From Verrucomicrobiia bacterium Tous-C4TDCM (GTDB taxonomy: Bacteria; Verrucomicrobiota; Verrucomicrobiia; Verrucomicrobiales; Akkermansiaceae): DNA of 38,324 bases. Location: positions 1 through 38,324 of the forward strand of contig NEUO01000018.1 in the NCBI GenBank assembly GCA_002304315.1, written 5' to 3'. The notes beneath the pieces are model-generated. The model saw nothing but the letters and a program-made list of their open reading frames with translations, was not told the DNA's origin and did no database searches. Position numbers and translations under genes: made by a program. Of this stretch, positions 1 through 38,324 are shown piece after piece (the stretch's first letter is position 1; each line of letters starts with the position of its first letter).

Positions 1-2
1 CC

Positions 3-302
3 TGGGGCTCCTTCGCCTTCGAACACTGGAACTCCGCGATCGAGATCGGCCGGGCACCCGTGGGCTCCCCTTCCGCCTTCGCCGACAAGATGGGGAGGGG
101 CCCTTTCCCAACCAAGGAACCGCTACCGCCGGTCTGGTGGCCGGCGGTGGAGGCCAAGCGTGACTACTACGGCCGGCCCTATGTCCGGGTCCCGCACTGG
201 CTGCTGGTGTTGGCCTACATCGTAACGTGGTCTGCCGTCATTGGCGTCCGCCGACGGCACTGGATCAAGGCCCGCCAAGCCGCTCAGTTGACCACCTCGT
301 AA
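3..302 (+). CDS. C-terminal part of a protein starting before the window, with a predicted C-terminal TM segment; function unknown
   Basis: Frame open from the window edge to TAA at 302; hydrophobic stretch HWLLVLAYIVTWSAVIGV; convergent with the next gene. Confidence 0.5.
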   Translation, partial: WGSFAFEHWNSAIEIGRAPVGSPSAFADKMGRGPFPTKEPLPPVWWPAVEAKRDYYGRPYVRVPHWLLVLAYIVTWSAVIGVRRRHWIKARQAAQLTTS

Positions 303-3300
303 ACGATCCGCAGGAAGCGCTTCGAGCCAACGCGCGGAACCTCGTAACCGCCAGGGATGGCCTGCACCCCGTCGGTCGTCCAAGACTGGAGGCCTGCGGA
401 AGTCTCGGCCGAAAACACGATGCCCAGCGGCGGAGGTGGAACCATCAGCCGCATCGTGGTCGCGGTGAGCACCGGCTGCAGGCGGGGAAGCGAAGATGGG
501 TTGTTAGGAAGCGTCCCGAAGGCATACTCCCCGGCATTGTCCCAGCCGTCGCCATCAAGGTCTCCGGACGCCGCGGCATCCGGATCAGCCGGATCGGTGA
601 ACGTTGAAATCCACGCCGTGTAAGCGGAACGGATGACCAGGGTTCCGCTCGCGCTGCCGCTGTAGCCGGGTGATGTTACGGTCGCGGAAACGGCATAACT
701 TCCAGCATTGGAAGGCACCACCGGCGAGCCATCGTAGGTGACGGAAACCCCGATCCCGGCAGGATCGGTGATGACGGTGACAGGTTTCGCAAATCCATCG
801 AAGGTCACCACCAGATTCGACAGGGTGATCGACGCGGGTTGCACCGGCAGATCCTCGATGGCCAATGAGACCGAAGCGGGAGCAGCGGGTGCATAGCCGG
901 ACTGGTTGGCCGGTATCGAAAGCGTGGCCGATTCCGGACCTTCCGCGAGTCCATCGGCAATGGCGAAGATCTCGAGGTTGCTGCTGGTCTGGCCGGCGGG
1001 CAGCGGCATGGTGAGCGGAACCGAGAAGTCCGCCGCTCCGGCGGAACCGCTGCGTCCCAGAATGACGGTGACATCCGAGGCGAGGGGCAGCGGGGTCGAA
1101 AGCGTCAATGTCACGCCGGTACCCGGTGTTTGCTCCGAGAGCTGGGTTCCCGAAGCTGCGAGGGACAAGAGAGGCCGGAAAGGATCGGCAGTTTTCACCG
1201 TGGAGCTGAATTTCACATCGTCCACATTCCATCCGGTGACGGTCGTGGCGCTGTTATGGGCGAGCCGCCAGCGGAAAACGATGCTCTCACCTGCCCACGC
1301 GGCAGGCATCCGCACCCGGCTGGTGACGAAGGCGGCCACGGAACCGGTCCAGGCCTGGCGACCCCGGATCGCGGAACTGGAACCGAAAGAGATGCTTCCG
1401 TTGTAGTCGCCCGCTTCCACCGTCGCGGCGGAGTTCATGAGATCGAACCACGCGCCACCGTTGCGCGAGGCTTCCAGCACGCCGCCGTCCCGCGACGATT
1501 CCAACAGATAGCGGTGGCTGAATTCCAGCACGGTGCCGCCATCCGGCCCCACACCGACGGCGGGGGAAACAAGCAGCGCCTCGCCGTTCGGGCTGACCGA
1601 GGGCGAGAAGGCGGAGTTCGGAGTGCTGTTAGAACGATTGGTCGAGATCACCCACGGGCTGCCGGCACCGGAGACCGACTGGCTCCAACCTGCGGGTAGG
1701 ATGCTGCTGCCGTCGAAATTCTCATCGAGCAGGACAGCCGTCGTCGTAGTCCCCAGCGTCAACGGCAGACTCAGCACTTCCGCATAGCCCGGAGCTGCAA
1801 GCGAAAGCTGGAGATTCACCGTGTCACCGGGCGCCCCTCCGACCGCAAAGGTGAACTGCCGCTCGTCCGAAGCTCCGGGGGCGAGCGTTCCATAGTTCGC
1901 CGTCGGCGCGAAAAGCGTGGAGCCGGGGGGAGCGGAGAGCGTCGCAACCAGTCCGGATGCGGTCAGATCGCCCTCGTTCGTCAGCGTGAAACCATAGCGC
2001 ACCGTTTCGCCGGGATCCGGCACACCGTTCGTGCCGCTGTTCGACTCCGCATCCAGCCGCGTGGCGGTGACCGCCATCCGCGGAGCCGGCGGCGCGTCCA
2101 CCCGGAGCACCTCCATCCGGTAGAGTTGCGCCCGGTCCGTCGTGCCGCCCCGGACGCGAATGAAGTGGGTCCCGTCCGCAGGCAGTCGGAAGGTGACGAT
2201 TTCCTCCGTGACGCCCGCCGCTTGCGAAGGGGCGGTGGCGACAACCGTACTGCCGTTCGTCCCGAGGAGGTCCAGGACCAGGTCCTGCTGGGTCGTCGGG
2301 TCGAAGGGCGTGCCGCCGTCACAGTTGGGATACGCGGTCGGGGAGCCCTCGAGATAGGTGTCGTTGACCGGATCATTCGGCAAGACGGGGTCCGACGGGA
2401 TGATTCTCACGGTGACCTGATGGTCGCGCGTGCCGCTGAACGAGTAGTGATCGATGTCGCTGTTGTCATCGATGCTCAGCCACTGCCACGAGGCCTGGCT
2501 GCCGGTTGTTAGCGCGAGTGCCGTGGCATTGGCAGGTATGTCGTTGGTGCGGAGCGAACCGTGGACTTCCAGCGGGTCGCCGTAGTTCCGCTGGTGGGAG
2601 TAGATGTCGTCGAACTGCGAGCCGCGGAAGGAGGTGCTCAGCGAAGGTTCCATCAACTTCGTGTTATTGATCGGACAGACATGATCCAGGCCGAGCGAAT
2701 GCCCGATCTCATGCTCGATGACGTTGCGGAGCCGGATCGAGTTGTTGCTGATCGTGTTATAAAAGGTGTCGTCGGTATCGATCACAATGTCACCGCCGTC
2801 CGGAAAATAGGCATACGCGAGGGTATTGCTGTTGCCGTCGATGGGGTGCCCGCTGACCCGGATATCACCGCGCAGGCCGAGGGCACCGGGAAGCGAGCCG
2901 TCGGCGATGCCCGTGCCATCGTCCGCCGGCTCGTAGACGAAACGCAGGCCCGAGTTTGCCGCGAGATTGTCGAAGGTGGCTTGGAACACCGCGAACCACG
3001 GTTGGTCCCGCGGGTCGCCGGCCGCGCTGCCCCCGTAAATCTCGGCAAGCCGGGCGCGCAGCGTGCTGTTCGCGGCCGGCTCGCCGACCCCGCCGCTGAC
3101 CGGGGTGCCGTCGGGTACGATGCTCCACGTGAGCGTCACCGGCAGGCCCTGTGTGTTTTGCCCACTGCCGTTCGTCGCCGTGCGAAACCAGTGGGGGCCG
3201 ACTTGCAGTGCCTTCAAACCCAGGCCGGCCACGCTGCCGATCTGGTGCTCGACCCTCCGATAGGCGCGGACAATTTTCTCCGGAGTGCCGGGAGCCCAGC

Positions 3301-3757
3301 AACGTATGGCGGGGGTGTCGGAAGTCGCCAGTTGCCCGGCATACATCGCCAGCGACACCCGGTGCTCCGGCGGTAAATCCGCGAATGATCCGGCATCGCC
3401 GAGGATGCGGTCGAGCACCTCGAGCTTCCTCGCCCGGCGCTGCTCCGGGCTGAGTTCGCGGGCCGCAAGCTGCTCGGAAAGCGGCACCGGCAGGCCCGTG
3501 GCCGCCATCGTGGCATGGCCGGCGACCCGGGCCGCGGACTCGCTGTCCTCGATCGGCGCGGTCGTGCCGGATGCCTGGCCCGGTCGGGCATCGGAACTGC
3601 GGATTGCCTTTGACGGAAGCGGGGTAAGCCCTGCCTCGGATTGCGTATCGTTGCGGAACACCAGCCCGACAAAAGTCAGCAGCGCAAAGAGGGTGAGCAA
3701 GGGCGCTTGGGATCGCTTCACGTCGCAGGACCATAAATGATTCATTCGAAGTGACAA
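284..3757 (-). CDS. Secreted matrixin-like zinc metalloprotease with Calx-beta/MBG-like repeats
   Basis: N-terminal signal/TM segment; HEIGHSLGLDH zinc motif (HExxHxxGxxH); PPC-like region; C-terminal DLDGDGWDNAGEYAFGT motif. Confidence 0.85.
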   Translation of the reverse strand: MSLRMNHLWSCDVKRSQAPLLTLFALLTFVGLVFRNDTQSEAGLTPLPSKAIRSSDARPGQASGTTAPIEDSESAARVAGHATMAATGLPVPLSEQLAARELSPEQRRARKLEVLDRILGDAGSFADLPPEHRVSLAMYAGQLATSDTPAIRCWAPGTPEKIVRAYRRVEHQIGSVAGLGLKALQVGPHWFRTATNGSGQNTQGLPVTLTWSIVPDGTPVSGGVGEPAANSTLRARLAEIYGGSAAGDPRDQPWFAVFQATFDNLAANSGLRFVYEPADDGTGIADGSLPGALGLRGDIRVSGHPIDGNSNTLAYAYFPDGGDIVIDTDDTFYNTISNNSIRLRNVIEHEIGHSLGLDHVCPINNTKLMEPSLSTSFRGSQFDDIYSHQRNYGDPLEVHGSLRTNDIPANATALALTTGSQASWQWLSIDDNSDIDHYSFSGTRDHQVTVRIIPSDPVLPNDPVNDTYLEGSPTAYPNCDGGTPFDPTTQQDLVLDLLGTNGSTVVATAPSQAAGVTEEIVTFRLPADGTHFIRVRGGTTDRAQLYRMEVLRVDAPPAPRMAVTATRLDAESNSGTNGVPDPGETVRYGFTLTNEGDLTASGLVATLSAPPGSTLFAPTANYGTLAPGASDERQFTFAVGGAPGDTVNLQLSLAAPGYAEVLSLPLTLGTTTTAVLLDENFDGSSILPAGWSQSVSGAGSPWVISTNRSNSTPNSAFSPSVSPNGEALLVSPAVGVGPDGGTVLEFSHRYLLESSRDGGVLEASRNGGAWFDLMNSAATVEAGDYNGSISFGSSSAIRGRQAWTGSVAAFVTSRVRMPAAWAGESIVFRWRLAHNSATTVTGWNVDDVKFSSTVKTADPFRPLLSLAASGTQLSEQTPGTGVTLTLSTPLPLASDVTVILGRSGSAGAADFSVPLTMPLPAGQTSSNLEIFAIADGLAEGPESATLSIPANQSGYAPAAPASVSLAIEDLPVQPASITLSNLVVTFDGFAKPVTVITDPAGIGVSVTYDGSPVVPSNAGSYAVSATVTSPGYSGSASGTLVIRSAYTAWISTFTDPADPDAAASGDLDGDGWDNAGEYAFGTLPNNPSSLPRLQPVLTATTMRLMVPPPPLGIVFSAETSAGLQSWTTDGVQAIPGGYEVPRVGSKRFLRIVYEVVN

Positions 3758-3785
3758 GGGACCTTGTCAGGCAGCCCCCGGGCAC

Positions 3786-3819
3786 GAAAAAGCCGGGAAG
3801 GTTTCCCTCCCCGGCTTGG
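3786..3819 (-). terminator. Rho-independent terminator downstream of rpsA
   Basis: Minus strand: AAGCCGGGGAGGGAAACCTTCCCGGCTTTTTCG hairpin plus T run. Confidence 0.75.
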
Positions 3820-3844
3820 AATCTTTCGTTCGACCCGCTGCGGA

Positions 3845-5551
3845 TCAATCTTCCGACGGGCTCCACTCTTCGGTGGAGAGCGATGCCAGATTGAAGGCCT
3901 GTTCGAGACCCACCATTTCGGAGGACGGGCGCAGGCTTTCGAAGCTGGCGCTCTCCTTCTTGAGATCGGCCTCGTTGTAGTTCACGGCCTTGATCGAGAG
4001 GCCGATGCGGCGCTCGACCTTGTCCACCTTGATCACGCGGGCTTCGACCTCGTCGCCGACCTTGATCACGTCCTTGACCTTCTCCACGTGGTCCTCGCTG
4101 AGCTGCGAGATGTGGATGAGGCCGTCGATGTCGCCATCGAGGCTGATGAACGCGCCAAAGGAGGCGATCTTCGCGACGGTGCCCTTGACCAGGTCACCGA
4201 CCTTGAAGCGCTCGTCGATGTGGCTCCATGGATCGTCCTCAAGCTGCTTGAGACCGAGCGACACGCGCTGGTTCGGCTTGTCGATGGAAAGCACGATCGC
4301 TTCCACTTCGTCGTTCTTCTTGAGAACTTCGGAGGGGTGATTGATCTTGCGGGTCCAGGACATGTCCGAGACGTGGACCATGCCGTCGATGCCTTCTTCG
4401 AGTTCGACGAAGGCGCCGTAAGCGGTGAGGTTGCGGACGGGGCCCTTGATGGTGGCACCGATCGGGTAGCGGCTCTCGATTTCGTCCCAAGGATTCGGCT
4501 CGAGCTGGCGGACACCGAGGGAGATCTTCTGCTCCTCGATGCTGATGCCGAGCACGACGGCCTCGATGACCTGGTCGAGTTCGAGCACGTCGCTCGGGCG
4601 GGTGATGCGCTTGACCCAGGAAAGCTCGGACACGTGGACCAGGCCTTCGACACCGCGCTCGAGTTCGATGAACGCGCCGTAAGGCAGGAGCTTGGTGACC
4701 TTGCCCTTGACGTTGGAGCCGATGGCGAACTTGCGCTCGATGTCTTCCCAAGGATTGTCGGACATTTGCTTCAGGCCGAGGGAGACGCGCTCCTTCTCGC
4801 GGTCGACGTCGAGAATAACGACGTCCACCGGCTGGCCGATGATGAGCATTTCCGAAGGGTGGTTGATCCGGCCCCACGACATGTCGGTGATGTGGAGCAG
4901 GCCGTCCATGCCCTGCAGGTCGACGAACGCACCGAAGTCGGTGATGTTCTTGACCGCGCCGGTGACCTTGTCGCCGACCTTGACGCTCTGGAGGAAGTGC
5001 TGGCGAAGCTCCGCGCGCTCGGCTTCGATGACTTCGCGGCGGGAGAGCACGATGTTCTTCCGCTCGTCGTTGACCTTGACGATTTTGAATTCGTAGACGT
5101 TGCCGACGTATTCGTTGAGATCCTTGGGCGGGATGATGTCGACCTGGGAGCCGGGAAGGAAGGCTTCGACACCGACGTTGACGGTGAGGCCGCCCTTGAC
5201 GACCGCCTTGACCTTGCCGCGGACGAGACCGCCGTCCTGGAAGACCTTGACGATCTTTTCCCAGTTCTGCTTGTGGGCGGCTTTCTCCTTCGAGAGGACG
5301 ACCATGCCCTCGTCGTTTTCGAGGCGCTCGAGGAGCACTTCGACTTCATCGCCGGCTTCGATTTCCTCATCCTCGAACTCGTTCGATGGAATGGCGCCCT
5401 CGGACTTGTAGCCGATGTCGACGAGGACGACTTGCGGGCGGATCTCGATGATCGTGCCCTTGACGATGGTTCCTTCGCGGAACTCGCGGAACTTGGCGTC
5501 GATGAGATCGCTGAGTTCCTGGTTGGTATTTTCAAGCACTGCGGTGCTCAT
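3845..5551 (-). CDS. rpsA: 30S ribosomal protein S1
   Basis: Repeated S1 domains (VKGTVAKIASFGAFISLDGDIDGLIHISQLS etc.); probable start MSTAVLENTNQELSDLIDAKFREF, inside the longer ORF given in the track. Confidence 0.93.
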   Translation of the reverse strand: MSTAVLENTNQELSDLIDAKFREFREGTIVKGTIIEIRPQVVLVDIGYKSEGAIPSNEFEDEEIEAGDEVEVLLERLENDEGMVVLSKEKAAHKQNWEKIVKVFQDGGLVRGKVKAVVKGGLTVNVGVEAFLPGSQVDIIPPKDLNEYVGNVYEFKIVKVNDERKNIVLSRREVIEAERAELRQHFLQSVKVGDKVTGAVKNITDFGAFVDLQGMDGLLHITDMSWGRINHPSEMLIIGQPVDVVILDVDREKERVSLGLKQMSDNPWEDIERKFAIGSNVKGKVTKLLPYGAFIELERGVEGLVHVSELSWVKRITRPSDVLELDQVIEAVVLGISIEEQKISLGVRQLEPNPWDEIESRYPIGATIKGPVRNLTAYGAFVELEEGIDGMVHVSDMSWTRKINHPSEVLKKNDEVEAIVLSIDKPNQRVSLGLKQLEDDPWSHIDERFKVGDLVKGTVAKIASFGAFISLDGDIDGLIHISQLSEDHVEKVKDVIKVGDEVEARVIKVDKVERRIGLSIKAVNYNEADLKKESASFESLRPSSEMVGLEQAFNLASLSTEEWSPSED

Positions 5552-5766
5552 GTTGGTAGCGGGGTTGGGGTTAGGTTGGTTTGGTTTCGCTTTTCCTTCC
5601 GGCAAATGCCCCGGTGGAAGAACTGGCGGGCCACGGGGCTCCAACTGCACGCCAGCAAACTGAAAGGTGAAACGGGGCCGCGAAGCTAGAGGCCCGGACC
5701 GGCATGGCAAGCCGAAAATCCCCGGTTTTCAGGGAGTTCCGGGGGCGGCGGCGGGGGGACGCGCTT

Positions 5767-5874
5767 GGATTGACGATTGAGGAATGTTGATTTTCGATTG
5801 TTGAATTGACCGAAAGGCAAAATCTTCTACCTCCAATCAAAAATCAACATTCCTCAATCATCAATCGTCAATCC
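5767..5874. repeat. Inverted repeat whose arms are built of heptamers (AATCNNC-type)
   Basis: Left arm GGATTGACGATTGAGGAATGTTGATTTT (5767-5794); right arm AAAATCAACATTCCTCAATCATCAATCGTCAATCC (5840-5874). The reverse complement of the right arm equals the left arm plus one 7-nt unit. Confidence 0.85.
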
Positions 5875-5910
5875 TCCCCGAGGTCGGCCAAACTGCGCAT
5901 CCCTTCGGAG

Positions 5911-7026
5911 CTACTTCGCGCCAAGCAGCTTCACCATCGCCTGGCCCATTGCTTCGCCGACGTCCATGTAAACCTCGGCCTTGCCGCCGTAGTGGCCGTT
6001 GCCGCTGCCACCTTGCGCCATGGGATTTGTATAAATGGTCGCGACGTTGCCTTTGAACTCGGGGTATCTGCCTGAGGTGCCGTCCACGGCGAGATGGGCT
6101 TCGAGGATCTTGCCGCCGTTGCCGCCGCCGCCCTTTGCGGACTCACCCATCGTGCCGAGCACGAAGGGCGCGCTGGGGGCGTTGAAGTCCTTGCGCAAGG
6201 CCTTGATGAGCTGGACCAGATTTTTCTCATAGTGAGCCGCCCAGACTGGATTGCCGGCGTCCTTTTCACCCTGCCAGTAAAAGAAGCCGCCCACCTCGTA
6301 GGTCTTCGCGTCGGGGTAGTGCTTCCCGATATCCGCAAGCACCTTCCTGGTATCCGAGGTGTCATCGTCATACTGTTTGCCGGCATACCAGCCCGCCGGT
6401 TGATCCCCCTTCAGGGTTATCGTCCCCTCTTTGATGACGGGCGGACTTGGTTCGGTTCCTTTGGCCCATGAATCCGGAGCATCTCTATATCCGGCATACA
6501 CTTTCCCTCCTTCTTCAAACCGCGTGCTTCCAGGAGGCAGAAGATGCCAGCCAAGGGCGCGGTTGCCGATGCAGCTCTTGAGAATCATCACGGGTGCATC
6601 GACCGCATCGCCGACCCGATGTCCGATCCCGAACTCCGGCCCGATGGTGCCGCCCTTGATGCCCAACCACTCGTTATTCATCAACCCGTCTCCCTGCATC
6701 ATCCGGACGAACCGAACATCCTTTCGCTCGGACCAGTTGCCGGCCTCGTCCACAAGATAGGAATACTTCATCTTGCTCTTCACCGCATGCTCGAGGGATC
6801 CCTCGGGTCCGGCTTTGCCCTCAGCGCTGATCCTGCCGAGGCCGACCATGTTCGACTGGCCGAGCAGGATGAAGACTTTCACGGGTTTGCTCATGTCGGC
6901 GGCCCTGCCGTCCGGCTTCGGGATCGGCGGTTCCGCCGCCGAGACCATGGCCGACGGCGGACCGAGTGCCGCGAACACGATGAATGTCAGAGCAAAAGCA
7001 CGGCAGGTAATGAGGTTTGGGTTCAT
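5911..7026 (-). CDS. Sialate O-acetylesterase/SASA-domain carbohydrate esterase, secreted
   Basis: Signal peptide; KVFILLGQSNMVGLG block I of the SASA family. Confidence 0.85.
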   Translation of the reverse strand: MNPNLITCRAFALTFIVFAALGPPSAMVSAAEPPIPKPDGRAADMSKPVKVFILLGQSNMVGLGRISAEGKAGPEGSLEHAVKSKMKYSYLVDEAGNWSERKDVRFVRMMQGDGLMNNEWLGIKGGTIGPEFGIGHRVGDAVDAPVMILKSCIGNRALGWHLLPPGSTRFEEGGKVYAGYRDAPDSWAKGTEPSPPVIKEGTITLKGDQPAGWYAGKQYDDDTSDTRKVLADIGKHYPDAKTYEVGGFFYWQGEKDAGNPVWAAHYEKNLVQLIKALRKDFNAPSAPFVLGTMGESAKGGGGNGGKILEAHLAVDGTSGRYPEFKGNVATIYTNPMAQGGSGNGHYGGKAEVYMDVGEAMGQAMVKLLGAK

Positions 7027-7244
7027 GGGTGGGATTCTGGAACCGGAAAATCTCCGGAAGGGAAGTGCGTGGAAACCCTTACGCCGTGGCAGGGGATCAC
7101 TTTCATGGTGCCGAACAATCGCTCCCGACGGCCTGCCAACCGGCGCATCCCCCTGGAGACCATGCCGTCCCGCTACCCCGGATTCGTCCCAAAGTCCGCC
7201 GCGGGCGGCGGGAAATGCAGAATTGCGACTGCCGGGCGGGGGAG

Positions 7245-7679
7245 CTACTTCGCTTTATCCCGGATGCTCTTGGTGACAGCGACTCTCTCTTTTCCTGTCG
7301 TTTTCTCCGATGCATCCATCAGCGCACTCAAATTTTTGGTCTTGGTGGGCAGTTCCTCGATCAGCGCTAAATCGCGGCCCAGGTTTTTTTCCAGCTTGGG
7401 TGGCGGAGCTGACAGGGTCCTATCCACAACGAGCGCGACGGAGGCTTCACCGCGCAGCGCCTTGGAGTAGGGGCATGTTTGGTGAGCTTGTTCCATGATT
7501 CGCCGTGCTTGATCGGGATCCATGCCGGGGAGCAGCGCATGGAGCTCGATGGCCAGGCCGTAGGCCCCCTCCCCATCCTCGACCAAACTCACCATGGCGC
7601 GCACGGTGGATCCTTGGATCGGAGTGCCGAGCTTCTTGGCCGCATTGACCAAGGCACCGTGGTAACAAGCGGAATTCAT
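7245..7679 (-). CDS. Ohr/OsmC-family peroxiredoxin-like protein, apparently N-terminally truncated
   Basis: NSACYHGAL and AHQTCPYSKALRGE match the two catalytic Cys regions of Ohr; the usual N-terminal ~50 aa is absent. Confidence 0.6.
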   Translation of the reverse strand: MNSACYHGALVNAAKKLGTPIQGSTVRAMVSLVEDGEGAYGLAIELHALLPGMDPDQARRIMEQAHQTCPYSKALRGEASVALVVDRTLSAPPPKLEKNLGRDLALIEELPTKTKNLSALMDASEKTTGKERVAVTKSIRDKAK

Positions 7680-7707
7680 GGAGATAGAATGATCGATGGG
7701 GATGCGA

Positions 7708-8499
7708 TTACTTCTGGCGCGGTGATTCGAGTTCGTCGCCCGGCGCCTTCCGGCCTTTGCGCATTTCTGTCACGGCGTCCATCAACGTCAGTGCGGCGCT
7801 CCTCGCCTCTTCCATGAACGCAGTGTCACGATCCAGTGCCTCATGGCTGGTGGCGTAGGGTTCGTAATAGCCGATGTAGCGATCAAAGACCGCGGCAGCT
7901 CCGGCGGGGGCGAGTTCCATATCGGTCAGCCAGTCGTGGATCTGGCCCATGTAATGATTGGGATAGCAGGAACACGGCCAGTGGCAGAGCGGCATGGCGG
8001 TGGAGACGCACGCTTTGCAAGGGTGAATCTGGCGGCCGTATTCGGAGTTGATCCGGCTCAGATCGAGGAAGTCCACGGTGAAGCCGCTGTTCCTTTCGAT
8101 GCATTCGCGCACCTCTGTGGTCACCCGGAATGTTTTCGCCATCTCACCGGGGCAGGTTTCATCGGTGCGTGGCGAGGCGGAAATCAGAAGGATGCGCGAC
8201 TTGCCGCCGTGATCCTCGAAGCGCTGCTGAGCCTCCTTTATGGCCGCTCGCGTTTCCAGCCATTCGAGCGGGAGTTCATGCTCCGGATCGGCAAACTCCG
8301 GCCCGGCCTTCCGCGAGTGCGGGCTTTTTCGACTGTCCTCGTAAGCCTCCCACGCGATGGTCGTAAGCCGCTCGACTTCCGGTGTCGGAGCGTCGAAAGC
8401 AGGGTCCGCAAACTGCGCCCGGTAGCGGTGCTCGAACTCCGAGCGCGACAGTCGGGTCGAACCTTGACCGGTGCGAACCGTGGGTAATTCGTTGCTCAT
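7708..8499 (-). CDS. NAD(P)H-dependent flavin oxidoreductase-like protein with apparent internal deletion
   Basis: KSRILLISASPRTDETCPGEMAKTF and CKACVSTAMPLCHWPCSCYPNH at the N-terminal half; DRYIGYYEPYATSHEALDRDTAF at the C-terminal end. Confidence 0.65.
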   Translation of the reverse strand: MSNELPTVRTGQGSTRLSRSEFEHRYRAQFADPAFDAPTPEVERLTTIAWEAYEDSRKSPHSRKAGPEFADPEHELPLEWLETRAAIKEAQQRFEDHGGKSRILLISASPRTDETCPGEMAKTFRVTTEVRECIERNSGFTVDFLDLSRINSEYGRQIHPCKACVSTAMPLCHWPCSCYPNHYMGQIHDWLTDMELAPAGAAAVFDRYIGYYEPYATSHEALDRDTAFMEEARSAALTLMDAVTEMRKGRKAPGDELESPRQK

Positions 8500-8795
8500 A
8501 GGGGATGCGAGGCAAGTGCCGAAGCCGGTCACGGTTTTCAGCTGGGGAGATAGGGGAGTTGGAGGTTGTGCTTGCTGCAGCGATGACCACTGTATCCCGA
8601 ACGCTAGGCGTGGCTATGGGGTCCAACCCTACCTTTCCAAAAAGGGACGATGCCAAGGAGGATTGCCATTTTCCGCAAGGGTCTCCCATTTCACGACCGC
8701 CAGCGCTTCCAAGCCTGCTCCGCGGCGACCGGCACCCTTTTAAAAACTTCCCTTGCCTCCCTGCCGCGCCCCCGCTATCCCCGCCGCCCCGCACG

Positions 8796-9683
8796 ATGCC
8801 GGAAAGCCCCGACAGAACCCTCAAGCTGGCCATTCCCAAGGGATCCTTGGAAGCGCCGACCCTCGACCTTCTCGCGAAGGCCGGCTACGAGGTTTATGTC
8901 TCGTCACGTGGTTTGCGGCCCTCGTCGAACGACCCGGAGCTGGATCTCTACCTGATCCGCGCCCAGGAAGTCGCCCGCTACATCGACCAGGGCTTTCTCG
9001 ACTGCGGCATCACCGGTCTCGACTGGGCCAGTGAATTCTCGGACAACCTCGTCGACCTCGTCGAGTTGCCGTTTTCACGCGCCTCCGCCATGCCGACCCG
9101 CTGGGTCCTGGTGGTCCCGGAAGACTCGCCGGTCCGCAAGCCGGAAGACCTTGAAGGCAAGCGGATCGCGACGGAGGGTGTGGCAATCACCGAGCGATAC
9201 CTGAAGGCAAAGGGGATCAATGCCGAAGTCGAGTTTTCCTGGGGTGCGACCGAAGTGAAGGTGCCGGACCTGGTCGACGCCATCGTCGATGTCACCGAAA
9301 CCGGTTCCTCGATCAAGGCCAACAAGCTGCGGATCGTTGACACCTTGTTGACCTCCTTTCCCCACTTCTACGCCAGCCAGGCTGCCTCGGCTGACCCGTG
9401 GAAGCGCCAGAAAATGGAGCGCCTGACCCTCCTTCTGAAGGCCGCGCTCGAAGCCCGCGACAAAGTGGGCTTGAAAATGAATCTTCCCGCGGACAAGTTG
9501 CCCGCCCTGCTCGAACTCCTGCCCGCGATGCGCCGGCCGACCGTGTCCCACCTCTCGGAAGAGGGCTGGGTGGCTGTCGAAACGGTCATCTGCGAAAAGA
9601 TCGTCCGAGACATCATCCCGACGCTCAAGGAACTCGGTGCCGAAGGCATCATCGAGTATCCGCTGAACAAGATCGTCCCCTGA
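8796..9683 (+). CDS. hisG: ATP phosphoribosyltransferase with C-terminal HisG_C-like domain
   Basis: LKLAIPKGSLEAPTLDLLAKAGY, DCGITGLDWASE, C-terminal EKIVRDIIPTLKELGAEGIIEYPLNKI. Confidence 0.93.
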   Translation: MPESPDRTLKLAIPKGSLEAPTLDLLAKAGYEVYVSSRGLRPSSNDPELDLYLIRAQEVARYIDQGFLDCGITGLDWASEFSDNLVDLVELPFSRASAMPTRWVLVVPEDSPVRKPEDLEGKRIATEGVAITERYLKAKGINAEVEFSWGATEVKVPDLVDAIVDVTETGSSIKANKLRIVDTLLTSFPHFYASQAASADPWKRQKMERLTLLLKAALEARDKVGLKMNLPADKLPALLELLPAMRRPTVSHLSEEGWVAVETVICEKIVRDIIPTLKELGAEGIIEYPLNKIVP

Positions 9684-9719
9684 AATTTTCCCATCCACCC
9701 GTAACTACCAAGCACCACC

Positions 9720-9824
9720 ATGGGCTCGCTGAAGAAACGCCGTAAGACCAAGATCAACAAGCACAAGCGCAAGAAGCGCATGAAGCAGAACCGCCATAAA
9801 AAGCGCCTGCGTTACAAGTCCTAG
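9720..9824 (+). CDS. 34-aa AURKAIP1/COX24-domain (bS22/mS38-like) basic protein
   Basis: Translation MGSLKKRRKTKINKHKRKKRMKQNRHKKRLRYKS; same architecture as the family; below the length cutoff of the ORF track. Confidence 0.85.
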   Translation: MGSLKKRRKTKINKHKRKKRMKQNRHKKRLRYKS

Positions 9825-9877
9825 TGGCTTGCGTGCCACGGGCGTGACCCGTGCTTGAAGTGAAATGTTCTTCCCGA

Positions 9878-9904
9878 CAGGGATCCGGTCATACCGGGTC
9901 CCTG
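9878..9904. terminator. Strong hairpin, possible terminator after hisG/COX24-like gene
   Basis: CAGGGATCCGGT-CAT-ACCGGGTCCCTG, 12-bp arms with one mismatch; no strong T run. Confidence 0.5.
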
Positions 9905-9949
9905 CTTTCGCGTACTAGGTCCAGGGGGACTCCGCCCCAATCGAGGAAT

Positions 9950-10080
9950 GAGAACCACGGAAGACTCGGAATACACGGAAGCTTGGAAAACTTCGAAGTT
10001 CCGCGGCTTGCAGCAGTCTTCAAGGTATCGGTCCACTGCATCCATCGGGTTCCGCGTGTTCCTGTATTCCGTGGTTTTCC
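9950..10080. repeat. Inverted repeat with ~9-nt periodic arms (CCACGGAA-type units)
   Basis: Left arm GAGAACCACGGAAGACTCGGAATACACGGAA; right arm TTCCGCGTGTTCCTGTATTCCGTGGTTTTCC is the imperfect reverse complement. Confidence 0.7.
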
Positions 10081-10093
10081 TTCTTCCAAAGAT

Positions 10094-10567
10094 TCAGCGG
10101 TTCAGGAACACGATACCGCCATTCAGCCAGGTCGCGTAGGTAACCCAGGCCCAGTAGGGCAGCAGCAGCCGGGCGGCGGTCATGGAGACCGGCTTGGCAG
10201 CGCGGACGGTGAGGCCAATCAAAATTCCCATCGCCACGATGATCGCCAGCGCGGCGGCCGGCTGTTGCAGCGCGAAGAAGACTGGAGACCACGCAAGATT
10301 AAGCCCGAACTGGACCGCGAACAGCCGGACCGCGCACCAGGCCTTCTTGACGATCAGCAGGCCGCCCGCCCAGCCCATCAGGAGGTAGAGCCCCGACCAC
10401 ACTGGCCCGAAAACCCAGGAGGGCGGGGTGCCGGGCGTTTTGACGAGGTCGCGGTACCAATCACTGCTGCCGCCACCGGCCGAGGACGCGCCGGAAAGCC
10501 CGCCTGCCACGAGGCAGATGAGCGCCATGCCAAGCGGCCATGCCCAAGAGCGGATCGCGGTGCTCAT
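10094..10567 (-). CDS. TspO/MBR family protein
   Basis: TPPSWVFGPVWSGLYLLMGWAGGL, FGLNLAWSPVFFALQQPAAAL, PYWAWVTYATWLNGGIVFLN. Confidence 0.9.
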   Translation of the reverse strand: MSTAIRSWAWPLGMALICLVAGGLSGASSAGGGSSDWYRDLVKTPGTPPSWVFGPVWSGLYLLMGWAGGLLIVKKAWCAVRLFAVQFGLNLAWSPVFFALQQPAAALAIIVAMGILIGLTVRAAKPVSMTAARLLLPYWAWVTYATWLNGGIVFLNR

Positions 10568-11463
10568 CAGGATTCGAGGCGCTCCAGCGCGTGGTTGATG
10601 GTTCCGATCGCCTTTAACTGGTCCGTCCATCCGGCGGAAAAGGCGTCCGCCCCGTGCCGCGCGCCCATCAGCAAGCCGAGCATCAAGCCCCGCGCCGCCG
10701 AGTCACCGCCGAGCATCGCATTGGCGGATAGTGCTTCCACCGGTTCGTCCTCATGGCAAAGCGCCAGCGCCAAGGTGATCGGAAAGGCCCCGGCGATGTC
10801 GCAGCCGAGTCCGAGCGCGGTTGCGTGCTCGACGAGGTCACTCGAAGCATGGCGCGCCACCATCAACCAGTCGCTCGCGGGCAGCGCCGAATACGGGAAG
10901 AACGCAGATTCCTCAAAGGCTTCAGCAAACTCCGCTCCTTCCCCGACCGCAAAGGCCGCGCGGGCGAAGAACTCGGCGGCGTCGATCACCCGTGCATCGC
11001 CATGGGTCAGCGCGGTTTGCATGCGGGCGGCAGCGACCAGCGGCGTGACGTCGCCGTGGACCGCGAACAAGGGCGCGATTCGTGCCGCACCCGCGAGGTC
11101 GCTCGAATCCGACGGCTGCTTTCGACCTTCGGCGAGATTCCCGAGGGTCCCGCGCGTTGCCCCGTCGAAATAGCTGCTCTTGTCGTCCCGGATCCGCTCC
11201 GCCCACGCCCGCCAGTCGGTTGACCACGCGGCAAATGAACCGCCGTGATCGGCCAGCGAGCCAAGGAGCGCCAGCGTCTGGTCGCCGAGGTGGGTGAAGT
11301 CCCCCGCCGACTTGCCCGGGTGGTATGAACTACGAGGATCGTCGTACTCGCGGATCCCGCCGGGGTAGAGGGCGGCGATTTTCGAAGGGTCGTAAATCCA
11401 ATGCGGCCCGAGGGCCAGGGCATCGCCGAAGAACGAGGGGAGGATGAAGTCGCGGGCGGTCAT
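10567..11463 (-). CDS. ADP-ribosylglycohydrolase family protein
   Basis: FFGDALALGPHWIYD and LGGDSAARGLMLGLLMGARHG motifs; TGATG overlap with the tspO start. Confidence 0.85.
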   Translation of the reverse strand: MTARDFILPSFFGDALALGPHWIYDPSKIAALYPGGIREYDDPRSSYHPGKSAGDFTHLGDQTLALLGSLADHGGSFAAWSTDWRAWAERIRDDKSSYFDGATRGTLGNLAEGRKQPSDSSDLAGAARIAPLFAVHGDVTPLVAAARMQTALTHGDARVIDAAEFFARAAFAVGEGAEFAEAFEESAFFPYSALPASDWLMVARHASSDLVEHATALGLGCDIAGAFPITLALALCHEDEPVEALSANAMLGGDSAARGLMLGLLMGARHGADAFSAGWTDQLKAIGTINHALERLES

Positions 11464-11467
11464 GGAT

Positions 11468-12478
11468 TCAGTTTTCAAGGACGATGCGGTAGCGGGCCTT
11501 GCCGGCGCGCAGGTGGTCGAGCGCGGCGTTCACCTCGCTCATCGGGAAGCTTTCGGTCTGCGCGGCGATGCCGTGACGTGCGCAGAAATCGAGCATGTCC
11601 GTCACGGTCGCGATCGACCCGAACGGCGATCCGCTGATCCGCTTGCGACCGCCGATCAGCGCGAAGGCGGGCACCGCCACCGGCTCCAGCACCGCACCGA
11701 CGAAGTGCAGCCGCCCGTCCGGAGCCAGCATGTCAAGGTAGGCGTTCCAGTCGAGCGGGACATTCACGGTGGACAAGATGAAGTCGAAGCTGCCGGCGGC
11801 GGACTTCATCGCGGCGCTGTCGCGGGAGTTCAGCACCGCGTGGGCACCGAGGGCCTTCGCTTCGTCTGCTTTCGAATCGGTGGAGGTGAACGCCGTGACG
11901 TGGCACCCCCACTTGTTGAGAAACTGAAGCGCCAGGTGGCCGAGCCCGCCGATTCCGATCACACCCACCCGGTGGGTCGGCTTGACGCCGAAATCGGCGA
12001 TCGGCCCGAAAACCGTGATCCCTCCGCAGAACAGCGGCCCGGCTTTCCGCGGATCCACGCCTTCCGGCAGCCGGATCGCCCAGCTCCAGTGGCAGCGCAC
12101 CCGGTCGGCGAAGCCGCCGTGGCGGCCGACGATCGTCTGCTCGGAGTTCGCGCAGAGGTTCTGGCGTCCGGACAGGCAAGGGTGGCAGCTCATGCAAGAA
12201 CCGGCGAACCAGCCGAGCCCGACGCGGTCGCCGGCCTTCACGCCTTTCGCGAATTCGCCGACCTCCTCCACGATCCCGACCGCCTCGTGACCGGCGACCA
12301 GCGGGAAGACCGAGTTGCCCCATTCGTTGTCGATCATCGAAAGGTCCGAGTGGCAGATCCCGCAGGATTCGATGCGGATCTGCACCTGTTCCGGACCCAG
12401 CGGGCCGGGCTGATAGTCGAGCGGCTTGAGAACGGCACCGCGGTCGGCCGCGGCCCAGGCGTGGAAGGTTTCTGACAT
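11468..12478 (-). CDS. Zinc-dependent NAD(P) alcohol dehydrogenase
   Basis: CGICHSDL, GHEAVGIVEEVG, four-Cys structural zinc loop CMSCHPCLSGRQNLC, VGVIGIGGLGHLALQ. Confidence 0.9.
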   Translation of the reverse strand: MSETFHAWAAADRGAVLKPLDYQPGPLGPEQVQIRIESCGICHSDLSMIDNEWGNSVFPLVAGHEAVGIVEEVGEFAKGVKAGDRVGLGWFAGSCMSCHPCLSGRQNLCANSEQTIVGRHGGFADRVRCHWSWAIRLPEGVDPRKAGPLFCGGITVFGPIADFGVKPTHRVGVIGIGGLGHLALQFLNKWGCHVTAFTSTDSKADEAKALGAHAVLNSRDSAAMKSAAGSFDFILSTVNVPLDWNAYLDMLAPDGRLHFVGAVLEPVAVPAFALIGGRKRISGSPFGSIATVTDMLDFCARHGIAAQTESFPMSEVNAALDHLRAGKARYRIVLEN

Positions 12479-12553
12479 GCTCTCCCATCCGCCCGTTCTG
12501 CGCGGTTGGCAAGTCCCCGCTCAGCAGCGGCTGCAAATCGGCACCACAAAACG

Positions 12554-12587
12554 AAAAAAGCCATCCGGGATCACCCGGATGGCTTTG
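12554..12587 (-). terminator. Rho-independent terminator of the desaturase gene
   Basis: Minus strand: CAAAGCCATCCGGGTGATCCCGGATGGCTTTTTT. Confidence 0.85.
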
Positions 12588-12601
12588 AAAACGTGCGCCG
12601 G

Positions 12602-13723
12602 TCAGGCCGGGATGAGGCGGCCGCTACTCAACTGGGAGAGATGATTCAGCATTTCGCGGGTTTCCTTGCTCCAGTTGCGGATCGCCTTGCGCGAAAGTTC
12701 GACGCGGTCGGCCATCGCCTTCTCCAGTTCCTGGTAATTGGCGCTCAGACGTTCGCTCAGGGCATTCATGGCTTCGAGGGCCTTGTCGCGGAGCGGGTGG
12801 TCGCCGGATTCTTTCAAGCGGGCGAGCTCCAGATCGGCGCGGCGGCGGGCTTCCGCCATCTCGGCGAGCAGCACCTTTGTGTCCGGCACACGGCGCAGTT
12901 CGCTCGCCAGACCGAGTTTTGAAAGCAGCCAGATCGACCATTTGGTGGGGTCGAAGTTCCACGGCTTCACGCCGTTGCGGTAGTCGTGCTGGAACTCGTG
13001 ATGGTAGTTGTGGTAGCCCTCGCCGAAGGTCACCAACGACATGACGAAACTGTCGCGGGCGCTGCAGCGGGTCGAGTAAGGCTGGTTGCCGATGGTGTGG
13101 CAGAGCGAGTTGATGAAGAAGGTGCACTGCTGGACCACGAAAACCCGCATCACGCCGGCGATCATGAAACCCCCAAGGGCACCGGTGGCACCGCCGGCGA
13201 AATAGTAACCGAGCACGGCGGGTAGGATCAGACCGACCGAGAGGGCGATCAGCTTGTCCCAGCGGTGTTGCCACATGACCAGCTGGTCCTTGCGGAGATC
13301 ATTCACGTTGTCGAGCGGTGGCTCGGGCAATCGCTTGAAAAGGATCCAGCCAATGTGCGCCCAGAGGAAGCCTTGGGAAATGTCATAGGGATCGTCGTCG
13401 TGATCCGTATGCTTGTGATGGCGGCGATGGTCGGAGACCCAGTTCAGCGCGGAGTTTTCGAAGGCGCAGGCTCCGAAAACCAAGGTGAACAAACGAACCG
13501 GCCATTTGGCCTTGAACGAGAGGTGGGAGAACAGGCGATGGTAGCCGAGCGTGATGCTCATGCCGGTCGCGATGCAGTAGAAGGCGAACATGCCGCCGAT
13601 GAAGCCGTTCATGCCGTGTTGCCACAGGTAGATCGGTGCCGCAATCACGGCGAGCAGCGAGATGATCAGGAGGAAGCCGGTGTTGATCCAGTCAACCCGC
13701 TCAAAGGAAAGACGCATTTTCAT
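12602..13723 (-). CDS. Acyl-CoA/fatty acid delta-9 desaturase-like protein
   Basis: His boxes HRLFSH, HRRHHKHTD, GEGYHNYHHEFQHDYRNG; probable start MKMRLSFERVDW. Confidence 0.9.
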   Translation of the reverse strand: MKMRLSFERVDWINTGFLLIISLLAVIAAPIYLWQHGMNGFIGGMFAFYCIATGMSITLGYHRLFSHLSFKAKWPVRLFTLVFGACAFENSALNWVSDHRRHHKHTDHDDDPYDISQGFLWAHIGWILFKRLPEPPLDNVNDLRKDQLVMWQHRWDKLIALSVGLILPAVLGYYFAGGATGALGGFMIAGVMRVFVVQQCTFFINSLCHTIGNQPYSTRCSARDSFVMSLVTFGEGYHNYHHEFQHDYRNGVKPWNFDPTKWSIWLLSKLGLASELRRVPDTKVLLAEMAEARRRADLELARLKESGDHPLRDKALEAMNALSERLSANYQELEKAMADRVELSRKAIRNWSKETREMLNHLSQLSSGRLIPA

Positions 13724-14042
13724 GAGGAATGACGCCCCGGAGGGCGCGGCTTCATAGCTGCATCCGGGGCACCGGTCAATGTCCCAACCACTTGATCCCC
13801 GATTCTTTTTCATCGAGGAGAGCAAAATGCGTGGAAACACTAAGTAAAGCTTGGGGAAAGTTTTTCAAATCGGTACTTGCCCCCCCCATCCGCTCCGGTC
13901 ATGGTTTCCTCGCGCTCGCCGCCCTGGCAGATTCAAGGCATGGAGGGTCATCAAGTGAATTGCATTCAGTGGTGATTTGAAACCCGGTTCGCGGGAACAG
14001 TCGAAGAAGAGACAGTAGGAAAGTTCGGGCCACCTGATTGCA

Positions 14043-14480
<438 letters not shown>

Positions 14481-14511
14481 TCCCGGCTCTGCCCTTCCAA
14501 AGGCAATTTCT

Positions 14512-14546
14512 CAAGGCGGATCTCCTCACGGAGGTCCGCCTTTTTC
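14512..14546 (+). terminator. Rho-independent terminator of the RRM gene
   Basis: AAGGCGGATCTCCTCACGGAGGTCCGCCTTTTTC. Confidence 0.85.
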
Positions 14547-14619
14547 GTGCGCGGACAACGCACTGACGGTTGCCGGAAACAAAAAAACCACTCCCCGAGG
14601 GAAGTGGTGAAAAGGATCG

Positions 14620-14691
14620 CAACCCGTAGGGGAATCGAACCCCTATTGCCAGAATGAAAATCTGGAGTCCTAACCGTTAGACGAACGGGTC
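14620..14691 (-). tRNA. tRNA-Glu (anticodon UUC), CCA not encoded
   Basis: GACCCGT/ACGGGTT acceptor stem; anticodon stem-loop CCAGA-TTTTCAT-TCTGG; GGTTCGATTCC T loop. Confidence 0.93.
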
Positions 14692-14884
14692 TTGCTATCG
14701 TGCCGTGTGAGGCGGGCGGAAAACTAGTCGTCCGGCCCACGGTGACAAGCCAAAATTCACATGAAAGTGCTCGTGTCGCATTTCTCCCATGAATTCGTCA
14801 CCGGATACTGCCCCGCTTGCGGCTTGCCAGCAGGGTTCCGCCCCCTAACCTCCGCGCCCTGTCCGACAACTTCGAACCGCTCTC

Positions 14885-16867
14885 ATGAATACCGCCCTTC
14901 TCTCCCAAGCTGCCAGCCAGGCCCGCGGCCTCGCCATGGACGCCGTCCACGCCTGCAACTCCGGCCACCTCGGACTGCCGCTCGGCTGCGCGGAAATCGG
15001 TGCCGTCCTTTACAGCGGTGGCCTCCGCCAGAATCCCGACGCCCCGAAGTGGCTCAATCGCGATCGCTTCATCCTCTCCGCCGGCCACGGCTCGATGTTC
15101 CTCTACTCCTGGTTGCACCTCAGCGGCTACGATCTCCCGCTTTCCGAACTGAAGAACTTCCGCCAGCTCGGCTCGCACACCCCCGGCCACCCGGAGTCCT
15201 TTGAAACCGTCGGCGTCGAAGCCACCACCGGCCCGCTCGGCCAAGGCATCGGAAACGCCGTCGGCTTCGCCCTCTCCGGCAAGCGCGCCGCGGCGAAGTT
15301 CAACACCGCCGACCACGTGATCTTCGACCAGCACGTCTTCGCCCTCCACGGCGACGGCTGCCTTCAGGAAGGCGTCGCCAAGGAAGCGATCGCCTTCGCC
15401 GGCCACAACGGCCTGGATAACCTGATTCTGATCTACGACTCCAACGACGTCACCCTCGACGCGATGGCGGTGCAGACCCAGGGCGAGGACGCGGAAGCCT
15501 ACTTCACCTCCCAGCAGTGGGACGCCGTAACCATCGACGGCCACGACTTCAACGCCATCGCCGCGGCGAGCGCCAAGGCAAAGGCTGACAAGAACGGCCG
15601 CCCGAAGGTGATCATCGCCAAGACCCTCATCGGCAAAGGCATCCCGCAGGTCGCCGGCACCGCCGCGGCCCACGGGGAAGGCGGCGCGAAGTTCATCGAC
15701 GAAGCCCGAGCCGGCCTCGGCCTGCCCGCCGACCAGCACTTCTACGTCTCCGACGAGGTCCGTGCCCACTTCGCCGCGGTGAAAGCCGAGTCGGTCAAGG
15801 CCTTCGAAGCCTGGCAGGCGACCTACGAAGCCTGGTCCGCCGCCAATCCGGAACTCGCCGCCGAACTCACCGCTTGCGTCGCCGGTGCCGTGCCGAGCGA
15901 CCTTTCCGCCAAGATCCCAGCCTTCGCCGCCGATTACAAGGACGCTACCCGCGGTGCCGGCGGCGTCGTCATCCAGGCGGTCGCCAAGGCCGTCCCGCAG
16001 CTCATCACCGGCTCGGCCGACCTCTACGGCTCGACCAAGAACTACATCAAGGACGGCGGCGACTACTCCGCCGCCAACCCGCTCGGTCGCAACATCTGGT
16101 TCGGCATCCGCGAACACGCGATGGGCGCGATCTGCAACGGGATCGCCTACGACGGCTTGTTCCGCGCCTCCGGCGCGACCTTTCTGGTCTTCGCCGACTA
16201 CGTCCGCCCGGCGATCCGCCTCGCCGCGCTGTCCAAACTCCCGGTCACCTACATCTTCACCCACGACTCAGTCGGCGTCGGTGAGGACGGCCCGACCCAC
16301 CAGCCGGTCGAAACCGTCAGCGGTCTGCGGGTGATCCCGAACCTCGATGTCATTCGCCCGGCCGATGCCGAGGAAACCGCCGGCGCCTACGTCGCCGCGA
16401 TGCTCCGCACCGACGGCCCGACCCTGCTCAGCCTTACCCGCCAGGCCGTCCCGCTGATGAACGAGCTGTCCGTCGAAGCCCGCCGCGACGGCGTGCTGCG
16501 CGGCGCCTACATCGCGAAAAAGGAAAGCGGTACGCTGACCCACATCCTGATGTCCTGCGGCTCCGAGCTGCAGCATTGCATCGCCGCCGCCGCGGAACTC
16601 GGCGATGGCGTCCGCGTGGTATCCGTCCCCTGCTGCGAGCGCTTCGACCGCCAGGACCCCGCCTACCAGGAAAGCGTATTGCCGAAGAGCTGCACCAAGC
16701 GCCTCGCCATCGAAGCCGGCGTCTCCGGCCTCTGGTGGAAATACGTCGGCCTCGGCGGCAAGGTCCTCGGCATCGACCGCTTCGGCATCAGCGCCCCGGG
16801 CAATACCGTGATGAAGGAACTCGGCATGACCAAGGACCACGTCCTCGCCGCCGCCAAGGCGCTCTAA
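14885..16867 (+). CDS. tkt: Transketolase
   Basis: [53 protein letters not shown]. Confidence 0.93.
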
Positions 16868-16884
16868 CAAGCCTCCGCTTTTCC

Positions 16885-16921
16885 AAGGCGCGCTTCCCAA
16901 ACCGGGGAGCGCGCCTTTTTT
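16885..16921 (+). terminator. Rho-independent terminator of tkt
   Basis: AAGGCGCGCTTCCCAAACCGGGGAGCGCGCCTTTTTT. Confidence 0.88.
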
Positions 16922-16930
16922 CAGCTCTGG

Positions 16931-17734
16931 TCATTGGACCTTGTACTCGGCACGGACGATCGTGATGATGTCCTTTTCGTAAGCCGTGGTGTCATTGTTC
17001 CCTTCGCTCGATGTAGCGGTGGAATTGGCAGGGTTGATATTGATGATCCCCATCGACGAATACACCAGCGGCCCGAGCTCCGCATTGCCCGCGGACCTGA
17101 GGATGTTCTCCGCCCGGCTGCGGGCATCCTTGGCGGCCTCCGACAGCATCTCCAACTTCAGCTCGCCGAGACGGGTGTAATAGTATCGCGGCAGGTGGGA
17201 GGTCACGAAGACATCCTGCTCCAGCAGCGACGTGATCTCGCGGGAGGCCTTTTCGATCAGCGGCACATCGGGGGATCCCACGGACACCAGTTGAACGGCC
17301 CGGAATCCGGTGGATTTCTGGGTCTCCGTACGCAGCGGGATGTTGGTTCCCTCCAGCACCTTGTCTTCGCGCACGATCTCAAATTCCTCGGTGATCGTGG
17401 CGGACTGGATCTTGATATCGTCCGCCTTGAGGCCCTGCGCCTTCAGAAAGGCCACCACCTTTTCAGTGCCACTTTTGAGCGAAATGTAGGCCGCGGTGCG
17501 GTCGTTGCCGCTGCCCTCGATGGTGGCAGACCACTCGATATGATCCGAGACGATCCTCTTTTTCGCGGAGCCGGTGATCTGGATGTTGTTCTTCTCGGAA
17601 GGCTTCCGGACGTCCCGCCAGGTGCTTGCGGCAATGTAGGTGGAAGTCGCAAGCCCGATGGCGAGCGCGACGGCGGCAAGTGGCGGCAGGCTGATACTGC
17701 GGACGGGACGTTGTGAACCGGGATCGTTGCTCAT
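16931..17734 (-). CDS. SIMPL (DUF541) domain protein, membrane anchored
   Basis: NIQITGSAKKRIVSDHIEWSATIEG; LKADDIKIQSATI; N-terminal TM. Confidence 0.8.
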   Translation of the reverse strand: MSNDPGSQRPVRSISLPPLAAVALAIGLATSTYIAASTWRDVRKPSEKNNIQITGSAKKRIVSDHIEWSATIEGSGNDRTAAYISLKSGTEKVVAFLKAQGLKADDIKIQSATITEEFEIVREDKVLEGTNIPLRTETQKSTGFRAVQLVSVGSPDVPLIEKASREITSLLEQDVFVTSHLPRYYYTRLGELKLEMLSEAAKDARSRAENILRSAGNAELGPLVYSSMGIININPANSTATSSEGNNDTTAYEKDIITIVRAEYKVQ

Positions 17735-17990
17735 GATGGATTTCGTAATTGAGGGTGCGGGTGGCGGATGTCACCCGGCCCGTTCCACACCCCAAGGTCA
17801 TGGATCGGGCCGGGCTTCATGAGCCATCCGCCAGCAGGTGCGGAATTTTTCCGCAGAACGGATCAGGAAAATTTGATCCCCGGGCTTATTTGTCCCGATT
17901 CCTGGCAGGCGCGATTCCGTTGCGGATCAGGTGAGGACATCGGATCGCCACGCTTGGCAGGCCACTACGGCACGGAAAACGAGCACCCTC

Positions 17991-19889
17991 TCATTTCACC
18001 GGTTCCTTCTCTTGTGGAGGAAACAGCTCGTGCCGGATCCCGATCTGATCCGCGGCGGAGGCAAGTTGCCTGAGGCGGAAATGATAAACGGCATCCGTCG
18101 GTTTCGCCCCTGCGGGCAAGGTGACTTTCAGCCGGCGTGACGGGCTTTTCCCGCTGCCATCATCGTCAAGCGGTGTGGCGAAGGCCTTGAGCAGCACGGG
18201 ATAGGCGACCAACTTGCCGTTGTGATAGAACTGACCGCGTTCGTTCATGTCCAAGGCAGTGATGTGGCTTCCAAAGAGCTTGGCTCGCACCAGCCCGACG
18301 GCCACATCGGGGTTCTTCGATTCCATTAGGAGCTGCTCCAGTTGTTCGTTGGCCTGCTGAAGTCGTTCGATTTCCTCCGTGTAGCGCTCTTGGTTCGCCA
18401 CCTCGCTGCTAACCTTGTCGAGCAGTGCCTGGTTTTCTTTTCGCAGCGCCTCGAACTCCGCGGGAAGCTGGGCTCCGCTCTTACTCATGCTCTGGATCTC
18501 TCCGAGCATCTCCTGGTTCGACTCGAGGAGGCCTGAAAGGCGCTCCTTGTAGTCGACGAGCGCGAGCTTCTGCCGGTCCAGCTCCTGGTTTTTGACCGTC
18601 AGCTCCTCCTTGGCGTCGAGCGCCCGCTTCATGCCAATGGATGTCCCCACCGCCCCGAGGAGCAAGGCCGTCAGCAGCGCCGCCCCCGCAATGACCGGAC
18701 TGCGGTGGCGGCGGGCGAAGCGCTGCATGAGATAGGCCATGCTCGGCGGGCGGGCCTCCACGGGCTTGTGCTGGAGAAAGCGGTGCAAGTCCTCCGCCAA
18801 GGCACCCGCCGACTCGTAGCGCCGCTCGGGATCTTTCTCGAGCGCCCTTAGCACGATCCAATCGAGATCGCCTCGCAGCGCCCGGGGAGAGACACCGGTA
18901 TGAGACAGGGGAACCGATCCCGGACCGGCAAGGGACGCGGTGAGCTTGGTACTGGGTCTCGGCGGGATCACCTCCCGGATCAGACGCTGGACTTCCGCGT
19001 AGGACGCCGTGCGGAGCTGTTCGGCATTCAACGGCGTCGCCCCCGTGAGGAGCTCATACAGAATAACGCCGAGTGAATAGATGTCGCTGCGGGTGTCCAC
19101 TGTCTGCGGATTGAGCTCGGCTTGCTCGGGGCTCATGTACTGCGGTGTCCCGATCATCCTGCCCAGTTGTGTGAAAAGGGTCTTCCCGGTGGACTCGCTG
19201 CCGATTGCCTTCGCGATTCCGAAGTCGATCACCTTGACGAGCGGCTCGCCATCGTGGACCGGGACCAGGATATTGGCCGGCTTCAGATCGCGATGAATGA
19301 TGCCCTTCTGGTGCGCGTGCTGAACGGCGGCGCAAACATCGATGAAAAGACCCAGTCGCTCCGCCATATCAAGATCCTCCGCCCCGCAGAAGGCCGTGAT
19401 CGACATGCCTTCGACCAACTCCATCACGAAGTAAGGTCGACCGCTTTCGGTCGTCCCTGCATCGTGCACTTTGGCAATGTTCGGATGATTCATCAGCGCC
19501 AGCGCCTGGCGCTCCGATTCGAAGCGGGCGATGACTTCCCTGGAGTCCATGCCCGGCTTGATCACCTTGAGAGCCACCTGGCGTCTCACCGGCGCACTTT
19601 GATCGGCCAGATAGACCGTGCCGAAGCCCCCTTCACCGAGTTGCCGGATCAGCTTGTAGCGGCCGATCATGTCCCCCGCCCCCTCTCCGCGGATCTCCTC
19701 CCAAAGAATCCGATCAGCCGGTGCCATGAAACTCTCATCCGCGAAATGAGCGGCGACGAGCGAGTCGACCTCCTCACGAAATCCCCGGTCACCGCGGCAG
19801 GCCTCGTCAAGGTAGCAGGCGCGCTTCTCCGGAACCGCGAACTCCAAGGCGGCTTGCAGGATGATCTCCAGGGTGGGGCGTTCTGGCAT
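17991..19889 (-). CDS. PknB-like Ser/Thr protein kinase with TM segment and extracytoplasmic coiled coil
   Basis: GEGGFGTVYLADQ, VALKVIKPGMDS, HRDLKPANIL, DFGIAK, GTPQYMSPEQAE. Confidence 0.93.
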   Translation of the reverse strand: MPERPTLEIILQAALEFAVPEKRACYLDEACRGDRGFREEVDSLVAAHFADESFMAPADRILWEEIRGEGAGDMIGRYKLIRQLGEGGFGTVYLADQSAPVRRQVALKVIKPGMDSREVIARFESERQALALMNHPNIAKVHDAGTTESGRPYFVMELVEGMSITAFCGAEDLDMAERLGLFIDVCAAVQHAHQKGIIHRDLKPANILVPVHDGEPLVKVIDFGIAKAIGSESTGKTLFTQLGRMIGTPQYMSPEQAELNPQTVDTRSDIYSLGVILYELLTGATPLNAEQLRTASYAEVQRLIREVIPPRPSTKLTASLAGPGSVPLSHTGVSPRALRGDLDWIVLRALEKDPERRYESAGALAEDLHRFLQHKPVEARPPSMAYLMQRFARRHRSPVIAGAALLTALLLGAVGTSIGMKRALDAKEELTVKNQELDRQKLALVDYKERLSGLLESNQEMLGEIQSMSKSGAQLPAEFEALRKENQALLDKVSSEVANQERYTEEIERLQQANEQLEQLLMESKNPDVAVGLVRAKLFGSHITALDMNERGQFYHNGKLVAYPVLLKAFATPLDDDGSGKSPSRRLKVTLPAGAKPTDAVYHFRLRQLASAADQIGIRHELFPPQEKEPVK

Positions 19890-20014
19890 GGTTCCGGGTG
19901 ATGGGTGAAAGCTCGCGGGAGACATTTCACGGGATCCATTTCATGCGAAATAACCCCGGAAAATGGATCAAAAACTTTCACAGGAACTGCGAATTCCTCC
20001 AAACCAACCGGCAT

Positions 20015-20599
20015 TCAATCCGACTCGCGGCTCAGTTCCCGGAACAACCAGGCCCGGGCGAATGTCCAATCGCGCTTCGCCGTCGGCGTCGAAATCCCAA
20101 GGGCTTCCGCGGTCTCCTCGAGGGTCATTCCCACGAAATAGCGGAGCTTCACCACCTCCGCCTTGCGCGGCTCGATCAGGGCGAAGCGATCCAGGATCCC
20201 GCTGATGGCAAGGATCTCGTCATCCTGCGCGAATGGCGCCGCGATGACGTCTTCCGCAAATTCAGCTCGCTGCAACCCGCCACCATGCCGCACGGCCTTC
20301 CGATGCCTCGCGCGGTCGATCAGAATGCGGCGCATCGCCTCGGCGGCGGCGCTGAAAAAGTGCCTGCGCCCTTCCCACTGGCTCTCGCCGGGCGAAAGCT
20401 TCAAGTAGGCCTCGTGCACCAAGGCGGTCGCCTGCAGGGTATGCGCCACCGCTTCCTGCCTCAATCGCCAGGCCGCCAGCTTGCGCAGCTCGGCATAGAC
20501 CAGCGGAATGAGATCCTCCGCCGCCTGCCGGTCACCATCGCATGCCGCATGGAGCGTGCGGGTCACATTCTCATCTCCGATTTCCTGGGTGGCTGACAT
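20015..20599 (-). CDS. ECF-type RNA polymerase sigma factor
   Basis: LVYAELRKLAAWRLRQEAVAHTLQATALVHEAYLKL, LRYFVGMTLEETAEALGISTPTAKRDWTFARAWL. Confidence 0.9.
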   Translation of the reverse strand: MSATQEIGDENVTRTLHAACDGDRQAAEDLIPLVYAELRKLAAWRLRQEAVAHTLQATALVHEAYLKLSPGESQWEGRRHFFSAAAEAMRRILIDRARHRKAVRHGGGLQRAEFAEDVIAAPFAQDDEILAISGILDRFALIEPRKAEVVKLRYFVGMTLEETAEALGISTPTAKRDWTFARAWLFRELSRESD

Positions 20600-20828
20600 G
20601 GGTGCGGGAACGGTTTGGCAGAATTGCTCGCCTTTCTCAAAGGCAGAGAACGCGCTGCAAAGGATCCTGCTTTCTCAGAGAACCGCCATTGTGCGATGAA
20701 AGCGATGCAGCCGACAAACCGGCATGAGCAAAACTTGAATGGCCTTTGATCCTTCTCAGGATCACGATGCCGAAATACCGAAGCGCCGTCGTTTGGGATC
20801 TTGTCCGTCCACGGTGCAGGACCGAGGG

Positions 20829-21425
20829 TCATTTCGACTCGGGGCGGGCAGACGGTTTTCCTCCACCGTCCTCGCTGCGTTTTGTCCAGAAACCCTTGAA
20901 GGCGGGGTTGAGCTTCCGATCCTCCGTCAGCAACTGTGGCGCATCGGGAAAACGGCGGCGCATGTCGGAAGCCATGTGCATCAACCCAAAAGCCGGGAAA
21001 CTTCCGGTCTCGGAATCGGCGATAACGGTGTCGAACTGGGAATAATCGCCAAACGCAGTCTGCAAGGCGGAGATCAAATAGGCTCTCTTCATCGGATCGT
21101 CCTGATCCTTGATCGCGGCCAGGAGATCGGAGTGCGCGGATCCGCCGATCTTCTCAAGGGCACTTGGCAAGTAGCCGTATCGACGCACCCAAGGTGAGTT
21201 CTTCTCAATACTGGCGATGGTCGGTCGGATCGCCCGCTCGCCGAAGAACACGATCCGATCGCGAGCAGCTCGAGAGGACTCTTCACCCTTGCCGGTGGCC
21301 AGCGCCATCGACCAGACGGCAAGCTGCGGCAACACCAACCATCCGCCGATGGAGATCGCGGCGAAGCTGGTTAGGATGACATTGCGGCGACGCATGGGAT
21401 TGAGCGAACGTCCGAAGTCCTCCAA
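20829..21425 (-). CDS. Hypothetical membrane-anchored protein with HEAT-like helices
   Basis: N-terminal TM; helical region around ALEKIGGSAHSDLLAAIKDQDDPMKRAYLISAL; start may be 21395. Confidence 0.55.
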   Translation of the reverse strand: MEDFGRSLNPMRRRNVILTSFAAISIGGWLVLPQLAVWSMALATGKGEESSRAARDRIVFFGERAIRPTIASIEKNSPWVRRYGYLPSALEKIGGSAHSDLLAAIKDQDDPMKRAYLISALQTAFGDYSQFDTVIADSETGSFPAFGLMHMASDMRRRFPDAPQLLTEDRKLNPAFKGFWTKRSEDGGGKPSARPESK

Positions 21426-21497
21426 CGCCTAACTGGGGCGAGGGATCGACTGTGGGTTGCTGGAGGAACGCTCATGGCAATTGGAACTGCCGGCCGG

Positions 21498-21935
21498 TCA
21501 GTCGTTGGGATCGACGGCGTCGGCGACTTTTGTTCGCGGACGAACAAGCAGCAAGATTCCCGATACACTCCAAATTGCTGCAAACTCACCGAGAATGCCC
21601 GCGGTTTGCATCCCGGTCCTCATCATGATGTAAAACCAACGCTGGGGATTCGACGCCACATCTGCAAAGCCAGCGCTATTCACACCAGCATCTGTAAAAG
21701 CCCAACGTCGCAATCCGAGCAAACCGTGGGTGAGTGACCAGACAGTTGCGGCAAGATGACCGATAAGAACGCACCACAGGAGTTGCCTCAGATGGAAGCG
21801 CAAGGTAGGGCGAGCAATGAAGAGCGGGAAGGCCAATACCCAAACAAAGGCCAGCACGTGGGCCGGGATGGTCCCGACGTTGATGGGGAACCAAAGCTCA
21901 TACCACGGTATCGGAATTGCGATTGAACCCAGCAT
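21498..21935 (-). CDS. Hypothetical integral membrane protein
   Basis: Several hydrophobic segments; no recognised family. Confidence 0.55.
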   Translation of the reverse strand: MLGSIAIPIPWYELWFPINVGTIPAHVLAFVWVLAFPLFIARPTLRFHLRQLLWCVLIGHLAATVWSLTHGLLGLRRWAFTDAGVNSAGFADVASNPQRWFYIMMRTGMQTAGILGEFAAIWSVSGILLLVRPRTKVADAVDPND

Positions 21936-22250
21936 GGCGTTTCAGATTCTTTGCCCAACAGTATGGATCACCAAACGGTCGGACTACCCCCTGTTCCCCG
22001 ACCCGTCGGAGAACCGAAGAAAAGCCGACACCGGGGATTCGAAGGTCGCGTGGATCGTTCAAGCCCGACTTCTAGCAGCGCAACCGGGATCTGCCAAGAA
22101 ACGAGTCTGGAGAAGCGCTGAGGCCCACGATTGGCCCCATGTCATCTCCGCGATCCCTCCCCGACCTCTGCGTCTCCGCGGCTCGTTTCGTCTTAACTCC
22201 TGCAGATTTCCCATCGTCATCCCGCCCCTCACTCCCCATCCTCCCCCCGA

Positions 22251-22973
22251 ATGAAACCCTAGACCTTCGCTGCCGCCGGCATCGCCCTCCTGCTCGCCTC
22301 TTGCGCCGGACCGGGGGGGAGTGGTGGCTTACAGCACGACAAATGGGGCCACCGCCCCGGGCCGAAAGGCTTCCACACCGTCATCATCGACGCCGGCCAC
22401 GGCGGCAAGGACTCAGGCGCGATTTCCCGCAGCACCGGCGCGCAGGAAAAGGATCTCGCCCTCGACACCGCCCAGCGCCTCCAGCGCCAGCTCTCCGGCA
22501 AGGTCAAGGTGGTGATGATGCGCAAGGGCGACTCGTTCATCGAGCTCGACGACCGCGCGTCCCGCGCCAGCGGCAAGGACGGCACCGTGCTCATCAGCAT
22601 CCACTACAACTCCAGTAGTTCCGGCATCCGCGGGCCGGAGACCTGCTACTGGCGCGTCGACAGCCACGGCCTGGCGACCCGAGTCCAGCGCGCGATGGAA
22701 TCCGTCTCGCCCGCCGAATCCGGCAACCGCGGCAAAGTCCGCCGCCGCCTGCGCCTGACCCGCAATCCCGACGTGCCCTGCATCCTCGCCGAACCCGGCT
22801 ACCTCAGCCACCCCGCGGAAGCCCGCCTCTGCTCCGACCCGGCCTACCGCGAACGGATGGCCTCCGCCCTCGCCCGCGCCATCCTCGACCAGCAGGCAAA
22901 CGGCGACGCCGGCTCCTTGCCCAAGCCGATCTACGCCCCGCCCAGCCGCCCGACCGATCCACCGGGCTCCTGA
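22251..22973 (+). pseudogene. N-acetylmuramoyl-L-alanine amidase (Amidase_3) lipoprotein interrupted by TAG at codon 4
   Basis: ATG AAA CCC TAG then an open frame TFAAAGIALLLASCAGPG...HTVIIDAGHGGKDSGA...LISIHYNSSSS...AEPGYLSHPAEA. Confidence 0.8.
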
Positions 22974-22978
22974 TCCCC

Positions 22979-23437
22979 TCACCGGCCGCCTTCGACCCGT
23001 AGCTTCACGTCGCGCAGCATCCCGTTGTAAGCGGATTTTCCCATCATCATCGGTTCGCGGACGATCTCCCCGTCGACCGTGCTCTGCTGCGCCACCTCGA
23101 CCTGGCAGGTCACGGTGAATTCCGAGCTGCCCGTGCTGCGCCAGCGCACCGTCGGCCGGATCATCACCGGATTCGGGTTGTCGATCGTCGTCCACGCGAT
23201 CTCCGCGCTACGCCCGCCGCGCTTCTGGAAGGTGATCATTCCCGGGCTCTGCGAGAGCACGGAAAACTCCTGCGCCTGGAACACCGAAATCACCGAACGC
23301 CGCACCGCATCGGAGGAAGTCGTCCGAATCGTCGTCGAAGCCAGGCTGTCCACCCCGCCGCCACCGACACCCACCGCCGCGCCGCAGCCGGACAACACCA
23401 GACACCCGAGCCCCGAAAGCCATGATCTGCGATTCAT
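22979..23437 (-). CDS. Hypothetical lipoprotein
   Basis: MNRRSWLSGLGCLVLSGCGAA lipobox-like N-terminus. Confidence 0.65.
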   Translation of the reverse strand: MNRRSWLSGLGCLVLSGCGAAVGVGGGGVDSLASTTIRTTSSDAVRRSVISVFQAQEFSVLSQSPGMITFQKRGGRSAEIAWTTIDNPNPVMIRPTVRWRSTGSSEFTVTCQVEVAQQSTVDGEIVREPMMMGKSAYNGMLRDVKLRVEGGR

Positions 23438-23544
23438 GAGCCCACGATGCCTCGCCCGCTTTTCCCGTCGAGCGCCAAGTCCGAAGTCGCCGACGATGCC
23501 AGAGCACAATGACAGACCCCGCAGCTTCACAAGGTAAGCCGCCC

Positions 23545-24831
23545 ATGTCCGCCAAGCTCTCCCTCCTCGCCTTTCTAACCATCGCCACCACCGGCCTCCG
23601 CGCCGCGACCCCGCTCAACGCCGCGGCCCTGCTCCCCGAAGGCGCCCGGCTCGCCGTGGTGGGCGACTCGATCACCGAACAGAAGCAGTACACCCGCTTC
23701 ATCGAAGCCTACCTCGTCGCCTGCGCCGGCCGGTCCGACGTGAAGGTCTTCCAGTTCGGCTGGGGCGGCGAGACCGCCGGCGGCTTCGCCCAGCGCGCCA
23801 TGAACGACCTCGCGGTCTTCAAGCCGACCACCGTGACGCTTTGCTACGGCATGAACGACGGCGGCTACCGGCCCTTCGATGAGAACGTCGGCAAGGGTTA
23901 CACCGAATCGATGCGCGCCGTGATGACCGTCCTCAAGGACATCGGCGTGCCGCACGTGGTGGTCGGCTCGCCCGGCGCGGTGGACACCTTCTTTTTCAAG
24001 CGCGACAACTTCGCGCCGAAGTCCGGTGCAGACGGCTACAACGACAACCTCCGCCAGCTCGGCGAGATCGGTAAAACGCTCGCCGGCGAGTTCCAGCAGA
24101 CCTTCGCCGACGTCCACCAGCCGATGATCGACGCGATGCGGATGGCCAAGCCCGCCCTCGGGGAAAACTACGACGTCTGCGGCGGCGACGGCTTTCACCC
24201 GAATGCCAACGGCCACCTCGTGATGGCGATGGCCTTCCTCAAGGCCCTCGGCTGCGACGGCAACATCGGCGAAATCGCGATCGACATGAACGGCCCGGCC
24301 ACATCCAGCGACGGCCACAAGGTCCTCACCAGCGGCCCCGGCACCGCGGAGTTCGAAAGCACCCGCTACCCCTTCTGCTTCCAAGGCGATGAAAAGTCAT
24401 CCTCCGGCACCCGCAGCATCGTTCCCTTCATCCCCTTCAACCAGGACCTGAACCGCTTCATCCTCAAGGTCGCGAATCTCCCGTCCGCCAAAGCCAGCGT
24501 GACCTGGGGCAGCGAGACCAAGGAGTTCACCAAGGAACAACTCAGCGCCGGGATCAACCTCGCCGCGGAGTTCCCCGTCACGCCCTTCGACGCCAACTTC
24601 GCCGCCTACCTCGGCCAGCTCGGCGGCAAGCAGCAGTTCGAGACCGTCCTGATCAAGGAACTGGTCACCCGCTTCCGCGCCTTCGACGGCGAAGCCAAGG
24701 CCGACCCGGAAGTCGCCGCCGCCTTCGACACCCTCCGCAAGAAGCTCCCCGCCCGCCAGGCCGCCCTTGACGCCCAGGCCCGCCAGGCGCTGGCCCCGGT
24801 CAAGCATGGCCTGAAAGTCACGCCGCTCTGA
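23545..24831 (+). CDS. Secreted SGNH/GDSL hydrolase
   Basis: VVGDSITEQ block I, YGMNDGGY, DGFHPNANGH catalytic Asp/His block. Confidence 0.88.
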   Translation: MSAKLSLLAFLTIATTGLRAATPLNAAALLPEGARLAVVGDSITEQKQYTRFIEAYLVACAGRSDVKVFQFGWGGETAGGFAQRAMNDLAVFKPTTVTLCYGMNDGGYRPFDENVGKGYTESMRAVMTVLKDIGVPHVVVGSPGAVDTFFFKRDNFAPKSGADGYNDNLRQLGEIGKTLAGEFQQTFADVHQPMIDAMRMAKPALGENYDVCGGDGFHPNANGHLVMAMAFLKALGCDGNIGEIAIDMNGPATSSDGHKVLTSGPGTAEFESTRYPFCFQGDEKSSSGTRSIVPFIPFNQDLNRFILKVANLPSAKASVTWGSETKEFTKEQLSAGINLAAEFPVTPFDANFAAYLGQLGGKQQFETVLIKELVTRFRAFDGEAKADPEVAAAFDTLRKKLPARQAALDAQARQALAPVKHGLKVTPL

Positions 24832-24832
24832 C

Positions 24833-24860
24833 CCCCGGGAGCGCCGGTCCTCAGACCGGC
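24833..24860. repeat. 28-bp repeat copy with hairpin core GCCGGTC-CTCA-GACCGGC
   Basis: 26 of 28 positions identical to 26497-26524. Confidence 0.8.
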
Positions 24861-25092
24861 AGAACGGTCCCCAGGAGCCAGCCCCACCTCTCAAGCCTGC
24901 ATCGGCCCAGCGTCGCCTTGCAGATCATCCCCCAACCGGGGGTGCAACACCCAGCCTTCCGTGGAGGCCCTGCGTGCGAGGCGGCATGAGGACCACCTCG
25001 CGGGACCATGCCGAGATTCGGCAGCAGACCGCCCAAAAGGACCATTCTGCGAGGCGGAGCCTCCGCGCACCCGGTGGAAGCCCGCCGCCCGC

Positions 25093-26046
25093 TCAACCCC
25101 GCACCACCACCAACCTCCCAGCCCGCCTTCTCATCACCCACCCTCCCGGCAGATTCACCGCCGGCCCCGCCGCGGGATCCATCAAGCCCAGACAGCGCTC
25201 CACCACCTCCCGCGAAAGTTCCGTCACCCCGGAAGTACGAAGGTAATCGTAGATGCAGGCCGCCTGCACCGCTTCCGGCAGCGTCCTCAACCGCGGCACG
25301 TGCAGCCGCCCCTGCGGATCCACCGCCGCCGCCTGCGCCACCGCCCAGCGTTCGATCTCCCGCATCTCGGCCGATCCTTCTTCCGCCCGCCGCAGCGATT
25401 CCCCCACATCCCGCCGCGCAATCTCCGCCAACAGTGGCAGCGCCTCGTTGCGCAAACGGTTCCGCGCCGCCACCGGCTGGGCATTGCTCGCGTCTTCTCT
25501 CCAAGTCAGCCGTTCCGCCCTCAGCCACTCCCGCAACTGCTCACGCCGCGCCCCCAGCAAGGGCCGCAAGCATTCCACCAGCTGCCCGCCGAGTTTCAGC
25601 ACCTGGCTTTCCTTCATCCCGGTGAAACCCCGGCTGCCCCTCAACAGGTTCCATAAAATCGTCTCCGCCTGATCGTCCGCATGATGGGCAAGCAGCAGCC
25701 GGTCGCAGCGATACTTCCGCGAGCATTCACCGAAAAACCCATGCCGCGCCTCCCGCGCCGCCGTTTCCATCGAGGCGCCGCTCGACTTCATCAGCGCCCG
25801 CACCTCCGCCTTGCCCGACTCACAGCGATAGCCCAGCGAAGCCGCCAGCTTTTCGACAAAGCGCGCATCCCCCGCCGACGCCCGCCCGCGCAGCCCGTGG
25901 TCGAGGTGGCAAACCACCACCTCACGGAATCCATGCCGGTGCAGCAAATGCAGCAGCGCCACCGAATCCGCCCCGCCCGAAATGCCCGCGAGGTAGCGCC
26001 GCCGCTTCGGCGCTTCACGAAACCAGGCGATGTCCGGCAGCGGCAC
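25093..26046 (-). CDS. tilS: tRNA(Ile)-lysidine synthetase
   Basis: YLAGISGGADSVALLHLL PP-loop, HLDHGLRGRAS, LLAHHADDQAETILWNLLRGSR; GTG start at 26046 proposed. Confidence 0.88.
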   Translation of the reverse strand: MPLPDIAWFREAPKRRRYLAGISGGADSVALLHLLHRHGFREVVVCHLDHGLRGRASAGDARFVEKLAASLGYRCESGKAEVRALMKSSGASMETAAREARHGFFGECSRKYRCDRLLLAHHADDQAETILWNLLRGSRGFTGMKESQVLKLGGQLVECLRPLLGARREQLREWLRAERLTWREDASNAQPVAARNRLRNEALPLLAEIARRDVGESLRRAEEGSAEMREIERWAVAQAAAVDPQGRLHVPRLRTLPEAVQAACIYDYLRTSGVTELSREVVERCLGLMDPAAGPAVNLPGGWVMRRRAGRLVVVRG

Positions 26047-26137
26047 GAACCATCCATGCCATCGCCGGAGCGAAGGCGGAATCCGAAACTCCCGCGGCTT
26101 GCCTTCCGCGCCGTGTCGCTCAATCCTGCCTGCCCGT

Positions 26138-28894
26138 TTGAACACCTCGCCCGACATCCACGCCTTCTTCGACGACGAGCTCTGGCACGAGCGCTTCGAC
26201 GACGAGTGCCTGCAAGCCGGCCAGCGCCTCCGGCCGAAGGTCCGCGAGCTCGTCGCCGAGTGGCCCGACGCCGACAGCATCACCCTTCGCGCCGAAGTCG
26301 CCGGCGAGCCCTGCGAAGTCTCCCTCTGGCCCTCCGGTGGCGGCTGGGACTTCGAAAGCACCTGCACCTGCGAGGTCCGCAGCTTCTGCCCCCACGCCGC
26401 CGCCCTGTTAGAAGAAGCTGCCAAACCCAAGAACCTCCCCCGCCTGCTCGATGGCAAACCGGTCCGCACATCATCCCCCGTCCTCCCCGGGACCGTCCCC
26501 GGGACCGCCGGTCATCAGACCGGCTCGGATCCTGCCGACACCCCCCACCTCGAACTCCGCCCGACCTTTCACCTCGACGTCGTCCGCGAGGAAACCTCGT
26601 CGAAGGTCGTCCGCCTCCTCCTCCAGGCCCTCAAGATCCCCGACCTCGGCGACTGGGTCGTCGCCCGTCCGCTCGCCCTCTACGGCGAGCACCGGATTCC
26701 CCTCGGCGGCATCCCCGGCCCGCGCGAACTCCGCCTCGACACCCCGCAAGGCCCGCTCGTGCTGCGCCGCGACATCGCCGCCGAGATGAACGCCATCATG
26801 GCCCTCCAGCAAGCCGGCCTCGCCAGCCTCTCCGGCCATTCGCAGTACCGCTTCCTCCTCGGTCTGGAATCCAGAAATCAACAATCAACAATCAACAATC
26901 GTCAATCGTCCGCCCTCTGGTTCCCCAACCCCGCCCACGGCAACCTCCCCGAGTTCTGGCCCTGGCTCCGCGCCACCGGCGGACCCATCCTTGAAAGCCA
27001 AAACTGGACCGTCGCCTTCGCCCCGGAAGTCGGCCACGAGATCATCGACCTCGATCCCGAAGGCTTCGTCTATCAGCTCGAGGACGACGGCAGCGGCTGG
27101 TTCCACCTCTCGGTCGGCTTCGATGTCGGCGGCAAGCAGCTCGATCTCCTCCCGATCCTCGCCCAGTTGTTAGAGCGCGGCGCGATGGAGTCCTCGCTCG
27201 AATTCCCCGCCGACGGCCACTTCCTCCACCACCTGCCCGACGGCCGCGCCCTGCGCCTCCCCGCCGCCCGCATCCGCCGCATCCTGAAGCAATTTTCCGC
27301 CCTGATCGACCCGCGCCGCTTCAAGGGCTCCAAGCTCAAGCTCCACCCGCTCGACGCCGCCGCCATCGCGACCTCCGAGGAACTTGGCATCCAAGCCCCC
27401 GAACGCCTCGCCGAACTCGCCGCGAAGCTCACCAACTTTGCCGGCATCGAGAAGATTCCGCAGCCCGCCGGCATCCAGGCCCAGCTCCGCGAGTACCAGA
27501 CCACCGGCTTCCACTGGATGCAGTTCCTCGCCCGCCACGAACTCCACGGCATCCTCGCCGACGACATGGGCCTCGGTAAAACCCTGCAAACCATCACCCA
27601 CATCCTCGCCGAAAAAGACAGCGGCCGCTCGCAGGGCAAGCCGGTCCTCGTCGTCGCGCCGACCAGCGTCGTCCCGAACTGGCGCGCCGAAGCCCAGAGG
27701 TTCGCCCCCTCACTGCGTATCCTCATGTTAGACGGCCCGCAGCGGAAAAAATACTTCCGCTCCATCCCCTACGCCGACCTCGTCCTGACCTCCTACGCCC
27801 TGGTCCAGCGCGACATCGACGCGCTCAAAGGCCACCGCTTCCACCTCGCCGTCCTCGACGAGGCGCAGTATATCAAAAACCCCGCCGCCAAGGTCGCGCA
27901 GGCCGCCTGCCAGCTCGATGCCCGCCACCGCCTCTGCCTCTCCGGCACCCCGGTCGAGAACCACCTCGGCGAACTCTGGAGCCTGATGAAGTTCCTGATG
28001 CCCGGCTTCCTCGGCGGCCAGGAAGAGTTCAACCGCCGCTTCCGCAACCCGATCGAAAAAGACGGCGACGAGGACCGCCGGCTCGCCCTCAAGGCCCGCG
28101 TCGCCCCGCTCATCCTCCGCCGCAACAAGACCGAGGTCGCCAAGGAACTGCCGCCGAAGACCATCCTCATCCACCCGGTCGAGCTCAACACCGCGCAGAA
28201 GGACCTCTACGAAACCGTCCGAGCGACGATGGACAAACGGGTCCGCCAGTCGATCGCGATCAAGGGTCTCGAAGGCTCGCGGATGGTCTTCCTCGAAGCC
28301 CTGCTCAAGCTCCGCCAGATCTGCTGCGAGCCGAAGCTGCTGAAGTTCGAGGGTGAATCGAAGCTCGAAGCCGACGCCGCCGGCTCCGCCAAGCTCGACT
28401 ACCTCGCCGACCTGTTGGAGACGCTGATCGAGGAAGGTCGCCGCATCCTGATCTTCTCGCAGTTCACCTCGATGCTCGAAATCATCGAGAAGCTCCTCCA
28501 ACTACGAAAGACACCTTACTTGAAGCTCACCGGCGAATCGAAGAACCGCGGCGAGCTCGTCGAGAAATTCCAGACCGGCAACTTCCCCGTCTTCCTGATC
28601 TCGCTCAAAGCCGGCGGCACCGGCCTCAACCTCACCGCCGCCGACACCGTGATCCACTACGACCCCTGGTGGAACCCCGCCGCCGAGGCCCAGGCCACCG
28701 ACCGCGCCTACCGCATCGGCCAGACCCAGCCGGTCTTCGTCCACAAGCTCATCTGCCAGGGCACCGTCGAGGAACGCATCCACCAGCTCCAGGCCAAGAA
28801 AAGCCAGCTCGCCGACAGCCTCCTCTCCGACGCCGCCCGCGCCGCCGCGCCGGATGAAAGCACGCTGTCCGCGCTGCTCGCGCCGCTGGGGTGA
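26138..28894 (+). CDS. SWIM zinc-finger SNF2-family DEAD/DEAH helicase
   Basis: CTCEVRSFCPHAAAL (SWIM), ADDMGLGKTLQTI, LDEAQYIKN, LSGTPVENHLGELWSL, ATDRAYRIGQTQPV. A TTG start at 26138 would avoid overlap with tilS; the ATG option is 26030. Confidence 0.9.
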   Translation: MNTSPDIHAFFDDELWHERFDDECLQAGQRLRPKVRELVAEWPDADSITLRAEVAGEPCEVSLWPSGGGWDFESTCTCEVRSFCPHAAALLEEAAKPKNLPRLLDGKPVRTSSPVLPGTVPGTAGHQTGSDPADTPHLELRPTFHLDVVREETSSKVVRLLLQALKIPDLGDWVVARPLALYGEHRIPLGGIPGPRELRLDTPQGPLVLRRDIAAEMNAIMALQQAGLASLSGHSQYRFLLGLESRNQQSTINNRQSSALWFPNPAHGNLPEFWPWLRATGGPILESQNWTVAFAPEVGHEIIDLDPEGFVYQLEDDGSGWFHLSVGFDVGGKQLDLLPILAQLLERGAMESSLEFPADGHFLHHLPDGRALRLPAARIRRILKQFSALIDPRRFKGSKLKLHPLDAAAIATSEELGIQAPERLAELAAKLTNFAGIEKIPQPAGIQAQLREYQTTGFHWMQFLARHELHGILADDMGLGKTLQTITHILAEKDSGRSQGKPVLVVAPTSVVPNWRAEAQRFAPSLRILMLDGPQRKKYFRSIPYADLVLTSYALVQRDIDALKGHRFHLAVLDEAQYIKNPAAKVAQAACQLDARHRLCLSGTPVENHLGELWSLMKFLMPGFLGGQEEFNRRFRNPIEKDGDEDRRLALKARVAPLILRRNKTEVAKELPPKTILIHPVELNTAQKDLYETVRATMDKRVRQSIAIKGLEGSRMVFLEALLKLRQICCEPKLLKFEGESKLEADAAGSAKLDYLADLLETLIEEGRRILIFSQFTSMLEIIEKLLQLRKTPYLKLTGESKNRGELVEKFQTGNFPVFLISLKAGGTGLNLTAADTVIHYDPWWNPAAEAQATDRAYRIGQTQPVFVHKLICQGTVEERIHQLQAKKSQLADSLLSDAARAAAPDESTLSALLAPLG
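26497..26524. repeat. Second copy of the 28-bp repeat, inside the helicase CDS
   Basis: CCCCGGGACCGCCGGTCATCAGACCGGC; encodes part of PGTVPGTAGHQTGS. Confidence 0.8.
26876..26910. repeat. Five tandem heptamers (AATCAAC x3, AATCGTC x2) inside the helicase CDS
   Basis: Exact reading AATCAACAATCAACAATCAACAATCGTCAATCGTC; encodes part of RNQQSTINNRQSS. Confidence 0.95.
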
Positions 28895-28927
28895 AGTGTC
28901 GTCTCACACGGCCGTGCGGTCCGGCGT

Positions 28928-29350
28928 TCAGCGCGTGTTCGCGGTTCTGACTCCGGGGTAGTCGAGCAGCACTTGATCCGAGGTGAGGAGGGTGAGGTCG
29001 TGGTGCCGGGCGGTGGCGACGATGATCAGATCCATGGGATCCTTGTGGACGTTTCCCTGGCGGTTGACGAATGGCTGGGGGAGCCGGGTGGCATCGACGG
29101 CAATCGGAGGAGAGACATCGAGGAGAATGATTTTCCCTTTGGGCAGCGCGATGCGCTCGAACCACTCGGCGCAAGGCATGGAGATGCTGATGTCGCCGCG
29201 CACTTCTTTTCTCGCGAACTCGATCAGGCTGACGGAACAGAGATGAAGCGGGGTCTTGCTCGCGATGATCTTGCGGACGGACTGTCGCAGCTTCTCGGGA
29301 GCGAGGAGGGCATCGATCCAAGCACAGGTATCGAGGAGGTAACCGGGCAT
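28928..29350 (-). CDS. PIN-domain (VapC-like) ribonuclease toxin
   Basis: YLLDTCAWIDALL, SVSLIEFARK, DPMDLIIVATARHHDLTLLTSDQ. Confidence 0.88.
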   Translation of the reverse strand: MPGYLLDTCAWIDALLAPEKLRQSVRKIIASKTPLHLCSVSLIEFARKEVRGDISISMPCAEWFERIALPKGKIILLDVSPPIAVDATRLPQPFVNRQGNVHKDPMDLIIVATARHHDLTLLTSDQVLLDYPGVRTANTR

Positions 29351-29355
29351 GGATT

Positions 29356-29604
29356 TCAACGGTTCATTTCCCAATCTTCCTCATCGAAGGCGGGGGCGTG
29401 CGGATCATAGGATTCGTTGAGGGTCGCGGTGGCTTTGCCGGCCCCAAGGAGCGTCGCAATCGGTTCCTCCACGGGTTTGCCAACCACGGCAATGGTTTTG
29501 CCGTGGCGGGTGACCTGGAGGATCACGTTGCCTTTTTCCACTTCCCGCATCTCCTCGGTGCAGTGGGCCTTGAACTCGCTGATGCTGATCTGGCGGACGT
29601 TCAT
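29356..29604 (-). CDS. Phd/YefM-type antitoxin
   Basis: VRQISISEFKAHCTEEMREVEKGNVILQVTRHGKTIAVV; immediately upstream of the PIN toxin; longer start possible at 29616. Confidence 0.83.
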   Translation of the reverse strand: MNVRQISISEFKAHCTEEMREVEKGNVILQVTRHGKTIAVVGKPVEEPIATLLGAGKATATLNESYDPHAPAFDEEDWEMNR

Positions 29605-29616
29605 GAGATGATGCAT

Positions 29617-29642
29617 AATTTGATCAGAAAAATGGTCAAATT
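29617..29642. promoter_or_regulatory. Candidate TA operator palindrome
   Basis: AATTTGATC-AGAAAAAT-GGTCAAATT, 8 of 9 paired arm positions, just upstream of the antitoxin start. Confidence 0.5.
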
Positions 29643-29672
29643 CAAAATCGCGGCCAGCGTTTGCGTTTCGGC

Positions 29673-29840
29673 CAGCCGGTCTTCCTCCACAAGCTCATCT
29701 GCCAGGGCACCGTCGAGGAGCGCATCCACCCCCTCCAGGCCAAGAAAAGCCAGCTCGCCGACAGCCTCCTCTCCGATGACGCCCGGGCTGCGGGCAAGCC
29801 GGTTCAAGGAGTTACCGAAAAGTCTCCAGAGCATGGTTGA
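29673..29840 (+). pseudogene. Remnant of a second SNF2 helicase 3' end
   Basis: 29673-29776 matches 28727-28830 at 100 of 104 positions; same frame reads QPVFLHKLICQGTVEERIHPLQAKKSQLADSLLSDDARAAG... to TGA at 29838-29840. Confidence 0.85.
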
Positions 29841-29910
29841 GCCGATTGGGCAACCTAATCGGCTCACGATTTTGCTAGATATCGAGCCGATTATCGGTCG
29901 TATTCGGCTC
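29839..29910. promoter_or_regulatory. Two tandem 27-bp palindromes upstream of the fic gene
   Basis: GAGCCGATT-N9-AATCGGCTC at 29839-29865 and GAGCCGATT-N9-ATTCGGCTC at 29884-29910. Confidence 0.8.
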
Positions 29911-31017
29911 ATGACCTACAATTGGCAGCAACCCGACTGGCCGGAGTTCCGCTTCGACCTTGGCGATGTGGCTGCTCTTCTGACCTCATTCGCCGACCAT
30001 GCGGGCCGGGTCGGCGGGCTGCTCGAAGGCTTGCCGGGAGACCTGGAAACCGAGGCCGTGCTCGATTTGATGATCGCCGAAGCCGTCCGGTCCTCGGCCA
30101 TCGAGGGCGAGGTTCTAAGCCGCGACGACGTGAGGTCGTCGATCCGTAATCGTCTCGGGCTCAATCCCGTGCCGCAACCGGTGGACAGCCGTTTGGCCGA
30201 CGGTGCCGGCGAGCTGATGGTCGCGGTCCGCAACGGCTTCCAGGAACCCCTGTCCGAAGAAATGTTGTTCGCATGGCACCGAATGCTCCTCGGTGGCAGC
30301 ACCGACTTGCGGGTCGGCGGCTTGCGCGAGGGCGGGGATCCGATGCAGGTGGTCTCGGGCCGGATCGACCGGCCGACCGTTCATTTCGAAGCGCCTCCGT
30401 CGGCACGCGTTGCCGAAGAGATGGCGCGATTTATCCGGTGGTTCAATGACAGCGCCCCCGGCGGTCCGCGCGAGATTCCGCAGCCTCCGCTGCGCTCGGC
30501 GCTCGCTCATCTTTACTTTGAGAGCATCCACCCTTTCGAGGATGGCAACGGCCGCCTGGGCCGAGCGCTCTCGGAAAAGGCGCTATCCCAAGGACTCGGT
30601 CGACCGGTCGTGCTCAGCCTGTCCCGGACGATCGAAGCCGAACGGAACGCCTACTACGACGCCCTGAAGGCCGCCCAACGGAGCAATGAAGTCACCCCGT
30701 GGGTGCATTGGTTTGTCGGCATCGTCGTGACTGCCCAGCGCGATGCGGAAGCCCAGGTGCGCTTCGTTCTCCGGAAATCAAAGTTCTTCCAGCGCTTCGA
30801 ACGCGAACTGAACGAGCGCCAGCTCAAGGTGGTCCGCCGGATGTTCGAAGCCGGACCGGAAGGCTTCACCGGCGGCATGAACGCCCGCAAATACGTCGCC
30901 CTCACCGGCAGCTCCAAGGCCACCGCGACGCGCGACCTTCAGGAGCTTGCCCGGCTCGGAGCGCTGGTTGCCGTCGGCGGCGGACGCAGCACCCGCTACG
31001 AACTCACGTCGGCTTGA
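29911..31017 (+). CDS. Fic family protein with C-terminal winged-helix-like region
   Basis: HPFEDGNGRLGR Fic motif; SSAIEGE inhibitory-type motif; C-terminal YVALTGSSKATATRDLQELARLGALVAVGGGRSTRYEL. Confidence 0.9.
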   Translation: MTYNWQQPDWPEFRFDLGDVAALLTSFADHAGRVGGLLEGLPGDLETEAVLDLMIAEAVRSSAIEGEVLSRDDVRSSIRNRLGLNPVPQPVDSRLADGAGELMVAVRNGFQEPLSEEMLFAWHRMLLGGSTDLRVGGLREGGDPMQVVSGRIDRPTVHFEAPPSARVAEEMARFIRWFNDSAPGGPREIPQPPLRSALAHLYFESIHPFEDGNGRLGRALSEKALSQGLGRPVVLSLSRTIEAERNAYYDALKAAQRSNEVTPWVHWFVGIVVTAQRDAEAQVRFVLRKSKFFQRFERELNERQLKVVRRMFEAGPEGFTGGMNARKYVALTGSSKATATRDLQELARLGALVAVGGGRSTRYELTSA

Positions 31018-31023
31018 TCTGGC

Positions 31024-31686
31024 CTAAAACGGCAGGTCGTCATCCTCCCGCCAATCGTTCTCAATCGGAGCCGGCGGCCAACCATCAGCCCGTTCGCCGG
31101 TGATCACGCCCGGCCCGCACACCATGAACCGGGTGCGTGGCAGGCGCTGCATGCCCCAGCCGCGGAAATGGTTCATCAGGCGGTCTTGATCTTCCTCGCC
31201 GTCGTTCCATGGAAGCTCACGGATTTCATCGTCGAACTCATCATAATCCCCCGGCCGGCGTTGCAGCGGGCGCGCATCCAGCAGCACCGCGCCGATCCGG
31301 TGGTCCGCGCAGCAGCGGACGACTTCGCGCAAGATCTCAAGCCCGAGTCCCTTGCGGCGAAAGGCAGGACGCAGCGCGATGAAATCGACGACGATCAACC
31401 CCGGCGCGTCCCGGAGCATGCGCGGCAGGGGTTCGCGGAACTTGGTGTGCCCCGGATTGATGATGTCCTCGTAAACGCCGCAAACATCGCCGTCGAGATC
31501 CCACAACTCCATGAAGGCCCGCGGCGAGTCGAGCTTGTCGGCGGTGATATACCAGACGAACAACTGCCCCGCCTTCTCGCCCTCGACTTCGATCCGGCCT
31601 TGGATCGTCAGCGCGCAGTCCAGCGCGATCACCGGATCCGAATCCAAGTCTTCGTCAATGCGTTGGACTGTCCAGTGGATGTTCAT
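31024..31686 (-). CDS. GNAT-like acetyltransferase domain protein
   Basis: VVDFIALRPAFRRKGLGLEILREVVRCCADHRIGAVLLDARPLQ resembles GNAT motif A. Confidence 0.6.
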   Translation of the reverse strand: MNIHWTVQRIDEDLDSDPVIALDCALTIQGRIEVEGEKAGQLFVWYITADKLDSPRAFMELWDLDGDVCGVYEDIINPGHTKFREPLPRMLRDAPGLIVVDFIALRPAFRRKGLGLEILREVVRCCADHRIGAVLLDARPLQRRPGDYDEFDDEIRELPWNDGEEDQDRLMNHFRGWGMQRLPRTRFMVCGPGVITGERADGWPPAPIENDWREDDDLPF

Positions 31687-31839
31687 GGCTTGAGAGAGGG
31701 TGACGTTTCGAGTGATCGGGATGATTTTGCCCGTCTCCTTTCCCGGTGCAAGCCCGGCTTCCGCCCGCTGTGCCGGGAGCTGAATTCCGCCGCCACTTGC
31801 ACACTCGACTCCGCCCGGGCACCCGCGTAGGCATCCGCC

Positions 31840-33102
31840 ATGTCCGCTCCCTTGTCCATCGCCATCCTCGGCTGCGGTTCCCGCGGCCGGACCTACGCCA
31901 AGATCGCCGCGTCCTTCGGCGATCGCTACGAACTGACGGCGGCGGCCGATCCGGTCGCAGTCCGGCGAGAAACGGTGGCGGCCCTCGGTGAGGACGTGGC
32001 CGTATTCGATTCCGCCGACGCCCTCTTCGCCGCGGGCAAGCTCGCCGATGTGCTGGTCATCGCCACCCAGGACGCCCAGCATTTCGGTCACGCCATGGCC
32101 GCGCTGGAGACCGGCTACGACGTGCTGTTAGAGAAGCCCGCCGCGGAGTCGCTTGAGCGCTGCGAGGCCATCGACCGCCGCGCCCGCGAACTGGGCCGCC
32201 GCGTGGCGCTCGGCTTCGTGCTGCGCTACACGCCCTTCTACTCCACGGTGAAAGAAGTGGTCGAAAGCGGTCGCCTCGGCCGGGTGATCTCGATCCGCAC
32301 CCACGAAGGCGTGGAGCCCTATCATCAGGCGCACTCCTTCGTCCGCGGCCACTGGCGCAGCGCGAAAGGCTCGACGCCGATGATCGTGGCGAAGTGCTCC
32401 CACGATGCCGACCTGCTGTGCTGGCTGGGCGATGCCGTGGCGGCATCGATTTCCTCCTATGGAGATCGTACTTGGTTCCGTGCGGAGAACGCCCCGGCCG
32501 GCGCGCCGGCGCGCTGCACCGATGGCTGCCCCGCCGCGAAGGACTGCCTCTACGACGCCCACCGCTACCTCGGCGACAAGCGCCGCTGGCTCCGCATGGT
32601 CCTCGATGGCTCGGAAGAGGCGGAGGACGAAACCATCCTCGAATTCCTGCGCACCTCGCCGTGGGGTCGCTGCGTTTACCGCTGCGACAACGACGTCGTC
32701 GACCATCAGGTGCTGGCCTGCGAGCTGGAGAACGGCATCACCGCGACCCACACGATGACCGCCTTCGACTGCGGCCGGACGATCGAGATTTACGGCACGA
32801 AAGCGGCGCTCAAGGGTGGCACTCCTTACGAGGAAGCCGGCGCATCCGAGCTCTGGCTGCGCCATCACCTTGACGGCCGGATCGAGCCGGTCGAAATCCT
32901 CAAGCCTTCCGACGACGGTTACGCGGGCCATGGCGGCGGTGACTACGGCATCGTCGATGCCTTCGACCGCCTGTTCCGCGGCCCCGACGCCCTCCCGCCC
33001 GGCCTCGACGGCCTGGCCGGCCACCGCCTTGCCTTCCTCGCGGAAGCGTCACGCGTTGCGACGGGCAGGGCGATATCACCGGATTCGACACCAGCTTCCT
33101 GA
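31840..33102 (+). CDS. Gfo/Idh/MocA family oxidoreductase
   Basis: IAILGCGSRGRTYAKIAA; VLLEKPAAES; RVALGFVLRYTPFY. Confidence 0.9.
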   Translation: MSAPLSIAILGCGSRGRTYAKIAASFGDRYELTAAADPVAVRRETVAALGEDVAVFDSADALFAAGKLADVLVIATQDAQHFGHAMAALETGYDVLLEKPAAESLERCEAIDRRARELGRRVALGFVLRYTPFYSTVKEVVESGRLGRVISIRTHEGVEPYHQAHSFVRGHWRSAKGSTPMIVAKCSHDADLLCWLGDAVAASISSYGDRTWFRAENAPAGAPARCTDGCPAAKDCLYDAHRYLGDKRRWLRMVLDGSEEAEDETILEFLRTSPWGRCVYRCDNDVVDHQVLACELENGITATHTMTAFDCGRTIEIYGTKAALKGGTPYEEAGASELWLRHHLDGRIEPVEILKPSDDGYAGHGGGDYGIVDAFDRLFRGPDALPPGLDGLAGHRLAFLAEASRVATGRAISPDSTPAS

Positions 33103-33106
33103 ATTC

Positions 33107-34225
33107 ATGCTTCGCACCCTCCACCTCCGCGGCTACCGCTCGCTCCGGGATTTCCGGCTGTCGCTCGGGCGGATCACCGTGGTCACCGGCGGGAACGGCG
33201 TCGGGAAGTCGAACCTCTACCGCGCGCTGGCGATGCTCCAGCGGATGGCCGACGGACGCTTCGCGGAAGCCGTCGCCCAGGAAGGCGGGATGCCGAGCCT
33301 GCTGTGGGCGGGCGAGCGGCGGAAGGAGGAGCTGAAGCGGATCACCTGGGAGTTGAGCCACGCGGACTTCGACTTTTCGATGGAATGCGGGCTGTCACCG
33401 GCCGACCGCAATCCCGTGGAGCCGTCGAAGTTCCAGACCGATCCCGACATCAAATCCGAGTCCATCCGCTTCGGCGGCGAGAAGGGCCGGCTGATGGCGA
33501 AGCGCAGGGGACCGGTGATCGACCTGCGGAATCCCGAGGGCAAAATGGAAGCCTCGCCGCTGCCGGTCCACGCGCCGGAGTCGATGCTCAGCGAGATCCG
33601 CGACGGCCTTAACTTCCCCGCTCTAACAGCCGTCCGCGAGACCCTGCTCGGCTGGCGTTTCTATCACCAGTTCCGCACCGATCCCGACTCGCCGCTGCGC
33701 CGGCCGCGGATTGGATCTTGGTCGCCGGTCCTCGCCCACGACGGATCGAACCTCGCCGCCGCCTTGCAAAGCATCGGGGAATCCGGGTGGAGGATTCAGC
33801 TCAACGAGGCGGTCGAGGCCGCTTTTCCCGGCACATCATGGCGGGCGGTCGATGACAGCGGCGGCTTCCAATTGCAGATCGCCCGACCCGGTGTCGACCG
33901 CTGGATGGATGCGAGCGAGCTGTCCGATGGCACCCTCCGTTTCTTCTGCCTCTGCGCCGCCCTGCTCACGCCGAAACCGCCGCCGCTGCTGGTCTTCAAC
34001 GAGCCGGAAACCAGCCTTCATCCCGATTTGTTAGAACCGCTCGCCGAACTCGTGCTGAGGACCCCGCCGCAGACCCAGATCCTCGTCGTGACCCATGCGC
34101 AGCAGCTCGCGGAAAGGATCGCGGAACACCCCGACGCGAAAATCACCCGCCTGGTGAGCTTCGAAGGCGAGACGCGGCGGGAAGGCGAGGACTCGGGCAA
34201 GCGGGTCTGGACCTTCGACGGCTGA
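33107..34225 (+). CDS. AAA family ATPase (RecF/SMC-like predicted ATPase)
   Basis: LHLRGYRSLRDF, GGNGVGKSNLYRAL Walker A, LSDGTLRFFCLCAALL signature, LLVFNEPETSLHPDLLEPL Walker B. Confidence 0.9.
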   Translation: MLRTLHLRGYRSLRDFRLSLGRITVVTGGNGVGKSNLYRALAMLQRMADGRFAEAVAQEGGMPSLLWAGERRKEELKRITWELSHADFDFSMECGLSPADRNPVEPSKFQTDPDIKSESIRFGGEKGRLMAKRRGPVIDLRNPEGKMEASPLPVHAPESMLSEIRDGLNFPALTAVRETLLGWRFYHQFRTDPDSPLRRPRIGSWSPVLAHDGSNLAAALQSIGESGWRIQLNEAVEAAFPGTSWRAVDDSGGFQLQIARPGVDRWMDASELSDGTLRFFCLCAALLTPKPPPLLVFNEPETSLHPDLLEPLAELVLRTPPQTQILVVTHAQQLAERIAEHPDAKITRLVSFEGETRREGEDSGKRVWTFDG

Positions 34226-34317
34226 TCCGGCACGCCCTTCCGAAATCGCCCCGGTTTTCTCATTGATCCTCCCTTCCCGTCTCTCCAATCTGCCCGGGCA
34301 TCTACCCCTCCACACCT

Positions 34318-35382
34318 ATGGGACTCCTGGACTTCATCAAAGGCGAGCTGCTTGAAATCATCGAGTGGCAGGACGATTCACGCGACACCATCGCCTGGCG
34401 CTTCCCCGACGACGACAAGGCGATCAAGAACGGCGCCCAGCTCATCGCCCGCGAAAGCCAGACCGTGCAGTTTGTTTACCTCGGCCAGTTCGGCGACACC
34501 TTCGGCCCCGGCAAGCACACGCTGACCACCGACAACATCCCGGTGCTGACCCGCCTCAAGGGCTGGAAGTACGGCTTCCAGTCGCCCTTCAAGGCCGACG
34601 TCTATTTCGTCAACACCCGCCTCTTCACCGGCAACAAGTGGGGCACCGCCAATCCCATCATGCTGCGCGACGCCGACCTCGGCGTGGTCCGCGCCCGCGC
34701 TTACGGGACCTATGACTTCCGGGTCGTGAACGTGCAGACTTTCCTCAAGGAAGTCGCCGGCTCCGATCACGACTTCCGCGTCGACGAATTCGCCGACACC
34801 ATGCGCTCGCGGATCGTCAGCATCTTCTCGGATGCCCTTGCGAATGCCCACGTCCCGGTCTTCGACGTTGCCACCCGCTACACCGAGCTCGGCGATGCGC
34901 TGATGCCGCTGATCAATCCGGTGATCTCCGCCAAATACGGCATCGAGGTCGCTTCGTTCGTGATCGAGAACGTCAGCGTCCCGCCCGAAGTCGAGGAAGC
35001 CATCGACAAGCGGTCCGCGATGTCCGCCATCGGCAATCTCAACGACTACGTCAAATACCAGATGGGCCAGGGCATGGCTGCCGGCGGCGGCGGTGGTGCC
35101 GCCGGCACCGCCAGCGAACTGGCTGTCGGCTTTGCCGTGGCGAAGGAACTCATGGCACAGAGCAACCTCGCCGGCGGCACCCCGCCGCCGATCCCCGGCG
35201 CGCCCGCTGCCGCGGCCCAAGCGAATCCCGACGTGCTCGATCCCGCGACGGTCGCCCGCATGCTCGGCGTGTCCGAAGCCGATGTGATGGCCGAGATCGA
35301 AGGCGGCACGCTCCCGGCGAAAAAGATCGGCTCCAGCTACCGCGTCACCCGCGCCGCTCTCGACGCCTTCCTCGCCCAATAG
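34318..35382 (+). CDS. SPFH-domain protein (YdjI/COG4260-like) with C-terminal excisionase-type HTH
   Basis: MGLLDFIKGELLEIIEW, GPGKHTLTTDNIPVL; C-terminal LDPATVARMLGVSEADVMAEIEGGTLPAKKIGSSYRVTRAALDAFLAQ. Confidence 0.82.
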   Translation: MGLLDFIKGELLEIIEWQDDSRDTIAWRFPDDDKAIKNGAQLIARESQTVQFVYLGQFGDTFGPGKHTLTTDNIPVLTRLKGWKYGFQSPFKADVYFVNTRLFTGNKWGTANPIMLRDADLGVVRARAYGTYDFRVVNVQTFLKEVAGSDHDFRVDEFADTMRSRIVSIFSDALANAHVPVFDVATRYTELGDALMPLINPVISAKYGIEVASFVIENVSVPPEVEEAIDKRSAMSAIGNLNDYVKYQMGQGMAAGGGGGAAGTASELAVGFAVAKELMAQSNLAGGTPPPIPGAPAAAAQANPDVLDPATVARMLGVSEADVMAEIEGGTLPAKKIGSSYRVTRAALDAFLAQ

Positions 35383-35458
35383 CATGGCTGCGGCATCCCT
35401 GCCCCTCGTAGCTTTAGCGAAGTGGGGCTGCCGCAAGCCAGCTTCACCATCCGCTGTC

Positions 35459-35665
35459 ATGACCACGCGCATCACCTACTGGATCGAATCGGACGGCCGC
35501 TACCTCGGCTTTCTCAACGACTGGCCGGATCACTGGACGCAAGGGGATGACCTCGATGACCTTCGCGAACAGTTGCGCGACCTCTTCGACACCTTCTCCA
35601 AGGAAGCGCTGACCGGAATCCGCAAAGTCGAAGAACTCGAAGTCGCGGGAAGCGCCGCGACTTGA
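35459..35665 (+). CDS. HicB-like antitoxin, short form
   Basis: ITYWIESDGRYLGFLNDWPDHWTQGDDLDDLREQLRDLFDTF; directly followed by hicA. Confidence 0.75.
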   Translation: MTTRITYWIESDGRYLGFLNDWPDHWTQGDDLDDLREQLRDLFDTFSKEALTGIRKVEELEVAGSAAT

Positions 35666-35823
35666 TCGCCAGACTGGAGAATGCCGGGTGCCGTCTGCTT
35701 CGCCACGGCAGCCGGCACGATATCTACCATAATCCGGCGAACGGCAAGTCGGAGCCCGTCCCGCGGCACAACGAGATCAACGAGCTGCTGGCGAAGAAAA
35801 TTCTCAAAAGCCTCGTACCTTAA
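35662..35823 (+). CDS. HicA-like mRNA interferase toxin (TTG start proposed)
   Basis: (L)IARLENAGCRLLRHGSRHDIYHNPANGKSEPVPRHNEINELLAKKILKSLVP; conserved HGSRHDIY and VPRHxEI motifs; not in the ORF track. Confidence 0.8.
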   Translation: MIARLENAGCRLLRHGSRHDIYHNPANGKSEPVPRHNEINELLAKKILKSLVP

Positions 35824-37049
35824 TGCGAATGGCCCAAGAGCCACCACTCCTCCCTGATGACGGCGACCTCCGCGAAAACGAAGCCGGTCCGCCGCTCGAA
35901 GTCCCGCGCAAGCGCATGCCGCCGCCGCTTCCGGGCGACCGCGGCGTGGCCGCGGAGGTGCGTTCCCTCGAAAGACACGTCTGCCCCGAATGCGGCGGCA
36001 AGGGCGAGTGGGATCCCGGCAAGGCGGAGCTGGTTTGCCCCTACTGCGGCAACCAGTTCGCCCGCATCGCCCCACCGCCGCCGCCGGGATCCATCGTCGA
36101 GCACGACCTCGACGACACCCTCTCCCGGCTCGGCGAAGGCGGCCGCACCGTCAACACCGCCGAGCGCCGCGTGCAGTGCAACAACTGCCACGCCGTCATC
36201 GTCCGCAGCGCCGAAACCGTCGCCCAGCACTGCGACTTCTGCGGCTCTCCCGAGCTGCTCGATTACCAGGACATCTCCAGCCCGATTTCCCCGGAGTCGC
36301 TGCTCCCCGCCATTGTCTCGAAGGAGAAAGCCTACCACGCCTTGAAGGCCTTCCTCGCCGCGAAATGGTTCGCGCCAAACGACCTCAAGCGCCGCAACCT
36401 GATCGACCGGATTAACCGCGTCTATCTCCCCTACTGGACCTTCGACTCCTCCGCCGAGTGTCCGTGGACCGCCGACAGCGGCACTTACTACTACGTCACC
36501 GTACAAAGCCGCGACTCCAACGGCCGCACCGTCTCCCGCCAGGAACGCCGCACCCGCTGGCGGCCCGCCAGCGGCCATGTCTCGACTTGGTTCGACGATA
36601 TCGTCGTCTCCGGCTCCCGCGGCCTCGACATCGCTCTGCTCAAGCACCTCGAGCCCTTCCCGACCAAGGAGCTCGTCCCTTACGAAACCCGCTTCGTGTC
36701 CGGCTGGCAGGTCGAGCACTACCAGGTCCCCCTGCTCGATGCCGCCCGCAACGGCTTCGGCACCATGGAAGCCATCCTCCGCGAAATGTGCGGCCGCGAG
36801 GTTCCCGGCGACACCTACCGGAACCTCCAGATCCGCCCGGAGTTCTCCAACAAGACCTTCAAGCACATCCTCGTCCCCATCTGGCTGCTCGCCTACCAGT
36901 ACCGCGGCAAGACCTGGCAAGGCGCCGTCAACGCCGTCACCGGCACCGCCCACGCCCGCTTCCCGCTCAGCGCATGGAAGATCGCGTTTGTCACGTTGCT
37001 GGTGATCGTGGTCGTGGCACTGATCGCCTTCCTGGCGAACTCAAGGTAG
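35823..37049 (+). CDS. Zinc-ribbon membrane protein
   Basis: CPECGGKGEWDPGKAELVCPYCG and CNNCHAVIVRSAETVAQHCDFCG ribbons; C-terminal TM; TAATG overlap with hicA stop. Confidence 0.8.
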   Translation: MRMAQEPPLLPDDGDLRENEAGPPLEVPRKRMPPPLPGDRGVAAEVRSLERHVCPECGGKGEWDPGKAELVCPYCGNQFARIAPPPPPGSIVEHDLDDTLSRLGEGGRTVNTAERRVQCNNCHAVIVRSAETVAQHCDFCGSPELLDYQDISSPISPESLLPAIVSKEKAYHALKAFLAAKWFAPNDLKRRNLIDRINRVYLPYWTFDSSAECPWTADSGTYYYVTVQSRDSNGRTVSRQERRTRWRPASGHVSTWFDDIVVSGSRGLDIALLKHLEPFPTKELVPYETRFVSGWQVEHYQVPLLDAARNGFGTMEAILREMCGREVPGDTYRNLQIRPEFSNKTFKHILVPIWLLAYQYRGKTWQGAVNAVTGTAHARFPLSAWKIAFVTLLVIVVVALIAFLANSR

Positions 37050-37166
37050 CGGATCGGCTGCGCCGTTCCGCTGGGGACGGCCCGCAAAGCGATCAAGCGC
37101 GCCCCAATCCCCGGGGAACTCCGGCCGAAACGAAACGACGCAAGGCGTATCGCAACCTCCCGGGCT

Positions 37167-37928
37167 TCAGCGCGGGTGCATCAGGTCCTTGTCCTCCAGC
37201 CCCGTGAGTTCCCGCAGGCCTTTCAGCAGCCGCATCAGGGTATAGACCATGAATCCCACCAGTGGTGCGCCGATCACCACCAGCCCGGCCCAGGTCATCT
37301 TGCTGATAATGCTGTTGTAGGTCTCCGTGGCGTCCGCCGCGTTCGCGTCGAAACTCCGGAACAGCCAGAGGGCGAGCGCGATGTTCAGCGGCGCGCTGAT
37401 GAAAAAAGAGGCCGCGAAGAGCTTGGTGGCAGCGGCGATGAGCTTCTGATAAGCGCTTTCCACGGACCGCTCCGCAATCCGGTTCTCGATCCTCGCGATG
37501 TCGAAGATGTTGTCGTTGTAAATGAAGACACGCAGCATGGGAGTACCGAAGCGCAGCGAACCCAGCACCGCGATTCCCAGCATCAAAGGCACCAGCGCCT
37601 CCTTCAGTCCGACCAGCATCCCCGCGTTGGGCTTCACCGTTCCGTTGGCGTTCCACAAGTAAAGCGTGAGGCCGCCGGTGAACAGGATCGAAACCAGGCC
37701 GATGCCCGAGAAGAAGTTCAGCTTCCGGGTTTGGGTGAAGTGCCAGATCCCGTAGCCCAGCGGCAGCGCCAGCGCGATCGCCATCGCCCACCCCGGCCCG
37801 ACGTGCCACAGCTTCGCCCCGAGTTTCTCGGGATTCTTGCTGAGATGATCCAATGCCATCACCGGGATCAGCACGTTGATCAGGATGTTGGCGAGCGGAT
37901 GCTCCTGCTTCGGCTTGGGATCGGGCAT
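37167..37928 (-). CDS. VC0807-like integral membrane protein
   Basis: ILINVLIPVMALDHLS, LPLGYGIWHFTQTRKLNFFSGIGLVSILFTGG. Confidence 0.7.
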   Translation of the reverse strand: MPDPKPKQEHPLANILINVLIPVMALDHLSKNPEKLGAKLWHVGPGWAMAIALALPLGYGIWHFTQTRKLNFFSGIGLVSILFTGGLTLYLWNANGTVKPNAGMLVGLKEALVPLMLGIAVLGSLRFGTPMLRVFIYNDNIFDIARIENRIAERSVESAYQKLIAAATKLFAASFFISAPLNIALALWLFRSFDANAADATETYNSIISKMTWAGLVVIGAPLVGFMVYTLMRLLKGLRELTGLEDKDLMHPR

Positions 37929-38022
37929 GACGGGCTTCGCCGGAGATAAGCGACTTATCTTCGCGATGGAAACGAAAAAGGCGACAGGTTTCGCCAGGCG
38001 GAAAACGCCCCCCGGAGACGAT

Positions 38023-38133
38023 TCACTTCAAATCTTCCAGGATCCTGTCCAATCCGCGAAATTGATTCCCCCCCAAGGGGATACTTGCCTCCACCGCAAC
38101 GGCTACTGCCAAAATCAGGAGAAGTCGCTTCAT
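38023..38133 (-). CDS. Possible 36-aa secreted peptide
   Basis: MKRLLLILAVAVAVEASIPLGGNQFRGLDRILEDLK with signal-like N-terminus; no homology known to me. Confidence 0.3.
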   Translation of the reverse strand: MKRLLLILAVAVAVEASIPLGGNQFRGLDRILEDLK

Positions 38134-38324
38134 GTTCTTCGCCCGAGCGATTGAGCGCTCCCACGGGCGCGATTGAAAGTGCCTGAAGTGAAATTGCAGG
38201 GCATTCGCGTCAGTTTAAGGCTAGGATTCCTGATTCCACCGCGGATTGGCGGGCTCGCTTGTCTCGCGTGACGTGTCTCGGATCGGGATTGAAAGCTGCG
38301 ACCGCGGCAAGGTCCGTGGACTTG

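Follow-up and report, generated by a model that had tools for sequence, protein, structure and literature searches.

The window, by which we mean the whole 38,324-nucleotide stretch of DNA analysed here, carries the 3′ end of one SNF2-family helicase gene twice, once within the intact gene and once beyond a toxin–antitoxin pair, and the question is how the second copy came to lie there. The initial annotation had described 28727-28830 and 29673-29776 as matching at 100 of 104 positions in the same orientation, 946 bp apart. Realignment reproduced this exactly, with mismatches at 28739, 28774, 28785 and 28786, and extended the repeat to 120 nt at 93% identity (E ~1e-46). No other direct repeat of at least 30 nt outside low-complexity sequence was found in the 38-kb window. 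Elsewhere the window contains a long AT-rich inverted repeat at 5767-5874, whose 33-nt arms are 94% complementary and part of which also matches near a paralogous helicase on contig C68 (L042), and a low-complexity glycine-rich coding stretch of GGC/GGT repeats at 14287-14466.

The locus was compared across 18 genomes of the window's genus (Haloferula-like, Akkermansiaceae; the genus label is one that we infer). Its features are as follows.

26030-28894, forward strand: intact SNF2-family helicase (predicted start), the anchor gene of the hot spot, with single-copy orthologues in the genus (SNF2-rel_dom 1.4e-68, Helicase_C 2e-24)
28726-28845, forward strand: copy 1, the helicase 3′-end stretch within the intact gene (repeat alignment)
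28895-31023, no strand: segment inserted relative to the empty site of genome G008, comprising vapBC, the displaced helicase tail and fic (G008 comparison)
28928-29374, reverse strand: candidate VapC-like PIN-domain toxin (PIN 2.9e-13)
29356-29616, reverse strand: candidate Phd/YefM-like antitoxin (PhdYeFM_antitox 2.9e-5, under the Pfam cut-off; TIGR01552 just at the cut-off)
29672-29791, forward strand: copy 2, probable displaced helicase 3′-end scar, 93% identical to 28726-28845 (repeat alignment; orthologous to scar D in genome G006)
29792-29840, forward strand: non-helicase tail of the scar open reading frame, common to the window and G006 (alignment)
29838-29911, no strand: two palindromes before fic, with arms at 29838-29847/29858-29867 and about 29884-29891/29903-29911 (sequence)
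29911-31017, forward strand: Fic protein with DUF4172, Fic and C-terminal DNA-binding-like domains (Fic 5.5e-15, DUF4172 1.2e-26; SoFic model in PADLOC)
31024-32091, reverse strand: convergent flank gene, acetyltransferase-like (predicted start; Acetyltransf_1 5.1e-4; synteny)

Between the two copies, where a VapBC-like pair had been proposed, a PIN-domain product adjoins a small Phd/YefM-like candidate, the arrangement that defines a VapBC pair, and we treat the two genes as a putative vapBC module; the product of 28928-29374 scores far under the cut-off of the NCBIfam VapC model. Copy 2 keeps the helicase frame (ORF 29661-29840) and ends inside the first palindrome before fic, both as previously described, its TGA (29838-29840) forming the first three bases of that palindrome. 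The description of copy 2 as a near-copy of the helicase 3′ end holds for the match itself but not for the full 3′ end, as the last ~45 nt of the helicase are missing and the reading frame continues into non-helicase sequence that is also present in G006. This stretch, 29792-29840, probably belongs to the fic module as its 5′ flank. The palindromes have GAGCCGA/TCGGCTC arms, which are largely retained in G006 around spacers that have diverged. Because the arms are kept while the spacers have diverged, the palindromes may possibly serve as operators, perhaps for the C-terminal domain of the Fic protein itself. The closest solved relative of this Fic protein is 8cil (3.5e-69).

The site without these modules is represented by G008. 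Here the helicase match runs to window position 28894 and resumes four G008 bases further on, at window position 31028; TCA, with which the convergent gene terminates, comes immediately after the helicase TGA, and neither vapBC nor fic is present. The acetyltransferase-like gene at 31024-32091 is, in G008, the native neighbour on the right of the helicase. G008 is thus an empty site, and the 2.1 kb at 28895-31023 of the window are an insertion between two convergent stops that abut in G008. Only one helicase copy is present in G004, G007, G009, G011 and other relatives, and two full helicases at this locus were found in no genus genome examined.

A longer series of insertions is preserved in G006. 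In the direction of the helicase, its contig C266 starts with tail A at the contig edge, followed by what remains of a vapC 3′ end, dinD, tail B (302 nt, 97%), a KacT/TacT-like acetyltransferase convergent with a TacA1 antitoxin, tail C, vapBC, tail D and fic, beyond which the flank is the same as that of the window; the helicase body lies on another contig. Measured against the intact helicase end that each tail matches best, identity is 97% for A, 96% for B, 91% for C and ~72% for D (whole length), a gradient in which the four tails appear to decay outward. The window and G006 have both layers, fic and vapBC, in common (89% over 4.4 kb), and the G006 orthologue of copy 2 lies in the same position, with substitutions of its own. 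As these layers and this copy are common to both genomes, it is unlikely that copy 2 arose through misassembly of the window genome. Over ~120 nt, copy 2 is 93% identical to the intact end in the window, against 85% for its G006 orthologue; gene conversion with the adjacent intact end may possibly have kept it better preserved. The acetyltransferase and TacA1 antitoxin of G006 (L024, 4858-5735) stand tail to tail, whereas such pairs usually form an antitoxin–toxin operon, and G007 encodes a toxin similar to the G006 KacT/TacT-like one (77% identical DNA).

Helicase tails also lie beside other modules. The G017 assembly is broken at the repeat: ~100 nt of contig C214, which carries the helicase, recur at the right end of C6, and the following 95 nt, up to and including the stop codon, are common to C6 and C248. 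Given these contig ends, the simplest layout is helicase, R, a 6.6-kb type I restriction–modification (RM)/TIGR04255 module, R and the native flank, where R is ~190 nt long, identical in both copies, and has its right end exactly at the helicase stop codon; alternatively, C6 may be circular or tandem. At L041 3045-5003 this genome encodes a 653-aa fusion of a type I specificity region with the C-terminal part of a type I methyltransferase, and a complete HsdM was not observed in the 6.8-kb contig; the RM module may therefore have been rearranged or be inactive. In G001, an AAA_14/DUF4143 ATPase (PADLOC PDC-S01) has a helicase-tail scar behind it, and another, weaker scar stands immediately before a TIGR04255/RM-remnant module. 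This module is 86% identical to that of G017 over 1976 nt, with a helicase tail preceding it in both genomes, and a 247-bp duplication of a different convergent gene junction borders the G001 RM-remnant insert on both sides. In G016 we found an AAA_14-like remnant as well as two helicase-tail fragments. The empty site, together with scars beside different modules in five genus genomes, bears out the earlier suggestion that a module captured or duplicated its insertion target, and the observation that would have told against that suggestion, two full helicases in relatives lacking vapBC, was not made. Paralogous helicases of the window genome, on C68, C122 and C198, were considered as the source of copy 2 and rejected, as they match mainly in the conserved motif region.

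Displaced helicase tails occur in 5/18 genus genomes versus 0/80 helicase homologues (none convincing), all but two of which come from outside the genus (Fisher p = 1e-4, a guide only, which ignores shared ancestry and the two loci of the 80 that lie within the genus). The only extra match among the 80, of 33 nt in L069, was judged to be chance and was not counted. A toxin–antitoxin or defence gene, or a remnant of one, lies directly behind the helicase in half of the genus genomes (9/18), as listed here.

G000 (the window): vapBC and fic
G006: dinD, TacAT, vapBC and fic
G007: TacT-like gene, after one small ORF
G009: lone antitoxin
G012: HyoA antiphage NACHT protein
G003: AbiEii
G001: AAA_14 (remnant in G016)
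G017: type I RM

The G012 protein adjoins the helicase at L029 1819-6372 and is assigned by an NCBIfam equivalog at 1575 bits; PADLOC and Pfam gave no match to it. At 15 outgroup loci the helicase neighbours look ordinary, with one nucleotidyltransferase-like exception, as judged from sequence, and Fisher p for the 9/18 against these neighbours is 0.008, again as a guide that ignores shared ancestry. As a background control, six genus genomes were sampled for a total of 800 kb from other regions, which yielded only three short-range direct repeats of comparable length. One of them, in G009 (L153, 14541-14771/15226-15456), is a 231-nt repeat at 92% identity, in which the 3′ end of an RNA-methyltransferase-like gene is duplicated around a 122-aa ORF. 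Because this is another duplicated gene 3′ end, the process is not limited to the helicase, but it is concentrated there. Our searches of the literature for this locus, or for this genus with toxin–antitoxin hot spots, returned nothing specific.

We consider it probable that copy 2 is a displaced, decaying helicase tail, left as the scar of a module acquisition that combined one homologous crossover with one illegitimate joint. Unrelated modules have been inserted directly after the helicase stop repeatedly, several of them with helicase-tail direct repeats around them. The incoming DNA would consist of a helicase 3′ end followed by a toxin–antitoxin or defence module. A homologous crossover in the helicase 3′ end would fuse the incoming tail, with its module, onto the resident helicase, and the other end of the incoming DNA would join illegitimately inside the resident helicase tail. 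In an equivalent variant, a circle with a truncated helicase tail would integrate by a single crossover; the product of this route is identical to that of linear one-sided recombination. The outcome would be a whole helicase with the new module directly behind it, and the old tail and older modules displaced downstream. Because the convergent stops abut in the clade, the survivors would be only those insertions that regenerate the helicase end. In the window, fic would form the older, outer layer and vapBC the newer, inner one: in the tail that is now copy 2, the fic 5′ flank would have taken the place of the final ~45 nt of helicase sequence, and vapBC would have arrived later with an intact helicase end, displacing the fic-side tail. 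The missing ~45 nt count against this reading, in that the fic-side edge requires an extra step. So does the outcome of searches of plasmid and phage collections, which found no carrier of tail plus module; the matches were partial, covered only the helicase side of the query and were to helicases where annotated. A further weakness is that the G017 layout is read from contig ends and that the helicase body of G006 is on a separate contig.

The edges of the scars show one homologous anchor and one non-homologous joint at variable positions. The right end of complete displaced tails is the true gene end, and the left joints fall at about 28585, 28700 and 28726-28731. Several of the left edges (those of window copy 2, of tails B, C and D of G006, and of G016) are close to a GTCTTC sequence, which could hint at a preferred site and so counts somewhat against the main reading; a fixed crossover core was rejected, as G017 and G001 do not fit. 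For several species pairs, synonymous identity is higher over the last 100 helicase codons than in the gene body (0.91 vs 0.70 for G000-G009, p=4e-6; 0.89 vs 0.66 for G004-G009), and it is not raised in the tail for pairs with G002, G005, G010 or G015. This is suggestive of tail exchange between species, and only suggestive because the tail is raised in most pairs, which may reflect codon constraint.

A more elaborate version, in which the helicase 3′ end serves this genus as a dedicated landing pad, where small circular cassettes of module plus tail that circulate between species integrate by homologous recombination, seems to us unlikely, if worth stating. If it were true, the locus would be an integrase-free, integron-like defence array that renews its entry site at each insertion.

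Also unlikely is insertion with a long target duplication, in which the module enters the helicase 3′ end alone and the target is copied, with no incoming helicase DNA. The product would have the same structure as that of RM systems, which are reported to insert with long, variable target duplications on the order of 100 bp (Nobusato et al. 2000, cited by PMC3874152 and PMC3031569), and the 247-bp duplication around the G001 RM-remnant module shows this structure at a different gene junction. However, the same module keeps a helicase-tail scar at its edge despite its other location, which suggests that helicase DNA moved along with it. Free target copying also does not predict that left repeats end at the stop codon, as they do in the cases checked, and there may have been exchange of tails between species.

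Attachment sites are commonly located at gene 3′ ends, and repeats flank the modules here, as they would if a tyrosine or serine recombinase had used the helicase 3′ end for site-specific integration. We regard this as very improbable: no recombinase or integrase was found in the window insert or in the module proteins scanned from the strains sampled, the left edges vary over ~145 nt with no fixed crossover core, the modules are unrelated to one another, and a similar duplication occurs at an unrelated gene junction (G001). A collapsed tandem duplication of the whole helicase, once proposed for this locus, or an assembly artefact would account for the shared orientation and frame of copy 2 but can practically be dismissed, as every same-genus relative with a readable locus has one full helicase, including the module-free G008, and the orthologous G006 scar carries independent substitutions.

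The insertions behind the helicase resemble several known systems. As in RM insertions, a stand-alone module lies between target repeats of ~100-250 bp with no mobile-element enzyme, and an RM system is among the cargo (G017). The module is flanked by target repeats of 120 nt in the window, ~190 nt in G017 and 247 nt in G001, and is absent from the empty site, where G008 has a single copy. Here, in contrast, the 3′ end of one gene has served repeatedly as the duplicated target, the cargo includes toxin–antitoxin and other defence genes stacked in an array with decaying scars, and the helicase tail seems to travel with the module. The displaced effector–immunity arrays of the Vibrio cholerae type VI secretion system (T6SS), explained by a process akin to linear one-sided recombination (PMC5361080), and orphan Rhs/CDI modules likewise combine homology on one side with an illegitimate joint on the other, and place the new module beside a conserved anchor as older pieces and anchor fragments are pushed downstream. 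In those systems the anchor encodes the toxin and its C terminus changes, whereas here it is a helicase whose protein is unchanged, and the cargo consists of toxin–antitoxin or anti-phage genes. In E. coli conjugation, gene-end duplications of 109-950 bp around inserted DNA were produced experimentally and attributed to the single crossover of truncated-homology circles (PMC3240628), in a laboratory plasmid system with selection at lacZ rather than a natural hot spot. The array also resembles integron cassette arrays, in which the newest cassette adjoins the anchor, older ones are pushed outward and the entry site is regenerated, but neither an integrase nor attC or a fixed core site was found here.

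It is a standing question by what means stand-alone toxin–antitoxin and anti-phage modules move when they have neither transposase nor integrase. From the genomes compared, the helicase 3′ flank appears to be a spot at which this genus repeatedly stacks toxin and anti-phage genes without a visible integrase, and one genus preserves several of the steps: a site that is still empty, one insertion between near-perfect repeats, and an array of several modules whose scars are decaying. The acquisition is of a known, integrase-free kind, and its occurrence as a toxin and defence array behind an SNF2 helicase is a new variation. Gene-end scars of this sort provide a simple sequence signature for such hot spots and for unrecognised defence genes.
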